A DNA stretch of 64,000 bases from assembly GCF_000422305.1 (NCBI RefSeq), contig NZ_KE383816.1, forward strand, positions 360,566 to 424,565, written 5' to 3'. Below, one piece after another: positions 1-64,000 of the stretch (position 1 is the first letter of the stretch; each line of letters begins with the position of its first letter). A program made the position numbers and the translations under genes. The DNA is from Luteimonas mephitis DSM 12574 (GTDB lineage Bacteria; Pseudomonadota; Gammaproteobacteria; Xanthomonadales; Xanthomonadaceae). Under the pieces are notes generated by a model. It searched no databases and was not told the origin of the DNA. It saw only the letters and a list, made by a program, of their open reading frames with translations.

Positions 1-1
1 A

Positions 2-453
2 CGCGCACTGCTCAAGCTGGTCGAAAAGGAGCAGCCCGACCTGGTGATCCTCGGCAAGCAGGCGATCGACGACGACGCCAGCCAGACCGGCCAGATGTTG
101 GCCACGCTGTGGGGCCGGCCGCAGGCCACGTTCGCCAGCAAGCTCGAGGTCGCCGACGGCAAGGCCACCGTGACCCGCGAGGTGGACGCAGGCCTGGAGA
201 CCCTTGAGGTCGACCTGCCGGCCGTCGTCACCACCGACCTGCGCTTGAACGAGCCGCGCTTCATCAAACTGCCCGACATCATGAAGGCCAAGTCCAAGCC
301 GCTGGAGACCATTGCGTTCGCCGACCTCGGCGTGGACTCCGGCGACACGCTCAAGACCACCCTCTACGCCCCGCCGCCCAAGCGCAGCCGCGGCGTGATG
401 GTGAAGGACGCCGCAGAACTGGTCGCCGCACTCAAGCTCAAGGGGTTGCTGTA

Positions 454-454
<1 letters not shown>
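2..454 (+). CDS. etfB: Electron transfer flavoprotein subunit beta, C-terminal part
   Basis: The open frame enters from the left edge, so the N-terminal part of the protein lies outside the window. The visible 150 residues include the segment LGKQAIDDDASQTGQML, typical of EtfB, and the conserved C-terminal tail. EtfB pairs with EtfA to form the soluble FAD/AMP heterodimer that passes electrons from acyl-CoA and related dehydrogenases to ETF:ubiquinone oxidoreductase. The stop codon overlaps the etfA start (TAATG at 452-456), so the two are translationally coupled, as expected for subunits made in equal amounts. The family call is firm; only completeness is unknown. Confidence 0.95.
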
Positions 455-1388
<934 letters not shown>

Positions 1389-1392
<4 letters not shown>

Positions 1393-2552
1393 GCCAGCCG
1401 ACGCCGGGCGCGCCCGGCGTCGGGCGCATCGTGCTGTGGGGCACCTGCGACGTAGGCAAGCCGCGGGTGCGGATCCTGCTGCGGGGGTTGCGCGAGTGCG
1501 GGGTCGAGGTGATCGAGTGTCGTGCCGACCTGTGGTCCGGGATCGAGGACAAGAGCCAAGTCCGCGGCGCTGGCGCATGGCTGCGGCTCGCGCTGCGCGC
1601 TGCATGGACTTATCCCATGCTCGTGGCGCGTTACCTGCGCCTGCCCAGGCACGATTGGGTGCTGCTGGGGTACCCCTGCATACCCGACATATTCGTGATC
1701 TGCCTGTTCGCACGGCTGCGCGGCGCGCGCATCGCTCTCGACTGGTTCCTGTCGGCCTACGATACGGTGGTGATGGACCGCGCGCTGGTCGGCCCGCGAC
1801 ACCCGCTGGCCTGGATGATACGTTCCGCGGAATGGTTGGGCGTACGCCTTGCCGATGCGCCATTCATGGACACGCGGGCGCATGCACGACGCATGGAGCG
1901 CATGTTCGGCCTCGCTGCTGGCAGCTGTGGTCATGTCTGGGTCGGGGTCGAGGAGGATGCCTTCGCGACCGTCGCCCCCTTCAAGCCAGGCGCGGACGAA
2001 CGTGAAGACGGCAGGTTGCACGTTCTGTTCTACGGGCAATTCATTCCCCTTCACGGGATCGCGACGATCATCGAAGCCGCACGCATCCTGCGCGGCGCGC
2101 CCGTCGCCTGGACACTGGTCGGCAAGGGGCAGGAAGCGCCGAGGATCCGCGTGATGCTGGATGCCGACCCCTTGCCCACCCTGCGCTGGGTGGATTGGAT
2201 CGACTACGCGGACCTGCGCCAGGAAATCGCAGCCGCTGACATCTGCCTCGGAATCTTCGGGGCTTCGGACAAGGCTGCCAGCGTCATTCCGAACAAGGTT
2301 TTCCAGGTGCTCGCGGCAGGGCGGCCGCTGATTACCCGCGACTCGCCGGCAATCCGAGAACTGGTGGAACAGGACATGCTGGACATCGCCCTGGTTCCCC
2401 CTGGTGACGCCCGGGCGCTGGCCAACGCCGTCATGCGCTGGCAGCGCCAGCCGCCAATGCCTGATCCGCGACGTGACAAACTGCGTGCGGGCATCCTTCC
2501 CCACGCGATCGGCGCACAACTTCTCGACGTGTTGCAGGGACACCGTGCATGA
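1389..2552 (+). CDS. Glycosyltransferase, GT4-like
   Basis: A 387-residue GT-B fold glycosyltransferase. The C-terminal half shows the GT4 pattern: [21 protein letters not shown] (start of the nucleotide-sugar domain), a [11 protein letters not shown] turn, and an acidic region followed by [15 protein letters not shown], the sugar-nucleotide-binding loop. The N-terminal acceptor domain is hydrophobic around residues 60-110, suggesting membrane association. It probably adds a sugar to a lipid-linked polysaccharide precursor in the cytoplasm; donor and acceptor cannot be read. The TTG start at 1389 overlaps the etfA stop (TTGA). A start slightly downstream is possible. First gene of the polysaccharide locus. 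Confidence 0.85.
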
Positions 2553-3556
2553 AACGCTGGCTCCAGAGGGCAGGCATGTTGCTTGCCATCGCCGGCAGCC
2601 TTGTTTTCGTCGGCTACGTCCTGTCGACCCTGGACATCGAAAGCTTGCGCGAGCACCTGACCATGCGCGCGCTTACAGCTTTGGGTGCGGCAGCGTTGCT
2701 GTACGCATTTCTGGTGCCGCTGGGTGCGCTGGCATGGCAATGGATGCTGGCGGCATTGGGACACCGGGAACGCCTGCTCCCGCTGCTGGCCATCTTCGCG
2801 ACGACGCAGGCGGGCAAGTACCTGCCGGGTAACGTCGGCCACCACGTTGGCCGAGTCGGGTTGTCGCTGGCACAGGGAATCCCGCTTCCAATCCTGGTGG
2901 CGAGCATGGCGTACGAGATCTGCCTGCTGCTGCTCGCCGACCTGTTCACCGCGCTGGGAGCAGGCAGTCTTTCCGCCCCCGGGCTCCGGGTGTTGCTGCA
3001 AATCGGGAACGGCAGTTCGGGTGTCGTCGTGGCGGCCTGTCTCGCAGTATTGGGCCTGGCTGCGATTCCATTGTTGTCACGCTCGCTGCCGTGGTTGACC
3101 ACGCTGGTCATTCGTCGTCGTGGCGGCACCGACGTCGCTCCGGTAGCCCTGCCTGTCCGCACGATGCTGCGGGTCATCGCACTCTACATCCTGGCGATGC
3201 TGCTGATGGGTGCGGGATTGTCCGTACTGGCACTCGGCCTGTTTCCCGCCACGCCCATCGACTTTGCGCTACTCACCACTGCGTTTGCGCTCGCCTGGGT
3301 CGTCGGCTTCGTGACCCCGGGCGCACCCGCCGGCCTGGGCGTGCGCGAGGCCGTGCTGCTGCTGCTGCTGGCACACGGCATGGGGGCTGCAAACGCATCG
3401 CTGCTAATCCTCACGCTGCGGATCGCCACGACCCTGGGTGATATGCTCTGCTTCATCCTCGGATTGGCAGTGATGCCGCGCGCACGGGCCCTGAGGCGCG
3501 CCCCGCCGCAGGAATCCGCCATGCCACAAGGTCCAATCAAACAGGACCCACAGTAA
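2549..3556 (+). CDS. Lysylphosphatidylglycerol-synthase TM-region family membrane protein (UPF0104-like)
   Basis: A 335-residue polytopic membrane protein with about eight hydrophobic segments. The signature [20 protein letters not shown] near residue 265 is characteristic of the PF03706 (MprF flippase-like, AglD2) family. Members carry or flip lipid-linked substrates, or are fused to lysyltransferases; this one has no cytoplasmic synthetase domain. It starts inside the end of the GT4 gene (ATG overlap) and so belongs to the same operon. Inference: a role in handling a lipid-linked glycan or phospholipid at the inner membrane. Substrate unknown. Confidence 0.8.
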
Positions 3557-3723
3557 TGACCATCGATGCGATGCCCGGCTCCGGACAGGCCTTCGATCGC
3601 CCACTGGGAACCCATAGGGGAAGCAGCACGCTGGTCCACGGACTCCCGCTGGCCGGGCCTTCCGGCACCCAACACGCCTCGTTTCGTCCCGCGCGGGCTG
3701 CCATGGCCGGCCATTGCCCCTGA
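3556..3723 (+). CDS. Small ORF, 55 codons, unknown
   Basis: An open frame starts at ATG 3556, overlapping the stop of the preceding membrane protein gene (TAATG), and ends at TGA 3721-3723. The peptide begins [18 protein letters not shown]. No domain is recognised. It fills most of the 191-bp gap before the methyltransferase gene. The stop/start overlap is the only argument that it is translated; it may be a remnant or a chance frame. Confidence 0.3.
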   Translation: MTIDAMPGSGQAFDRPLGTHRGSSTLVHGLPLAGPSGTQHASFRPARAAMAGHCP

Positions 3724-3747
3724 TCCACTTCCCAACCTGATGACACG

Positions 3748-4548
3748 ATGAAGCTAGAACCGACAGGCGAGCGGATGATCCTGGAGCATTACAAGTCTTC
3801 GCCCGAAGACTATGTGATCTACCTGCTCCATATCGCCACCTATGATTTCGCCGAACAGTTCACCCGCGGCAAGCGCGTGCTCGACTACGGTTGCGGCAGC
3901 GGCTATGGTGCGGCGCGCATCGCACGTTCCGCCGGGCACGTCACCGCGGTGGACGTCGCCGACGACGCGATCGACTATGCGAGGACACAGTTCCCCGCCG
4001 ACAACCTGGACTTCCGCACGGTCGATCCGCTCCGGCCGCTGCCATTCGGCGACAGATCGTTCGACACCGTGCTTTCGTTTCAGGTGTTCGAACATGTTGC
4101 CGACACCAGCCACTACTTGTCGGAAATCCGCCGGGTACTGCGGCCAGGCGGCCAACTGGTCCTGGTCACTCCGGACCGAAGCACGCGCCTGCTGCCGATG
4201 CAGAAGCCATGGAACCGCTGGCACCTGAAGGAATATGACGCCCACGCATTGGAGCAATGCGTGCTGCGGAGTTTCCGGAACGTGGAAGTGCTACGGATGA
4301 GCGGCCAGCGCGAGGTTATCGACATAGAACTTCGACGATGCAAGCGCCTGATGTGGATGGCGCTTCCATTCACGCTGCCGTTCATCCCCGATCGTGCCCG
4401 CGTGGCAATGCTCAACATGGTTCATGCATTGCGTGGACGAAAGCCCTCGACACACGAGCCGCTCGAATTCGACTTCGACGAGTCCGCAATTACCATCGGC
4501 CCGGATCTATCGCCGTCGCTCAACCTGGTAGTTCTTGCGACTCCGTGA
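3748..4548 (+). CDS. Class I SAM-dependent methyltransferase
   Basis: A 266-residue protein with SAM motif I at residues 43-54 (VLDYGCGSGYGA), an acidic motif II (VTAVDVADDA), and the post-motif FQVFEHVADTSHYLSEIRRVL that is typical of the Methyltransf_11 family. The C-terminal 100 residues hold a hydrophobic patch (MWMALPFTLPFI) that could touch the membrane. It likely O-methylates a sugar or a lipid-linked intermediate. It lies between a flippase-like gene and a GT2 on the same strand, all in the left arm of the LPS locus. The acceptor is not predictable. Confidence 0.85.
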   Translation: MKLEPTGERMILEHYKSSPEDYVIYLLHIATYDFAEQFTRGKRVLDYGCGSGYGAARIARSAGHVTAVDVADDAIDYARTQFPADNLDFRTVDPLRPLPFGDRSFDTVLSFQVFEHVADTSHYLSEIRRVLRPGGQLVLVTPDRSTRLLPMQKPWNRWHLKEYDAHALEQCVLRSFRNVEVLRMSGQREVIDIELRRCKRLMWMALPFTLPFIPDRARVAMLNMVHALRGRKPSTHEPLEFDFDESAITIGPDLSPSLNLVVLATP

Positions 4549-4620
4549 ACGCAGCCGCCGCTTCCCTCGCGGCAGCGTGTGGCATCCTATCCCGTGCGGC
4601 GCAGCCAGACCTACAGACCG

Positions 4621-5616
4621 ATGAAACTGATCATCCAGATCCCATGCCTGAACGAGGCCGGCACCCTGTCCGTCGCCCTGCAGGACTTGCCACGCGCCAT
4701 CGATGGTTTCGACAAGGTCGAATGGCTGGTCATCGACGATGGCTCCACAGACGACACCGCAGCCCACGCCAGGAATCTGGGCGTCGATCATGTCATCCGC
4801 CACCCGGTGAACCGGGGCCTTGCGACGGCATTCATGACCGGGCTTGATGCCTGCCTCAGGCTGGGCGCGGATGTGATCGTCAACACCGATGCGGACAATC
4901 AGTACCAGGCACTCGACATTCCGAAACTGACCAGGCCGATCCTCGACGGAGAGGCTGACATGGTCATTGGTGCGCGCCCCATCGATGAAACAGATCATTT
5001 TTCGTGGATCAAGAAGAAGCTGCAGCGACTGGGCAGCTGGGCGGTCAGGACTGCAAGCAAGACCCAGGTTGCCGATGCGCCAAGCGGCTTCCGCGCCATC
5101 TCGCGCGAAACCGCGATGCGGCTCAACGTGTTCAATGCCTATACCTATACCCTTGAAACGATCATCCAGGCGGGCTTGAGCAACCTGCGCGTGCTTTCGG
5201 TTCCAATCCGCACCAATGCAGACCTGCGTCCCTCCAGGCTGGTCAAGAGCATTCCAAGCTACGTCAAGCGATCGTTGCTCACCATCTTCAGGGTTTTCGT
5301 CATCTACCGGCCGCTGGTGCTTTTTTTCTGCATCGGGACCGCCTTCATGCTGCCTGGCGTCATCGCAGGTGGCCGTTTCCTCTACTACTACTTCAGCGGC
5401 GAGGGTGAAGGCCACATCCAGTCGGTCGTGCTGGCTTCCCTGTGCATCACGCTGGGAACCCTGCTGTACATGATGGGCCTGATCGCGGACCTGGTCGCGA
5501 CCAACCGGAAGTTGCTCGAACGCATCAACCTGCGTACCTGGCACCTGGAGATGCGCTCGAGCGCTCGGCAGTATCCCGTCGGCGTAAGGGAAGACCAGCG
5601 CGATGGCACAAGTTGA
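4621..5616 (+). CDS. Glycosyltransferase family 2, polyprenyl-phosphate sugar synthase-like
   Basis: The start at ATG 4621 gives 331 residues opening with MKLIIQIPCLNEAGTLS, the canonical N-terminus of DPM/DPG-type GT2 enzymes. The donor-binding DDGSTDDT and the NTDADNQY catalytic aspartates are present. Two hydrophobic helices follow (about residues 225-260 and 275-300), as in synthases that load a sugar onto polyprenyl phosphate at the inner membrane. An upstream ATG at 4579 adds 14 basic residues unlike the family and was not used. Its 3' end overlaps the DUF2142 gene by 14 bp, suggesting that it supplies that protein with a lipid-linked donor. Confidence 0.88.
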   Translation: MKLIIQIPCLNEAGTLSVALQDLPRAIDGFDKVEWLVIDDGSTDDTAAHARNLGVDHVIRHPVNRGLATAFMTGLDACLRLGADVIVNTDADNQYQALDIPKLTRPILDGEADMVIGARPIDETDHFSWIKKKLQRLGSWAVRTASKTQVADAPSGFRAISRETAMRLNVFNAYTYTLETIIQAGLSNLRVLSVPIRTNADLRPSRLVKSIPSYVKRSLLTIFRVFVIYRPLVLFFCIGTAFMLPGVIAGGRFLYYYFSGEGEGHIQSVVLASLCITLGTLLYMMGLIADLVATNRKLLERINLRTWHLEMRSSARQYPVGVREDQRDGTS

Positions 5617-7198
5617 CGGCATTACAAGCGGCCCCGTTTCGGCATCCGGCTCCAACCGCGAAACCAAGGCGGTGACCCAGGCGCGGCGAAGCGAGGGTGT
5701 TCCGGACGCGGGGTGGCTTGAATGGCGGGGCACGCGCAGGACCTGCATCGTCATAGCCACGCTGTTCTTCATCAAATTCGCTGCATTTTCCCTGTATCTG
5801 ACGCCGTTTTGGGATATCCCCGACGAGTCTGGCCACTATGCATACGTCGAAGACCTGAGCCACGGACATCTGCCCGTGCTCGGCGAAGCGCGCATGTCGC
5901 AAGACGTGGCGGATTCGTGGATCGGTCCTGGTGCGCGCCGGGGGCGCAACTGGATCGCGCAGCATCCGCCCCTGTTCTATTCCCTGGCCGCTCCGGTAGT
6001 CGCTGCCGTGCGGGCATCGGGTGGCGATTTCAGCGCGCAGGTGCATGCTGCCAGGCTCGTGAGCTCGCTGATCGGAGCGTTGGCGATCCTCGGCATGATG
6101 GCGTTCCTCACCGTTGCCACTGGGCGCCGCCTGCTCGGCATCGCAGGCGGCGTGTTCCTCGGCGCCACGCCGATGTTCACCCAGTTGGGCAGTGGCGTTA
6201 CCCATGACACTCTGGTCGCATGCACGGTCGCATGGGCCTGTTACTGGTTAGTGCGCTGGCTCGACAGCAACCGTCTCTCCCATGCCCTGTGGTGCGCCTT
6301 CATCGCGGGGCTTTCCTGCGTTACGAAGATCACGGCGCTACCGATGGCGATCCCGCTGTTCTTCCTGATGGCCTTGTGGATGCTGAGGACACGCGGCCTC
6401 TCCACGCCACTGGCGACCCTCGCGCGGATCGGTCTCATATGGCTGGTCATGTTCGCGCCAGTGGTCATCTGGGGCATTCACAATTTCCTGCATTTCCACG
6501 AAATGTTCCCGAACGCTGGGTTGCTGAACGTCTATCCCGACAACCCGACTGAGATGGGCTTTTGGGAGTACATGCAAAAGTATCCCATCTGGCAGGTCGT
6601 CCTTCTCAACTTCATTGGACTGATCGGCTGGATGGGTACGGTGCCGGGCAGCGTGGTCACGGTGCAGGCGAATGGTTTCATCGCACAGCTGTTCGTCGGC
6701 ATCCTGCTTTTCTGTAGCTCGTTTTCCATCCTGCATGCATCTCGTCTACTCAGGGACGACAGGCGTCAGCTGGCATGCCTGGCCATCGTCGCCGTGTCAT
6801 GCATTGCGCTCGGATTGACAATCTCCACATATCGATACGCGACGATCACCTGCATCGCCATCTTCATCATGACGGCGTGGATCGGGCTTCGCAGCCTCCC
6901 CACGTTGCTCAACCCATCTGCGCGCCCATGGCTCATGCTGACCGGCTGCATCTGCATCGCATTCTTCACGGTCCTGTATTACCACCACATCTGGGAGAAC
7001 TACACGCAGATCGGGCGCGTGAAAGCATTGCATGGACGTTACTTCTATACCGTCATGCCGTTCCTCTCGTTGCTGATGCTGTGGCCGCTCAGGAAAGGGC
7101 TGCTTCCCGTTGCGGCGGTTGCCGTCGCGGCCGTGTCACTCTTTGTTTCCGACGCGTTCTTCCTGCACGATGCCTTCGTGATGTACGGATTGTTCTGA
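5603..7198 (+). CDS. DUF2142 / GT39-like polytopic membrane protein
   Basis: A 531-residue protein with 10-12 hydrophobic segments. Near residue 72 it has PDESGHYAYVEDL, the PDE..H..Y motif of the DUF2142 and GT-C family, and further on an HPPLFYSL motif in the large periplasmic loop. GT-C enzymes transfer sugars from polyprenyl-phosphate donors on the periplasmic side. The gene overlaps the preceding GT2 gene, a pairing that often means donor synthase plus periplasmic transferase. Family membership is well supported; glycosyl transfer is inferred, since DUF2142 is poorly characterised. Confidence 0.8.
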   Translation: MAQVDGITSGPVSASGSNRETKAVTQARRSEGVPDAGWLEWRGTRRTCIVIATLFFIKFAAFSLYLTPFWDIPDESGHYAYVEDLSHGHLPVLGEARMSQDVADSWIGPGARRGRNWIAQHPPLFYSLAAPVVAAVRASGGDFSAQVHAARLVSSLIGALAILGMMAFLTVATGRRLLGIAGGVFLGATPMFTQLGSGVTHDTLVACTVAWACYWLVRWLDSNRLSHALWCAFIAGLSCVTKITALPMAIPLFFLMALWMLRTRGLSTPLATLARIGLIWLVMFAPVVIWGIHNFLHFHEMFPNAGLLNVYPDNPTEMGFWEYMQKYPIWQVVLLNFIGLIGWMGTVPGSVVTVQANGFIAQLFVGILLFCSSFSILHASRLLRDDRRQLACLAIVAVSCIALGLTISTYRYATITCIAIFIMTAWIGLRSLPTLLNPSARPWLMLTGCICIAFFTVLYYHHIWENYTQIGRVKALHGRYFYTVMPFLSLLMLWPLRKGLLPVAAVAVAAVSLFVSDAFFLHDAFVMYGLF

Positions 7199-7917
7199 TG
7201 CCTGCGCCGCGCCGACTTTTCCTGTTCCTGATCGCCGCGATCCTTGCGCTTGAAGTGGCGCTGGTGTGGCGTCCATTCGATGTTCGCGTTACCACCTACC
7301 AGACGCCCTGGCGCAGCAACAAGCCGGTTGGCGAGATCGTCAAGGGGTTCAACGTGACCCAGGCCATCCCGCCTGGCCTCATCATGATCCGGAAGCCGGG
7401 CAAGAAGAGCATCCACTGGCGCGGCCCGAACAGCCTGCGCAGCCTAGTCATGCCCAACTGCTTTTCCGTCCGGTTTGCAACATACATGCGACCCAACTCC
7501 GGGCATATCCTGCTGACCTGGCAACAGGATGCCGCGCGCCAGTCCTGGCAAGTCCCCGTTGCCGACTTGGTCGACAATGCCTATGTCGATTTCTGCCCGA
7601 TTGGCGGAATGGACACGGACAAGTCTTCGCTGGTCACCATGCAAGGGGTTGACGGCGAGAAGGGGCAGGCCGCCACGGCCTGGCTGACGAAATCCCAGCT
7701 GGCACCTGCCACCATCCAGGGCGAGTCCACGGAGGACCGTAGCCTCGCGCTGCAGCTCGTGTACCTGAACCGGGTCGAGCCTGTCGAGATCGCCACTGTG
7801 GGGCGTGGCGCATTCCTGGTGGCCTGCCTGTGTTCCCTCGGGATCGCGCTCGTGTTGTTGTCGGCATTGTGGCGCCAGCTGGCCGGCATGAGGGCAACGG
7901 GGCGCCCCCTGCACTAG
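7198..7917 (+). CDS. Hypothetical membrane-anchored protein
   Basis: A 239-residue protein whose ATG overlaps the stop of the DUF2142 gene (TGATG). It has an N-terminal hydrophobic segment (FLFLIAAILALEVALVW), a central domain of about 170 residues likely to lie in the periplasm, and a C-terminal hydrophobic segment (FLVACLCSLGIALVLLSALW). No known domain is recognised. This layout, two helices bracketing a soluble domain directly after a GT-C gene, suggests a partner that binds or presents the glycan. That function is inference only. Confidence 0.65.
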   Translation: MPAPRRLFLFLIAAILALEVALVWRPFDVRVTTYQTPWRSNKPVGEIVKGFNVTQAIPPGLIMIRKPGKKSIHWRGPNSLRSLVMPNCFSVRFATYMRPNSGHILLTWQQDAARQSWQVPVADLVDNAYVDFCPIGGMDTDKSSLVTMQGVDGEKGQAATAWLTKSQLAPATIQGESTEDRSLALQLVYLNRVEPVEIATVGRGAFLVACLCSLGIALVLLSALWRQLAGMRATGRPLH

Positions 7918-8081
7918 CCACCAGGCACGAGGGGCAATCTCGCAGTAGTTGTCAGTGCGGCCCTTGCTCCGATCCGTGCTGCACCCGGGGGCCTGACACG
8001 GATTGCACCACGCATATTCGCAAGGCCTGCACGATGTGTCGGTATGATATGCGGCCCCACTTCCCGATCAGGTAATCCGAA

Positions 8082-8522
8082 ATGCGCATACCTTTCGTAC
8101 TCGCACTGGCTTTCCTCACCCTGTTTGTTTCCGGGTGCGATCGGGCCGGGAGCGACAATGCAAGCACGCCGGTCGCCGGCAGCGAGCCTGCTGCTGCAGC
8201 GGCCACTCCCGATGCGAAATCAGGCCTTTGGTTCAAACCTGAAGCCATCAGCTCCTGCGAAACCGCAGCCTTGGTCAGGGTCTATTGGGACGTCAGCGCG
8301 GACAAGGCTGTGAAGGCCGTAAAGGTTCTTACGGTTCGCGAGAACGGCGAAGAAGCAGTGTTCGCCGGTCGCGCGAGCCCCAAGGACGTGAAGCGCACGG
8401 GCAAATGGATCCGCGCTGGACGTGAATTCGTCGTGCGCGACGCCGGGAGCGGCGCCGAGCTTGCCCGCGCCGCGGTTGGCACGCTGCCCTGTCCGGAAGG
8501 CGCCGGCGCGCAAATGCCCTAG
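8082..8522 (+). CDS. Small lipoprotein of unknown function
   Basis: A 146-residue protein with a lipoprotein signal peptide: MRIPFVLALAFLTL followed by the lipobox VSGC at residues 17-20. The mature part, after a low-complexity Ala/Ser linker, is about 100 residues with no recognised family. It contains a lone cysteine pair that could form a disulfide. The upstream 164 bp contain a TATGAT -10-like element at 8043-8048 but no convincing -35, so it may have its own promoter. It converges with the minus-strand glycosyltransferase that ends 14 bp downstream. Confidence 0.7.
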   Translation: MRIPFVLALAFLTLFVSGCDRAGSDNASTPVAGSEPAAAAATPDAKSGLWFKPEAISSCETAALVRVYWDVSADKAVKAVKVLTVRENGEEAVFAGRASPKDVKRTGKWIRAGREFVVRDAGSGAELARAAVGTLPCPEGAGAQMP

Positions 8523-8536
8523 CCCATCCCGCCGCC

Positions 8537-10951
8537 TCACGCGGGCGATCGAGACACAGGCACCTCTCTGCGATCGGAACCCTGCTGCGCCACCTCCGCA
8601 CTGGCTCCCCGCGGTGGACTCGACAGTCCGCAACACAGGCTTGCCAGTGACAAGTTGACGTTGTAGGCCGGATCCAATGGAAGGGTCCTGCCCCAACGCT
8701 GCTGCATCAGATCCACTTCACGGGCGAATCGCTGCTTCTTTGCTTCAGTGTCTTCGCTGCCACGCGACGCGGACTCGTGGTGGTAGAGCTCGGCGAACGG
8801 CGTCCAGATGTTTCGATAGCCCGCCTCATGCAGGCGCAGGCAGAAGTCGATGTCGTTGAAAGCGACCTGCAGCGATTCGTCAAGCCCGCGGACTTCACCA
8901 AACACTTGGCGGCGCACCAGCAGGCAAGCGCCGGTCACCGCCGAGAGCGACTGCGCAACGCGCGCGCGGCCACCATGGCCGGGATAACCGCGCGGCATGC
9001 CGGCATACAGGTGCGCGGCGACACCGTGCACGCCCAGCACGACACCGGCGTGCTGGATGGTGTCGTTCGGATAGTAGAGCATCGCGCCGACGGCACCCAC
9101 TTCCGGCCGGATTGCCTGCGACACCATCTCGTCGAGCCAGTCGTTCGAGATCACTTCAATATCGTTGTTGACCAGCCCGATAACCGATCCATCGCACTGA
9201 TCGACCGCCCAGTTGTTGATCGCCGAATAGTTGAACGGCGCGTCGTAGCGAAGCACGCGCACCCGGGGGTCGAGGGCGATCCGCGCCAGGTAATCGAGCG
9301 TGGCCGGGTCTGAGGACTGGTTGTCGACGATCACCACGTCGTAGTCCGGATAGCGCGTCTTGGCCAGGATGCTGTCCACGCAGGTCCGCAGCAGCTCCAC
9401 CCTGTCGCGGGTGGGAATGACCAGGCTTGCCTTCGGTAGCAGTGCGGGCAGCGGCCAGCGCACCCGGTAATGCCCATGTGAAAGCGTTTCGGCGCGCGCC
9501 CCCGGATGCATCCGCTCTAGGTGCCCCGCCACCGCGCGTACGCCGGCATCGGCGGCATAGTCCTTCGCATCCCGGGTCAGCGCAGTCGATCCCTCGATGG
9601 CGCGCCAGTGGTACAGCACCCGTGGCACGTGATGGATCCGGGACGCCGGCAACCTCTCGGTGCAGCGCAGAAACAGGTCATGATCCTGGCTGCCTTCGAA
9701 GCCCTTTCGAAAGCCGCCCACCTCGCGCACCAGGTCCGTGCGGATTACGGTGAAATGGCACACGTAATTCTGCGACAGCAGCAGGTCCGGGTTCCAGTCC
9801 GGCTTGAAGTACGGATCGATGCGCTGGCCGTCTTCATCCAGCTTGTCCTCGTCGGAATAAAGCAGGGCAAGCCCGGGGTCGGCGACGATGGCCTCGGCCA
9901 TTTCCAGCAATGCATGCGGGCGCAGTTCGTCATCATGGTCCAGCAGCCCCACATAGCTGCCCCGCGCCATCGAAAGCGCGCTGTTGGAAGCCTCGGCGAT
10001 ATGGCCGTTCGCATCGCGACGCATGACCTCGATGCGCCGGTCCGCAGCCGCATACTCGTGCAACACTTCCATGACGCGGGCATCGGCCGACGCATCGTCG
10101 GCGATGCACAGTTGCCAATGCGGATAGGCCTGCCCGATGACGCTCTCGATGCAACGCCGCAGCCACCGCTCCGGCGTCATGTAGGTCGGCACCAGGATCG
10201 AGATCAGCGGTGCATCCGATCCGAAACGGGCCGCGCGCATGCGCAGCTCCTGCATGCGCTCGGTGGTGAGGGTGTCGTAACGCGCCACCCAAGTGGCGTA
10301 GTCGCCGATGTCTTCGGGAAGCAGTCGCCGTAGGTAGTCCCGGTACAACGCATCCACCGCGCGCGACAAGCCGCGCCCGCCGACATGGCCAAGGAACCGG
10401 AGCACGCGTGCCGGCATGCCGCCCGGTGCGCGCGCAGTCGGACGGAGCATTCGCCACAGCGCGGCCAGGCGCTCGACGCGGCGCAGGGAAAATCCCTGCA
10501 ACTCGAAACGCACCGGTCCCTGGGCAGGGCAGAAGCGCAGGCCGACGACGTCATGCTTGAACAGTACGAGTGCATCCATGCGGCCGTCGGCATCAGGGTC
10601 GGGCAGCACGATCTGCGCGTCACCCTCGCATCCATCGACATAGGTCGGATACAGGCATGGCGTACCGGCCGTCACGTCAGTGACGGACAGGTGCCCGACC
10701 AGTCGGTACCAGCCGCCCGGCAGCGTTTGCCCCAAATCGCCAAGTGCAACCGTGAAGCAGGCCAGTTCACTGCTCGCCCTCCAGGCCCCCCCGGCAATTT
10801 CGCCGGGTGCGTGCAGGTTCGCGTCCGGTATCAGCACGGCTTCGCGATCCGGGAGGCCTACTGCGGGCGAAATCGTCCACTTCATGATGCGGGGTCGTGC
10901 TCGGGCAGGTGGGGCATTGAGGGTCTCCGCATCAATCGGGCTGTCATGCAT
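8537..10951 (-). CDS. Two-domain GT2 glycosyltransferase with N-terminal accessory domain
   Basis: About 804 residues. The N-terminal 220 residues look like a beta-rich accessory domain with no known family. Two GT2 domains follow: the first has [24 protein letters not shown] and [11 protein letters not shown]; the second has [23 protein letters not shown] and [11 protein letters not shown]. Tandem GT2 enzymes of this type often make rhamnan-like or alternating backbones in ABC-exported polysaccharides. The start is set at 10951, where GAGG lies 11 nt upstream; an ATG at 10885 is the alternative. The open frame continues upstream across cysD but that part is antisense to cysD. The gene faces away from cysD and toward the lipoprotein gene. 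Confidence 0.85.
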
Positions 10952-11228
10952 GCATGCGGCGACCTCGGTGGAAGCGCAACATCCGCATGCCGGATCGCAC
11001 CGCGCCGGAACGGAGCTTGGAGCGGTCGAATGCGTCCGATGGGCAACCCACAGCGTCGCATATTCCCAGTATAAAGAGGTGGATGCCGGATTCCCCACAC
11101 CGTGTGCACCACCGACAATCGCCGTTGTCAACGCGAGTTGCCGCAAACGTGGGCACGTCCGTCCGTTGACAGCCCCCGGAGCGGTGCGAACCGCTAGAAT
11201 CACTGTCCCATTACCCAGCCCGCCGAGC
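10952..11228. promoter_or_regulatory. Divergent intergenic region between GT2 and cysD
   Basis: 277 bp without a gene. On the plus strand TAGAAT at 11195-11200 is a good -10 candidate for cysD, 29 bp before its ATG; a TTGACA at 11166-11171 lies 23 bp upstream of it, too far for a normal -35. On the minus strand TATACT (complement of 11068-11073) could serve the GT2 gene. No clear operator was recognised; in related organisms CysB activates cysD operons. Confidence 0.35.
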
Positions 11229-12140
11229 ATGTCCCCTGCCCAGCCCATGAGCCACCTCGATCGACTCGAGGCGGAAAGCATCCACATCCTGCGCGAGGTC
11301 GCGGCCGAGTTTCGCAACCCGGTGATGTTGTATTCGGTGGGCAAGGACAGCTCGGTCCTGCTGCACCTGCTGCTGAAGGCCTTCCACCCGGCCCGCCCGC
11401 CGATCCCGCTACTGCACGTGGATACGGGCTGGAAGTTCCGCGAGATGATCGCGTTCCGCGACCGCCGCGCCGCCGAAACCGGGCTGGAGCTGCGTACCTG
11501 GACCAACCCGGACGGCTTGGCGCAGGGCATCGGCCCGATCAGCCATGGCGCGACCGTCCACACCGACGTGATGAAGACCCAGGCGCTCAAGCAGGCGCTG
11601 GACAAGTGGGGATTCGACGCCGCGATCGGCGGAGCGCGCCGTGACGAGGAGAAGTCGCGTGCCAAGGAGCGCATTTTCTCGTTTCGCAGTTCGACCCATC
11701 GCTGGGACCCCAAGAACCAGCGCCCGGAACTGTGGAACATCTACAACACCCGGATCCAGAAGGGCGAGTCGGTGCGCGTGTTCCCGATCTCCAACTGGAC
11801 CGAGTTGGACGTGTGGTTGTACATCTTCCGCGAGAACATTCCGGTGCCTTCGCTGTACCTCGCGAAGGAGCGCCCTGTGGTCGAACGCGACGGCGCGCTG
11901 ATAATGGTCGACGACGATCGCCTGCCCATGCGCGATGGGGAACAGCCGGCGACGAGGAAGGTCCGCTTCCGCACCTTGGGATGCTACCCGCTGACCGGGG
12001 CAATCGAGTCCGAGGCCGACACCCTGGAAAAGATCATCGCCGAGATGCTGGTCTCCACCACTTCGGAGCGCCAGGGGCGTGTCATCGACCAGGATCCGTC
12101 CGCCTCGATGGAGAAGAAGAAGCAAGAGGGCTACTTCTGA
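11229..12140 (+). CDS. cysD: Sulfate adenylyltransferase subunit 2
   Basis: A 303-residue protein (E. coli CysD has 302) with the PP-loop motif [13 protein letters not shown] near residue 40, the LHVDTGWKF segment and the conserved C-terminus [11 protein letters not shown]. With CysN it makes adenosine 5'-phosphosulfate (APS) from ATP and sulfate. The ATG at 11229 aligns with the E. coli N-terminus; an in-frame ATG at 11247 is possible. The stop overlaps the cysNC start (TGATG). Within a polysaccharide locus that encodes two sulfotransferases, its product may feed sulfation as well as assimilation. Confidence 0.96.
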
Positions 12141-14026
12141 TGAACCTGAGTCGTACGCGCGACGCCCAAGCGCAGGTCGCCGCCTACCTGCAGCAGCACG
12201 AAACCAAGGACCTGCTGCGTTTCATCACCTGCGGCAGCGTCGACGATGGCAAGAGCACCCTGATCGGTCGCCTGCTGCATGACACGAAACTGTTGCTGGA
12301 CGACCAGATCGCGACCCTGGAAGCCGACAGCAAGCGCCATGGCACCCAGCACGGCGAGATCGACTTCGCCCTGCTGGTGGATGGTTTGGCTGCCGAGCGC
12401 GAGCAGGGCATTACCATCGACGTCGCCTATCGGTTCTTCGACACCGACAAGCGCAAGTTCATCGTCGCCGATTGCCCCGGGCACGAGCAGTACACGCGCA
12501 ACATGGCAACGGGAGCGTCCACGGCGGATCTCGCGGTGGTCCTCGTCGATGCGCGAAAGGGCTTGCTGACGCAGACCCGGCGCCACAGCTACATCGTTTC
12601 GTTGCTGGGCATCCGCCATGTCCTGCTGGCGGTCAACAAGATGGACCTCGCCGGCTATGCGCAGCCAAGGTTCGAGGAGATCGCCGAAGGATATCGCGCT
12701 CTTGCCGCGCAACTCGGCATCGACAACGTGACCTGCATCCCTGTATCGGCCCTCCAAGGCGACAACATCCTCGCCCATTCCACTGCAATGCCCTGGTATG
12801 CCGGCGCCACCGTGCTGGAGCACCTCGAGGGCGTGGAGATCGATCGCGCCGGCAAGGACATCGGCTTCCGCATGCCCGTGCAGTGGGTCAGCCGGCCAGA
12901 CCAGAACTTCCGGGGATTCGCCGGAACCATTTCCTCGGGTTCAATCACTCCGGGCTCGCAGGTCATGGCGTTGCCGTCCGGGCGGCGTTCGGCGATCGCG
13001 CGGATCGTGACGGCCGACGGCGACCTCGCGGAGGCCAGTGCCGGACAGGCCGTTACTCTGACCCTGGCCGATGAGATCGATGCGAGCCGTGGCGACACCC
13101 TTGCCGCGGCCTCGACCCCCTGCGAGGTCTCGGACCAATTCGCCGCGCACCTGTTGTGGCTGGACGACCAACGCTTGCTCCCTGGCCGGCCGTACTGGCT
13201 CAAGATGGGCTCTCGTACCGTCGGCGCCACGATCACCGAAATCAAGCACAAGATCGACGTCAATACACAGGAAGAACTGGCGGCCAAGCATTTGGAACTC
13301 AATGAAGTCGCCTTCTGCAACTTGTACCTCGACCAGTTGGTTCCGTTCGAATCCTATGACCACAGCCGCGAACTCGGCGCCTTCATCCTGATCGACCGGC
13401 AGAGCAACGCCACGGTCGCCGCGGGTACCCTGTCCTTCGCGCTGCGGCGCGCCGGTAACATCCATTGGCAGCATGTGGACGTCGACAAGGGCGCGCGCGC
13501 GCTCATCAAGGCCCAGAAACCGCGCTGCCTCTGGTTCACCGGCCTGTCCGGATCTGGGAAGTCGACCATCGCCAACCTCGTCGAGAAGCAACTCCTCTCC
13601 AGGGCGCGACATACCTACCTGCTCGACGGGGACAACGTCCGGCACGGACTCAACAAGGACCTCGGATTCACCGACGAGGATCGCGTGGAGAACATCCGCC
13701 GCGTGGCCGAAGTCGCGAAACTGATGGTCGATGCGGGGTTGATCGTGCTGGTGAGCTTCATCTCGCCGTTCCGCGCCGAGCGCCAGATGGCCCGCAGCCT
13801 GTTCGACGAAGGCGAGTTCCTGGAAGTATTCGTGGATACGCCGCTCGAAGTTGCCGAACGACGCGACGTGAAAGGCCTCTACGCGAAGGCGCGCGCGGGC
13901 CAGCTTCGCAACTTCACGGGAATCGATTCACCCTACGAGCCGCCGCTCTCGGCCGAGGTCGTGCTGCAAACCGCGGACGAAAGCGCCGAGCAGTTGGCCG
14001 GGCACGTCATCGACCTCCTGGGCTAG
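12140..14026 (+). CDS. cysNC: Bifunctional sulfate adenylyltransferase subunit 1 / adenylylsulfate kinase
   Basis: A 628-residue fusion. The N-terminal CysN GTPase has the G1 loop GSVDDGKST at residues 33-41, DCPGHEQY (G3) and NKMD (G4). The C-terminal CysC APS kinase has the P-loop GLSGSGKST at 468-476, [15 protein letters not shown] and the FISPFRAER segment. Together with CysD it converts sulfate to APS and then to PAPS, the donor for sulfotransferases. The fused form (NodQ/RaxQ type) is frequent in bacteria that sulfate glycans or peptides. Directly downstream of cysD with a 3-bp overlap, and followed by a strong hairpin. Confidence 0.96.
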
Positions 14027-14051
14027 GCGTTCGTCCCGCGTTCGCCCGCAA

Positions 14052-14080
14052 CGGGTGGGCTCGCGCGGCGAGCCCACCCG
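14052..14080. terminator. Hairpin between convergent cysNC and GT39-like gene
   Basis: A perfect 12-bp inverted repeat, CGGGTGGGCTCG at 14052-14063 and its complement at 14069-14080, with a 5-nt loop. It lies between the stops of two convergent genes (14026 and 14085). There is no T-tract on either side, so it is a stable hairpin likely to act as a bidirectional transcript end rather than a textbook intrinsic terminator. Confidence 0.6.
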
Positions 14081-14084
14081 CGCG

Positions 14085-16178
14085 TCACGGTGAGGGAACA
14101 GCCTCGACTTGCTTGCCCGTCGTGGTGGTCGGCACAGGCGATGGCTTGGGCATCGCCTGTTTGCGCGCCACCTTGTTGCGGTAGACCTCGATCGCCGGGC
14201 CGCCGTCGCGATGGAACCTTTGCACCGGTTCCAGGTGCAGGCGTTGCGCCAGCACTTTCGACGGAGCCTGTTTCCCGCCCCGACCCAGCGCCCCGACCTT
14301 CCTGAGCCACGGTACGTAGGCGGTCGGGCTCGTGACCAGGTACTCGCCCGGCGCCAGCCTCCCGGATTCTGCGATCTTGTCCAGCGACACCATTCGCGTC
14401 GGGGCAAAAAGCTGCGGCGCCAGCGAAACCAGCTCGATCTCGCCCGAAAGCCGGGCACGGGTCAGCGGCGTTCCCTGCTTGCCGCAGGTGTACCAGCACA
14501 TGGCATAGGCGGGAATCTGGGCGCCAACGTGCAGCTTGAGGTCCTGCAGATTCGACTTGAGCGCCGGCTTGTCCATGTCCCAGGTGTAGGTGAAGCATCG
14601 CCCCATCACGCCGGCCTGGCCCGCATTGCAGGGCGATCGCTTGGGCTTGTAACAGCTCTTTCCGTTGCAAAGCCGCAGCTTCCCGTTCACGCGCGCGGCC
14701 GTCCCAGAACCCAGGCTGATGCGCAACTGTGGAACCTTCGTCGATTCGCTGAAGTCCCGGTACTCGCCTTCGTACAGGCGGCGCTCGAACAGTGCATGCA
14801 GGGAGTCGAATTTCTCGCGCTTGAAGATGAACACGCGCGAGAAGCGAGCGGCACTCCGATAATCACCAAAGGAGTATGCCCGGGGAAGGATGTAGTTCTT
14901 CTCGTAGGAATAGGTCAATGGGACGCGGTTCGCGGCGTTGACATATAGCCATCGGCGCGCGGTTTCTCGATTGGTGACCTGCGTATGCCCCTTGCGCTGC
15001 TGTGCGAGCGCGCGGGCATCGACCCAGAGGATGCCCGCCGCCAAGACCAGGAGCCCGACCGTCACCCATCGCTGCTCGCGTGGCCCGACCCGGCCACGTA
15101 TCCACTCCACCAGGCAGGCGATGCCAAGCCATCCCGCCGCCCTGACCGCATCAGCGAATGGAAGCAGCCAGTACTCGCGGGGGAAGTTGGATACGGCGAA
15201 CGGGAGTATCCCGACCAGGGTGGCAAGCAGCAATCCCGCGCTTCTGCGCCAGCGCAAGACAGCAAGCCACATGAACAGCATGAAGAGCCACGCGAGCGAC
15301 TCGATGCTCAATGCCAGCTTCCCGAGCATGGCGATTCGGTCGCCGAGGGAATTGGCCTCGCTGGTGAAGTGCGAACCGCTCAGGTGGTTGCCGGCGGCCG
15401 AGAGGATGCCCGCGAAGTTGTACCGCGGCTGCAGCGCGAAGGCAGCGGCTATGGCCACGACCGTCGCGACGGCCATCATGGAGCCCCGCTGCTTCCAGCT
15501 TCGGGGCCTGTCCGGCTCGTCGATGGCCAGAGCAACGACCAGCGCGAAGTACACCAGCGCCGAGTACTTGCACGCGATTGCCGCGCCGATCGCCAGGCCT
15601 ACGACGTAGGGCGTGGAGCGCGTGCGTCCCACGGCCAAGGCGTAGATGGCGACCGCGACGAACAGCGACACCAGCGAATCGGCGCGGATGTAGTTGGCGT
15701 AGCGCCACGTATCGGCCGAAAACAGGAATCCAAGGACGAACAGGACCGCCACCAGGCGCTGCCCCGTGATCTTGATGATGACCTTGGCCAGCAACAGCGC
15801 AGTCAGGACATCGGCAAGCGCATAGACGAAGCGCGTGACCCGGTACGCGCCCTCGTCCTGAAACAACAGGTAGATGCCATCCGCGTAGCTCGACACCACG
15901 CCCACTGCCTGCAGGGCCAGCGATGACAACGCCAGGGCCGCGGCGGCGATGTACATGCCCAGATGCCCGTAGCCGGACCACTGCGGCTGCCAGCCGCCGC
16001 CCGCGATCGCGACGGCATTCATGACGATCTCCGACTCGTCGACCTTCTGGCCCCCGTAGAAGAAGGCGCTTGTGCACAGCATCAGCGCGACACCGGCGGC
16101 CAGCAACAGCCAGGACGCAATGCGCCAGAATTTCGGCCAATTCGGCATGGTCGGCATCGCCGGCTTCCAGGAGGACAT
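14085..16178 (-). CDS. GT39-like polytopic membrane glycosyltransferase
   Basis: A 697-residue protein with roughly 11 hydrophobic segments in the first 400 residues, then a C-terminal soluble domain of about 290 residues with several cysteines (CNGKSCYK, CWYTCGKQGT) that fits an oxidising periplasm. The first loop carries VDESEIVMN, resembling the acidic (D-E) motif of GT-C enzymes. Likely a periplasmic transferase using a polyprenyl-phosphate sugar. The start at 16178 has AAGGA nine nt upstream. It is the last gene of the right-arm operon, downstream of aminotransferase, acetyltransferase, flippase-like and GT2 genes that could make its donor. Substrate is inferred. Confidence 0.72.
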   Translation of the reverse strand: MSSWKPAMPTMPNWPKFWRIASWLLLAAGVALMLCTSAFFYGGQKVDESEIVMNAVAIAGGGWQPQWSGYGHLGMYIAAAALALSSLALQAVGVVSSYADGIYLLFQDEGAYRVTRFVYALADVLTALLLAKVIIKITGQRLVAVLFVLGFLFSADTWRYANYIRADSLVSLFVAVAIYALAVGRTRSTPYVVGLAIGAAIACKYSALVYFALVVALAIDEPDRPRSWKQRGSMMAVATVVAIAAAFALQPRYNFAGILSAAGNHLSGSHFTSEANSLGDRIAMLGKLALSIESLAWLFMLFMWLAVLRWRRSAGLLLATLVGILPFAVSNFPREYWLLPFADAVRAAGWLGIACLVEWIRGRVGPREQRWVTVGLLVLAAGILWVDARALAQQRKGHTQVTNRETARRWLYVNAANRVPLTYSYEKNYILPRAYSFGDYRSAARFSRVFIFKREKFDSLHALFERRLYEGEYRDFSESTKVPQLRISLGSGTAARVNGKLRLCNGKSCYKPKRSPCNAGQAGVMGRCFTYTWDMDKPALKSNLQDLKLHVGAQIPAYAMCWYTCGKQGTPLTRARLSGEIELVSLAPQLFAPTRMVSLDKIAESGRLAPGEYLVTSPTAYVPWLRKVGALGRGGKQAPSKVLAQRLHLEPVQRFHRDGGPAIEVYRNKVARKQAMPKPSPVPTTTTGKQVEAVPSP

Positions 16179-16205
16179 TCTTATCGATCCTTTGTATTGG
16201 GGGAG

Positions 16206-17342
16206 TTACAGGCCTGCAAGCACTTCATCGCACACCTCGAGAACCTCGTCGAGCCGGTCCTGCATTCCTATCCACAGCGGCAACCTGACGATCCTGTCGC
16301 TCACCGAGTCCGTGATGGAAAGGTCGCCATGCGCGCGACACAGGCGCTTCCCCGCGGGAGACGAGTGCAGTGGCACGTAGTGGAAAACCGATCCAACCCC
16401 AGCGGATTTCAGTCCCTCGATGAAGACCGTGCGCGCCTCGAGGCCCGGAAGCAGCAGGTAGTACATGTGCGCATTGTGTACGCAATGCGCGGGGATGATG
16501 GGACGGCGCGCGCGGCCTTCGAGTTCGTGACTGGCCGCCCATGCGTGGTAGCGGGCCCAGATCTCCAGCCTCTGGCGCGTGATCGCCTCCCCCTGCTCGA
16601 GCTGGGCGGCGAGGAATGCCGCGGTGATCTCCCCCGGCAAGTAGGACGAACCTACGTCGACCCATGTGTACTTGTCGACATGCCCTCGGAAGAACTGGCT
16701 TCGATTGGTGCCCTTCTCGCGGATGATCTCTGCGCGCCGGCCGTCCGCCTTGTCATTGATGAGCAGCGCCCCGCCTTCACCGGAGATGATATTCTTGGTT
16801 TCATGGAAGCTCAGCGCGCCGAACGCGCCAATGCTGCCCAGCGGCCTGCCCCGGTACGTCGAGAAGATGCCCTGGGCCGCATCCTCCACCACCTTGAGCC
16901 CGTGCGCGGCAGCGATGGCCATGATCGGATCCATCTCGCAAGCCACCCCCGCGTAATGCACCACGCAGATGGCACGGGTCCGGGCTGTGATCGCGGCTTC
17001 GATCAGGGTTTCGTCGATGTTCAACGTATCAACGCGGATATCGACGAACACCGGCGTGGCACCACGCAGGACGAACGCATTGGCGGTGGAAACGAACGTG
17101 AACGAGGGCATGATCACCTCGTCCCCCGGCTTCAGGTCCAGCAGCAACGCCGCCATCTCCAGGGCCGCGGTGCATGAGTGCGTCAACAGGGCCATCTGGC
17201 ACCCCGTGCTTTGCTCCAGCCACCGATGGCAACGCTTGGTGAACTCGCCATCGCCGGAGAGATGGCCATTGGCATGCGCTTGGGCAATGAATTCCAGCTC
17301 ATGCCCCGTCATGTACGGGCGATTAAATTTGATGTTGTTCAC
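16206..17342 (-). CDS. wecE: dTDP-4-amino-4,6-dideoxygalactose transaminase (WecE/RffA-like)
   Basis: A 378-residue PLP aminotransferase of the DegT/DnrJ/EryC1 family, with close resemblance to E. coli WecE along its length: TAALEMAALLLDLKPGDEV, TFVSTANAFVLRG, HYAGVACEMD, VVEDAAQG, SFHETKN (catalytic Lys), EKGTNRSQFFRG and HYVPLH. WecE converts dTDP-4-keto-6-deoxyglucose to dTDP-Fuc4N. The GTG start at 17342 matches the family N-terminus. The neighbouring acetyltransferase would give a dTDP-Fuc4NAc-like donor. No rmlA/rmlB is present in the window, so the substrate must come from elsewhere in the genome. Exact epimer and acyl group are not proven. Confidence 0.88.
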   Translation of the reverse strand: MNNIKFNRPYMTGHELEFIAQAHANGHLSGDGEFTKRCHRWLEQSTGCQMALLTHSCTAALEMAALLLDLKPGDEVIMPSFTFVSTANAFVLRGATPVFVDIRVDTLNIDETLIEAAITARTRAICVVHYAGVACEMDPIMAIAAAHGLKVVEDAAQGIFSTYRGRPLGSIGAFGALSFHETKNIISGEGGALLINDKADGRRAEIIREKGTNRSQFFRGHVDKYTWVDVGSSYLPGEITAAFLAAQLEQGEAITRQRLEIWARYHAWAASHELEGRARRPIIPAHCVHNAHMYYLLLPGLEARTVFIEGLKSAGVGSVFHYVPLHSSPAGKRLCRAHGDLSITDSVSDRIVRLPLWIGMQDRLDEVLEVCDEVLAGL

Positions 17343-17356
17343 TGTGTCTCGTACCA

Positions 17357-17674
17357 CTATGTTCCGTACAGATTGAAGACGAAAACGCCGGCCAGGATGA
17401 ACCCCAAGCCCGCCCACTGCCGGGCCGAGTATCGTTCGCCGAACAATGACATCGCGGCGAACACGACTAGCAACTGCGTGATTGCGGTGCTGCTGTAGAC
17501 CGTCGCGAGGCTCAGCTCGTGAAGGGCCAGGAACGAAGCCGCCGGCGCAACGCAGAACATGGCGATCGCGCCCCCGGTCATTGGCCGCGAACGCCGTTCG
17601 GACGCAAGCTTGAAGACCACCTGCCCCGCCGCGGTCGCGGCCAACGCAAGCGCAAGCCAAGCCCAGCCACTCAC
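17357..17674 (-). CDS. Small 4-TM EamA/SMR-like membrane protein (ArnE/ArnF-like)
   Basis: A 105-residue protein with four hydrophobic helices and the EamA half-repeat pattern (VYSSTAITQLLVVFAAMSLFGE followed by GLGFILAGVFVF). Its GTG start overlaps the stop of the acetyltransferase gene (GTGA). Such small proteins, when placed beside polyprenyl-phosphate sugar synthases, usually work as pairs like ArnE/ArnF to flip the lipid-linked sugar. A second one lies on the other side of the acetyltransferase gene, which fits a heterodimer. Drug export is the alternative but the context argues against it. Confidence 0.7.
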   Translation of the reverse strand: MSGWAWLALALAATAAGQVVFKLASERRSRPMTGGAIAMFCVAPAASFLALHELSLATVYSSTAITQLLVVFAAMSLFGERYSARQWAGLGFILAGVFVFNLYGT

Positions 17675-18213
17675 GTCACGACATCCCTCATCCGCACCAC
17701 CCTGGCGGGCACCCCGGCGACGATGGCTTGTGCAGGCACGTCCCGATTTACGACGGCACCTGCAGCAACGACGGCTCCAGCGCCGATACGCACGCCCTGG
17801 AGCACGACGCAGGCCGCGCCCAGCCACACCCCGTCCTCCACGTCGATATCGCCCGCGACTTCGTCCAGTTCGCCCTTCATCGGGTCGTGCCCCGCGGAAT
17901 GGAAGCGGACATTGGGCGCAATCCTGACGCCTGAACCGATGCGAATCCGTGCCCGGGCTACCATCCCCGGATAGAACTCGGCGCCCCGGTTGATGCTGAC
18001 ATCATCGCCAATCTCGACCAGCCATGGATACTTGAAGTAAACGCCGTGGTCAATCAGTACGCCCCGGCCGCACCGGGCAAGGAACACGCGCCATGCCAGG
18101 GTCCGGAGCGGACCCGGAAACACCTCGAGAACGGCATGCCCCCAGTGGATCGCCCAGGCATACAAGCCATTGATGGCACGCTTCGAGCGCAGGGAGGTCG
18201 GAAGCGCGGTCAT
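17671..18213 (-). CDS. Left-handed beta-helix O/N-acetyltransferase
   Basis: A 180-residue hexapeptide-repeat acyltransferase: IGDDVSINRGAEFYPG, IRIGSGVRIAPNVRF, the catalytic histidine in SAGHDP, and the C-terminal GAVVAAGAVVNRDVPAQAIV coils typical of the WbbJ/maltose acetyltransferase group. It likely acetylates a sugar using acetyl-CoA. Next to the WecE-like aminotransferase, N-acetylation of a 4-amino sugar is the simplest reading; O-acetylation of the glycan is the alternative. It overlaps both flanking small membrane protein genes by 4 bp, so the three are co-translated. Confidence 0.8.
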   Translation of the reverse strand: MTALPTSLRSKRAINGLYAWAIHWGHAVLEVFPGPLRTLAWRVFLARCGRGVLIDHGVYFKYPWLVEIGDDVSINRGAEFYPGMVARARIRIGSGVRIAPNVRFHSAGHDPMKGELDEVAGDIDVEDGVWLGAACVVLQGVRIGAGAVVAAGAVVNRDVPAQAIVAGVPARVVRMRDVVT

Positions 18214-18590
18214 CGCGCCTTGCCCTTGTGCGGACCGAATGCCATCAGCGCCACCCCCAGCGTGATCAGCATCGTGCCGCCGATCTGCGCCCACGCGATC
18301 GCTTCGCCGCGCCAATAGGAAAGCATCAGCACCAACGGGAAGAACAAGGCGGTGAACGGATAGGTAAGGCTCAGCGGGAATCGGCGGTGCGCAAAACCCC
18401 AGACGAGGAAACGCAATCCGTTCAGCACCACGGCGGCGGCGACTGCCCCTGCGGCCAACAGGTCCCATCGCAACTCGCGCTTGGCCGCAACGTCCAAGAT
18501 CCATGCCGCCACCAGCTGGATGGCAACGGTCAACAGCACCAGCCCCAACGGCAGCAACCGGCCGCGCCATGCTTGCCTCACCCCGTCCAT
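18210..18590 (-). CDS. Small 4-TM EamA/SMR-like membrane protein (ArnE/ArnF-like)
   Basis: A 126-residue protein with four hydrophobic helices; the last reads GGTMLITLGVALMAFG, as in EamA/SMR half-transporters. Its stop overlaps the acetyltransferase start (ATGA). The start at 18590 has GGTGG ten nt upstream; ATG 18611 would add seven residues. Together with the 105-residue paralogue downstream it could form a flippase for an undecaprenyl-linked sugar made by the GT2 encoded at 19317-20252. Function inferred from size, topology and context. Confidence 0.68.
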   Translation of the reverse strand: MDGVRQAWRGRLLPLGLVLLTVAIQLVAAWILDVAAKRELRWDLLAAGAVAAAVVLNGLRFLVWGFAHRRFPLSLTYPFTALFFPLVLMLSYWRGEAIAWAQIGGTMLITLGVALMAFGPHKGKAR

Positions 18591-19324
18591 GAGGACGTGT
18601 CCACCTGCCATTCATCCGCCAGGCGCCGGTTGCTTTCGCGGTAACGGCGGGAGAGGCGGAGCAGCGATTCCGGGTCGATACCCTCGGCGTCGCCCGCGGC
18701 ATTGATCCGGGACCGGCCCGGTTCAATCGCATCCGGGCACAGGCCGAGCCGGGCCAGCAATCGCGCCAATGCGCCGGTGCCCTGCTCGAACAGCGCCTCG
18801 CTGGTGACCACGAGAAGCTGCTCGCGGGGAAAGTGTCGCGCCCATACCTCGAGGTGGCGGACGTAGTCCCCGCGCGCCGCATAGGCGAACGGGCATACCG
18901 AGTAGAGGTCCCGATCCCAACGTGCGCAGCGATCCTGCTCAGCATCAAGCGCGCGCGCGAAATCGAGGTCCTCAATCCCATTGTCCCTGCTGAAACGCCA
19001 GTTGGAGTACGCGCGCTGGACGGGGTCCCGCAGGATCACGATGATGCACGCCTGCGGCAGCATGGCCTTGATCCGCACCGCAGAAGACTCATGCTCGATG
19101 TAGGACGTGCTCTTTTCCACGAGCAAGCGCTCGTTGCCGAGATGTCCGAAGTGGATCGACAAGTATTCTTCGTAGCGCTCCGGGCCCAAATCGCCGCGAA
19201 GGAAGAACTTTGGCTCCGGTCGCAGCGGCCTGGCCATGCAGGCGTCCGGATGGCAGTCCAGCGCCTGGTACAGGAACGTCGTCCCCGATCGCTGCGCCCC
19301 CACGATGATCGCGTGATCACGCAT
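18578..19324 (-). CDS. PAPS-dependent sulfotransferase
   Basis: A 248-residue cytosolic sulfotransferase. The 5'-phosphosulfate loop GAQRSGTTF is at residues 9-17 and the 3'-phosphate motif at 98-107 (LRDPVQRAYS), both intact. The family transfers sulfate from PAPS to a hydroxyl or amine on carbohydrates, lipids or tyrosine. It lies in the same locus as cysD-cysNC, which make PAPS. It overlaps the GT2 gene upstream by 8 bp and the EamA gene downstream by 13 bp, so it belongs to the glycan operon; a sugar residue is the likely acceptor. The start was put at 19324; ATG 19330 is equally near. Confidence 0.87.
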   Translation of the reverse strand: MRDHAIIVGAQRSGTTFLYQALDCHPDACMARPLRPEPKFFLRGDLGPERYEEYLSIHFGHLGNERLLVEKSTSYIEHESSAVRIKAMLPQACIIVILRDPVQRAYSNWRFSRDNGIEDLDFARALDAEQDRCARWDRDLYSVCPFAYAARGDYVRHLEVWARHFPREQLLVVTSEALFEQGTGALARLLARLGLCPDAIEPGRSRINAAGDAEGIDPESLLRLSRRYRESNRRLADEWQVDTSSWTG

Positions 19325-20252
19325 CGGCATCCACTCGCTCGGCCACCATGTAGGGATCGGCAACGCTGATCTGGTTGAGGATGCGAACGACGTACTCGCC
19401 GAGAATTGCCACCATCACCATGAGCACGCCGTTGAGGAAGGCCAGCAGCACCACCAGCGTCGTCCAACCGGGCACTTGGCTCTTAGAGAACATGCCATCG
19501 ACCAGGTAGAAGATGCCGAGCGCAAAGGCTATCGTTGCAACCCCCATTCCTACGGCGGCAACCACCCGCAACGGAAATGAGGAGTAATTGAAGAGAATGG
19601 CACTTACCAGAAAGGCAATCTTGCGCCAGTTGTAGTTGCTGCTCCCCACCTTGCGCGAATGATGCTCCACGTCGGCGTTGGCGGCCCGGGCAGCATACAG
19701 CAGGCATAAGCCGGGGATGTAGGGATACGGCCCCCGATAGGCGTTGATGCGATCTACCACATCGCGCCTGATTAGCCTGAAATTGCTTAGCGTAAGGTCC
19801 CGCGGCTGGCCGAATATCCTGCGATTCAGCTCGCGGATCACCCTGCTCCCCAGTTTGCGATAGCCCGCATGCTGCTTCTGCCGGAACCTGCCGATGACAA
19901 GGTCGTGGCCTGCCTCGGCCTTCTCGACGAGCCTTGCGATCTCTTCTGGCGGATTCTGGAGATCGTCATCCATCGTTACCAGCCAGCGGCCGCGGGAAGC
20001 CCGGAACCCGCAAAGGTTGGCTGCGTGTTGTCCACTGTTGCGCAACAGGTTGATTGCGATCACGCGCGGGTCGCGGCGCGCGATGTCCGCGATCACGTTC
20101 CAACTGTTGTCCGGGCTGGCATCGTTTACCAGAATGATCTCGAACAACTCGTCGAACTGCTCGAAGAACTTGACTGTCCGAAGCACGGTGTCAGCGACAA
20201 CCGCCTCGCTGTTGTAGACCGGAATGACCACGCTGTAACTTGGTGTTTCCAT
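19317..20252 (-). CDS. Glycosyltransferase family 2, GtrB/ArnC-like
   Basis: A 311-residue GT2 with SVVIPVYNSEAVV, ILVNDASPDNSW and the DxDD catalytic run TMDDDLQNPPEE. Two long C-terminal helices (about residues 225-255 and 262-290) place it among enzymes that attach a sugar to undecaprenyl phosphate on the cytoplasmic face (GtrB, ArnC, YfdH). Downstream genes include flippase-like pairs and a GT39-like transferase, which would complete a periplasmic decoration pathway. It is preceded by a 269-bp gap that probably holds a promoter. Confidence 0.88.
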   Translation of the reverse strand: METPSYSVVIPVYNSEAVVADTVLRTVKFFEQFDELFEIILVNDASPDNSWNVIADIARRDPRVIAINLLRNSGQHAANLCGFRASRGRWLVTMDDDLQNPPEEIARLVEKAEAGHDLVIGRFRQKQHAGYRKLGSRVIRELNRRIFGQPRDLTLSNFRLIRRDVVDRINAYRGPYPYIPGLCLLYAARAANADVEHHSRKVGSSNYNWRKIAFLVSAILFNYSSFPLRVVAAVGMGVATIAFALGIFYLVDGMFSKSQVPGWTTLVVLLAFLNGVLMVMVAILGEYVVRILNQISVADPYMVAERVDADA

Positions 20253-20521
20253 TCAGGCTCCATTCCGGGCGCGATTCGGTCAGTGATTCTCTAGGAGAGA
20301 TGCTCCGGGCTGCATGAGCGATCCGTCCGCCATACTGCCGGTATGATAGCGAAGCCGTGGGGGCCATCCGTGGTCCGGTATCGCCGGCGAACGCAGGGGC
20401 GCGCTGACGAAAGCCTCCCCTGCCCGTTGCCGGCCAACCAGGGCCCCCCTTCCCCGCCTGCACGCCGATCCCAGTCGGCTACTTCGCGCCCGAAAATCTC
20501 CAGCCCGCTCCGTGACGTCGT
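20253..20521. other. Intergenic gap within the right arm
   Basis: 269 bp between two minus-strand genes. No ORF or RNA is recognised. The only promoter-like signals are TATGAT on the plus strand (20342-20347) and its minus-strand complement TATCAT, without a matching -35. It could hold an internal promoter for the decoration operon (20252 down to 14085). Confidence 0.3.
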
Positions 20522-23251
20522 TTATTGAGCGCGGATGACGGGCAAGTCTTCCGAACGACGATCCAGCAACCCCTGGTAGACGTCGCGATAGTGCAACGAC
20601 ATCGCAGCGGTGGTGTTGTGCTGTCCTTCTGCCGCCTGCCAGTCCAGGACCGCCTGCACGCGGCGGGCGTAGCCCGCAGTATCGGCCAACGCCGTTTCCA
20701 GTGCCAGCAGGATATCGTCAGGCTGGCTGTCCGGCGGAATCAGCCACCCTGCCCCGGAAGCACGTATCCGGTCGCCGACTGCGCCGATGTCCATCGCAAG
20801 CACGGGGATTCCGCAGGACCACATTTCAGTCAGCGTGTGGCAGTACGTCTCCGGCCAGATCGACAGGATCATGCCCAGCGTCGGCCGGATCTTCGCGACG
20901 CGTTCGGAGAAGGAAGCCCTGTCGTATCGGCCATGCTGGACGCCCACACCTTGCAAGCCCTGCGCAACCGCACCGAGCAGGTGGAACTCGAATCGCTTCC
21001 CGTTATCGGATTTCGCCATCTGGCGGATCAGCTCACTCCCCTTTGCGGGGCCGATGTTGCCGGGAATCAGGACGCGCGAGGGGCTCGCGGAATTGGGGGG
21101 CTCGGCCGTCGCCGTGTAGCCGGCGAAATCGCGGCCGTGCGGAATCACGCGAACCCGGCCAGCGAGCATCGGGTAGTTCGATTCTATCAGGGCGGCAGCA
21201 GACGATGCGGTCGTGATGAAGGCATTGCAACTCGAGAAAAAACGCTCGAAGCGCGCACGCCAATGATGAATGAATTTGTGCTTGAGCTCGGGCACCGGGC
21301 TTGCAGGCCAGAGTGCGCTGGTGCAATTGCCCTCGCCCGGCGTGCAGCGCCCTCCGCAATACCGCAAGTCATGGTCAAGGAGGTTGTGCGATGCACAGAT
21401 GGAATAGAAGTCATGGAGCGAATAGACGACCGGGATGCCAATGGCCTGCGCGATCTCGGCAAGATTCATGCTGTGCCATGCGATATGGCGGATGTGCAGC
21501 AACTGTATCGAGTATCGATAGAGGAAGTCCGCCACGGTCTGGTCGTACTGGTCCGAGGCATGGGCCGTCGGTTCTACCCGGACGGCGAGTTCGACTTTCT
21601 CGCGCGGGCGCAACTCGTCGCCAACGAGTTCATACAGGCTGATCAGCCCGCCGTCGCACTGCAGGAGGAAGCAGTCGTAGGCATCGTCCAGCGCGCGCAT
21701 CAGGTCCATGTTTGTCTGCGGCGTCCCGCCGGTCTGCGTCGAGATCACGAACAGCATGCGACGCCTGGCAGGCACCGTTTCCGCGGCACGAACCGCCTTG
21801 CCGATCCGGGCGCGCAGCGCATTGAACTCCATGTCCCGGAATCGTCTGGTCAGCGCCTTGTACTCGGGGAAATCCTGCGCCAGCTGGCTTGCGCCCGCCT
21901 GGAGAAGCGCGGTCTTCTCCTCGCGAAAGCTTTGCGACCGCTTATGGAAGACAAGCGCCTTGTCGCAGACCACGTTGCGCCAGCCCGCGCGCACTGCGCG
22001 CATGCAGAAGTCATTTTCCTCCCCGTAGCCGCGGGGGTACTTGCGCTCGTCAAAGGCTCCCAGGTAATCGAGCGCGGACCTGCGCATATACATGCAGAAT
22101 CCGTTGCCGGTCGGGACCTCCAGCAGCGCGCCTGTCGTCGCGAACGTGACGGCGCGGGCGAAGCCTGCGTTGTCCATGCCTTGTGGGACAAGGTTCTCCT
22201 CGCCAATCACGGGAACGGAGAACGCGCCGGCATTGTTGGATAGCGCAGTCACCGTCGCCACGCGATCTAGTGCATACACGGCATATCTGAGGTTGTGCAG
22301 CCATCGCTCGGTGACCACCGTGTCGCTATTCAGCAGCACGACATCGTTCCCCGGGAGCGCCGCGATCCCCTTGTTGACGGTCCGGGTGTAACCGAGGTTC
22401 TCGGCATTCCTTTCGACCACGAAGCGCGGCCGGTCGCCATAGCGGTCGAGAAGAGTCCGCATACCAGGCTGCGTGCTGCAGTCGTCGATGACGAGTACGC
22501 GCGACCAAGGGGGCAAATGCTCGGCCAGCGATGCCAGGCACTCGGACACGGCATCGAGCGCATTGTAAACAGGCACCAGCACCGTGACAGGCTGCACCAG
22601 CCCCCCCCGGACGGCCGACAGGTACCTTGCCGCTGCGGCGGCCATGGGTGGATGCTTCAGCGCGACCGTGCGGGGGCTGCGCTTGAGCGAATTCCCCGTC
22701 AGCTTGACCCTGACGTCCAGTTCCGTCCCCTCGGGGAAGACATTGGATGTCCACGACATCTCGAAGCCGGCGTTTTCACCGTCGTATCCGAGCCGTCCCA
22801 CATCGACGCGGGGACGATTGCTGGAGAACGGCATGACCAACTCGCCGTCGGCATACAACTCCAGTTCAACCGCGCTGCCGGGACGCAACGTATCCACCAC
22901 CCAGCCCGAGATTTTCCCCCGCTCCATGCGATCGACGTAACCGTCGAAACGGACGCGGTCTCGCTCGCGTGCGAGCAGGTAACCGACAAAACCGGAGACC
23001 GAGGCGTGCGTGTCGGTCGTGCTATGGGCAGCGGCATCGAACGACGGGCCCGGCGATCGGCCGAGGCGACCGCCAAACCGGACGTAGTGCTCCGCCGGGT
23101 CCATGTCCAGCAGGCCGACATCGGGGTACTGCTCCAGATACCACGACTCGTCGAAGATCTCGGAACCACGGACCAGCGCGACCTGCTTCCGGACACTGAT
23201 GGTGTCCGCCGTCACCGGCTCGTTGCTCATGGAAGTCGACTGTGTTGGCAT
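20522..23251 (-). CDS. Multidomain glycosyltransferase (FD..YL repeat, GW.D domain, GT2, GT4)
   Basis: A 909-residue protein with four parts. Residues 29-72 form one FD..WYL..YPDV...DP..HY repeat shared with three neighbours. Residues 102-200 form a GW.VD-type domain (ISGWVVDTLRPGSA) similar to the C-termini of Wzt and of the methyltransferase/kinase in this locus. Residues 222-460 are a GT2 (TVLVPVYNALDAV, VIDDCST, VLLNSDTVV). Residues 490-890 are a GT4-like GT-B enzyme (LIPGNIGPAKG, ETYCHTLTEMWSCGIPVLA). It probably adds two sugars to the polysaccharide. AGGA lies seven nt before ATG 23251; ATG 23230 is the alternative. Confidence 0.83.
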   Translation of the reverse strand: MPTQSTSMSNEPVTADTISVRKQVALVRGSEIFDESWYLEQYPDVGLLDMDPAEHYVRFGGRLGRSPGPSFDAAAHSTTDTHASVSGFVGYLLARERDRVRFDGYVDRMERGKISGWVVDTLRPGSAVELELYADGELVMPFSSNRPRVDVGRLGYDGENAGFEMSWTSNVFPEGTELDVRVKLTGNSLKRSPRTVALKHPPMAAAAARYLSAVRGGLVQPVTVLVPVYNALDAVSECLASLAEHLPPWSRVLVIDDCSTQPGMRTLLDRYGDRPRFVVERNAENLGYTRTVNKGIAALPGNDVVLLNSDTVVTERWLHNLRYAVYALDRVATVTALSNNAGAFSVPVIGEENLVPQGMDNAGFARAVTFATTGALLEVPTGNGFCMYMRRSALDYLGAFDERKYPRGYGEENDFCMRAVRAGWRNVVCDKALVFHKRSQSFREEKTALLQAGASQLAQDFPEYKALTRRFRDMEFNALRARIGKAVRAAETVPARRRMLFVISTQTGGTPQTNMDLMRALDDAYDCFLLQCDGGLISLYELVGDELRPREKVELAVRVEPTAHASDQYDQTVADFLYRYSIQLLHIRHIAWHSMNLAEIAQAIGIPVVYSLHDFYSICASHNLLDHDLRYCGGRCTPGEGNCTSALWPASPVPELKHKFIHHWRARFERFFSSCNAFITTASSAAALIESNYPMLAGRVRVIPHGRDFAGYTATAEPPNSASPSRVLIPGNIGPAKGSELIRQMAKSDNGKRFEFHLLGAVAQGLQGVGVQHGRYDRASFSERVAKIRPTLGMILSIWPETYCHTLTEMWSCGIPVLAMDIGAVGDRIRASGAGWLIPPDSQPDDILLALETALADTAGYARRVQAVLDWQAAEGQHNTTAAMSLHYRDVYQGLLDRRSEDLPVIRAQ

Positions 23252-23475
23252 GGGGATCCTGTCTCAGTTCGTGGCAACGTCGTGCAGGGGATTCAGGCGA
23301 CGGCGACGGCACGCGTCTTTGGCAACCATCCCGATCGCACCCCTGCCCGCTTGCATCCAGGGCCGCACGAAGGCACCACGCGCGTCCGTGCTTCCCGAAC
23401 GCTCGGCCCAGTGTTCGGAGAACAACCATTGCAGCGCTTCACTCACGCTCGCCCCTGGATGCCTGACTACCGATC

Positions 23476-25413
23476 TCAAGGATGTTCCGCCGGCTTCGCT
23501 TCGCGCTCATTATCCAATCGCTGTCGGATGTAGTGAACCAGCGGATTGCACCCAGATGCGGCCATGCCCGGACATGAGTCGCGATAGGCGACGGTCTTGA
23601 ACTCTTCGCTTGGGTCCCGCCCTTCGATTGCACCATGCAACAGATAGTGTTCGATCGGATCGGCACCGCTCGCAAGGACGTCGGGATTCATCACAAGGTA
23701 CCAGGCATCATCGAACAGACCCGACGCGCGAATGAGCTCGGCGTCCCTTCGCACCGCGGGATCCTGCGCTCGCGCGTCGTCCCGCCTGAACCTTCCAGCC
23801 AACCATCTCACGGGCATGGTGGCGCGCCAGGAACGGCTGGCCTTCATCCCCTCGACCTCGCGCCACACGGCATCATGGAGGCGCCGCGCAGCCCGAACCC
23901 GCGCCTTCAACATGGCGTTCGCGCGATTCTGATCAGCCAACCTCCTGCGCACCAGCTCGCTTGCCTCACGCCGATCCGCCAGCTCCGCGTGCATGCCCGC
24001 GACTTCGGTCCGCCGCTTTCCCTCCAATCGAGCAGCCTCCGCGAGCTTCGCATCCAGTTCGCGGCCTGACGCCTGCGAGGCGGCCAGCGCCGCCTCCGCT
24101 TCCGCCAGCAGGCGTGTCAGCAGTACCGTCTCGCTAATCATGCGGCCAGCACTTTTATCCGCCATTGCTTTTTTTTCGGCAGCAACCCTCAGTTGCTCCC
24201 GGCTCGCAGCAAGGTCGCGCTCCCGCGCCGCCAATGCACTGCGAAGAGTTTCAGAATCCTTCGCCTGGGTGGCGATCACGTCCTGCATCTTGGCGTTCTG
24301 TTCGCCCAACGATGCGACCTGCTTGCGTTGTTCCTCGTTGACAGCCGCATACTCGGAAAGCCGCGCAGCCATCTCCTCCAACGCCAGCGCGAAATGAGCG
24401 CTTCCCTTCGCCAGCGCGCCAATCTCGTTGATCCCCTTTTGCACTCCATCGGAAATCGCCGCCAAGGCGACCCGCTGCTGTCCCAGCCCCTTTTGCATCC
24501 TGTCGACTGCCGGCAACATGGCCGCGACGGCGCGGTTGCGCTCAAGCTCCTTTTGCTTGCGCTCCGCATCCGCGCAACGCCTCTCCTGAGGCGTCACGAC
24601 TGATGGCAGCGTGGACTCGTAGCCAGCAAGAACCTCGTGCAGCTGCTTGTTCATGGAAGCGAACCGGGCTGGGGATGCCTTGCCATTGGACACCGCCTGG
24701 TAGAGCGCATTCTGCGGCGCGGTCGAGAACTCTCGCAGGTCCTCACGCATCTCGCGCTCACGATAGAGCCGCTCGTCGACAAATTTCGAGATCTCGTTTT
24801 CCAGTGGTTGCCGGAGACCGGCCACCCCCAGATCTTCCAGCTCCCGACCGAGGCGAGAAACCACGTCGCCCGGCCGCGTCATGAGGTCGCGATGCGCGAC
24901 GGTGATGCCCGCAAGGCCTTCGCTGGCGAGGTGAGCAGACATCACATAGCGCTGCCACAGTGCCAGTCCGACCTCGATCGGAATCTGGTTTCTGGTTTGC
25001 AGGCTTGCAGCGACTTCCACCGGGGATCGATGGATATGGATGCAGACCGGGGTTTCCAACACCCTCCGCCACAGGGGCAGCAGCAGGCACAACCGCGGTT
25101 CCTTGATGAACCATGGTCGGTGGGCATCCATCTCCAGAACGATGTTGCCGGCACGAAGGAGGAACTCCTCGACCACGTCGCCCGGCAGTTCGCTGATTTC
25201 GAAACCCGAGATGCGATTCCAGTCGCAGCCAGCCGAATGGAGCACGAAATCATTCAGCGCCCTGACGTCCCTGCGCTCCCAGAACCCCTTTGGATTCTCG
25301 CTGTTCGCACCCGTGCCGATCCCTTCGGCGCCGAAATAGACGCCCATCAGGTTCAGCAACCTCGCAAGCACTGACGTGCCCGATCGGTGCATGCCTAGCA
25401 CGATCAGCTGCAT
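23476..25413 (-). CDS. Sulfotransferase-like domain, long coiled coil and FD..YL repeat
   Basis: A 645-residue protein. Residues 1-205 are a sulfotransferase-family domain with the PAPS loop GMHRSGTSVLARLL and the 3'-phosphate region HIHRSPVEVAAS. Residues about 270-510 are highly charged and heptad-like (many E, R, K, A, L), a long coiled coil. The C-terminus (560-640) carries FD..YL..NPDV repeat units. No TM helix or signal is seen. It may sulfate the glycan while held in an assembly by the coil and repeat. The coil is reminiscent of the chain-length ruler in WbdD of E. coli O9a, but that parallel is only structural analogy. A 224-bp gap follows before the next gene, with nothing recognised in it. 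Confidence 0.75.
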   Translation of the reverse strand: MQLIVLGMHRSGTSVLARLLNLMGVYFGAEGIGTGANSENPKGFWERRDVRALNDFVLHSAGCDWNRISGFEISELPGDVVEEFLLRAGNIVLEMDAHRPWFIKEPRLCLLLPLWRRVLETPVCIHIHRSPVEVAASLQTRNQIPIEVGLALWQRYVMSAHLASEGLAGITVAHRDLMTRPGDVVSRLGRELEDLGVAGLRQPLENEISKFVDERLYREREMREDLREFSTAPQNALYQAVSNGKASPARFASMNKQLHEVLAGYESTLPSVVTPQERRCADAERKQKELERNRAVAAMLPAVDRMQKGLGQQRVALAAISDGVQKGINEIGALAKGSAHFALALEEMAARLSEYAAVNEEQRKQVASLGEQNAKMQDVIATQAKDSETLRSALAARERDLAASREQLRVAAEKKAMADKSAGRMISETVLLTRLLAEAEAALAASQASGRELDAKLAEAARLEGKRRTEVAGMHAELADRREASELVRRRLADQNRANAMLKARVRAARRLHDAVWREVEGMKASRSWRATMPVRWLAGRFRRDDARAQDPAVRRDAELIRASGLFDDAWYLVMNPDVLASGADPIEHYLLHGAIEGRDPSEEFKTVAYRDSCPGMAASGCNPLVHYIRQRLDNEREAKPAEHP

Positions 25414-25503
25414 ACCATCCCCGGGTGCGCAAGAAGTTGGGGCGGGCTTGGGTACTCTCGTTTACCGGGGAACAATTGCCGCCTCCTTCTCATTCGCATG
25501 ACA

Positions 25504-25896
25504 TCAGCTCGACGAATCCAGCGACATCTTGATCTCGGTCGTCGATATTTCCGCCGTTCTTGGCAAGTACACCACTTCGCAATACTGCGACAGTGCATCG
25601 AACCTTCCAGACCAATCGGCCCCCATCACGAAGACATCCGCACCGTAGCGCATGATGTCACCCGCCTTCTGGTCCCAGTCCCGTTCGGGGAACACCTCGT
25701 CCACGTAGCGGATGGACTCCAGCACGGCCTTCCTGTTCTCGTAGTTCAGCAACGATGACTTGTGCTTGCCGCGGTTGAATTCATCGGTTGAGAGTCCAAC
25801 CACAAGTCTGTCGCCCAGTGCGCGGGCGCGCCTGAGCAGGTTGACGTGCCCCACGTGGAGGATATCGAATGTTCCATAGGTAATCACCGTCTTCAT
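25504..25896 (-). CDS. tagD: Glycerol-3-phosphate cytidylyltransferase (TagD-like)
   Basis: A 130-residue nucleotidyltransferase with the HxGH motif HVGH at residues 14-17, RYVDEVFPE, and the terminal motif STTEIK. Length and motifs match TagD, which makes CDP-glycerol from CTP and sn-glycerol 3-phosphate. Its ATG overlaps the stop of the upstream gene encoding a CDP-glycerol glycerophosphotransferase-like protein (ATGA), so donor synthase and user are co-translated. In a Gram-negative this points to glycerol-phosphate on a surface glycan rather than teichoic acid. Other CDP-alditols are possible but less likely. Confidence 0.9.
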   Translation of the reverse strand: MKTVITYGTFDILHVGHVNLLRRARALGDRLVVGLSTDEFNRGKHKSSLLNYENRKAVLESIRYVDEVFPERDWDQKAGDIMRYGADVFVMGADWSGRFDALSQYCEVVYLPRTAEISTTEIKMSLDSSS

Positions 25897-28655
25897 TCGA
25901 TACCTCCGGGTCCGGCTATTGCATCAAGGAAGCCGGCCGATTCAACCCCTGAGTCCTCGCGCACGTAAAGCTGCCTGACCTTCATGGCGACGCGCCATGA
26001 ATTGCTGTCATCTGCATGATCGAAGAATAACTGGCGCTTCCACTGATAACTGCACTCTGCCAGTTCCCCGACTGGTTCGAAGACTCTTTCCAATGCAGAC
26101 ATGAATCCGATGAAGTCTCGGCAGACGGGTCCCGGGAAAACATGCTCCATGTCATAGAAGAGACCACGCTCCGAGTTCGCATAATCGTCGTAGTCGTAAG
26201 CGAAGCTGACCATTGGTCGGCCTGTCAGCATAAAATCGATGAAGCAACTGGAGTAGTCGGTAACCAGGGCCGCGGCCTCCCGGTAAATAACCTCGACATC
26301 CGGAAAAAGCCGGTCCGACAGGTCCAGGGTGTCCGGACCTCGAAGCATGCTGAAGTAGGTACGGGCCTTGTCCGCCATGTGCTCCCGGACCCCCAGGACT
26401 GCGTTGTTCCTGCGCAACCAGCCATGCAGCGAATCAACCTCGTCGCTCGTGAAGCGGTAATACGCATCCTGCTGGCCGGCTTTGAACGTCGGCACGAACA
26501 GGACCAGGCGACGCCCCGCGCAGAGTTCGACGATGCGATTGCCCTGCGCGCGCAAGTCCGGCGGCAAGCGTTCGAAGCTGCGCGTGATGAAATCATGGCG
26601 TGGCAATCCAGTGCACCAGACCTGGTGATAGCTCAGCGGGTGGAATGCCGTGGCCATGGCCAGGGTGTCGACCTTGGACGAACTGATCACGGCCTTGCAC
26701 TTCGAATGTTCGTTTGCAATCCCCTTCAAATTCCCCTTCATGTCGAGGGAGGCATAGCCAATGCGCTTCAATGGGATGCCGTGCCAGAGATTGATCAGGT
26801 TGTGCAGCCTGGGATTTACTGGAAACACCAGGTTGCGCGCAGGACTGTGCTTGATGAAGATCTGCTTCGCCCGCAGGAGGTGATACTGGCCTTCCGGGCT
26901 TTCCAGCGGCGCCACCACGACGTTCGCACCATCGACGGCGACGGGCTTGCCGCGGGTCAGGACGATCTTCTTGATCGACGGGTCGAATCGCACCTCCTCG
27001 AAGAGTGCGCGCTCGTTCCCGGCGAACGTGTTGTTGAATGCGCACGCCGGAAATGCCCACCAGTGATCGAACTTTGGCGTTTCCCGGTCCGCCTTCCTGA
27101 AATCATCGCCGCGAAGCACGACCGGCACGATGGTCCGCCCGTCGGCATCTTCGATAATGCTGAAACTGCGATGCAACTTCCCGTGATCCGACACGCGCAA
27201 CAGGTTGCGCTCGATCATGTCGACCGGCGCCTCGGGTACAAGCGTCCGCACCGTTTCCTTCCAGCCAGCCAACCCCGGGGTGTCGTAGTGGTTCTCCGAC
27301 AGGAAATAGCGCTTCAGGAACGGATACCCATTCCTGATCAGATCGAAGTGATAGCGGGTATAGATCGGATGGAATGGATAAAGGTGGTCGATGAAGGTAT
27401 CGAACAGGTACTGCCTGCCAATGAGATAGTGGGTCAGCCCGATTTCGTACTTCTGGATGACACGCAACTTGGCGCTCTGCGGGCCAACCGCATCGAGCCG
27501 TCGCCGGAAGCCGGGGTCCTGGATAACCGGCTTGCGGTAAGCCAGGAAATAGGACCCGACATGGAAGTCGTACAGATAGTCGCGCTCATAGGCGTCCACC
27601 AGCGAGGATCGCACCTCTTCCATCGGAATAGGATCGCGGAAGCCGTTGCTGGCGGCTTCACGGGTCCGGGCGAGCCCCTTCGTGGCCTGGACGCCCCACC
27701 AATCGCAAGCCCTGGCATCCATCTTGGCGAACATCGGGGCCAACTCCCGAAGCAGGTAGCTGCTGTCGTTGGCAAGAATCAACTCATCGTACTGTCCGAC
27801 GGTGCTCCAACCCACATGATCCCTGGCTAGCGCCGACCATGAGCCAAAATCGTAGGCGCCATGGCGATAGGCCCAGCACGCGCGGGTGAACGGCCGAAGT
27901 TTCTCGAGCTCCCCGTCCTGCATGACGCAGTCGGCCAGGTAGTAGACGTCGGCAAACCGGCTCAGTTCGCGCACGAAAGCAATAACGCAATCATCGACAA
28001 CGCCGTCCGCGTCGTAACCTGCAAACAGGCAGATGCGTCGGACGCTTGCGCCGGCCGCGTAGGCGTGGCCGCTGCCGGGACGATATGGCTCCGGTCGGGT
28101 GGGATAGCCAGCGGCCTTGCCGACCAGTGCGTAATGCAGCAACGGGTTGATTGCCTCCCGGGAGGGATCCAGATGGCTGGACCAGTACCACCAGACGTCG
28201 AACTCCGGCATTGGCTTGCGAAGGCCACGCCAACCGTACCGGCAGAAATGCACCAGGGGATCCAGCCCCGCTGCGGCCACGTCCGGATTATTCTGCAGAT
28301 AGTAGGGCGCATCAAAGAGCCCGCTGGCGACGAGCAGATCGATCTCGGCCTTCAGTTGCGGATCATCTGCATCCGGTGCTTTTTCAACTGCGCCGACGGA
28401 TCCGGCGAGCGTCTTGCCCAATCCGTCCAGGGCGGCATTGGGGCCGATGCCGAGTTGCCGGCCATGGACAAGGTAGTGACGCAGTGGATCCAGGCAGCTG
28501 GCAGCTGCTTCAGGGCATCTGCCCAGATACCAGTCGCAGTCGAACCAACCGGACCTGCACAGGAACTCCATGCATGCGGCGACGTCATCCCCTCCTTCCT
28601 GGGATTCAGGCCCGTTCGCAACGGCGTGCACTTCGTCGGACACCTCGGCGCTCAT
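25893..28655 (-). CDS. RgpF / CDP-glycerol glycerophosphotransferase-like fusion with FD..YL repeats
   Basis: A 920-residue protein. Residues 30-190 hold about three FD..YL repeat units (GLFDAPYYLQNNPDVAAAG is the clearest). Residues 205-520 resemble the rhamnan synthesis RgpF domain (LFAGYDADGVVDD, DWWGVQATKG). Residues 560-900 resemble the TagF/Glyphos_transf family (NLWHGIPLKRIGY, TGLPRHDF, VTDYSSCFIDFMLTGRPM). It likely transfers glycerol phosphate, and perhaps rhamnose, onto the glycan. The start at 28655 overlaps the stop of the upstream gene (ATGA); the frame stays open a further 60 nt. Downstream it overlaps tagD. Confidence 0.82.
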   Translation of the reverse strand: MSAEVSDEVHAVANGPESQEGGDDVAACMEFLCRSGWFDCDWYLGRCPEAAASCLDPLRHYLVHGRQLGIGPNAALDGLGKTLAGSVGAVEKAPDADDPQLKAEIDLLVASGLFDAPYYLQNNPDVAAAGLDPLVHFCRYGWRGLRKPMPEFDVWWYWSSHLDPSREAINPLLHYALVGKAAGYPTRPEPYRPGSGHAYAAGASVRRICLFAGYDADGVVDDCVIAFVRELSRFADVYYLADCVMQDGELEKLRPFTRACWAYRHGAYDFGSWSALARDHVGWSTVGQYDELILANDSSYLLRELAPMFAKMDARACDWWGVQATKGLARTREAASNGFRDPIPMEEVRSSLVDAYERDYLYDFHVGSYFLAYRKPVIQDPGFRRRLDAVGPQSAKLRVIQKYEIGLTHYLIGRQYLFDTFIDHLYPFHPIYTRYHFDLIRNGYPFLKRYFLSENHYDTPGLAGWKETVRTLVPEAPVDMIERNLLRVSDHGKLHRSFSIIEDADGRTIVPVVLRGDDFRKADRETPKFDHWWAFPACAFNNTFAGNERALFEEVRFDPSIKKIVLTRGKPVAVDGANVVVAPLESPEGQYHLLRAKQIFIKHSPARNLVFPVNPRLHNLINLWHGIPLKRIGYASLDMKGNLKGIANEHSKCKAVISSSKVDTLAMATAFHPLSYHQVWCTGLPRHDFITRSFERLPPDLRAQGNRIVELCAGRRLVLFVPTFKAGQQDAYYRFTSDEVDSLHGWLRRNNAVLGVREHMADKARTYFSMLRGPDTLDLSDRLFPDVEVIYREAAALVTDYSSCFIDFMLTGRPMVSFAYDYDDYANSERGLFYDMEHVFPGPVCRDFIGFMSALERVFEPVGELAECSYQWKRQLFFDHADDSNSWRVAMKVRQLYVREDSGVESAGFLDAIAGPGGIE

Positions 28656-29275
28656 TCCAGCGCAGTCCGCGACTGCTGGCTGTGCACAACCGGATTGATG
28701 CCGGAACGGCGACATTCCGGGTTCTGCGCAAGATAGTCTTCCGTACTGAAGTTCGGGCCTGGATCGCGACCTTCGGCGGCTCCGCAGCGCAGGTAGTGGG
28801 CCGCTGGGCTGACTCCAGCCAAAGCCACGTCGGGATAGTGTTGCAGGTACCAGGCTGGCTGGAAAACCTGCGACATTTCAATCAGCCGGGTGTGCTCCGC
28901 CTCGATACGGCTCGCCGTCGACTGCCAATGCCTGGCGAGGAAGCGCAGCCACGGCCAGCGGGAGACCAGGAATCGACGCCACGTGATCGGGGAGCCGGGC
29001 TCGCGCACCTCCCAATATGCACGCGAGAGCTCCCTGGCGAGGCATTCGGCAAGATATGTCGAAATCGCTTCGGCATTGCTGCCCCTCGCCTGCCAGTGCG
29101 CAACCTGCTCAGCAAGCGGCTCCTGCTCCGCGCGTACCTGCGCGAGTTCACGCCGGCAAACCAGCAAGGCTTCCGAGAGCTTGTGGGTGTCGCTTTGTGT
29201 CTCCATAGATTGCACCTGGTTCTCCGGCCAATTGTCATGCGGCCTTGTGGAACTGCCGTCGCGGCGCCCCATCAT
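28652..29275 (-). CDS. Coiled-coil protein with FD..YL repeat
   Basis: A 207-residue protein with no enzyme domain. Residues 28-60 are a predicted coil; 95-115 a basic/aromatic patch; 137-207 carry one full repeat (FQPAWYLQHYPDVALAG) and a degenerate second one (YLAQNPECRRSGINPVVH). The repeat is shared with three neighbouring large proteins, so this small one may act as an adaptor in a multi-enzyme complex. ATG 29275 overlaps the stop of the upstream gene (ATGA); an ATG at 29206 would remove 23 residues. Function not known. Confidence 0.65.
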   Translation of the reverse strand: MMGRRDGSSTRPHDNWPENQVQSMETQSDTHKLSEALLVCRRELAQVRAEQEPLAEQVAHWQARGSNAEAISTYLAECLARELSRAYWEVREPGSPITWRRFLVSRWPWLRFLARHWQSTASRIEAEHTRLIEMSQVFQPAWYLQHYPDVALAGVSPAAHYLRCGAAEGRDPGPNFSTEDYLAQNPECRRSGINPVVHSQQSRTALE

Positions 29276-30681
29276 TCCGGCTTCGTCGGTTCCGCTACGC
29301 TCACCATGGACTTGATGACGCGTTGCGCCAGTCGCAGGGGCCGTCCGGAGGGGGTGCTTAGCGACAGCCCCTTCTTGCCGAGCTCGGCCAAACTGTTGAT
29401 TCCTGGAACCGGGAAGTCGATGACGTAACCAAGCCTTGCATGCGCCAGCTTGAGATGGCGCTGCACATCCTTGCGCTCAACGGGCTCACCGAGATCAACG
29501 AAGTTCCGCTCTGCTCCTATGCCAACCACCAGTTGCGCCGGGATGTCGCCATTCTCGTCGACGGCCCATCCGCGCAGGATCACTCGCCCAGCGTGCGCTT
29601 GTACTTCGTCCACATACCCTGCAGGAGGCGACATCTTCTTCGAAGCCGCGGGTATACGACCGTAGCCGTCGACCTCCAGGATGCTTTGATTGAACGATTC
29701 GGCGTACTCATCCATCCCGGCCATCGGAGCCATTGAAGGGGTCAACCGTTCCCACTGCAGGACCACGGGCATGTAATCCGCCAGCAAGAACTGCTCTTTT
29801 ACTTGTTCGTGGTACTTCAACGGCACAAATCCATCAAGGGCAAAATCGCCGCGACCATTCTCCGCATGCCACAACCGCACGAGGTCAGGACCGGCCTTCT
29901 CGTCGAAAACTCGCTGGATCGTCTTGTCGATCGTGAACGGCGAATAGTCTCGCGCCACCAGTTTCTTCAGCCTTGGAGACGCGTTCAACTGGCCCTTGGC
30001 TATGCGCTGGATGACGCCGTCACCCGAAACAACCGGCACCTTGGCGGGCAGGAACAGGTTAGATGCAATGCTGCTCTTGCCGTAACCTGGTGGCTGCATG
30101 AGCAAATAGGCGATCGGCCGCCTCCGCGACACATGGATGACGTGCCGCGGCACGGGATCGCCCGCCTGATCAACACTGGGTCCCATCCACTTCCACGCAT
30201 ATCCGGCCAAGGTCTGCGTGAGTTGCGCCATGCTGGGAAAGTAGCGCTCATCAATGCCGCGCTTGACCTTGACCCACTCCGCTCTTGGAGAAGATGCGAT
30301 GCCCAGTTCCAGGATCAACACGCCGTCCTCGGTCAATGCGCCGGCCAATCGGTGCAGTAGTGCGGCTTGATCCTCGGCGTAATGCAGCGCGGACGCCAGC
30401 AGCACCACGTCAAACGGCCCTTCGGGCAACTCGCTCCAGTCACGCAGGTGGAACTCGCAGTCAGGAAACCGGTGCCGCGCCCGCGCAAGGAACGCCGCGG
30501 AGCGGTCGAGGCCAACCGATCGGCTGGCTCCCGCAAACTTGGCGAAGCCGCAAAAGAACCCCTCGTTGCAGCCCACGTCGAGGAAACTGCGCCCTGCAAG
30601 GTCCGGTAGCTTGAGCGCCTTGAGCTTCTCAAGCGTACGCGAGTCACCGCTGGCATCGGGAAAGGACTGGTACTGGGCCAT
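29272..30681 (-). CDS. Methyltransferase / P-loop kinase-like protein with C-terminal GW.D domain
   Basis: A 469-residue protein. Residues 30-130 are a SAM methyltransferase (FLDVGCNEGFFCGF motif I). A Walker A-like loop, PPGYGKSS, is at 197-204, starting a kinase-like P-loop domain of about 140 residues. Residues 352-460 form a GW.VD domain clearly related to the Wzt C-terminus. The combination, directly after wzt, recalls WbdD, the methyltransferase/kinase that caps ABC-exported O-antigen, though here the kinase fold is of the P-loop type. Likely role: chain terminator recognised by Wzt. The start at ATG 30681 is 50 bp after the wzt stop; the frame stays open upstream. Confidence 0.75.
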   Translation of the reverse strand: MAQYQSFPDASGDSRTLEKLKALKLPDLAGRSFLDVGCNEGFFCGFAKFAGASRSVGLDRSAAFLARARHRFPDCEFHLRDWSELPEGPFDVVLLASALHYAEDQAALLHRLAGALTEDGVLILELGIASSPRAEWVKVKRGIDERYFPSMAQLTQTLAGYAWKWMGPSVDQAGDPVPRHVIHVSRRRPIAYLLMQPPGYGKSSIASNLFLPAKVPVVSGDGVIQRIAKGQLNASPRLKKLVARDYSPFTIDKTIQRVFDEKAGPDLVRLWHAENGRGDFALDGFVPLKYHEQVKEQFLLADYMPVVLQWERLTPSMAPMAGMDEYAESFNQSILEVDGYGRIPAASKKMSPPAGYVDEVQAHAGRVILRGWAVDENGDIPAQLVVGIGAERNFVDLGEPVERKDVQRHLKLAHARLGYVIDFPVPGINSLAELGKKGLSLSTPSGRPLRLAQRVIKSMVSVAEPTKPE

Positions 30682-30730
30682 GCTGCTGTGGATTTCCTTG
30701 GACTCCACCCGAAGGCGGCGGTGAAATACT

Positions 30731-31882
30731 CTACGAGGCTGGCTTGAGCTGGTTGGCCACGGAAGCCGCGATCCGCAGCGGTGTGTGGGTGTACTCGGCG
30801 GTTGCGCCAGCGAGAATGCGGGCCTCCGCAGCACCGAGTTCAGCCACGGTGATGAAGCTGGCCGGCAGCGGGACGGTCGCCAGGAATCCGCACTCGTCAT
30901 TGCTCAAGCCGAAATGGCGCTTCACGTCCGGGCGCCGGATCCGTTCGATCGTCGATGCCGCGTGCCGCTGCCCATTCAGCTGCAGCGCCAAGCCTGAAGG
31001 AACCGCTCCTTCGGTATCAACAAACCATCCACGGATCACGCACGCATCACGCTCCACGGCAATCGCCTCGACGGCACCGAAGATCTGCGCCCCGCGCGAT
31101 TCGGGCATATCCAGCGACGCTTCCCCGTCAGAGCGCAGCTTGGCCAGCAGCTCGTGATAGTACTTGAGCGACGCTGTGATATCCCCGGAGAACATGAGCC
31201 GGCCGCGCTCCAGGACGATGCCGCGGTTGCAGATGTCGCGCAGCAAACCGGTGCTGTGGCTGGCCAGCACGACGATCTTGCTGCCGCCCACGCGGCTCTG
31301 CATCCGCTCCTTGGCCTTGCGCATGAAATCGGCATCGCCCGCACCGACCCATTCGTCCATCATGATGATGTCGTGCTGCACGGACGTGGAGATCGCAAAT
31401 CCCAAGCGCATCTTCTGCCCGGACGACAGCGTGCGTAGGCGATGGTTGACCTTTTCACGCAACCCGGAGAACTCGAGGATCTGGTCGATCTGGCCTCTGA
31501 GGAATGCCGCGCTGAGCCCCATCGCGATACCTCGCAGGTAGACGTTCTCCCGCACCGTCGCTTCGCCGTTGAAGCCTAGCGAGATGTTCAGCAGCGCCTG
31601 GCAGCTTCCATCGACCACCAGCCGGCCTTCACTGGGCTGGTAGACCCGGTTCAGCACGCGCAGCAGGGTGGACTTGCCGGCGCCATTGCGTCCGAGGATG
31701 GCCAGCCGATCTCCCTCCCGGAGTTCGAAGCTGATGTTGTCGAGCAGACGAAGCAACTGGCGCTTGGGTGGATCGAATGCCGCGCCGAAGAACAGTCCAC
31801 CCCAGCCCGATGAAGTCCGCTCGCGTTGGAGGAACGCGGGGACATCCAGGCTGAGACCGTCGACCAGTACGTGTGCGGTCAT
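30731..31882 (-). CDS. wzt: Polysaccharide ABC exporter ATPase (Wzt) with C-terminal GW.D domain
   Basis: A 383-residue ATPase. Walker A is GRNGAGKST at residues 64-72, the signature is LSSGQKMRLGF, Walker B is DIIMMDEW. The first 250 residues are a standard polysaccharide/polyol ABC ATPase. The C-terminal 120 residues replace or represent the Wzt carbohydrate-binding domain; they carry VIRGWFVDTEG and RRPDVKRHFG and align with the C-terminus of the next gene product. Wzt energises export of the completed chain and, in E. coli O9a, recognises its terminal cap. ATG 31882 lies two nt after the wzm stop. Confidence 0.93.
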   Translation of the reverse strand: MTAHVLVDGLSLDVPAFLQRERTSSGWGGLFFGAAFDPPKRQLLRLLDNISFELREGDRLAILGRNGAGKSTLLRVLNRVYQPSEGRLVVDGSCQALLNISLGFNGEATVRENVYLRGIAMGLSAAFLRGQIDQILEFSGLREKVNHRLRTLSSGQKMRLGFAISTSVQHDIIMMDEWVGAGDADFMRKAKERMQSRVGGSKIVVLASHSTGLLRDICNRGIVLERGRLMFSGDITASLKYYHELLAKLRSDGEASLDMPESRGAQIFGAVEAIAVERDACVIRGWFVDTEGAVPSGLALQLNGQRHAASTIERIRRPDVKRHFGLSNDECGFLATVPLPASFITVAELGAAEARILAGATAEYTHTPLRIAASVANQLKPAS

Positions 31883-31884
31883 CG

Positions 31885-32733
31885 TCAGATCCACAAGGGC
31901 ACGTAGCGGGCGTAGCGGCGGTATGCCACCGTCGCCACGGCCAACCCGACCACGGTCATGACACCTACATACCAGATCGAAGTCATCTCGACCGGTTGCC
32001 CCATGATCGGTGACCGGAAAATTTCGACGAAATGATAGAACGGATTGAACCGCATCAGCTGCGCGCGCATGCTGCCGGCCGGCATCATTTCCGGGTACCA
32101 GATGATCGGCGTCAGCAGGAACAGGAAAATCGAGACCGTGTTGAGCAACTGGCCGAAATCAGGGAATCTCGCCCCCGCCAGCGCAAAAATGGCGGCGATC
32201 CACAGCGCATTGATGTAGATCAGCACCATCACCGGGATCGACACAAGCAGCCCCTGGAGCGATATGTCGCCGAAGAGAATCAGCGCAACGGCGACCACCG
32301 GCAGGTACATGCACATGTCAAAGAACGACTTCGCCAGCGACTGCAGCAGGTAATCCGTCAATCGCATGTGCCCGTCCATGATGAACGAGACGCTGCTATG
32401 GAAAACATTCGCGCTGCCGATCACCGAGGACATCAACGTACGGAAGATCATTGCACCAAGCGCGACGTGGACGAAAAAATCCCCCGAATCCGCATCGGAC
32501 TGCATGCCGCGAAAGAATGTTCCAAGGCCAAAAACGTAGACGATGGAAGGCGCAAGCAGCCAGACGATGCCGAAACGCGACTTGCGCGCACGCACGATGA
32601 TGTCGAGCCAGCTCGACAGCGCCCAGAATTCGGGGTATCGGAAACTTTCCCGCAGTTCGCGCCAGAATGCACCGGGAGCAGCATTCGCACGCGTGCTTGC
32701 CCTGGTCGGCGCATCCAACGCGGCCCCGCTCAC
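31885..32733 (-). CDS. wzm: Polysaccharide ABC exporter permease (Wzm)
   Basis: A 282-residue ABC-2 type permease with six hydrophobic helices and the family features SRFGIVWLLAPS near the N-terminus and LTPIIWYPEMMP plus NPFYHFVEIFR in the C-terminal half. With Wzt it exports undecaprenyl-linked O-polysaccharide across the inner membrane. The GTG start overlaps the metB stop (GTGA), which ties this variable locus to the housekeeping gene at its right border. No wzx/wzy was found, so export is ABC-dependent. Confidence 0.94.
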   Translation of the reverse strand: MSGAALDAPTRASTRANAAPGAFWRELRESFRYPEFWALSSWLDIIVRARKSRFGIVWLLAPSIVYVFGLGTFFRGMQSDADSGDFFVHVALGAMIFRTLMSSVIGSANVFHSSVSFIMDGHMRLTDYLLQSLAKSFFDMCMYLPVVAVALILFGDISLQGLLVSIPVMVLIYINALWIAAIFALAGARFPDFGQLLNTVSIFLFLLTPIIWYPEMMPAGSMRAQLMRFNPFYHFVEIFRSPIMGQPVEMTSIWYVGVMTVVGLAVATVAYRRYARYVPLWI

Positions 32734-33914
32734 GACAGCGCGGCATCCAGGTCAGCGCGCAGGTCGTCCAGCGACTCCACCCCCACGCTCAACCGCACCA
32801 GTTCGTCGCCGATCCCCAGTCGCGCGCGGTTTTCGACCGGCACGCTGGCGTGGGTCATCACCGCCGGGTGGTTGACCAGGCTTTCGACGCCGCCCAGCGA
32901 TTCGGCCAGGGTGAACAGTTCGGTGCGCTCGCAGAAGCGCCTGGCAGCCTCGAAACCGCCCTTCAGGCGGATCGACAGCATGCCGCCGAAGCCGTCCATC
33001 TGCCGCTTGGCCAGCGCGTGGTGGGGGTGCGAGGCCAGGCCCGGGTAGATCACGTCCGCGACGGCCGGATGCGATGCCAGGTACTCCGCCAGCGCCTGCG
33101 TGTTCTCGCAGTGCGCCTTCATCCGCAGGTGCAGGGTCTTCAGGCCGCGCAGCGCCAGGAAGCTGTCGAACGGCCCCTGCACCGCGCCGGCCGAGTTCTG
33201 CAGGAACGCAAGCTTCTCGGCCAGCTCGGCGTTGTCGCCGACCACCAGCATGCCGCCGACCATGTCGGAATGGCCGTTGATGTACTTGGTGGCCGAATGC
33301 ATGACGATGTCGGCGCCGTGTTCCAGCGGGCGCTGCAGGATCGGCGAGGCGAAGGTGTTGTCGGCCACCATCAGCACGCCGTGCTTCCTGGCGATCGCGG
33401 AGATCGCCTTGAGGTCGACGATCTTGAGCAACGGGTTGGTCGGGGTTTCCACCCAGACCAGCTTCGTCTTCGGGCCGATCGCGGCCTCGAACGCCGCCGG
33501 GTCGGTCAGGTCGACGAAACTGAAGTCCAGGCCGGCGCTGCGCCGGCGCACGCGCTCGAACAGGCGGTAGGTGCCGCCGTAGAGGTCGTCCATGGCAATG
33601 ACGTGGTCGCCGCTGTCGAGCAGTTCCAGCGCGGTCGCGGTCGCAGCCATGCCCGAGGCGAAGGCGAAGCCGCGGCTGCCGCCTTCCAGCCCGGCCACGC
33701 AGCGCTCATAGGCGAAGCGGGTGGGGTTGTGGGTGCGCGAGTACTCGAAGCCCTGGTGCACGCCCGGACTGGACTGGGCGTAGGTGGAAGTGGCGTAGAT
33801 TGGCGGCATCACCGCGCCGGTGCTCGGGTCCGGCGCCTGTCCGGCGTGGATGGCCTTGGTACCCAGGCCCCAGTCGGGTGAGCCGGCCGGGGCCGCGCCG
33901 TGTTCGTTGTTCAT
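32730..33914 (-). CDS. metB: Cystathionine gamma-synthase/lyase family PLP enzyme
   Basis: A 394-residue Cys/Met metabolism enzyme with FEYSRTHNPTR, MDDLYGGTYRLF, the PLP-binding lysine K210 in HSATKYINGHSD, and ESLGGVESLVNHP. It acts in the transsulfuration between cysteine and homocysteine. The sequence does not separate synthase (MetB) from gamma-lyase activity; the neighbouring cbs gene favours reverse transsulfuration. In xanthomonads this gene is the conserved right border of the LPS locus. A TAGAAT -10-like element lies upstream on the minus strand (complement of 33947-33952). Confidence 0.93.
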   Translation of the reverse strand: MNNEHGAAPAGSPDWGLGTKAIHAGQAPDPSTGAVMPPIYATSTYAQSSPGVHQGFEYSRTHNPTRFAYERCVAGLEGGSRGFAFASGMAATATALELLDSGDHVIAMDDLYGGTYRLFERVRRRSAGLDFSFVDLTDPAAFEAAIGPKTKLVWVETPTNPLLKIVDLKAISAIARKHGVLMVADNTFASPILQRPLEHGADIVMHSATKYINGHSDMVGGMLVVGDNAELAEKLAFLQNSAGAVQGPFDSFLALRGLKTLHLRMKAHCENTQALAEYLASHPAVADVIYPGLASHPHHALAKRQMDGFGGMLSIRLKGGFEAARRFCERTELFTLAESLGGVESLVNHPAVMTHASVPVENRARLGIGDELVRLSVGVESLDDLRADLDAALS

Positions 33915-34001
33915 GAAAGCCGCCAGTTCAGCCGATGCAGCCGGTCATTCTAGCATCGGCAGGGGCAGGCCCTCCCCCTGCGGCGGGCCCGCCGGCCCGG
34001 C

Positions 34002-35378
34002 TTACTGAACGCGCCGGCGCAGGTAGTTCAGCAGGTCGATCCGGGTGATCAGGCCAAGGAAACGGTCGCCATCCATCACGATCGCCACCTGGCCGCGGTC
34101 GAACACGGGCAGCAGGGCCTCGATCGGCGATTTCACGTCGATGACTTCCAGCTTGCTGACCATCGCGGTGCCCACGGTGTCGCGGAACCGGGCCTCGTCG
34201 CCGTAGACGTGCAGCAGCACGTCGGATTCGTCGAGGATGCCGACGATGCGGTCGCCGTCCATCACCGGCAGCTGCGAGATCTCGTACAGCTTCATCCGCT
34301 GGTAGGCGGTGACCAGCAGGTCGCCCGGGCCGACCACCACGGTGTCGCGCTGCGAGTACGGGCGCAGGATCAGGTCGCGCAGGTCGCCAGTGGGCTGGCG
34401 CTCGAGGAAGCCGTTGTCGAGCATCCAGTAGTCGTTGTAGAGCTTCGACAGGTACTTGTTGCCGGTGTCGCAGACGAACAGCAGCACCTTCTTCGGCGTC
34501 GCCTGCTCGCGGCAGTACTTGAGCGCCGCGGCCAGCAGGGTGCCGGTGGAGGAACCGCCGAGGATGCCCTCGGCCTGCAGCAGTTCGCGGGCGGCGAGGA
34601 AGCTCTCCTTGTCGCTGATCGCGTAAGCCTTTTTCACCCGCGAGAAATCCGAGATCGTCGGCAGGAAGTCCTCGCCGATGCCCTCCACCATCCAGCTCGC
34701 GGACTTGTCGCTCAGCGTGCCCTCGTTGATGTATTCGGCCAGGATCGAGCCGACCGGGTCGGCAAGGATCATCTCCACGCCTGGCGCGTGCTGCGCGAAG
34801 CAGCGCGACAGCCCGGTCATGGTGCCGGAACTGCCGCAACCGAACACCACCGCGTCCACGCCGCCAACTTCCGCCATCTGCCGCAGGATTTCCGGGCCAG
34901 TGCCGTGCTCGTGCGCAGCCGGGTTGTCGGGATTGCCGAACTGGTTGATGAAATAGGCGCCGGGGGTTTCGCGCGCGATGCGCTCGGCCAGGTCCTGGTA
35001 GTAGTCCGGATGGCCCTTGGCGACGTCCGAGCGGGTCAGTACCACCTCGGCGCCCATCGCCTTGAGGTTGAAGATCTTCTCGCGGCTCATCTTGTCCGGC
35101 ACCACGAGGATCAGCCGGTAGCCCTTCTGCTGCGCCACCAGCGCCAAGCCGATGCCGGTGTTGCCCGCCGTGCCCTCCACCAGCGTGTCGCCGGGCTTGA
35201 TGTCGCCGCGCTTCTCGGCGGCCTCGATCATGCTCATGCCGATGCGGTCCTTGATCGAACCGCCGGGGTTCTGGTTCTCGAGCTTCAGGTACAGCTCGCA
35301 CACGCCGGTGTTCAGGCGCTGGGCCTTGACGATGGGCGTGTCGGCGATGAGTTCGAGGACGGAAGCGTGGATCGACAT
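34002..35378 (-). CDS. cbs: Cystathionine beta-synthase with two CBS domains
   Basis: A 458-residue protein. The N-terminal 320 residues are the PLP fold-type II core with lysine K43 in GGSIKDRIG, EGTAGNTGIGLAL and GCGSSGTMTGL. The C-terminal 130 residues are a CBS-domain pair (YEISQLPVMDGDRIVGILDE; VAIVMDGDRFLGLITRIDL), which in this family can bind adenosyl compounds and regulate activity. It condenses serine and homocysteine to cystathionine, the substrate of the metB-like enzyme encoded 87 bp downstream. A plausible promoter lies 25-60 bp upstream. Confidence 0.94.
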   Translation of the reverse strand: MSIHASVLELIADTPIVKAQRLNTGVCELYLKLENQNPGGSIKDRIGMSMIEAAEKRGDIKPGDTLVEGTAGNTGIGLALVAQQKGYRLILVVPDKMSREKIFNLKAMGAEVVLTRSDVAKGHPDYYQDLAERIARETPGAYFINQFGNPDNPAAHEHGTGPEILRQMAEVGGVDAVVFGCGSSGTMTGLSRCFAQHAPGVEMILADPVGSILAEYINEGTLSDKSASWMVEGIGEDFLPTISDFSRVKKAYAISDKESFLAARELLQAEGILGGSSTGTLLAAALKYCREQATPKKVLLFVCDTGNKYLSKLYNDYWMLDNGFLERQPTGDLRDLILRPYSQRDTVVVGPGDLLVTAYQRMKLYEISQLPVMDGDRIVGILDESDVLLHVYGDEARFRDTVGTAMVSKLEVIDVKSPIEALLPVFDRGQVAIVMDGDRFLGLITRIDLLNYLRRRVQ

Positions 35379-35408
35379 GTTGCGCTCGCGGAAAAGGCAC
35401 GGAGCGCG

Positions 35409-35436
35409 ATTATTGCATCGTCCCGGGACCTGTCAG
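35409..35436 (-). promoter_or_regulatory. Candidate sigma-70 promoter of cbs
   Basis: On the minus strand CTGACA (complement of 35431-35436) and AATAAT (complement of 35409-35414) are spaced by 16 bp. The predicted start site falls about 25 nt before the cbs ATG at 35378. Confidence 0.5.
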
Positions 35437-35523
35437 GGCCGGTGGCCGGAAGGCCCGGGAGCTCGCGGACGACGACGACCGACGAGGATGGCCGCCGCCG
35501 CCCGCGAATGAGGCGTGTCTACG

Positions 35524-35742
35524 TCAGTTCTGCAGGGACTCGAACAGGCGCGAAAGGCGATCCTTGGCGGCCAGCTTCTCCCGCTTCATCTGCAACAAGG
35601 TGCTGTCATCCATGGGAAGCACGCCGAGTTCGGCGTCGAGGACCTTCTTGTCGAGTTCCTTGTGGTGGTGATAGAGCTGGCGGAATTCCGGATTCGCCTT
35701 GAACAGAGCGTCGAGTTCGGATTGCGGTTGCCCTTCAAACAT
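35524..35742 (-). CDS. DUF465 family protein (YdcH-like)
   Basis: A 72-residue, highly charged helical protein: residues 9-65 form the DUF465 helical hairpin (ELDALFKANPEFRQLYHHHK and MKREKLAAKDRLSRLFESL). The start at 35742 is fixed by a strong Shine-Dalgarno AAGGAGG six nt upstream; the frame is open further but the added residues are noncoding in style. DUF465 proteins are common, small and of unknown function. A minus-strand terminator lies 20 bp upstream of the start, between this gene and a candidate noncoding RNA. Confidence 0.85.
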   Translation of the reverse strand: MFEGQPQSELDALFKANPEFRQLYHHHKELDKKVLDAELGVLPMDDSTLLQMKREKLAAKDRLSRLFESLQN

Positions 35743-35761
35743 GGAAGCCTCCTTCAGCACG

Positions 35762-35798
35762 AAAAACGAACGCCCCGGGCTTCTGGCACGGGGCGTTC
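35762..35798 (-). terminator. Intrinsic terminator upstream of DUF465 gene
   Basis: On the minus strand GAACGCCCCG and CGGGGCGTTC form a perfect 10-bp stem (35789-35798 with 35768-35777, 11-nt loop), followed by G and TTTTT (complement of 35762-35766). It ends transcripts coming from higher coordinates before they reach the DUF465 gene. Confidence 0.8.
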
Positions 35799-36100
35799 CG
35801 GGGATCATCGAGCAGGGCGAAAGGCGCGGGCACCTTCTTTGGGGCACCGGGCCGGAGACCACTTCCGGCGTCGGGTTCCCCTGGATGGTGCGGCTGGATC
35901 ATTTCGTCGCGGCTCTGGGTCAGCCAAGCGGCCTTGATCGGAGTGATCGGCCCCTTGGGTACTCGACCCTACTCCCCGAATCCGGGGGCGGCAAGCGTAT
36001 GGCGCAAACATCTGATTCCCCTGGGGCCGACCCTGGGTTCAATGCCGGAAACTGCGCACCGGATCGCGCTCGGAAGTATCCCGCTTGCGCGCAAGCAACT
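35762..36100 (-). ncRNA. Candidate structured noncoding RNA, unknown class
   Basis: The 399-bp stretch between 35743 and 36141 has no convincing gene. On the minus strand it starts with a promoter-like pair, TTGTCG (complement of 36128-36133) and TAAAAT (complement of 36103-36108), 19 bp apart, and ends in a strong intrinsic terminator at 35798-35762. The roughly 335-nt transcript is rich in inverted repeats: TCGGCCCC/GGGGCCGA enclosing smaller GGGT/ACCC and CCCCG/CGGGG hairpins, and the palindrome GCTTGCGCGCAAGC. I could not match it to 6S RNA, tmRNA, SRP RNA or RNase P. A 55-codon frame (MIQPHHPGEPDAG...) also crosses part of it. Confidence 0.4.
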
Positions 36101-36141
36101 GAATTTTAACGAATATTTACCAGGCTCCGACAAACCGGGAC

Positions 36142-36741
36142 TTAGGGCTTGCCGCTTCCCTTTGGCGCCGGCTTCGGCGGCGCCTCCCCCATCAGCTCGG
36201 CCTCCTGCCGGGCCAGTTCGGCAGCGCGCTGGCGCGCCGCGCGCAGCTTCGCCGCCTGTCCGCTGGCGACGCTGTCGAGCGCCCCTTCGGCGTCGGCCCG
36301 CGCGGTGGCGTCGGCGTCGGCCTGCTCGCGCAGGCGCGCGGCCTCTTCGGCCTGGATCTGGGCCTGGATGCGCAGGCGTTCGGCCTCCTGGCGGGCGCGG
36401 GCGGCGTCGCGACGGCTGGCTTCGACCAGCAGTTCGCTGCGCTCGCGATCGAGGCGGTCGATTTCGCGCTGGACCACCGCAGTCTGTGCGGCGACTTCGG
36501 CGGTTTCCACCCTTGCCTGGGCCACCTTGAGCGCGACGGGACGGCGCGCCTTGTTTGCTTCGCCCAGCACCTGCACGGCCTGCCTGGCCTGCAGTCGTTC
36601 GTACGCGGCCACGCCGGTCGTGCCCGGGTCGGCATCCAGCGCCTGCAGGCGCTGCGACAGGCGCAGGACATCCGGGTTGTCGGCCGCATGCGCGAGCGGC
36701 GCGGCGAGCAGCAGCGCGGCCAGTCCGATCAGGAGCCTCAT
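36142..36741 (-). CDS. Exported coiled-coil protein
   Basis: A 199-residue protein with a Sec signal peptide (MRLLIGLAALLLAAPLAHAA) and a mature part that is almost all charged helix (residues 80-190, heptads rich in A, E, R, Q), ending in a Pro/Lys tail. Such a coil in the periplasm may bridge the envelope. It overlaps the stop of the upstream DUF4398 lipoprotein gene (ATGA). In many proteobacteria DUF4398 is linked to an OmpA-type peptidoglycan-binding domain; none is seen here. Function unknown. Confidence 0.72.
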   Translation of the reverse strand: MRLLIGLAALLLAAPLAHAADNPDVLRLSQRLQALDADPGTTGVAAYERLQARQAVQVLGEANKARRPVALKVAQARVETAEVAAQTAVVQREIDRLDRERSELLVEASRRDAARARQEAERLRIQAQIQAEEAARLREQADADATARADAEGALDSVASGQAAKLRAARQRAAELARQEAELMGEAPPKPAPKGSGKP

Positions 36742-37124
36742 TGTCCGTCCTCCATGCCCAGGCGGTCCTTGAGCTGGCTGATCTCGGCGCGGCGCTGCGC
36801 CAGTTCGGTATCGGCGACGGCCTTGCGGCTGCGCGCATGGGCCAGGTCGGCAACGGCGGCGGCCTGCACCGCCAGCTGGCGCGCGTCGTCCTGCTGCCCC
36901 TGCGCCATGGCGGCCTGGGCGAGTCCCAGCGCGCGGCGCGCCTGGGAAATCTCGTCGGCTGCGTACTGGTCCGCGTCGGCATCGCCGGCACGGGTCACTG
37001 CCTGCTGGGCGGTGGCCAGCTCGGCGGTCGGGGGCGGCAGGCTCGCGCAGGCCGTGAGCGCCAGCACGATTGCGAACATCGACACCTGCAGGGCCGATCT
37101 GATTTGTGCGAAGCTTGTGGCCAT
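36738..37124 (-). CDS. DUF4398 domain lipoprotein
   Basis: A 128-residue protein with a lipoprotein signal (VSMFAIVLALTAC, lipobox LTAC) followed by the DUF4398 pattern: PTAELATAQQAVTRAGDADA, an AAD.ISQARRALGLAQ helix and a third helix. The start was set at 37124 because residues upstream are not signal-like and run into the pilU start on the other strand. It is co-translated with the exported coiled-coil protein, and diverges from pilU. Role unknown, probably envelope-associated. Confidence 0.75.
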   Translation of the reverse strand: MATSFAQIRSALQVSMFAIVLALTACASLPPPTAELATAQQAVTRAGDADADQYAADEISQARRALGLAQAAMAQGQQDDARQLAVQAAAVADLAHARSRKAVADTELAQRRAEISQLKDRLGMEDGQ

Positions 37125-37215
37125 TGGGGGGTCGCGCTCCCGGGGATCCGCGGCCATTGTCATCAGCATCCGGCGGAATCGCAACGATTCCTCTCCCGGC
37201 AGTGGGGGTTCGCTC

Positions 37216-38331
37216 ATGGACATCGGCTATTTCCTGAAGCTGATGACGGAAAAGAACGCGTCGGACATGTTCCTGACGACCGGCGCGCCCGTGTACATCA
37301 AGGTCGAGGGCAAGCTCTACCCGCTCGGCAACACCGGCCTGCCCACCGGCATGGTCAAGAAGATCGCCTACTCGCTGATGGACGAGGGCCAGGTGCCGCA
37401 GTTCGAACGCGACCTGGAGTTGAACATGGCGCTGTCGCTGCAGGACTCGGGGCGCTTCCGCGTCAACGTGTTCAAGCAGCGCGGCGAGGTTGGCATGGTG
37501 ATCCGCTCGATCCGCAGCACCATCCCCAGCATCGAGGAGCTGCAGCTGCCGCAGGTGTTGAAGGAGATCATCATGGCCCCGCGCGGGCTGGTGCTGATCG
37601 TCGGCTCCACCGGCTCGGGCAAGTCGACCACGCTGGCCTCGATGATCGACTACCGCAACTCCAGCACCTCGGGCCACATCCTCACCATCGAGGACCCGAT
37701 CGAGTACCTGCACCGGCACAAGAAATCGATCGTCAACCAGCGCGAGGTCGGCCTCGACACCCACGCCTTCCACAACGCGCTGAAGAACGCGATGCGCGAG
37801 GCGCCGGACGTGATCCTGATCGGCGAGATCCTCGACGCGACCACGATGGAGGCGGCGATCGCGTTCGCCGAGACGGGCCACATCTGCCTGGCCACGCTGC
37901 ACTCCAACAACGCCGACCAGACCATCGAGCGCATCCTCAACTTCTTCCCCGAGGCCGCGCACAAGAACGTGCTGATGAATCTCGCGCTCAACCTGCGCGC
38001 GGTGGTGTCGCAGCGGCTGGTGGTGGGCACCGACGGCCGCCGCATGCCGGCCACCGAGGTGATGATCAACACCCCGGTGATCCGCGACCTGCTGCGCCGC
38101 GGCCACGTGCACGAGATCAAGCAGGCGATGGAAGAGTCGCTCGAAGAGGGCATGGAGTCGTTCGACCAGTGCCTGTTCCGGCTCTACAAGGAAGGCAGGA
38201 TCGAGCGCGAAACCGCGCTGCGCGCCGCCGACTCGCGCGACGGGCTGGCATTGAAGTTCCGCTTCTCCGAGGGCGGCAGCGGCGAGCACGACCCGTATGC
38301 CGACGTGTTCGAAGGCGGAGCCTCCGCGTAG
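37216..38331 (+). CDS. pilU: Type IV pilus twitching ATPase PilU
   Basis: A 371-residue PilT/PilU-type ATPase: Walker A GSTGSGKST at residues 130-138, Asp box (TIEDPIEY), Walker B region (VILIGEILD) and His box (CLATLHSNNADQ). The N-terminal SDMFLTTGAPVYIKVEGKLY and the acidic C-terminal tail distinguish PilU from PilT. It is the accessory motor that helps PilT retract type IV pili. pilT usually lies next to pilU in this group but is not found in the window. The 5' end diverges from the DUF4398 pair. Confidence 0.93.
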   Translation: MDIGYFLKLMTEKNASDMFLTTGAPVYIKVEGKLYPLGNTGLPTGMVKKIAYSLMDEGQVPQFERDLELNMALSLQDSGRFRVNVFKQRGEVGMVIRSIRSTIPSIEELQLPQVLKEIIMAPRGLVLIVGSTGSGKSTTLASMIDYRNSSTSGHILTIEDPIEYLHRHKKSIVNQREVGLDTHAFHNALKNAMREAPDVILIGEILDATTMEAAIAFAETGHICLATLHSNNADQTIERILNFFPEAAHKNVLMNLALNLRAVVSQRLVVGTDGRRMPATEVMINTPVIRDLLRRGHVHEIKQAMEESLEEGMESFDQCLFRLYKEGRIERETALRAADSRDGLALKFRFSEGGSGEHDPYADVFEGGASA

Positions 38332-38828
38332 GGCGGGGGCCGGCCCATCGCTTTTCGCGAGGCGTCCGGTCAGCTGAAGAGGACGGCGGACGAAGACCGG
38401 CGTCCTTCCTTCTGGTTCTTCTCCGGTCCCGGGAAGGAATTCTTGCCTGATCGCCCGAGCACCCGGGCTGCCGTCGCCCGGCATGCGTCTTCGCCGCGAC
38501 ATGGCGGCCCGGTGCGGTGATTCGATCGCAGGCCTGCCGACAAGGCGGGCTTTTGCCTCGCGCCCGGGCAGCCACCGTGCAGGTCGGAACGCAGGGGCAG
38601 AGCCCTTGGGTGCGAAAGCGCAGGCGACGGCTTGGCGCCTGAACATTCGTAACAAGGGCACTCGCATCCGCGCACTGCACTCCGGCAGGTACAGCGCCTC
38701 CGCCCCAGTTGGGAGACGACCCGCGGCTCATCTTCCTCCGCAAGCCAAGGAGGAGCGCTCGTGCCATACGGGGACTGCTTCGACGCGCTGCTGCAATCCT
38801 GCAGCGCATGGCATCGGGGACGACCGCC
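38332..38828. other. 497-bp intergenic stretch, nothing identified
   Basis: Between the convergent ends of pilU and maiA. Several short open frames exist on both strands but none has a recognisable domain, a Shine-Dalgarno or a codon pattern clearly different from noise. No strong inverted repeat with a T-tract was found. It may hold a decayed gene. Confidence 0.5.
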
Positions 38829-39488
38829 CTATGGCGCGTCCGGCTGGCGTTCCGGGCGAGCGGCATCGAACGCAGGCAGCGCCAGGCAGGCCTGTTCGAT
38901 GCGCACGATCGTGGGATACGGCGAGAGGTCGACGCCAAAACGGCGCGCGTTGTAGACCTGCGGGATCAGGCAGCAGTCGGCAATCCCCGGGGCAACGCCG
39001 TCGCAGAACTCGCCCGTGGAGGGATGGTGCTGTAGCAGCGCCTCGAACGCCGCGAATCCTTCCTGCATCCAGTGCCGCGTCCACACGTCGCGCTCGGGCT
39101 GCGGCACGCCCCAGTCGCGCTCCAGGTACTGCATCACGCGAAGGTTGTTGAGCGGGTGGATGTCGCAGGCGATAAGTTGCGCCAGCGCGCGCACCCGCGC
39201 GCGGTCGCGCGCGGTGGCCGGCAGCAGCGCCGGCGCCGGCCACATTTCATCGAGGTATTCGAGAATCGCCAGCGACTGCCGCAGCATGCGCTGGCCATGC
39301 TGCAGCACCGGCACCAGTTGCTGCGGATTGATCTGCGCGTATTCCGGCCGATGCTGCTCGCCGCCGTCGCGCACCAGGTGCACCGGTGCGATGTCGTAGG
39401 GCAGGCCCTTGAGGTTCAGGCCGATGCGCACGCGATACGCCGCACTCGAACGCCAGTACGAATGCAGGCACAGCCGATCTGGCGTCAT
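38829..39488 (-). CDS. maiA: Maleylacetoacetate isomerase
   Basis: A 219-residue zeta-class glutathione S-transferase. The glutathione-activating motif SYWRSSAAYRVRIGLNLKG is near the N-terminus, followed by INPQQLVPVL and QSLAILEYLDE of the thioredoxin-like domain and the all-helical C-terminus. It isomerises maleylacetoacetate to fumarylacetoacetate in tyrosine/homogentisate breakdown. The start at ATG 39488 matches the family; upstream frame extension is basic noise. The next gene upstream is a fumarylacetoacetate hydrolase family gene, the following step. Confidence 0.93.
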   Translation of the reverse strand: MTPDRLCLHSYWRSSAAYRVRIGLNLKGLPYDIAPVHLVRDGGEQHRPEYAQINPQQLVPVLQHGQRMLRQSLAILEYLDEMWPAPALLPATARDRARVRALAQLIACDIHPLNNLRVMQYLERDWGVPQPERDVWTRHWMQEGFAAFEALLQHHPSTGEFCDGVAPGIADCCLIPQVYNARRFGVDLSPYPTIVRIEQACLALPAFDAARPERQPDAP

Positions 39489-39623
39489 CGCGTCATTCCC
39501 CCCGGTATGCCCGCGCATCGGCGCGGAAAAGGACACCTTAGCCTGCACGCCGCGCTGCCGGAAGACCGCCCGTCGCGGCAGGCGGCCCATTCGGCCGCCA
39601 AGCGCTGGTTCAAGGCTTCCGCT

Positions 39624-40619
39624 TCAGGCGTCCGGTGCCGGCTGGCGTTCGATGCGCTGTTCGATGGCACCGAAGATCGAGCGACCCTCGCGATCGAGCA
39701 TCTCGATGCGCACCGTGTCGCCGAACGACATGAAGGGCGTCACCGGCTTGCCCTGTTCCAGGGTTTCGACCGTGCGCTTCTCGGCGAAGCACGACGCGCC
39801 GAGGCTGGTGTCCTCGTTGGCGATGGTGCCGGAGCCGACGATGGTGCCAGCGACCAGCGGGCGCGTCTTCGCCACGTGCGCGACCAGCTGCGAGAAGTCG
39901 AACTGCATGTCCACGCCGGCTTCGGGGGCGCCAAACCACTCGCCATTGACGTGGGTCAGCATCGGCAGGTGCAGCTTGTTCCCGCGCCACGCGTCGCCCA
40001 GCTCATCGGGGGTGACGAACACCGGCGACAGCGTCGAGCGCGGCTTGGACTGCAGGAAGCCGAAGCCCTTGGCCAGTTCGCCGGGGATCAGGTTGCGCAG
40101 CGAGACGTCGTTGACCAGCCCGACCAGCTGGATGTGCGCCGCGGCCTGTTCCGGCGTGACCGCCATCGGCACGTCGTCGGTGACGACCACGATCTCGGCC
40201 TCCAGGTCGATGCCGTAACTTTCATCCACCACCTTGACGGTGTCGCGAGGTCCGTGGAAACCGGCGCTCGTGGCCTGGTACATCAGCGGGTCGGTGTAGA
40301 AACTTTCCGGCACCTGCGCGCCGCGCGCGCGGCGCACGCGCTCGACGTGCGGCAGGTAGGCGCTGCCGTCGACGAATTCGTAGGCGCGCGGCAGCGGGGC
40401 GGCCAGCGCGGCGACGTCAAGGTCGAAGGCGCCATCGGCGGTCCCGCCGTTGAGCGCATCGGACAGCGCGACCAGCCGCGGGGCAAGGTTCGACCAGTCC
40501 TCCAGCGCCTGCTGCAGGGTCGATGCGATACCGGTGGCGCGCACCGCCTGCGACAGGTCGCGCGAGACAACGACCAGCGTGCCGTCGCGGCCGCCTTCCT
40601 TCAGGGAACCAAGTTTCAT
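39624..40619 (-). CDS. fah: Fumarylacetoacetate hydrolase family protein
   Basis: A 331-residue FAH-family enzyme. Metal-binding acidic residues are visible in YGIDLEAEIVVVTDD, and the segments VSLRNLIPGELAKGFGF and AGTIVGSGTIANED are typical of the two-domain bacterial FAH group. It cleaves fumarylacetoacetate to fumarate and acetoacetate, the last step of tyrosine catabolism, and lies 135 bp upstream of maiA on the same strand. TACAAT on the minus strand (complement of 40656-40661) is a good -10 candidate about 35 bp before the start. Confidence 0.9.
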   Translation of the reverse strand: MKLGSLKEGGRDGTLVVVSRDLSQAVRATGIASTLQQALEDWSNLAPRLVALSDALNGGTADGAFDLDVAALAAPLPRAYEFVDGSAYLPHVERVRRARGAQVPESFYTDPLMYQATSAGFHGPRDTVKVVDESYGIDLEAEIVVVTDDVPMAVTPEQAAAHIQLVGLVNDVSLRNLIPGELAKGFGFLQSKPRSTLSPVFVTPDELGDAWRGNKLHLPMLTHVNGEWFGAPEAGVDMQFDFSQLVAHVAKTRPLVAGTIVGSGTIANEDTSLGASCFAEKRTVETLEQGKPVTPFMSFGDTVRIEMLDREGRSIFGAIEQRIERQPAPDA

Positions 40620-40835
40620 CGGGACTCCGCGGATCAGGTTCGGGAAACCGTTTCAATTGTAACTTTTGCCGCGGCGATTTGAGCTGCGATGGCGGCGGTG
40701 CGCGGGAGCTGGTTGCGAATCAACGCGGATCGGCGCGAACCGCGCCGTAGGTCGTGGTTACATCCCGACAGCCTTGATTCCCCCGGCGCCGAGGACGCCC
40801 CCTGCCTCGCGTTGGCCCGCTCGTCGGGCACCGGC

Positions 40836-41579
40836 CTACGAATCGTCGCCCTGGAAACCTCCCGCGCGCCAGGTCAGGACCAGCGTGTCGCGATGGCCGC
40901 CGCCCTCGCCATCGGGCTGGATCGGCGTGGATTCGTGGATCACCCGTGCGTCGTCGAGCAGCAGCAGCGACCACGGCTGCTCCAGGGTGAAGCGCTGCCC
41001 ATCCGGGCCGTCGGCGTCGAATACGCGCGTTTCGCCGCCGCGGATGCCGCAGCGGTCGACCATCAGCACGGCAACGAAATCGACGCCGTCGCGATGCGCG
41101 CCCTCCGGCGTCGGCCGGCCGATGCCGTCGCCGGTGTCGATCCGGAACTGGTGCGCCTCGACGTACCACGGCTGCGCGTCCGACAGCCGCGAGACCTGCG
41201 CCGTCAGCCCCTCCAGCAATCGCGACCACGCTTCACTGTTCGCCACCGCATCGCTGACCGGTTCAAACCAGCGACGCAACCCGCCATGCAGCGCGTTGTA
41301 GTCCTTCGACTGCCAGTGCGCGCGATGCGGCGCGCGCGCGATGCGATCGCCATTGACGACGAAACAGGCGTGGCGCCGGTGTCGGTAGCTGCCGCCGTCG
41401 AGCAGGTACTGGTCGAGCGGCAGGTCTTCCCAGCTGCGCTTGAGCGCGTCGAGCGCGGGCAGTTGCACCCCGCACAGCGCGGCCACCGCATCCGGGGCGA
41501 GCACCGCGTAACCGTGTTCGCGCATCGCCGGCACCAGCGCTTCGGCGGGCGTGGACGGCGCTGGAAAGATGGCGATCAT
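40836..41579 (-). CDS. 2OG-Fe dioxygenase family protein
   Basis: A 247-residue protein. The facial triad is visible as H..D in GAHRDGVDF and a distal histidine in RVIHESTPI; RGGETRVFD and the C-terminal TLVLTWR match the 2OG-Fe dioxygenase family PF10014, whose members hydroxylate free amino acids such as isoleucine. The ATG at 41579 opens MIAIFPAPSTPAEAL; the upstream extension crosses the tRNA-Gln terminator and is not coding. Substrate unknown. It stands alone, downstream of tRNA-Gln and ending 217 bp from fah. Confidence 0.8.
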   Translation of the reverse strand: MIAIFPAPSTPAEALVPAMREHGYAVLAPDAVAALCGVQLPALDALKRSWEDLPLDQYLLDGGSYRHRRHACFVVNGDRIARAPHRAHWQSKDYNALHGGLRRWFEPVSDAVANSEAWSRLLEGLTAQVSRLSDAQPWYVEAHQFRIDTGDGIGRPTPEGAHRDGVDFVAVLMVDRCGIRGGETRVFDADGPDGQRFTLEQPWSLLLLDDARVIHESTPIQPDGEGGGHRDTLVLTWRAGGFQGDDS

Positions 41580-41648
41580 GGGACAGCCTCGCGAAAACCC
41601 GGGATGCGATCGCCGGCGCAGGTCGGCGGCCTGGAACCTTGGAAACGC

Positions 41649-41673
41649 GCAAGCCCGCTCGGGGCGGGCTTGC
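41649..41673 (-). terminator. Hairpin downstream of tRNA-Gln
   Basis: A perfect 10-bp inverted repeat (GCAAGCCCGC at 41649-41658 and its complement at 41664-41673, 5-nt loop) lies 54 bp past the tRNA 3' end. On the minus strand it is followed by GCGTTTCC, a weak T-run. Confidence 0.6.
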
Positions 41674-41726
41674 GGTGTGTTGCGTTGCCGGTGCAGGCCG
41701 CGCAATCGCGGCAGGACCGGTGGATT

Positions 41727-41801
41727 TGGCAGCCCCGGAAGGATTCGAACCTCCGAATGCCTGAGTCAGAGTCAGGTGCCTTACCGCTTGGCGACGGGGC
41801 T
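41727..41801 (-). tRNA. tRNA-Gln (anticodon CTG)
   Basis: A 75-nt cloverleaf read on the minus strand. The acceptor arms AGCCCCG and CGGGGCT pair fully, the discriminator is G and CCA is encoded. D arm GCCAAGCGGTAAGGC, anticodon stem CCTGA/TCAGG with loop CTCTGAC (anticodon CTG, reading CAG), T arm GGAGGTTCGAATCCTTC. It matches E. coli tRNA-Gln in layout. TACAAT (complement of 41811-41816) is a -10 candidate just upstream. Confidence 0.97.
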
Positions 41802-41900
41802 ATGGAGCGGATTGTAACGCCGGAACCAGGCGAGGTCCCGGCATCAGGCCAACCTCGAGAACCCGCCAGCGCAACCAGCGGGCCTTCGCGGCGACTGTCC

Positions 41901-42293
41901 TTAACGCTTCGAGAACTGGGTGGCGCGGCGTGCCTTGTGCAGGCCGACCTTCTTGCGCTCGACTTCGCGCGCGTCGCGGGTCATGAAGCCCGCCTTGCGC
42001 AGCTCGACCTTGAGCGTCTCGTCGTACTCGACCAGCGCGCGGGCGATGCCGAGGCGGATCGCACCGGCCTGGCCGGTGGTGCCGCCGCCGCTGGCGGTGA
42101 CGAGGATGTCGAAGCTCTCGGTGTTCCAGGTCAGCTCGAGCGGCTGGCGCACGATCATGCGCGCGGTCTCGCGGCCGAAGAACTCGTCGAGCGGACGGTC
42201 GTTGACGGTGATCTTGCCGGTGCCGCGGCGCAGGAACACGCGGGCGGTGGAGGACTTGCGACGGCCGGTGCCGTAATTCTGAGAGATGGCCAT
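41901..42293 (-). CDS. rpsI: 30S ribosomal protein S9
   Basis: A 130-residue S9 with [15 protein letters not shown] at the N-terminus, [20 protein letters not shown] in the core and the basic [17 protein letters not shown] tail that reaches the P-site tRNA. It follows rplM by 3 bp, the standard L13-S9 operon. tRNA-Gln lies 99 bp downstream on the same strand. Confidence 0.99.
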
Positions 42294-42296
42294 GAG

Positions 42297-42725
42297 TTAG
42301 ATATCCAGGACTTGCGGCTGCTGGGCGGCGTGCGGGTGTTCGGAACCCTTGTAGACCTTGAGCTTCTTGTACATCGCGCGGCCGAGCGGGTTCTTCGGCA
42401 GCATGCCCTTGACGGCGGTTTCGATGACGCGCTCCGGGTGGCGCTGCAGCGCCTGGGCGAGGGTTTCGCTCTTGAGGTTGCCGATGTAACCGGTGAACCG
42501 GTGGTACATCTTGTCGGCCAGCTTGTTGCCGGTGACGTGGATCTTCTCCGCGTTGATCACGACGATGTAGTCGCCGGTGTCGACGTGCGGGGTATAGACC
42601 GGCTTGTGCTTGCCGCGCAGGCGGTGCGCGAGTTCGGCGCTGAGGCGACCGAGGGTCTTGCCGGCGGCGTCGACGACGTACCAGTCGCGCTGGACGGTCT
42701 CGTTCTTGGCGGTAAAGGTCTTCAT
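42297..42725 (-). CDS. rplM: 50S ribosomal protein L13
   Basis: A 142-residue L13 with the family segments [30 protein letters not shown]-like [32 protein letters not shown] and a [13 protein letters not shown] tail. First gene of the rplM-rpsI operon. A promoter with a 17-bp spacer lies about 100 bp upstream, leaving a leader of roughly 90 nt; in E. coli L13 represses its own operon through the leader. Confidence 0.99.
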
Positions 42726-42824
42726 GGCGAAAATATTGCTCTCGGTCGTTGGTCGGGCTGATTCCAGCGCGCTGGCGCGCTGGAATTTTGCCTCGCGATG
42801 TCATTGCGGGACGAAAGAGGCGAA

Positions 42825-42853
42825 ATGATACAGGCCAGGTCCGGCAGCCGCAA
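42825..42853 (-). promoter_or_regulatory. Candidate sigma-70 promoter of rplM-rpsI
   Basis: On the minus strand TTGCGG (complement of 42848-42853) and TATCAT (complement of 42825-42830) are exactly 17 bp apart, about 100 bp before the rplM start. Confidence 0.6.
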
Positions 42854-42999
42854 GCCGCTACCATGCCTTCCTCAGGGCGGCCGCGCATTGCTGGCGCCGC
42901 GGGCGGGCGGCGGCGAGAATGGCGCCGTCGGCCGCATCCGCCCGGCCTCCCCGGCCATGCAGCGCCCGGACGCCCCCTTCGCCGGCCCCGAACCACGTC

Positions 43000-43644
43000 A
43001 TGCCCACGCCCCGCCTGCAGCACCCCCTCGACCGCTTCCTGGACGACACCCAGCGCGCGCTGGAAACCGTCTTCGGCAACCCGCCCGCCGCCCGCGACAA
43101 CCCTGCCGGCGACACGCCCGACGTCGAACTCGACGACGGCGAGCGCCGCCACGCCGCCGGGCTGATGCGGATCAACCACGTTGGCGAGGTCTGCGCGCAG
43201 GCCCTGTACGTGGGCCAGGCGGCGGTCGCCCGCGACCCGGCCACCCGCGACCACCTGATGGAAGCGGCCCAGGAGGAGACCGACCATCTCGCCTGGTGCG
43301 CCGACCGCCTGCGCGAGCTCGACAGCCGCCCCAGCCTGTTCAATCCGGTCTGGTACGCCGGCAGCTACGCCATCGGCGTCCTGGCCGGCCTGCGCGGCGA
43401 CGGCTGGAACCTCGGCTTCGTGGTCGAGACCGAACGTCAGGTCGAAGCCCACCTCGACGAACACCTGCAGACCCTGCCCGGAGCCGACCTGCGCAGCCGC
43501 GCGATCCTGACGACGATGAAGGCCGACGAGGCCCGCCACGCCGACAACGCGCAGGCCGCCGGTGCGCGGATCCTGCCGCAGCCGATCCCGTCGATCATGG
43601 CCGCGGCGTCGAAGCTCATGAAGACCGTCGCCTATCGCATATAA
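43000..43644 (+). CDS. coq7: 2-polyprenyl-3-methyl-6-methoxy-1,4-benzoquinone monooxygenase
   Basis: A 214-residue diiron hydroxylase of the Coq7 family. Iron ligands are in [37 protein letters not shown] and DEARHADNA. It adds the C6 hydroxyl in ubiquinone synthesis, an oxygen-dependent step at the inner membrane. The ATG at 43000 opens [16 protein letters not shown], the family N-terminus. It diverges from rplM and converges with the guanidinium exporter gene across a REP pair. Confidence 0.95.
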
Positions 43645-43679
43645 GGCGGCCCATCGCGTGTAACGGCGACCGTTTGCCT

Positions 43680-43757
43680 GTAGGAGCGCCCCATGGGCGC
43701 GAAGCCTTCGCCAAGGCTGGCCCCATTGAAAGCATCGCGCCCATGGGGCGCTCCTAC
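43680..43757. repeat. Inverted REP pair
   Basis: GTAGGAGCGCC...GGGCGCGA (23 bp, 43680-43702) is repeated as a perfect inverted copy at 43735-43757, 32 bp apart. This is the Xanthomonadaceae/Pseudomonas style of REP palindrome. It lies between convergent coq7 and the exporter gene, where the large hairpin may end both transcripts. A related copy is at 54506-54528. Confidence 0.85.
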
Positions 43758-43826
43758 GGGTGGATTACCGCCAGCCCCGGCCCGCAGGACTCTCTGCGGA
43801 AACCGCGCCCAGCAAAGCAGTTCGAA

Positions 43827-44147
43827 TCAGTTCGCCGACACCAGCTTCAGCCCCACCACCCCGGCGATGATCAGCGCGATGCAGGCCAGCCGCGCCGGCG
43901 AGGCGCTTTCGGAAAACAGCACGATGCCCAGCGTCGCCACGCCGATCGCGCCGATTCCGGTCCAGACCGCGTAGGCGGTGCCCACCGGGATCGTGCGCAG
44001 CGCCTGGGTCAACAACCACAGGCTGGTCGCGGCGGCCGCGGCGGTCACCAGGCTCGGCCACAGCCGGGTGAAGCCCTCGGTGTACTTCAGGCCGATCGCG
44101 AATCCGATCTCGAACACGCCGGCCAGCACCAGGTAGATCCAGGCCAT
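43827..44147 (-). CDS. gdx: Guanidinium exporter, SMR family (Gdx/SugE)
   Basis: A 106-residue SMR protein with four TM helices and the invariant glutamate E13 in [14 protein letters not shown]. The segment [17 protein letters not shown] marks the SugE/Gdx subclass rather than EmrE. Gdx proteins exchange guanidinium for protons. The assignment is supported by the leader: two ACGA-loop hairpins of a guanidine-II riboswitch and a transcription terminator precede the gene. A clear GGGAGG lies seven nt before the ATG. It sits downstream of speD on the same strand, so read-through from speD would also be controlled. Confidence 0.93.
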
Positions 44148-44174
44148 CGGAGCCTCCCTTGTCTCGATTCAAAG

Positions 44175-44205
44175 AAAAACGGCCCGGGCTTTCGCGCCGG
44201 ACCGT
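44175..44205 (-). terminator. Conditional terminator in the gdx leader
   Basis: On the minus strand ACGGTCCGG (44205-44197) can pair with CCGGGCCGT (44187-44179), with one mismatch, followed by TTTTT (44179-44175). Its 5' arm includes the 3' arm of riboswitch hairpin P2 (CGGTC, 44204-44200), so P2 and this terminator are mutually exclusive. Confidence 0.75.
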
Positions 44206-44254
44206 CGTCGGTCTGCATCACTTCGGAGGGCATCCGCCGCGCGGGTCGTCCCGC
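44197..44254 (-). promoter_or_regulatory. Guanidine-II (mini-ykkC) riboswitch
   Basis: Read on the minus strand, two small hairpins with ACGR tetraloops occur in the leader of the exporter gene: P1 GCGGG-ACGA-CCCGC (44254-44241) and P2 GACCG-ACGA-CGGTC (44213-44200), joined by a 27-nt linker. This is the defining architecture of the guanidine-II class, which controls SMR exporters. The usual class representative acts on translation; here an intrinsic terminator overlaps P2, so guanidine binding should prevent termination and turn the gene on. Confidence 0.88.
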
Positions 44255-44311
44255 CGGATCTCGTGGCACGCAGTCTGGCACCGCGCACCCGAACCCGATG
44301 TAACCGCCGCC

Positions 44312-45112
44312 CTACTCGACCAGGTTGCGGCCGTGGAACAGCTCTTCGATCTCGCGCTTGAGCAGCGCCTCGATCTTCATCCGCTCCTTGAACGACAGGT
44401 TGCGCGCCTTTTCCTCGAACAGGTACTGGTCCAGGTCGAAGTCCTTCAGGTGCATCTTGGTGTGGAAGATGTTCTCCTGGTAGACGTTGACGTCGAACAT
44501 CTCGTAGCGGGCCTTGATGTTCTTGGCCAGGAAGTCCTGGATCGAGTTGATCTTGTGGTCGATGTAGTGCTTCTTGCCCTTGATGTCGCGGGTGAAGCCG
44601 CGCACCCGGTAGTCGGCGATGACGATGTCCGACTCGAAGCTCTCGATCAGGTAGTTCAGGGCCTTCAGCGGCGAGATCACGCCGCAGGTCGCCACGTCGA
44701 TGTCGGCGCGGAAGGTCGCGATGCCCGCCTGCGGATGCGTTTCCGGGTACGTGTGGACGGTGATGTGGCTCTTGTCCAGGTGCGCGACCACCGCGTCGGA
44801 GATCACGCCCTTGGCGTCGGCCTTGTCGATCACCGGCTGCTCGGAGATCAGGATCGTCACCGACGCGCCCTGCGGGTCGTAGTCCTGGCGCGCGATGTTG
44901 AGGATGTTGGCGCCGATGATCTCGGCCACGTCCGTGAGGATCTGGGTGAGCCGATCGGCGTTGTATTCCTCGTCGATGTACTCGATGTAGCGCTGGCGCT
45001 CGTCCTCGGACACCGCGTAGCACACGTCGTAGATGTTGAAGCTCAGCGCCTTGGTAAGGTTGTTGAAACCCTGGAGCTTCAGGCGCGGCAGCGGCTTGAC
45101 CACGGCGGTCAT
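44312..45112 (-). CDS. speD: S-adenosylmethionine decarboxylase proenzyme
   Basis: A 266-residue SpeD of the E. coli (class 1A) type. The self-cleavage site is K114-S115 in [14 protein letters not shown], where serine becomes the pyruvoyl cofactor; [19 protein letters not shown] is also conserved. The product, decarboxylated SAM, donates aminopropyl groups for spermidine. speE is not in the window. It diverges from clp over 124 bp; CATAAT on the minus strand shortly before the start is a possible -10. Confidence 0.96.
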
Positions 45113-45236
45113 TCCTCTCGGATTCGATGGACGAAAGGCGAATTATGCGCCCATCCGCCCCGAGCTGGTATAGACCCCGGTTTGCCGGATGAACGGAGAC
45201 CGCCTACTCTTGGTCATTCCCCCGTTGACGCCGCCC

Positions 45237-45929
45237 ATGAATCCGACATCCGTGGCTCTCATCAATCCCTATTACCGAAGCAGCTCGAATCCACTGGCAC
45301 CCTCGCCGGCCACCATCGAGCGCCTGCTGGCCCACTGCCACCGCCGTCGCTATCCGACGCGCACCGACGTGTTCCGCCCCGGCGACCCGGCCGGCACGCT
45401 GTACTACATCATCAGCGGCTCGGTCAGCATCATCACCGAGGAAGACGACGGCCGCGAACTGGTGCTGGGTTATTTCGGCCCCGGCGAGTTCGTCGGCGAG
45501 ATGGGCCTGTTCATCCAGTCCGACGTGCGCGAGGTGATCCTGCGCACGCGCGTGCAGTGCGAACTGGCCGAGATCAGTTACGAACGGCTGTACCAGCTGT
45601 TCGAGGGCTCGCTGATCGGCGATGCGACGCAGATCGTCTACGCGATCGGCGCACAGCTGTCGCGCAGGCTGCTCGACACCAGCCGCAAGGCCGGGCGCCT
45701 GGCCTTCCTCGACGTCACCGACCGCATCACCCGCACCCTGCACGACCTGACCCGCGAGCCGGAGGCGATGAGCCATCCCGACGGCACCCAGCTGCGGGTG
45801 TCGCGGCAAGAGCTGGCGCGGCTCGTGGGCTGCTCGCGCGAAATGGCCGGGCGGGTGCTGAAGAAGCTGCAGGCCGACGGCAAACTGCACGCACGTGGCA
45901 AGACCGTCGTGCTGTACGGGACGCGCTGA
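45237..45929 (+). CDS. clp: CRP-like transcriptional regulator Clp
   Basis: A 230-residue CRP/FNR family regulator, the same length as Xanthomonas Clp and very similar to it: HRRRYPTRTDVFRPGDPAGT, GPGEFVGEMGLFIQSD in the cyclic-nucleotide fold, a dimer helix, and the HTH VSRQELARLVGCSREMAGRV. In Xanthomonas Clp is inhibited by cyclic di-GMP and activates exoenzyme, EPS and virulence genes. The start at ATG 45237 gives the canonical length; the frame is open 48 nt further upstream. A TATAGA at about 45170 is a weak -10. Confidence 0.95.
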   Translation: MNPTSVALINPYYRSSSNPLAPSPATIERLLAHCHRRRYPTRTDVFRPGDPAGTLYYIISGSVSIITEEDDGRELVLGYFGPGEFVGEMGLFIQSDVREVILRTRVQCELAEISYERLYQLFEGSLIGDATQIVYAIGAQLSRRLLDTSRKAGRLAFLDVTDRITRTLHDLTREPEAMSHPDGTQLRVSRQELARLVGCSREMAGRVLKKLQADGKLHARGKTVVLYGTR

Positions 45930-45959
45930 CGGGCCACCGCCCGCGCGTCGCACGGCACG

Positions 45960-46430
45960 ATGTCGAGCCACTTCGCACCGCGCGGCCCGCTCGCTGACGC
46001 CGACCTGCGCAGCGCTTCGCTGATCGACGCCGACGACGTCGCCGGCCTGCTGGGCGAACTGGGCTATCCCTGCGACATCCGGGAAGCCGCGGAGCGCATC
46101 GCCACGATCATCGACAACGACCGCCAGGCACTGGTGGTCGCCCGCTGCGAAGGCCGCGTCTGCGGCCTGGTGGCCCTGGATTTCATGTATTACCTGCCGC
46201 TGGGCACCACCACCTGCCGGATCACCGCGCTGGTGGTGACATCCGACGCGCAGGGTCGCGGCCTGGGCCGGCAACTGCTGCGCGAAGCCGAGCGTCGCGC
46301 CCGCGCCGGCGGCGCCGCGCGGCTGGAGCTGACCAGCGGCTCGCAGCGCACCGACGCGCACGCGTTCTACAAGGCCTGCGGTTACGAGGACGGGACGGTG
46401 CGGTTCATCAAGCGCCTCGGCACGGCGTAG
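45960..46430 (+). CDS. GNAT family N-acetyltransferase
   Basis: A 156-residue GNAT with motif A ITALVVTSDAQGRGLGRQLL (acetyl-CoA pyrophosphate loop) and the motif B tail HAFYKACGYED. The substrate cannot be predicted. It begins 31 bp after clp on the same strand and may be co-transcribed. It converges with the HAD hydrolase gene. Confidence 0.85.
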   Translation: MSSHFAPRGPLADADLRSASLIDADDVAGLLGELGYPCDIREAAERIATIIDNDRQALVVARCEGRVCGLVALDFMYYLPLGTTTCRITALVVTSDAQGRGLGRQLLREAERRARAGGAARLELTSGSQRTDAHAFYKACGYEDGTVRFIKRLGTA

Positions 46431-46515
46431 GCAACGCAGCCCTCCCGCCGGATCGGCAACGAGGGCCGCCGCGCTTGCCGGCACGCCGCTTCCGCCGGCC
46501 CTCGCGCGCGGCGAC

Positions 46516-47253
46516 TCAGCGGCGATCGCCCGGGTCGGGCTCTCCCGCACGACCCACGCAGCCCCAGTTGAGGATCGGCGTCCCGGGCGGCAATGTCCGG
46601 CGAAACTCCGCTACCGCACTGGCCTTCGGGTTGACCACCACCGGCGCGCTCGCCGCGCGCAGCAGCGGCAGGTCGGCGCGGCTGTCGCTGTAGGCAATTG
46701 CGATGCGATCGTATCCGGCGTCCCAGATCATCCGCATCTTGTTCTCCGCGTGGCAGTGCTGGTCGGTGATGAAGCCGCCGAGGAACGGCTTGCCGAGGCT
46801 GCCGATCACCGGCAGGCCTTCGTGGGCGACGAAGTCGAGGATCGCGCGCGCCAGTTCCGGCGGCGCGCCGGTGGCGATCAGCACGCGATCGCCGTCGCCG
46901 CGGTGGCGGTGCAGCACCTTCAGCGCCGCCGGCAGCAGTCGCGCGCGGATGCCGTCGGCATTGGCTTCCACGTAGCGGTCGATCAGCGCGTCCATCGCCG
47001 CGCGCCCGCGGGTACCGAAGGTGGCGATCCACAGGAAGCCGGAAATGCCGCGGCGCCGGGTCGGCAGCCACGCCACCATCGGCAGCAGCACCGGCGCGGC
47101 CAGCAGCGCCGCCAGCTTGCGCCACCAGTGGCGGCGGAGCAGCCACATCACCAGGTGGCTGCCCGAATCGCCGTCGTAGAGCGTGTGGTCGAAATCGAAC
47201 ACCACCAGCGGCCGGTACGGCACCGCGACTTCCTCGAACGCACCCACGATCAT
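46516..47253 (-). CDS. HAD-superfamily hydrolase, subfamily IB
   Basis: A 245-residue phosphatase-like protein. Motif I is [12 protein letters not shown] with nucleophile D20; motif II is [10 protein letters not shown]; motif IV is [12 protein letters not shown] hydrophobic insert at residues 40-62 may form a membrane helix, as in the PgpC/CicA group. It could dephosphorylate a phospholipid or small metabolite. ATG overlaps the trpC stop (ATGA), so it is in the trpC operon. Confidence 0.83.
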
Positions 47254-48068
47254 GCCTCCGCGAAGAACAGGCGTCGCAGCGCGGCGCCGGGGTCGGTTTC
47301 GCGCATGAACGCCTCGCCGACCAGGAACGCATCGACGCCGGCTGCACGCATCCGGCGCACGTCGCCAGGGTCGAGGATGCCGCTTTCGGTCACCAGCCGA
47401 CGGTCGCCCGGCACCGCGCCTTTCAGCGCCAGCGTGGTGTCGAGCGAGACCTCGAACGTGCGCAGGTTGCGGTTGTTGATGCCGAGCAGCGGTGCGGGCA
47501 CTTGCAGCGCGCGCTCCAGTTCGGCCAGGTCGTGCACTTCCACCAGCACGTCCATGTCCAGGTCCAGCGCCTGCGCCGACAGCGCGGCCAGGCGCGAGTC
47601 GTCGAGCGCGGCGGCGATCAGCAGGATACAGTCCGCGCCCAGCGCGCGCGCCTCGACCACCTGGTAGGCATCGACGATGAAATCCTTGCGCAGCACCGGC
47701 AGCGCGCAGGCCGCGCGCGCCTGCTGCAGGTGGGCATCGGCGCCGTGGAAGAAGTCGACGTCGGTCAGCACCGACAGGCAGGCCGCACCGCCGGCTTCGT
47801 AGCTGCGGGCAATCGCGGCCGGGTCGAAGTCGGCGCGGATCACGCCCTTCGACGGGCTGGCCTTCTTGATCTCGGCGATGACCGCCGGGCCGCCCGCCGC
47901 GATCTTCGCCTCGAGTGCGGCGGCGAATCCGCGCGCCGGCGACGCGTCCGCCGCGCGCGCCGACAGCTCGCGCAGCGGCAGGCGCGCGGCGCGTTGCGCG
48001 ATTTCCTCGTGCTTGCGCCGCAGGATCGCCTGCAGCACGTCCGGGCGCGCGCCCGCTGGCTGTGTCAT
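47250..48068 (-). CDS. trpC: Indole-3-glycerol-phosphate synthase
   Basis: A 272-residue TIM barrel: [15 protein letters not shown] (catalytic lysine), [36 protein letters not shown] and VTESGI. It closes the indole ring of tryptophan. The start at 48068 overlaps the stop of the Mur-ligase-type gene (ATGA). In relatives trpC directly follows trpD; here three cyanophycin-type genes lie between them. Confidence 0.97.
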
Positions 48069-50377
48069 TCCGCTTCTTCCTGGTCCTTCGGCAGCGGCAT
48101 GCCCGGCCGCCAATCGGAGGCGCGCAGTGTATCGAGCAACGCGACGACTTTGGCGCGGGCGCCGAGTTCGTGCACCGGCAGGACCACCAGGTCGCCGTCG
48201 CGCGCCCATTCCAGCGGACGCCGCGCGGCTTCGACCTCGTCGAGCCTGGTTTCGATCGCGGCGTCGGCGATGCCCGCGTCACGCAGCGCCGCGCGCATGA
48301 TCCGCGCGATGTCGCCGGACGCACGCCCGCGTTCATAGCCGCCGATGTCCTTGAGCACCACCAGTTCTGGCGCGAAACCGGCCGCGGTGGCGGCGACCGC
48401 GCGCAGGTCGGCGTCTTCGCGGTTGCCGGCGTGCCCGAGGATCACCGCAAGCCGGCCGTCGCGCCGGCCGGCGCCGACCGCGTGCAGCAGGCCCAGCAGT
48501 CCGTCCGGGTTGTGCGCGTAATCGACGTACACCTCGAGCGCACCGAAGCGCCAGCGCTGCAGGCGACCGGGGTTGTCGCCGTGGCCGCTGCCGAAGCGGG
48601 CGAGGGTTGCGGCGATCACCGGTGGGGGGATTCCCATCGCGGCGGCCGCGAGTGCAGCGCCGGCGGCGTTGGCGACGTTGTAGCCGGCACGCCCGCCGAG
48701 CGTGAGCGGCATGGCATCGATCGCGCCGAGATCGTGCTCGACGCCGGCAAGCGACAGCCGCAGGCGTCCGTCGCGCACGCCGCAGGTGGCGCCACCGCGC
48801 GCGCGATGCGCGGCTGCCAGCGGCGCGTCGAACTCGCGCGCAAACCAGCCTTTCGGGCACGCGATCGCTTCGGCCTGCCGGCGCAGCGTTGCGTCGTCGC
48901 CGTTGAGCACCAGCAGTCCGTCGTCGCCGATCGCGCGGGCGACGGTGAGCTTGGCCGCGGCCAGGTCGTCGAGGTCGTGGATGCCGTACTCGCCGAAGTG
49001 GTCGGCGCTGACGTTGGTGACCACCGCCACGTCGGCGTGGCACACCGCCAGTCCGCGCCGCAGCATGCCGCCGCGCGCGGTTTCCAGCACCGCTGCCTGC
49101 GCCGACGGTTGCCGCAGCGCGGTGCGCGCGCCGGTGGGGCCGGAGTAGTCGCCCGACTCCAGCGCCCGGCCGTCGAGGAACACCCCGTCCGTGCAGCTGT
49201 GCGCGGTGTGCCAGCCGTGCGCACGCGCCATCGCGGCGACCAGCCGCACGGTGGTGGTCTTGCCGTTGGAACCGGTGACCAGCGCGGTGGGAATGACGTG
49301 CAGCGCGGCCCAGTCGACGTCGGCCGGATCGGGCAGCGCGCCGATCGCCCAGGTGCGACCGCCCGTGCCGGCGCCGACTGAAACTTCGTCATCGTCCGGC
49401 AGGCAAGGCAGCCCGTGCGCGGTGGCGGCGGACTGCAGCGCGACCAGCGCGGGGTTGGCTTCGGCGGCGGCCAGGGCCTGCAGCGTATGCATCGCCGACT
49501 CGATGTCCCAAGCTGCCGCGTGGCCGGGGGTATGGTAAAGCCGCGGCTCTTGCTCTCCCCTTCTCCCTCCGGGAGAAGGTGCCCGAAGGGCGGATGAGGG
49601 AAGGACGTCCCCGCTCGCCGCGTCACCCGACCCCACGCCCACAAGCGCGTCCACCGTCGACCAGACATCCGCAAGCACCTCGTCCGTGCGCGACATGACC
49701 TCGTCGTTCCAGTACCGCAGGGTCCGTACGCCCCGTGCGGCCATGAACGCATCGCGGCGCTGGTCGCGCGCAGCCTGTTCTGCCTCGTTGTGCTGGCCGC
49801 CGTCGAGTTCGATTGCCAGCCTCAGGTCGTGACAGTAGAAATCCAGCACGTACGGGCCCATCGCCTGCTGGCGCCGGAACTTCTGTCCGTGCAATCGACG
49901 ACTCCTGACATACGACCAGACGAGGTGCTCGGCGTCCGTGGCGTTGCGGCGCAAGTTGCGAATGAAGGCCTTGGCTTCGTCGTCGAAGGGGAGCTTCTTT
50001 CGGGGGCTTGCGTCGGCTGGCCGACTCCCTTCCCTCATGGGCCCCTCGGGCACCTTCTCCCCGGGGGAGAAGGAAACGGCATTCCACCACGCCCACTCGT
50101 TGACTTCGGTGGCGGCGTACAGCTGGTCCGGCGGCGCGGCGAAGGCGAGCGACACGCCGCTGCGATGCCGGCGCACGGCCACTTCGCCCTCCGGCCAGCC
50201 GAGCGCCGCGCGCGCGGCCGCGACGTTGTCGCGCCAGCGGGCCAGCGTGGCGTCGTCGAACGGCACGCCGGGTGCCGCCTCCAGCACGGCGCCGGTCCCG
50301 GCGAAATGGAAATTGCAGCCGGTCAGCCGACGCGAATCCTCGAACGGTTCGGCCGCGGGATCGAACGCAGTCGTCAT
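48065..50377 (-). CDS. Mur ligase family protein with in-frame DUF559 nuclease insertion
   Basis: A 770-residue protein. Residues 1-100 resemble the N-terminal domain of cyanophycin-synthetase neighbours; 285-770 are a Mur ligase with the ATP loop [13 protein letters not shown] (368-380), [14 protein letters not shown] and the substrate-domain motif DYAHNPDG. Residues about 101-285 are foreign to the family: they contain a complete DUF559/Vsr-like endonuclease domain (127-245; [30 protein letters not shown]) flanked by repeat-encoded Pro/Gly-rich stretches. The frame is intact across both joints. The ligase joins amino acids to a growing peptide or polymer; the gene follows cphA and overlaps trpC. 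Whether the ligase still works is unknown. Confidence 0.8.
49553..50074 (-). mobile_element. DUF559 endonuclease module with inverted terminal repeats
   Basis: A segment of about 520 bp inside the Mur ligase gene. Its ends are imperfect inverted repeats, each with an internal palindrome: CCTTCTCCC..GGGAGAAGGTGCCCGA followed by GGGC..ATGAGGGAAGG. The left copy is 49553-49604, the right copy, inverted, is 50027-50074. Between them lies a full DUF559 domain in the same strand and frame as the host gene. The repeat family is widespread in xanthomonad-type genomes, which suggests a nuclease-linked mobile palindrome. No clear target duplication could be read. Confidence 0.65.
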
Positions 50378-50389
50378 CCCGGCGGGGCC

Positions 50390-50643
50390 TGCCAATGCCA
50401 TGGGCATGAGTCGCGTTGTGCCTGAGCCGCCTCCAGGCGGTGCTGCGCGACGCCCGGCAGACTGGCCGTCTGGTCAAGTCGCGCGGCGGCGCCTGGGCGC
50501 CACTCAGGCACCACCCGAAGGGCCGGGCCTGAGGGCGCGCGCGACGGCGTCATCACTCGGTCGTGTACTGACATACATTCCCTCACTCTTCCTTGCCGCG
50601 CGCACCCTCAGGCCCGGCGCGGCAAATGCCCTTGGCATTGGCA
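50390..50643. repeat. 254-bp intergenic element with nested inverted repeats
   Basis: Outer arms of 18 bp, TGCCAATGCCATGGGCAT (50390-50407) and its near-complement at 50626-50643 (17 of 18 match). Inside are a second pair, GCCGGGCCTGAGGGCGCGCG (50522-50541) and its complement at 50599-50618 (19 of 20), and a short TGCCTGAG/CTCAGGCA pair. It fills the space between cphA and the Mur ligase gene, overlapping the first codons upstream of the latter's start. It looks like a MITE or a large folding leader. Confidence 0.6.
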
Positions 50644-50647
50644 GGCC

Positions 50648-53437
50648 CTAGTCGCTTTCCTCGCGCTCGAACACCAGCCCGCGCTCCTCGCGGACCACGC
50701 CGCCCATCGCGGCCACCGCGCGCTCGTCCAGCGTCTGTTCCAGCGACGGCAGTTCGGCCTTCGTCGCGGGCTTCGGCATCTCGCCGTCGGGCGCGAACTT
50801 GATGATCTGCTTCCACGAGCGCGTCAGCGCGTCGGCGAACACCAGGATGAGGTCGCCCGGCCTGCCCATCCGCAGCGCCGCGTCCACGGCCTGCTGCTCG
50901 TCGGGGATGATCGAGATCGCGTCCGCGGCCACGCCGAGGCCCTGCAACGCCTCGGAGATGATCCGCGGCACCTCGTCGCCGGCACGGCCGCGCAGGGCAT
51001 CGTCGCGGCGGGCGATGTAGTGGTCGAACTTGCCCGCGACCGCCCGGGCGATCGCGTGCAGGTCCTCGTCGCGACGGTCGCCGGGCCCGGCCAGCACCAC
51101 GATGCGGCGGCCGGTGACGTCGAGCCGCTGCGCCAGGTCGGCCATCATCCCGACCGCGTGCGCGTTGTGGCCGTAGTCCATCAGCACCTTGAACGGGTGC
51201 TCGGAGAACACGTTCATCCGTCCCGGCGCCTGGAAGAACGTGGTGTCGAAGGTGCGCAGGCCCTGGCGGATCGCGTCGAGCTTGATCCCCAGCGAATACG
51301 CCATCGCCGCGGCGAACATCGCGTTCTGCACGTTGTGCAGCGCGCGCCCCTCCAGCGTGGCCGGGATCAGGTGCGTCCACATCAGCGGGATGTGGCTGCC
51401 CTTGTCGTACAGCGTGATCATGTGTCCGTTGACGCCGGCTTCCAGCGCGCAGGCGCGGCCGCCGGCGCGGATGTGCTCGCGCACCAGCGAGTGCGACGGG
51501 TTCATGGTCACGTAGCAGATGGTCTTCGCGTCGGTGTAGCCGGACATGCGCAGCACGTTGGCGTCGTCGGCGTTGAGCACCGCGCAGTCGCGCGCGATCT
51601 CCACCACCACGCGCTTGATCTCGGCGAGCTGTTCCAGGGTGTCGATCCCCTTCAGGCCGAGGTGGTCGGACGCGACGTTGAGCACCGCGCCGACGTTGAT
51701 GTGGCGCACGCCCATGCCGGCGCGCAGCAGGCCGCCGCGCGCGGTTTCCAGCACCGCCATGTCGATCTGTGGATCGGACAGCACCATGCGCGCCGACACC
51801 GGGCCGGTCATGTCGCCCTCCACCGTGCGCTGGCCGTCGATGTAGACGCCGTCGGTGGTGGTCAGGCCCGGCGTGTAGCCGGCCATCTTGGTGATGTGCG
51901 CGAGCATGCGCGCGGTGGTGGTCTTGCCGTTGGTGCCGGTGACCGCGGCGATCGGCACCCGTGTCGGCGAGCCCGGCGGGAACAGCATGTCGATCACCGG
52001 CCCGGCGGCGTCGCGCGGCGTGCCTTCGCTGGGCGCGACGTGCATGCGGAAGCCGGGCGCGGCGTTGACCTCGCAGATCGCGCCGCCGATGTCCTTGTAG
52101 CTTTCGGCGATGTTGGGCGTGATGAAGTCGACGCCACCCACATCCAGCCCGATCGCGCGGACCGCGCGCACCGCCATGTCGCGATTGTCGGGGTGGATGA
52201 TGTCGGTGACGTCGGTGGCGGTACCGCCGGTGGACAGGTTGGCGGTGGAGCGCAGGTAGACGATTTCGCCGGCCGCGGGCACGGAATCGGCGTTGTAGCC
52301 GGCCCGTTCCATCATCAGCGCCGCGGGCGCGTCGAGTTCCAGCCGGGTGAGCACCTTCTCGTGGCCGACGCCGCGGCGCGGATCCTGGTTCACCATCTCC
52401 ACCAGCTGCGCGATGCTGCTGGCGCCGTCGCCGACCACGTGGCCGGGCGTGCGTTTCGTCGCCGCGACCAGCTCGCCGTTGATGACCAGCAGGCGATGGT
52501 CGTCGCCAGGCTGGAAGGTTTCGACGATCACCGAGCGCGAATGCTCGCGCGCGGCGTTGAAGGCCTCGCGGATCTCGTCGTCGCCGCTGATGTCGATGGT
52601 GATGCCGCGGCCGTGGTTGCCGTTGTAGGGCTTGAGCACCACCGAGCCGCCGAGCTTGCGCGCGGCCTTCAGCGCGTCGGTCTGGCTGGTGACCAGCATC
52701 TGCCGCGGCACCGGTAACCCGAGCGAGGCGAGGATCTTGTTGGTCTCCTCCTTGTCGCTGGCCAGTTCGACCGCGATGTGCGGCGTCTTGCCGGTCACCG
52801 TGGCCTGGATGCGCTGCTGGTACTTGCCGTGGCCGAATTGCACCAGCGACTGCTGGTTCAGTCGCAGCCACGGGATGTCGCGCTCCTCGGCGGCGCGCAC
52901 CAGCGAGGCTGTCGACGGCCCCAGCGCGCGGCGCTGCGCATAGCGGATGAAATCATCGCGCTCGGTCTCCCAGTCCCAGCCTTCGGGCAGGCTGCCGGGC
53001 GTGCGCAGGTCCTCGGGCAACAGCGAGTCGAGCAGGCGCAGCGCGAGTTCGCCGGCGCCGATGCCGATTTCCTTCTGCTCGTATTCGTAGACCACGGTGT
53101 AAACGCCGGGGCGGCCATCGGACACGCTGCGGGTCTTGCCGAAGGTGACGTCCTCGCCGGCAGCGTTCTGCAGTTCGATCGCCACGTGTTCGAGCACGTG
53201 GCCCAGCCATGTGCCTTCCCCTTCGCGCATGCGGCGGATGAACCCCCCCGGCTCGCGATACGAGCAGCCATGCTCGGCCAGGCCCGGCAGCGCAGCGAGC
53301 AGTGCGTCGACAAAGGCGGGGCCCAGTTTCGCCGTCGGCCAGGCTTCCAGCGCGCCCAGGTCGAGTTCCAGCCGGATGACGGGGAAGTGCGCGTACAGCG
53401 ACGGGCCGACGTAGACGGAACGGTTCAGGACACGCAT
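50648..53437 (-). CDS. cphA: Cyanophycin synthetase
   Basis: A 929-residue protein with the three CphA parts: N-terminal domain (to about 160), ATP-grasp (about 210-480; VLKPYNGNHGRGITIDI, EVNAAPGFRMH) and Mur-ligase-like C-terminal half (VTGTNGKTTTARML, LNVASDHLGLKGIDTL, MDYGHNAHAVG). It polymerises aspartate and arginine into multi-L-arginyl-poly-L-aspartate, a nitrogen store. The start ATG 53437 has GGGGAG seven nt upstream; GTG 53443 is in frame. It follows cphB by 20 bp and is followed by another Mur-ligase-type gene. Confidence 0.94.
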   Translation of the reverse strand: MRVLNRSVYVGPSLYAHFPVIRLELDLGALEAWPTAKLGPAFVDALLAALPGLAEHGCSYREPGGFIRRMREGEGTWLGHVLEHVAIELQNAAGEDVTFGKTRSVSDGRPGVYTVVYEYEQKEIGIGAGELALRLLDSLLPEDLRTPGSLPEGWDWETERDDFIRYAQRRALGPSTASLVRAAEERDIPWLRLNQQSLVQFGHGKYQQRIQATVTGKTPHIAVELASDKEETNKILASLGLPVPRQMLVTSQTDALKAARKLGGSVVLKPYNGNHGRGITIDISGDDEIREAFNAAREHSRSVIVETFQPGDDHRLLVINGELVAATKRTPGHVVGDGASSIAQLVEMVNQDPRRGVGHEKVLTRLELDAPAALMMERAGYNADSVPAAGEIVYLRSTANLSTGGTATDVTDIIHPDNRDMAVRAVRAIGLDVGGVDFITPNIAESYKDIGGAICEVNAAPGFRMHVAPSEGTPRDAAGPVIDMLFPPGSPTRVPIAAVTGTNGKTTTARMLAHITKMAGYTPGLTTTDGVYIDGQRTVEGDMTGPVSARMVLSDPQIDMAVLETARGGLLRAGMGVRHINVGAVLNVASDHLGLKGIDTLEQLAEIKRVVVEIARDCAVLNADDANVLRMSGYTDAKTICYVTMNPSHSLVREHIRAGGRACALEAGVNGHMITLYDKGSHIPLMWTHLIPATLEGRALHNVQNAMFAAAMAYSLGIKLDAIRQGLRTFDTTFFQAPGRMNVFSEHPFKVLMDYGHNAHAVGMMADLAQRLDVTGRRIVVLAGPGDRRDEDLHAIARAVAGKFDHYIARRDDALRGRAGDEVPRIISEALQGLGVAADAISIIPDEQQAVDAALRMGRPGDLILVFADALTRSWKQIIKFAPDGEMPKPATKAELPSLEQTLDERAVAAMGGVVREERGLVFEREESD

Positions 53438-53456
53438 CGGCACTCCCCTTCTTGTT

Positions 53457-54299
53457 TCAGTTCTTGTCGTCGACCAATGTACCCGGCGACGCGCAGCGCG
53501 TGTGGAGGTCGAACGTCGCGCCCGCGACCAGGATGTGCACCTTCAGGCCCAGCAGGCAGACCGGCTGGTCCTGGGCGACCTCCGCCATGGACGAGAATTC
53601 CAGGCCGTCGGCGTCGACCACGGTGATCGTGCCGCTGCCCTCCACTTCCAGCACGTTGTCGGGACGGATGAACGCGGCAGTGTCCTCGTCCAGGCCGATG
53701 CCGATCGGGAACGGGTTGAAGGCCAGCGCGGCGACCAGGCGGCCGAGGCGGTCGCGCTGGCGGAAATGCTGGTCGATGATGAAGCGGTTGGTCAGGCCCA
53801 GCCCCGGCGCCAGCCGCACGCTGCCCGCGCGCGGCGACGAGCCTTCCTTGCCGAAGGCGATCATGTGGTCGCTCAGGATGCTGGCGCCTGCGCTGGTCCC
53901 GCCCACGTGCACGCCGCGTGCGTTGCGTTCGCGGATCAGCTTGGCCGCGGGCGTGCCGCCGATGATGGTGGAGATGCGCAGCTGGTTGCCGCCGGTGAAA
54001 AAAACACCGGTGGCGGTCTCGAGCTGGCGAAGGTAGTCGTCGCGCTGTCCGTCCTCGCGGCTGGCGAAGCCGATCGAGCGGGCGCGCCCGGCCTCGAGCC
54101 GGTCGAACAGTTCTTCGTAGCGCTGGCCGGTGTCCGGCAGGCGGCTTGCCGTGGGGATGATGGCGATGTCGGCATCACGCCCGCCGCACAGCTGCACGAA
54201 GCGCTTGAGGATGCGGCGCCGCATCTCCTTGTCCTCGGCCCCGCCGATCGGGACGATCCAGCCGCGTTCTTCGCCCTCGGCGACCCTGCTTGGACACAT
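53457..54299 (-). CDS. cphB: Cyanophycinase
   Basis: A 280-residue S51-type serine peptidase. The nucleophile Ser136 is in HVGGTSAGAS; FFTGGNQLRI and GLTNRFIIDQHFRQRDR are also family-typical. It cuts cyanophycin to beta-Asp-Arg dipeptides. No signal peptide, so it is intracellular, as expected for a storage polymer made by the neighbouring cphA. First gene of the cph block, 260 bp downstream of trpD. Confidence 0.94.
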   Translation of the reverse strand: MCPSRVAEGEERGWIVPIGGAEDKEMRRRILKRFVQLCGGRDADIAIIPTASRLPDTGQRYEELFDRLEAGRARSIGFASREDGQRDDYLRQLETATGVFFTGGNQLRISTIIGGTPAAKLIRERNARGVHVGGTSAGASILSDHMIAFGKEGSSPRAGSVRLAPGLGLTNRFIIDQHFRQRDRLGRLVAALAFNPFPIGIGLDEDTAAFIRPDNVLEVEGSGTITVVDADGLEFSSMAEVAQDQPVCLLGLKVHILVAGATFDLHTRCASPGTLVDDKN

Positions 54300-54459
54300 T
54301 GTGGCGCTGGCTCCTTGTGCCGCGCCTGCACGCGACCTGTTGCTTGCGGATTGGCACCGCGGCCTCGCGGGCGGCGGCGGATCAGGCGGTCAAAATAGCA
54401 TCATTCGCGAAAATGACCGCCACCGGAATGGCGCCTGCCGGGAGCTCGCGGGCGTTGAG

Positions 54460-54528
54460 CGGCCCATGGCCGCCAGCTTGTTGGGGAGGTCGGGAGATTG
54501 AAAGCTCGCGGCCATGGGCCGTTCCTGC
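54460..54528. repeat. REP-like inverted pair
   Basis: CGGCCCATGGCCGCCAGCTT (54460-54479) and its near-complement (54502-54521, one mismatch) form a large hairpin in the trpD-cphB gap. The minus-strand copy GCAGGAACGGCCC...CCGCGA (54528-54506) belongs to the same REP family as 43680-43702, with compensating changes in the palindrome. Confidence 0.7.
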
Positions 54529-54559
54529 AAAAGCACGGGCCTGGGCACGGGCCGGCCCT

Positions 54560-55597
54560 TTACTGGACGGCGGCCAGTCGCTGCGTGGTTTCGACGAACT
54601 CGCGCAGCCTGGCCATCGCCGCGCCCGATGCGATCACCTCCCGCGCCCGCACGATGCCATCGGCAACCGAGCCCGCCACGCCGGCCACGTACAGCGCCGC
54701 GCCGGCGTTGAGCGCGACGATCTCGAGCGGCAGCCCGGCCTTGTTGCCCAGCGCATCGAGCAGCATCGCCTTCGATCCGGCCGCATCGTTGACCCGCAGG
54801 TTGCGGCTGGCGGCCATCGCGATGCCGAAGTCCTCCGGGTGCAGCTCGTACTCGCGCACCACGCCGTCGCGCAGTTCGCCAACGAGGGTCGCCGCGCCCA
54901 GCGAGAGTTCGTCCATGCCATCGCGCCCCCACACAACCAGTGCACGCTGCGCACCGAGCGCCTGCAGGACGCGCACCTGGATGCCGACCAGGTCCGGATG
55001 GAACACGCCCATCAGGATGTTCGGCGCACCTGCGGGATTGGTCAGCGGACCCAGGATGTTGAACAGCGTGCGCACGCCCATCTCCCTGCGCACCGGCGCC
55101 ACCACCTTCATCGCCGGATGATGGATCGGCGCGAACATGAAGCCGATCCCGCAGGCGTCGAGGCACTGCGCCACCCGCGCCGGCTGCAGTTCGATCGCCG
55201 CGCCCAGCGATTCGAGCACGTCGGCGCTGCCCGACTTTGACGACACGCTGCGGTTGCCGTGCTTGGCCACGCGCGCGCCAGCGGCCGCGACCACGAAGAT
55301 CGACGCGGTGGAGATGTTGAAGGTGTGCGCGCCATCGCCGCCGGTTCCGACAATATCGACCAGCCGCGCCTTGTCGGCGACCGGCACCGGCAGCGCGAAC
55401 TCGCGCAGCACTTTCGCCGCACCCGCGATCTCGTCGATCGTCTCCTTCTTCACACGCAGGCCGGTGAAGATCGCCGCGGTCATCACCGGCGACACTTCGC
55501 CGCGCATGACCTGGCGCATCAGGTCGACCATCTCGTCGTGGAAGATCTCGCGGTGTTCGATGGTGCGCTGCAGGGCTTCTTGTGGAGTGATGGGCAT
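54560..55597 (-). CDS. trpD: Anthranilate phosphoribosyltransferase
   Basis: A 345-residue enzyme with the PRPP loop [35 protein letters not shown], and [13 protein letters not shown]. It links anthranilate to phosphoribose in tryptophan synthesis. The start at ATG 55597 matches the family; the frame stays open upstream through a heptamer tandem repeat that would encode RIPNPES units, and this extension is not considered coding. There is no Shine-Dalgarno because the repeat ends 3 bp before the start codon. Confidence 0.96.
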
Positions 55598-55600
55598 GGC

Positions 55601-55695
55601 CGGGATTCGGGATTCGGGATTCGGGATTCGGGATTCGGGATTCGGGATTCGGGATTCGGGATTCGGGATTCGGGATTCGGGATTCGGGATTCGGG
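55601..55695. repeat. Heptamer tandem repeat (CGGGATT)n
   Basis: About 13 perfect copies of the 7-bp unit CGGGATT, directly upstream of the trpD start codon and within the 254-bp trpG-trpD gap. Read on the minus strand it is AATCCCG repeated. Such arrays can vary in copy number by slippage. Confidence 0.95.
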
Positions 55696-55851
55696 AAAGG
55701 CTATCGCGCTTTCTGCTGATTTCCATGGATGCTGGAGCTAGGCAACTTTCCGTCGACATGCATGGAAGGCCGGATCAAAGCCAGTGGATGAACGGCCTTT
55801 CGGGATGTCATGGAGCGCCTCGCAACTTCGCGGGATGAGGGGCCGGCCTGT

Positions 55852-56430
55852 TCACCGTTCCAGGAAATTCTTCAGCAGCGCATGCCCATGCTCGGTCAGG
55901 ATCGACTCGGGATGGAACTGCACGCCTTCCACCGGATGCCCGCGATGGCGCAGGCCCATGATTTCCTCGACCGACCCATCCTCGTTCTCGGTCCACGCGG
56001 TCACTTCCAGGCAATCGGGCAACGAGGCCTTTTCGACGACCAGCGAGTGATAGCGCGTCGCCTCGTACCCGTCCGGCAGTCCGGCGAACACGCCCTGCCC
56101 GCGGTGGCGGATCGGCGACGTCTTGCCGTGCATGATCTGCCCGGCGCGCACCACGCGGCCGCCGTACGCCTGCCCGATCGCCTGGTGGCCCAGGCATACG
56201 CCAAGGACCGGCACGCGCGCGCCCAGCGCGCCGATCACTTCCAGCGAGATGCCCGCCTCGTTCGGCGTGCACGGCCCCGGCGAAATCACGATCCGCTCGG
56301 GCCGCAGCGCCTCGACCTGCGCCACGGTCAGCGCATCGTTTCGCACCACCCTCACTTCAGCCCCCAGCGCCTGCAGGTACTGCACGAGGTTGAAGGTGAA
56401 GCTGTCATAGTTGTCGATCATCAGCAGCAT
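55852..56430 (-). CDS. trpG: Anthranilate synthase component II, glutamine amidotransferase
   Basis: A 192-residue class I amidotransferase: nucleophile C79 in [28 protein letters not shown] at the N-terminus, and the His-Glu pair in [13 protein letters not shown]. It supplies ammonia from glutamine to TrpE; in this type it may serve PabB too. ATG 56430 matches the family; the upstream frame is noise. A 541-bp distance separates it from trpE, which contains the DUF2249 gene on the other strand. Confidence 0.95.
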
Positions 56431-56510
56431 GGCGGCGCCTGCCTCCGGTTTCCGGTCGCTTCGGCAACCGTGATGCGGGCCGACGGGCGGCATGGCAATC
56501 GCGCGGTGCC

Positions 56511-56524
56511 CTGACCTGGATCAG
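56511..56524 (+). promoter_or_regulatory. Candidate CRP/FNR-family box
   Basis: CTGACCTGGATCAG is a 14-bp near-palindrome matching the TTGAC..GATCAA core of Anr/Dnr/FNR sites except at the symmetric outer base pair. It lies 59 bp before the DUF2249 gene, whose relatives are often controlled by oxygen or nitrogen-oxide regulators. Confidence 0.5.
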
Positions 56525-56582
56525 GGCGAGAGCGCGGGCAGGGTCGCAGGCTGGGGATCCCACCGTCTATCGGGAAACCACC

Positions 56583-56849
56583 ATGGCCGACCCTGCCACG
56601 ACATCCACCGCCTCCGCCTACACCCCGCATCCCTTCGACGCTCGCGGAATCGCACGCCGCTTCCGCCACTCGGCCATCTTCGGTGCACTCGGTGCGCTTG
56701 AGCCGGGTGAAGCCATGCGCTTCGTCAACGATCACGACCCGCTGCCGCTGCTCGACCAGCTGCGCAACCGCTTCGGGGACCATCTTGAAATCATCTACCG
56801 CCAACGTGAGCCGGGCGCGATCGTCATCGATTTCGTGGTCAAGGCCTGA
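56583..56849 (+). CDS. DUF2249 domain protein
   Basis: An 88-residue protein that is essentially one DUF2249 domain: FDARGIARRFRHSAIFGAL, LEPGEAMRFVNDHDPLPLL and GAIVIDFVVKA. These small TusA-like-fold proteins accompany hemerythrin, denitrification and nitric-oxide genes; their role is not established. It is alone on the plus strand between trpG and trpE, with a candidate FNR-type box upstream, which suggests regulation by oxygen limitation or NO. Confidence 0.82.
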   Translation: MADPATTSTASAYTPHPFDARGIARRFRHSAIFGALGALEPGEAMRFVNDHDPLPLLDQLRNRFGDHLEIIYRQREPGAIVIDFVVKA

Positions 56850-56974
56850 ACGGAGGCAACGGCACACGCGTCGCGCCCATGCCAACGACGGCGTGCAGTC
56901 GCCCATGCGGCATGCACGAAGAAGCCCCGGGGCGCGGCCAATGCCTGGCGCGTGGGCGAGCGAACGCTGGGCAC

Positions 56975-58489
56975 TCATAGACCACCCGCGGCCTGCGCCA
57001 CGGCGCGGAACAGCGCGCGGCCCTTGTTCATCGTTTCTTCCCACTCCTTCTCTGGATCCGAGTCATGGACGATGCCGGCGCCGGCCTGCACGTGCAGGCG
57101 GCCGCCCTGGATCACCGCGGTGCGGATGGCGATCGCCATGTCGGCGTCGCCGTGCCAGCCCAGGTAACCGACCGCGCCCGAGTACACGTTGCGTTTCACC
57201 GGTTCGAGCTCGCGGATGATCTCAAGCGCGCGGATCTTCGGCGCGCCACTCACCGTGCCGGCGGGAAACGCGGCGCGCAGCACGTCGACGTAGCCCAGAC
57301 CCTCGCGCAGCGTGCCGGTGACTTCGCTGACGATGTGCATGACGTGGCTGTAGCGCTCGACCACGAACTGCTCGCCGACCCGCACGCTGCCCGGCTCGGC
57401 GACGCGGCCGACGTCGTTGCGGCCCAGGTCGATCAGCATCAGGTGCTCGGCGCGCTCCTTGGGGTCGGCGAGCAGTTCGGCTTCCAGCGCGGCGTCTTCC
57501 TCCGGCGTCCTGCCGCGCGGGCGGGTGCCGGCGAGCGGACGTACGGTGACGGTGCCGCGTCCCGCAGCGTCGTACTGCAGGCGCGCGAGGATCTCCGGCG
57601 ACGCGCCCACCACCTGGGTGTCGCCGACGTCGAGGAAGTACATGTACGGCGAGGGATTGAGCGCCCGCAGCGCGCGGTAGACATCGACCGGACGCGCATG
57701 GAACGGCACGCTCAGCCGCTGCGACGGCACCACCTGGAACACGTCGCCGGCGCGGATGTACGCCTTGCACTTCTCCACCGCGGCGATGAAGCCCTCGCGG
57801 GTGAATCCGGACACGAAGTCGGCCTCGTCCAGCGCCGCCGGCTGCAGCATCTCCGGGTAGCCCGCGCCACCCTGGCGCAGGCGGTGCACCAGTTCGTCCA
57901 GGCGCCGGCTGGCGCGCGCCATCGCCTGCGGCTCGTGCGGATCGGCGTGCACGACCAGGTACAGCCGGCCCTTGAGGTTGTCGAACACCGCGACTTCCTC
58001 GCTGAGCATCAGCAGGATGTCGGGCGTGCCCAGTTCGTCGCGCGCATGCGTGACCGCGAAACGCGGCTCGATGTACTGGATGCTTTCGAAGCCGAACCAG
58101 CCGACCAGTCCGCCGGTGAACCCGGGCAGGCCGTCGACCTGCGGTACCGAATGCATCGAACGCAGCCGTTCGACCTCGGCCAGCGGATCGGCCACTTCGC
58201 GGGTTTCGACCACTTCGCCGTATTCGCGGACCGTGAGCGTGTTGCCATGGAAGGCGTACACGCGCCGCGCCGGCAGGCCGATGATCGAATGGCGGCCGAA
58301 GCGTTCGCCGCCCTCGACCGATTCGAACAGGTAGGTGTGCGGCCCGTCGGCGAGCTTGAGGTAGACCGACAGCGGCGTGTCGAGGTCGGACAACACCTCG
58401 CGCACCACCGGCACGCGGGTGTGTTTGCCGGGGCGGCAGGCGTCAGCGGCTTGCTGGCGTGGTGTTGCTGGCGATGCGGGCGTGGTCAC
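56975..58489 (-). CDS. trpE: Anthranilate synthase component I
   Basis: A 504-residue chorismate-binding enzyme: REVLSDLDTPLSVYLKLAD with the LxxS-type tryptophan site nearby, PSPYMYFLD, GTRPRGRTPEEDAALE, LIDLGRNDVGRV and GTVSGAPKIRALEII. It makes anthranilate from chorismate with TrpG and is normally inhibited by tryptophan. GTG 58489 is preferred because GAGGA lies nine nt upstream; ATG 58537 would add 16 residues. No leader peptide rich in Trp was recognised upstream. Confidence 0.95.
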   Translation of the reverse strand: MTTPASPATPRQQAADACRPGKHTRVPVVREVLSDLDTPLSVYLKLADGPHTYLFESVEGGERFGRHSIIGLPARRVYAFHGNTLTVREYGEVVETREVADPLAEVERLRSMHSVPQVDGLPGFTGGLVGWFGFESIQYIEPRFAVTHARDELGTPDILLMLSEEVAVFDNLKGRLYLVVHADPHEPQAMARASRRLDELVHRLRQGGAGYPEMLQPAALDEADFVSGFTREGFIAAVEKCKAYIRAGDVFQVVPSQRLSVPFHARPVDVYRALRALNPSPYMYFLDVGDTQVVGASPEILARLQYDAAGRGTVTVRPLAGTRPRGRTPEEDAALEAELLADPKERAEHLMLIDLGRNDVGRVAEPGSVRVGEQFVVERYSHVMHIVSEVTGTLREGLGYVDVLRAAFPAGTVSGAPKIRALEIIRELEPVKRNVYSGAVGYLGWHGDADMAIAIRTAVIQGGRLHVQAGAGIVHDSDPEKEWEETMNKGRALFRAVAQAAGGL

Positions 58490-58624
58490 GCGGCGTTTCC
58501 TCGGCGGACAGGCGGGTGGGGTCGACGGCGGCTGCAAGCCACCATCGCCAACCGTGGTCGGCGGAAACGCGGTGCGGGTGTGCCCGGAAGTCCATGGCCG
58601 CCACTGTAGCCGGTTCGTGCGCCA

Positions 58625-59560
58625 TCATGCCAGCGGCGCCAGCAGCGGGCTGTCCGCCGGCAGGTGCATGCGCACGCGGCCGGGCACGCATTCGATGTGG
58701 AAACGGTTCGACTCCACCGGCTCGCCGTCGAGGTTGAGCACCAGCGGCGCATCGGCCTCGATCTCCAGCCACGGCAGGCGCGCGCGGACCGCGACCTGGT
58801 CGAGCGCCACGTGCCTGCCGTCCTTGAGCAGGGTCGCCAGGGTGCTGCCGATCTCTCCCGACAGCTCCGGCACGATGGTGACGTCGAGCAGGCCGTCGTC
58901 GATCACGGCCTCCGGGCACAGCGCCTGCCCGCCGCCGGCCTGGCGTCCGTTGCCGACGCCCAGGGCGATGAAACCGCCGCGCCACTCGAAGCCGGGTCCG
59001 CGCATCCGCGCGTCGATCGGCTCGATGCGCCCGAGCCGGGCCATGCCGGTGACCAGGTAGGCGAGCCCACCGAGCAGCTTCTTCAATCCGTCGTGGGTTT
59101 CGACCGTGACCTGGGTGCCGAAACCACCGCTGGCGAGGTTCGCGGCCCAGTGCGTGGCGCCGTTGGCTTGCAGCCGCAGCAGGTCGATCGGGCGCGCGGC
59201 CTGCCCGTGGACGAGTTCCAGCGCGGCAAGCGCCTCCACGGGGATGCCGGCCGCAGTGGCGAAATCATTGGCCGTGCCCAGCGGCAGCAGCCCGAGGGCG
59301 GGCAGCGCATCGGCGGCTTTGTCGCGATGCGCGAGCGCGGCGGCCACCTCGCTCAGGGTGCCGTCGCCGCCCGCGGCGATGACGCCGTCGGTGCCGCGCC
59401 CGATCGCCTCGGCCACGTAGCGATCGGCATCGCCGGCCTCCCAGGTCACACGCACGTCCAGCACCACGTCGCGTCCGCGCATCACGTCCACGGCGTTGCG
59501 CACGGCGTCGTCGCCCGCGGACTTGCCGTTGAGGATCAGGCACCAGCGTGGTGGCGTCAT
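58625..59560 (-). CDS. Diacylglycerol/lipid kinase (YegS-like)
   Basis: A 311-residue DAGK-catalytic family kinase with the nucleotide motif [24 protein letters not shown] and [20 protein letters not shown]. YegS-like enzymes phosphorylate diacylglycerol, phosphatidylglycerol or related lipids at the membrane. ATG 59560 gives the family N-terminus ([16 protein letters not shown]). It stands between trpE and rpe on the same strand with gaps on both sides. Confidence 0.88.
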
Positions 59561-59775
59561 CGTGCGGCCGGATCTGTCGGGACGCACACGCTAGCAGCGC
59601 AGGGTCTGCGGCACGTGAACCGCCCGTGCCGCTGCAGGTGTCGGGCATGGAAGGCCACGGCAAGGATGGGCGGCGGAGGCGGGATTGCCTCCTTCCTCCC
59701 AGGGCAGCGGCATGCCAGGTGCGTATCGGTCTTCCCCACTCGGTGCCGCTGCCAGGCGACAGCGGCGGCCAGGGC

Positions 59776-60447
59776 TCAGCGGACCGACGACACCGCGTCG
59801 CGCATCTGCATGATCACCTTGCGGTAATCGGCATGGCCGAAGATCGCCGAGCCGGCGACGAAGGTGTCAGCGCCGGCTTTCGCGATGGCGGCGATGTTGT
59901 CCGGCTTGACCCCGCCGTCGACCTCCAGCCGGATCGCCTTGCCCGTCGCGTCGATGCGCCCGCGCACCTGTTCGATCTTGCGCAGCGTGGAGTCGATGAA
60001 GCTTTGTCCGCCGAAGCCGGGGTTGACCGACATCAGCAGCACCATGTCGAGGTCTTCGATCACGTAGTCGAGCACGTCCAGCGACGTGGCCGGGTTGAGC
60101 ACCAGCCCGGCGCGGCAGCCTTCCGACTTGATCAGCTGGATCGTGCGGTGCACGTGGCGGCTGGCTTCGGGATGGAAGCTGATGTCGGTGGCGCCTGCCT
60201 TCGCGAAGTCGGGAATGATCCGGTCGACCGGTTCGACCATCAGGTGCACGTCGATCGGCGCGGCCACGCCATGCTTGCGCAGCGCTTCGCAGACCAGCGG
60301 GCCGATGGTCAGGTTGGGCACGTAATGGTTGTCCATCACGTCGAAATGCACCCAGTCGGCGCCGGCCTTGAGGACGTTGTCGACCTCCTCGCCGAGGCGC
60401 GCGAAATCGGCGGACAGGATCGAGGGTGCGATGACGGTGGGTTGCAT
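59776..60447 (-). CDS. rpe: Ribulose-phosphate 3-epimerase
   Basis: A 223-residue TIM barrel with [32 protein letters not shown] (metal ligands), [14 protein letters not shown] and [10 protein letters not shown]. It interconverts ribulose 5-phosphate and xylulose 5-phosphate in the pentose phosphate pathway. In relatives rpe sits near trpE, as here. It follows the DnaJ-domain gene by 25 bp. Confidence 0.97.
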
Positions 60448-60472
60448 GCCGGCTCCGGGTCGATGCGCGCGC

Positions 60473-60799
60473 TCAGCGCTTGCGCAGGGTCTTGATGCGG
60501 TCGTAGGCGGCGTTGATCTCGCGCGCCCTGGCCTCGGCCTGGCGGCGCAGTTCGTCGGCGACGCCGCTGAGCTTGTCGGGGTGGTACTGGGTGATCAGGC
60601 GGCGATAGGCGAGGTCGACCTCGGCGTCGCTGGCCTCGTCGGTCAGGCCGAGCACGCGCCAGGGATTCTCGCGCGGGCCGCGGAACCAGTCCGCGTCGAA
60701 CGCGTGGCCCAGCAGCAGGCCGATCAGGCCACCGGCCGGGTGGCGCAGCAGCAGCCAGCCCGCGATGAAGCCCAGCAATTTTCCGTACCAGCGATTCAT
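60473..60799 (-). CDS. Membrane-anchored J-domain protein
   Basis: A 108-residue protein: an N-terminal hydrophobic helix ([24 protein letters not shown]) followed by a C-terminal J-domain with the HPD motif in ITQYHPDKL. The layout resembles a shortened DjlA in which the central region is missing. It would recruit DnaK to the inner-membrane surface. It precedes rpe on the same strand. Length is short but both parts are complete. Confidence 0.85.
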
Positions 60800-61061
60800 G
60801 GGCGAATTCTAGGGCATGCATCGGGCTGCAAGCGGTTTCGCGCCGAAGTCCGCAGCCTCAGTTGGAAACGGGCGCCTGCGCGCGCTCGGCTTCCGCCTTT
60901 TTCGAACGCCGGGAGACGGCGCCCGGCTGACGGAGGGCCCGCGTGGCGCGATGCACGCCAGGCGCCGGCCCGCCCGCTCTTTCACGGGGTGAAGCGCGGC
61001 GAACGCGCGCCCTGCCGTGCATCGCTACAATGCCGGTCCGACGGCTGCCGAACGATCATCG
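60800..61061. other. Intergenic region before purC
   Basis: 262 bp without a gene. TACAAT at 61026-61031 is a good -10 candidate for purC, 31 bp before its start; no -35 matches well. A GGCGCC-rich stretch may form hairpins but no defined riboswitch or PurR site was recognised. Confidence 0.4.
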
Positions 61062-61970
61062 ATGGCAACGACCCTGCTTGAAGCGGACCTCCCCGGCCTC
61101 CACCTGCGCCATCGCGGCAAGGTCCGCGACGTGTTCGACCTGCCCGACGACGGCGGCGACCCGAGGCTGTTGATGGTCGCCAGCGACCGCCTCAGCGCCT
61201 TCGACGTGGTGCTGCCCGACCCGATCCCGGGCAAGGGCGAGATGCTGTGCCAGATCAGCAACTTCTGGTTCGACAAGACCGCGCACATCGTCGCCAACCA
61301 CCTGACCGGCATCGATGTCGCATCCGTATTGCCGGCCGGCGTCGACCCGGCGCTGTACGCACGGCGTTCCGTCGTCACCCGCCGGCTCAAGCCGGTGCCG
61401 GTGGAAGCCATCGCGCGCGGCTACCTGATCGGCAGCGGCTGGAAGGACTACCAGCGCACCGGCCGCGTCAGCGGCATCACCCTGCCCGACGGCCTGCGCC
61501 AGGCCCAGCAACTGCCGCAGGCGGTGTTCACGCCCTCGACCAAGGCCGCGGTCGGCGACCACGACGAGAACATCGACTTCGACACCATGGTCCGCGGCAT
61601 CGGCGCCGAACTCGCCGAGCAGGTGCGCGACGCGACGCTGCGGCTGTACGCGTTCGCCGCCGACCACGCCGCGCAGCGCGGGATCATCCTGGCCGACACC
61701 AAGTTCGAATTCGGCACCGACGCCGACGGCCGCCTGTACGTGATGGACGAAATGCTCACGCCCGACTCGTCGCGCTACTGGCCGGCCGACGAGTACGAAG
61801 TCGGCACCAGTCCGCCGAGCTACGACAAGCAGTTCGTGCGCGACTACCTGGAAACGCTGGACTGGAACAAGACCGCGCCAGGGCCGCGGCTGCCGGCCGA
61901 GGTCATCGACCGCACCCGCGCCAAGTACGCCGAGGCGCTGCAGAAGCTGGCGGGCATCTCGATCGACTGA
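61062..61970 (+). CDS. purC: Phosphoribosylaminoimidazole-succinocarboxamide synthase
   Basis: A 302-residue SAICAR synthetase of the longer, yeast-like type: [48 protein letters not shown] and [17 protein letters not shown]. It joins CAIR and aspartate in purine synthesis. ATG 61062 matches the family; a further 45 nt upstream are open. It stands alone on the plus strand. Confidence 0.96.
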
Positions 61971-62274
61971 CCCTGCTGCTGCCGGACCCGTCCGCACCGC
62001 CTGGGGCAACCCGCGCGGCGATTGTCGACGCACGGCCACGACTGCCGGACGCGTCCGTTGTCGCGATCGATGTCGCGAAACGTGACACGAATCCCCTCGC
62101 TGGCACGCGCAACCGATTGTTGGCCCGGCGGCGCCAGCCTAAGATGCCCCGGCAGGCGCATCTTTCCGCAGGGCATGGACCAGCCCCGCCGCCTGTACGA
62201 CACCGATGCTCCAGGGCTGCGCGGATAAGCGCACCGGGCCGGTGTCCATCTCCAGCCGGACAAGGACAGCAGGC
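61971..62274 (+). promoter_or_regulatory. 304-bp gap with sigma-70 promoter for the lipoprotein gene
   Basis: No gene seen. TTGTTG at 62117-62122 and TAAGAT at 62140-62145 are 17 bp apart and give a start site near 62152, about 120 nt before the lipoprotein ATG. The long leader holds GC-rich inverted segments of no known class. Confidence 0.55.
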
Positions 62275-63216
62275 ATGACCCATGGAAAGTTCGCACTCCT
62301 GGCATTGACGCTCTTCCTCGTCGGCGCCTGCACCGCCGGCGCGCCCGACGCTTCGAGTGCCACCACACCGCCAAACGACACGGCCGCGCCATCGCGAACG
62401 GCCGGCGCGCCCGCGCCTTCGACACGACAGGATGTTCCGAGCATGCCCGACGACCTGCACACCACGCCCGCGATCACGCCGCCGGCGCCCGACAGCGTGC
62501 TGTACTTCATCTTCCAGAAGGACGGCGATGGCGCCCTGGCGTACGAGGTGGAGAACGGCAGCTGGGCACACTACTGGTATGGCTACCCGTTCGAATTGGG
62601 GGGCAAGCGGTACTTCACCGGCTTTGCCTACCAGACGCCCGCCAAATACGGGAATCCGGACGAAACGCAGTATCCGGGGCCGGACGCAAAGGTCACGATC
62701 GCGCAGGCGACCTACGTGTTCGCTCCCGCGGATGCCGCGAAGCCCTGGGTGTTCGAGGGTGCCGAGCGCCATGTCGGCGAATTCGGCGGCTACGAGAAAG
62801 CCAATTCCGTCGATGAGACTCGCAAGCCGCACAGCTACACCACCCCCGGCGGCAAGCGGCTGCTGGCGGTTCCGACCTGGTCGCTCGAATCCGGAACGCG
62901 GCTGGCGTCCTTCGATGTGCTCGTGTTCAACCCCGGCGAGCTGCAGCAGGTCGACGACACGCACTGGACGTACCTGGGCAACATCGGCGCCGGCGAAGAC
63001 AACAGCGCGGCCTGCGATGACGACGCAGGCCCCCTGCCATGCGCCAGGAGCACCGGCACGCTCGAATTCGTTGCCGACGACGGCAACGACCTGCCGCTGA
63101 TCCGCGTCGCGATGCACGGCGCCAGCATCGGCAACGACGGCAAGCTCCGCACGCTCGACGGCGAAGCCCTCGACTATCGCTACGACGCCGCCCGGAAACA
63201 GTACCAGCCGCAGTAA
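62275..63216 (+). CDS. Lipoprotein, possible immunity protein
   Basis: A 313-residue protein with a lipoprotein signal (KFALLALTLFLVGAC, lipobox VGAC at residues 16-19), a 50-residue low-complexity Ala/Pro/Ser/Thr linker, and a soluble domain with many aromatic residues (SWAHYWYGYPFELGGKRYF) and a cysteine pair. No known family. It lies 110 bp upstream of a signal-less lytic-transglycosylase-like gene on the same strand. In xanthomonads T4SS killing effectors are often preceded by a lipoprotein immunity gene; this arrangement is the reason for the suggestion, which remains inference. Confidence 0.7.
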   Translation: MTHGKFALLALTLFLVGACTAGAPDASSATTPPNDTAAPSRTAGAPAPSTRQDVPSMPDDLHTTPAITPPAPDSVLYFIFQKDGDGALAYEVENGSWAHYWYGYPFELGGKRYFTGFAYQTPAKYGNPDETQYPGPDAKVTIAQATYVFAPADAAKPWVFEGAERHVGEFGGYEKANSVDETRKPHSYTTPGGKRLLAVPTWSLESGTRLASFDVLVFNPGELQQVDDTHWTYLGNIGAGEDNSAACDDDAGPLPCARSTGTLEFVADDGNDLPLIRVAMHGASIGNDGKLRTLDGEALDYRYDAARKQYQPQ

Positions 63217-63326
63217 GCCAGATCGGTTGACCGATCAAGGAAGGCCCAAGGACGGGCCCGGTTGACCACGCACGGCAGCAATGCCGTCCCTCAACCCGAC
63301 GCACCTCAATCCAAGGGAATGAACCG

Positions 63327-64000
63327 ATGGCACGCGATTACAGCAAGACGGAAGTGCTCGACATCATCGAGCGCGAGGCGAACGAGCGCGGGATCCCACG
63401 CGACGACTTCATGCGGTTCGCCTACATCGAGACCGGCGGCACGTTCGACGAACAGGCGTCGCGCGGACCGCGTGGCGCGAAGGGCCTGTTCCAGTTCGTC
63501 CCCTCGACCGCCGGCGCCTATGGCATCCGCGGCCGCGAGCTGGACCCGGTGGCGAACACCGACGCCGCGGCGCGCCTGTACCTGGACAACCGCCAGGCGC
63601 TGGTCAACCGCCACGAGCGCGACGGCCGTCCCTACCTGTCCGGCAAGCCGGAACCCGACGGCCTGGACATGTACATCGCCCACCAGCAGGGCGGCGCGGG
63701 CTACCGTTCGATCCAGACCGCGATCGCGACCGGCCAGTTCGGCCGCGACGACACCCGCGCGAACATCCTCAACAACGTCAGCGCGCGCGACCTGGAGGCG
63801 GTCACCGGGCAACGGTACGCCGAGTTCTCGCGGATGTCGGACCGCGACATGGCCACCACCTTCGCCCACTACTGGGAGGTGAAGTTCGACCGCGTCCGCA
63901 TCCCGGAGAAGGGCATCGAACCGGTCGCGCAGGCAACGCAGCCGGACCAGTCGACGCCACAGCCGCAGCCGCAGCCGCAGCCGCAGCCGCACGACATCGT
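63327..64000 (+). CDS. Lytic-transglycosylase-like protein, partial; candidate T4SS effector
   Basis: The first 224 residues of a protein that leaves the window. No signal peptide (MARDYSKTEVLDIIERE). Residues 25-125 resemble an SLT/lysozyme-like fold: catalytic glutamate E35 in FAYIETGGTFDE and AKGLFQFVPSTAGAYGI. The visible end is a Gln/Pro repeat (PQPQPQPQPQ) encoded by a CAGCCG hexamer run. Signal-less peptidoglycan hydrolases with a Pro/Gln linker and a C-terminal XVIPCD domain are the typical Xanthomonas-type T4SS antibacterial effectors. The C-terminal domain is not visible, so this is not confirmed. A phage-like or housekeeping murein enzyme is the alternative. Confidence 0.72.
   Translation, partial: MARDYSKTEVLDIIEREANERGIPRDDFMRFAYIETGGTFDEQASRGPRGAKGLFQFVPSTAGAYGIRGRELDPVANTDAAARLYLDNRQALVNRHERDGRPYLSGKPEPDGLDMYIAHQQGGAGYRSIQTAIATGQFGRDDTRANILNNVSARDLEAVTGQRYAEFSRMSDRDMATTFAHYWEVKFDRVRIPEKGIEPVAQATQPDQSTPQPQPQPQPQPHDI

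What the first reader, a model, noticed from the sequence alone, without database searches (positions are those of the whole stretch)
48065..50377. DUF559 endonuclease module inserted in frame in a Mur ligase gene, bracketed by inverted repeats
Seen: the Mur ligase frame is continuous for 770 codons, but residues about 101-285 are a complete DUF559/Vsr-like nuclease domain plus Pro/Gly-rich ends. The DNA ends of that block are imperfect inverted repeats of about 48 bp (49553-49604 and 50027-50074), each with an internal palindrome. Known: RAYT transposases move REP palindromes, and DUF559 proteins are Vsr-like nucleases often found alone. Inference: a nuclease-driven counterpart of REP/RAYT, where palindromic ends code for in-frame linkers so insertions can be tolerated inside genes. 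If general, this would be a little-described mobile system.
Basis: partly seen in the sequence, partly recalled or inferred. Interest (0 to 1): 0.85.

Follow-up and report, generated by a model that had tools for sequence, protein, structure and literature searches.

The report
Nuclease gene framed by hairpin repeats
A small DNA-cutting enzyme gene, framed by inverted hairpin repeats, sits in reading frame inside another enzyme's gene, and the same kind of unit turns up inside several other conserved bacterial genes, which looks like an unrecognised kind of mobile DNA.

Summary
A DUF559 (Vsr/EDxHD-type) nuclease domain bracketed by 51-nt inverted repeats lies in frame inside a Mur ligase gene; 12 of 14 aligned orthologues lack it. 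The bracket is general: inverted repeats score >=18 at 25 of 42 DUF559 loci of relatives (controls 1 of 1853) and 36 of 60 across Pseudomonadota (8 of 1707), against 0 of 20 true Vsr loci. The repeats are of the BoxC/PIT/'intrastrand triplex' class, near which no mobility gene had been found (PMC4666352). Genomes with DUF559 tend to hold them (56 of 80 against 16 of 219). In-frame insertion recurs: among 80 loci chosen for similarity, 36 have long open frames on both sides, in MetG-, ValS-, RecG-, HrpA-, MetH-, Mur- and restriction-modification-type genes. Copies mostly group by host gene, as homing elements would. Best reading: a REPtron-like or homing unit with an unrelated nuclease, whose repeat ends code for Pro/Gly-rich linkers. 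Mobility is inferred: no transposition, target duplication or cleavage was shown, and the Mur insertion is not recent (8 carriers known).

The parts
48065..50407 (-). Mur ligase-like gene (next to a cyanophycin-synthetase-like gene) with in-frame DUF559 unit; 780 codons
50075..50407 (-). host gene, N-terminal part (to ...EWAWWNAV)
   Evidence: aligned with 13 orthologues
50023..50073 (-). upstream repeat arm (CCTTCTCCC palindrome outside, second small hairpin, G-rich tail towards the nuclease)
   Evidence: pair I1
50036..50038 (-). in-frame ATG inside the upstream arm, also present in the G004 copy; possible internal start
49655..49975 (-). DUF559 nuclease domain with conserved D, E-x-D, Q-H residues
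   Evidence: (G000:C1:410220-410540)
49559..49609 (-). downstream repeat arm, inverted copy of the upstream arm
   Evidence: pair I1
48065..49540 (-). host gene, C-terminal part with Mur_ligase_M and Mur_ligase_C domains
50648..53443 (-). neighbouring cyanophycin-synthetase-like gene (context, not part of the unit)

Best explanation
The block is a compact mobile unit: a DUF559 nuclease gene of the Vsr/EDxHD type between two inverted copies of a BoxC/PIT/triplex-type palindromic repeat. Shown here: the bracket is a common and specific feature of DUF559 genes; solo copies of the arm repeat are dispersed in the genome; units lie at sites where relatives have nothing; and units lie in frame inside several unrelated conserved genes. 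Inferred: the nuclease cuts or nicks at the folded repeat or at the unoccupied target, and repair copies the unit (homing into the same site of unoccupied alleles) or, more rarely, a repeat or the whole unit into a new site. Because the arms are open in the frame used and code for flexible Pro/Gly/Ser-rich linkers, insertion into a surface loop may leave the host enzyme working, so that units persist inside important genes without being spliced out (inferred; no protein evidence).
For: Bracket: >=18 in 25/42 loci vs 1/1853 controls, 36/60 vs 8/1707; true Vsr 0/20. Genome co-occurrence 56/80 vs 16/219, Fisher 5e-27, and within 13 families CMH odds ratio 43, p 6e-9. Unoccupied sites: Mur; enoyl-CoA hydratase/biotin carboxylase junction with gaps of 3-4 nt in four relatives against 519 nt in G000; Shinella against Sinorhizobium. 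A copy in G023 that reads, by eye, as decayed DUF559 with repeat remnants (IR score there only 14.5). In-frame units. Copies mostly group by host gene, with a second HrpA site inside the HrpA clade and an HsdR copy inside an HsdM clade. Putative catalytic residues invariant in 41 rows. Nearest solved relatives: 3hrl, E 1.2e-38, and the 'mobile intron protein' 3r3p, E 2e-4. A 2022 paper places a DUF559 gene in the EDxHD homing endonuclease family in passing (PMC9403480, passages).
Against: No transposition event, target duplication or exact strain-level empty site was found. 24 of 60 phylum loci and 17 of 42 relatives' loci lack a strong bracket, as do 7 of 12 loci from plasmid-collection records. 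18 of 80 DUF559-positive genomes have no strict palindrome and 12 of 219 DUF559-negative genomes hold >=5. The two arms of one locus are each other's best match in only 10 of 23 cases. E. coli ycjD has a repeat on one side only. One DUF559 protein, Caulobacter VsrA, is reported as a repair-type nuclease (PMC12907096, passages). DUF559 identities among Mur carriers roughly follow the hosts, so much of that distribution may be vertical.
Confidence: 0.68

Rival explanations
1. Passenger: repeats and unit are moved by another enzyme (for example a RAYT or host repair), and the DUF559 gene is cargo that happens to ride between two repeats.
For: The genome has five Y1 transposase genes; 12 of 219 DUF559-negative genomes still have >=5 such palindromes.
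Against: Two of the five Y1 genes carry GTAG repeats and none has a CCCTC-type repeat within 1.5 kb. Neighbouring DNA is rarely bracketed this way: 9 of 3560 control positions reach 18 and 1 of 3560 reaches 20, so repeats do not bracket genes at random. Putative catalytic residues are kept; co-occurrence with DUF559 is strong.
Confidence: 0.12
2. Host repair enzyme: DUF559 is a Vsr-like repair nuclease and the repeats around it are its substrates, terminators or a regulatory feature; no mobility.
For: Caulobacter VsrA acts with a cytosine methylase (PMC12907096, passages); the E. coli ycjD region is present with >=80% cover in 3362 of 5426 genomes.
Against: Units inside coding frames of unrelated genes, with empty Mur orthologues; true Vsr genes carry no bracket, 0 of 20.
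Confidence: 0.1
3. Old domain fusion: the DUF559 module in the Mur ligase was gained once, became part of the enzyme, and was lost several times.
For: Eight carriers share the site and a conserved KLPFD linker, their DUF559 domains form one clade, and identities roughly track hosts.
Against: A non-carrier (G006) falls in the Mur clade of several carriers, though with moderate support (85/87); the same kind of module is found in many other genes; repeat arms are still recognisable and match dispersed solo copies.
Confidence: 0.1

Closest known systems
REP/RAYT (REPtrons)
   Same: Nuclease gene bracketed by inverted palindromic repeats, with dispersed solo copies of the repeat; intragenic repeats are known (PMC3733652, sections read)
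   Different: RAYT is an HUH tyrosine transposase with GTAG-tagged repeats; here the enzyme is PD-(D/E)XK-like and the arms carry no GTAG. In this genome two Y1 genes with GTAG repeats exist beside the DUF559 units
BoxC / PIT / intrastrand-triplex motifs (PMC4666352)
   Same: Same repeat architecture: pyrimidine stem, purine stem, G-rich third strand (consensus CCCTCNCCCN3-6GGGNGAGGGN3GGGNGAGGG); one lies between ycjD and fabI in E. coli K-12
   Different: The paper reports intergenic repeats and no mobility gene near them; here they bracket DUF559 genes and can be coding. The window's arms have a CCTTCTCCC stem and a longer spacer
EDxHD homing endonucleases (I-Bth0305I) and other free-standing homing endonucleases
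   Same: Related nuclease by sequence profile (3r3p; its identity with I-Bth0305I is recalled); patchy distribution grouped by site
   Different: Those described are phage intron enzymes; no palindromic arms or in-frame fusion with the host protein in the passages read (PMC3943268)
Inteins with homing nuclease
   Same: In-frame nuclease in conserved genes
   Different: No splicing domain found; the insert seems to stay in the protein
Rickettsia palindromic elements (RPE)
   Same: Palindromic DNA inserted in frame in many genes
   Different: RPEs carry no enzyme gene (recalled); other sequence class (PMC3733652, sections read)

Membership tests
DUF559 (PF04480) | Match over the curated cut-off | tested here: met
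   113.3 bits against 20.6
DUF559 (PF04480) | Conserved putative catalytic residues | tested here: met
   E39, E79, D81, H85, D94 invariant and D68 nearly so in 41 rows, all present in the window copy
REP/RAYT (REPtron) | Y1/HUH tyrosine transposase in the unit | tested here: not met
   Pfam finds DUF559, no Y1_Tnp
REP/RAYT (REPtron) | GTAG-tagged palindrome | tested here: not met
   Neither arm contains GTAG (sequence); Y1 loci L191 and L192 do
REP/RAYT (REPtron) | Enzyme gene bracketed by inverted repeats; solo copies elsewhere | tested here: met
BoxC/PIT/TM repeat | Consensus CCCTCNCCCN3-6GGGNGAGGGN3GGGNGAGGG | tested here: inconclusive
   Met beside K-12 ycjD and approached by many brackets (by eye); window arms are a CCTTCTCCC variant with longer spacer
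Vsr (PF03852) | Vsr family match | tested here: not met
   No Vsr hit in the window protein at E 0.001
EDxHD homing endonuclease | Sequence kinship to I-Bth0305I | tested here: met
   3r3p E 2e-4 with the family profile; that 3r3p is I-Bth0305I is recalled
EDxHD homing endonuclease | Cleavage of the unoccupied allele and copying of the gene into it | not testable with these tools
   Needs biochemistry or crosses
Intein | Splicing domain | tested here: not met
   No intein/Hint domain listed for the 34 frames scanned (E <= 1e-5) or the window protein
RPE | Enzyme-free palindromic insert of CGTC type (RPE-4, RPE-6) | tested here: not met
   The unit carries a nuclease; arms lack stems of the CGTC type described in PMC3733652

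The most novel reading that the evidence does not exclude
Small stand-alone nucleases are a whole class of drivers of bacterial palindromic repeats: DUF559 for BoxC/PIT/triplex repeats, small GIY-YIG proteins for CGTC REPs (said to lack a transposase), and PDDEXK_3/GxxExxY proteins for GCGGATG- and CGCAGAG-type repeats, next to RAYT for GTAG REPs. The DUF559 branch has also evolved an intein-like life without splicing, living in frame inside important and restriction-modification genes through repeat-encoded linkers. This would be a new class of mobile element.
Probability: 0.45. Interest if true: 0.95.

Novelty: new variant of a known kind. Interest (0 to 1): 0.85.

Why it matters
BoxC/PIT/triplex repeats are abundant in many bacteria, and how they spread has been open: the 2015 survey saw no mobility gene near them (PMC4666352). 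A specific nuclease partner makes that question testable in one strain. Units kept in frame inside MetG-, ValS-, RecG-, HrpA- and MetH-type genes would be a mobile element that needs neither splicing nor gene disruption, and could explain odd Pro/Gly-rich inserts in annotated proteins.

Tried and rejected
Synonymous divergence first suggested that the G000 and G004 inserts were older than their host genes. Withdrawn: Mur pS lies at 0.43-0.59 for all 28 carrier pairs, near and far, which I read as codon bias, so the comparison says nothing.

The clade of five gene-interrupting copies in the 45-row tree (97/79) does not persist as one exclusive clade in the 93-row tree, where free and intragenic copies mix with at least 15 changes. 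I do not claim a single intragenic lineage.

E. coli as a source of exact empty sites failed: 3362 of 5426 genomes hold >=80% of the ycjD region; of the others I opened three: LF82 and O55:H7 show an efflux operon after sapF, not a clean excision, and 300444 matched only by a repeat copy between ypfG and tkt. Shinella gives an unoccupied site for the Sinorhizobium unit but at 76-84% identity, too far for target duplications.

The idea that each DUF559 locus has a matched private pair of arms is only weakly supported: own partner best in 10 of 23.

AlphaFold models of the domain and of the fusion were requested but never finished (jobs; collections 138, 140-142, 144, 147), so no fold comparison was made. 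Toxin B chains in the PDB profile search (E about 0.3-1) are chance hits and were ignored. One search was an empty warm-up script; one search failed part-way on a file name and was redone. In one search the gap printed for G027 (496 nt) is an artefact of a contig start (it reads as about 64 nt), and that for G047 (1186 nt) is unreliable for the reason that the carboxylase start lay elsewhere.

Full report
WHAT IS THERE. The window (G000:C1:360566-424565; genome 3.4 Mb) holds an open frame of 780 codons at 48065-50407, minus strand. It is a Mur ligase-like protein next to a cyanophycin-synthetase-like gene. DUF559 fills residues 145-251. The block is bracketed by 51-nt inverted arms, 86% complementary, scoring 33.5 where 607 control positions of the window reach at most 18.0 and 0 of 1000 Markov shuffles reach it. 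Each arm has its palindrome outside and its G-rich tail towards the nuclease. An in-frame ATG lies in the upstream arm (50036-50038); there is no stop after the domain.

EMPTY SITES IN THE MUR GENE. Of 61 genomes searched with the fused protein, 51 gave some match and 25 Mur-type loci were fetched (L022-L046). Fourteen of these were aligned over the junction: G000 and G004 carry the block, 12 have a short variable linker there. A later scan of named genomes gave six more Mur carriers: three Pseudoxanthomonas, Rudaea sp. 3F27F6 and two MAGs (Pfam for four of the six; L228 and L230 by alignment). All eight share the site and a KLPFD linker. A non-carrier (G006) falls in the Mur clade of G000, G004 and Pseudoxanthomonas (85/87, not a starred fork). 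The block is thus polymorphic but not recent.

THE BRACKET IS COMMON AND SPECIFIC. I scored the best inverted repeat between the 400-nt flanks of each DUF559 domain and slid the same geometry over neighbouring DNA. Relatives and own genome: >=18 in 25 of 42, controls 1 of 1853; >=20 in 20 of 42, controls 0 of 1853 (40 of the non-Mur hits were fetched, others, mostly on short contigs or weak, were not). Pseudomonadota: 80 of 299 genomes have DUF559 at E<=1e-12; best hit of 60 of these 80: >=18 in 36 of 60, controls 8 of 1707; >=20 in 31 of 60, controls 1 of 1707. Records of the plasmid collection: 5 of 12 opened loci. True Vsr (PF03852): 0 of 20, controls 0 of 605. The G-rich tail points to the gene in 76 of 100 strong brackets (14 of 25, 26 of 34, 36 of 41), away in 10, unclear in 14 (2 of 36 strong phylum loci and 6 of 47 strong loci were not given to it). 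Not all DUF559 genes fit: 24 of 60 and 17 of 42 have no strong bracket.

THE REPEATS. They have a pyrimidine stem, a purine stem and a third G-rich strand. This is the BoxC/PIT/intrastrand-triplex class; its E. coli consensus is CCCTCNCCCN3-6GGGNGAGGGN3GGGNGAGGG, and the authors write that they never found mobility activities near it (PMC4666352: abstract, passages, section 15 and the first part of section 20). Another genome paper counts 100 CCCTCTCCC-type palindromes in Enterobacter sp. 638 (PMC2869309, passages). In E. coli K-12 one such motif lies between ycjD (the DUF559 gene) and fabI. Over the same 299 genomes, >=2 strict palindromes occur in 56 of 80 DUF559-positive and 16 of 219 DUF559-negative genomes; within 13 families the odds ratio is 43, p 6e-9 (strata transcribed by hand). 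Eighteen DUF559-positive genomes have none, and 12 DUF559-negative ones have >=5. The window's own arm has 14 further dispersed relatives in the genome, several of them, by eye, a near-exact 46-nt unit. Of five Y1 transposase genes of the same genome, two (L191, L192) are flanked by GTAG repeats, one (L188) scores 19.0 with another repeat, and none has a CCCTC-type repeat nearby: two separate systems in one genome.

UNITS AT EMPTY JUNCTIONS. In G000 a second unit lies between enoyl-CoA hydratase and biotin carboxylase. Of 25 genomes read at this junction, G000 included (30 loci fetched of 46 genomes searched), four have gaps of 3-4 nt and three of 23-72 nt; G017, G018 and G027 have about 64 nt with what looks like a solo repeat remnant; G023 has what reads as a decayed DUF559; five hold 441-685 nt, four of these with a GxxExxY-type ORF inside a different inverted repeat (scores 25-42.5); the rest hold other sequence (one ORF confirmed as PDDEXK_3). 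In Sphingomonas a unit lies between sufB and sufC. Shinella is unoccupied where Sinorhizobium has the unit.

IN-FRAME INSERTION RECURS. In eleven loci picked for long frames, DUF559 was found inside AsnB (L107), HsdM (L110) and a gene that I take from memory to be a DUF1156-type methylase (L052; Pfam gave only DUF559), while others were read-through or free. Two of the 60 phylum loci (L107, L110) are thus shown to be gene-interrupting; the remaining ones were not all screened. A scan with the window, G004 and these three copies matched 594 stretches (limit reached) and kept the best 80; as these were chosen for similarity, 36 of 80 with >=60 open codons on both sides is no base rate. 47 of 79 have a strong bracket. 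Of the 36, 34 were scanned with Pfam: 16 have named host domains on both sides (RecG-type 1, MmeI-type 2, MetG-type 4, ValS-type 1, HsdR-type 2, MetH-type 1, HrpA-type 5), the other 18 on one side (Mur 4, HsdM 5, HsdS 2, N6/N4 methylase 2, Eco57I-type 2, FtsJ-type 1, MmeI-like methylase 2) (gene names are mine from the Pfam domains). L258 and L110 are the same HsdM case. The arms read as PLPSPSGRGAGGEG- and PSPLTPLPAGEG-like linkers; RecG is interrupted between RDKG and PHLLMMSATPIPR, with no host residue lost as far as I recall RecG. On a poorly resolved tree of 93 DUF559 domains, 40 intragenic and 52 free copies need at least 15 changes. Copies mostly group by host: all 8 Mur (93), five HrpA including one at another HrpA site (95), four HsdM with one HsdR (97), three of four MetG (93); one HsdM, one MetG, one HsdR and the two HsdS copies fall elsewhere. 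This fits homing or inheritance at a site plus occasional moves.

ENZYME. E, D, E-x-D, H and D positions are conserved in 41 rows including the window copy. The profile finds 3hrl 'Endonuclease-Like Protein' (E 1.2e-38) and 3r3p 'Mobile intron protein' (E 2e-4; recalled as I-Bth0305I) in the PDB. A 2022 paper places a DUF559 gene in the EDxHD homing endonuclease family in passing (PMC9403480, passages). Caulobacter VsrA, with DUF559, is reported as a repair-type nuclease (PMC12907096, passages).

MECHANISM. Shown: anatomy, frequency, specificity, unoccupied sites, recurrent in-frame insertion, grouping by host gene. Inferred: that the nuclease recognises the arms or the unoccupied target, and that repair copies the unit. 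A hairpin or triplex arm in single-stranded DNA could be the recognised structure. I give the mobile-unit reading 0.68.

NOVELTY. The library holds 14 papers with the word DUF559 (all listed); two of them were searched by passages, the other 12 seen as listing only. Further searches (several with only the top of the list shown) gave none that links DUF559 with palindromic repeats. Most subscription papers are not covered. The unit works like a REPtron or a homing gene but fails membership of RAYT (no Y1 enzyme, no GTAG), of Vsr and of inteins.

WIDER LEAD. Small GIY-YIG genes: bracket in 6 of 20, controls 0 of 398, mostly CGTC-REP-like repeats, and a clear case in Azospirillum lipoferum. PDDEXK_3 genes: 15 of 20, controls 0 of 556. 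CGTC REPs were reported to lack a dedicated transposase (PMC3733652: abstract, passages, sections 6, 8, 15 and the first part of 17).

Noticed in passing
L165:2568-2861 (A. lipoferum 4B) and L168-L187: Small GIY-YIG nucleases bracketed by CGTC-REP dimers or other inverted repeats: 6 of 20 sampled loci, controls 0 of 398, plus the A. lipoferum case. CGTC REPs were said to lack a dedicated transposase.
   Followed up: partly
L204, L206, L208, L209 and L327-L346: GxxExxY-type (PDDEXK_3) nuclease genes bracketed by GCGGATG- or CGCAGAG-type inverted repeats: 15 of 20 sampled loci, controls 0 of 556; four relatives carry one at the junction used by a DUF559 unit in the window's genome.
   Followed up: partly
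L162 (sufB-DUF559-sufC), L165 (sufB-GIY-YIG-sufC), L166 (solo repeat in the same gap): The same suf operon gap is occupied by different nuclease-repeat units in different Alphaproteobacteria, a possible shared insertion hotspot.
   Followed up: no
L158 and L159: Sinorhizobium DUF559 gene flanked by inverted doublets of the repeat of about 120-135 nt, nearly identical in L158, resembling REPINs.
   Followed up: partly
L191 and L192: Two of five Y1 transposase genes of the window's genome carry GTAG-type REP pairs on both sides, a second REP system in the same genome.
   Followed up: yes
L273 against L261, L262, L268, L272: HrpA-type genes carry the DUF559 unit at two different sites in related bacteria, and the domains fall in one clade: a possible move within one gene.
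   Followed up: partly
L223:1596-2317: E. coli K-12 ycjD (DUF559) has a BoxC/triplex motif between it and fabI, a possible relic of a unit; the Holder 2015 table lists a motif of the same letters at 1,351,204-1,351,239, which I take to be this one.
   Followed up: partly
L054, L056, L102: DUF559 genes run without a stop into PrpF or MurB in the same frame; perhaps translational coupling rather than insertion.
   Followed up: no
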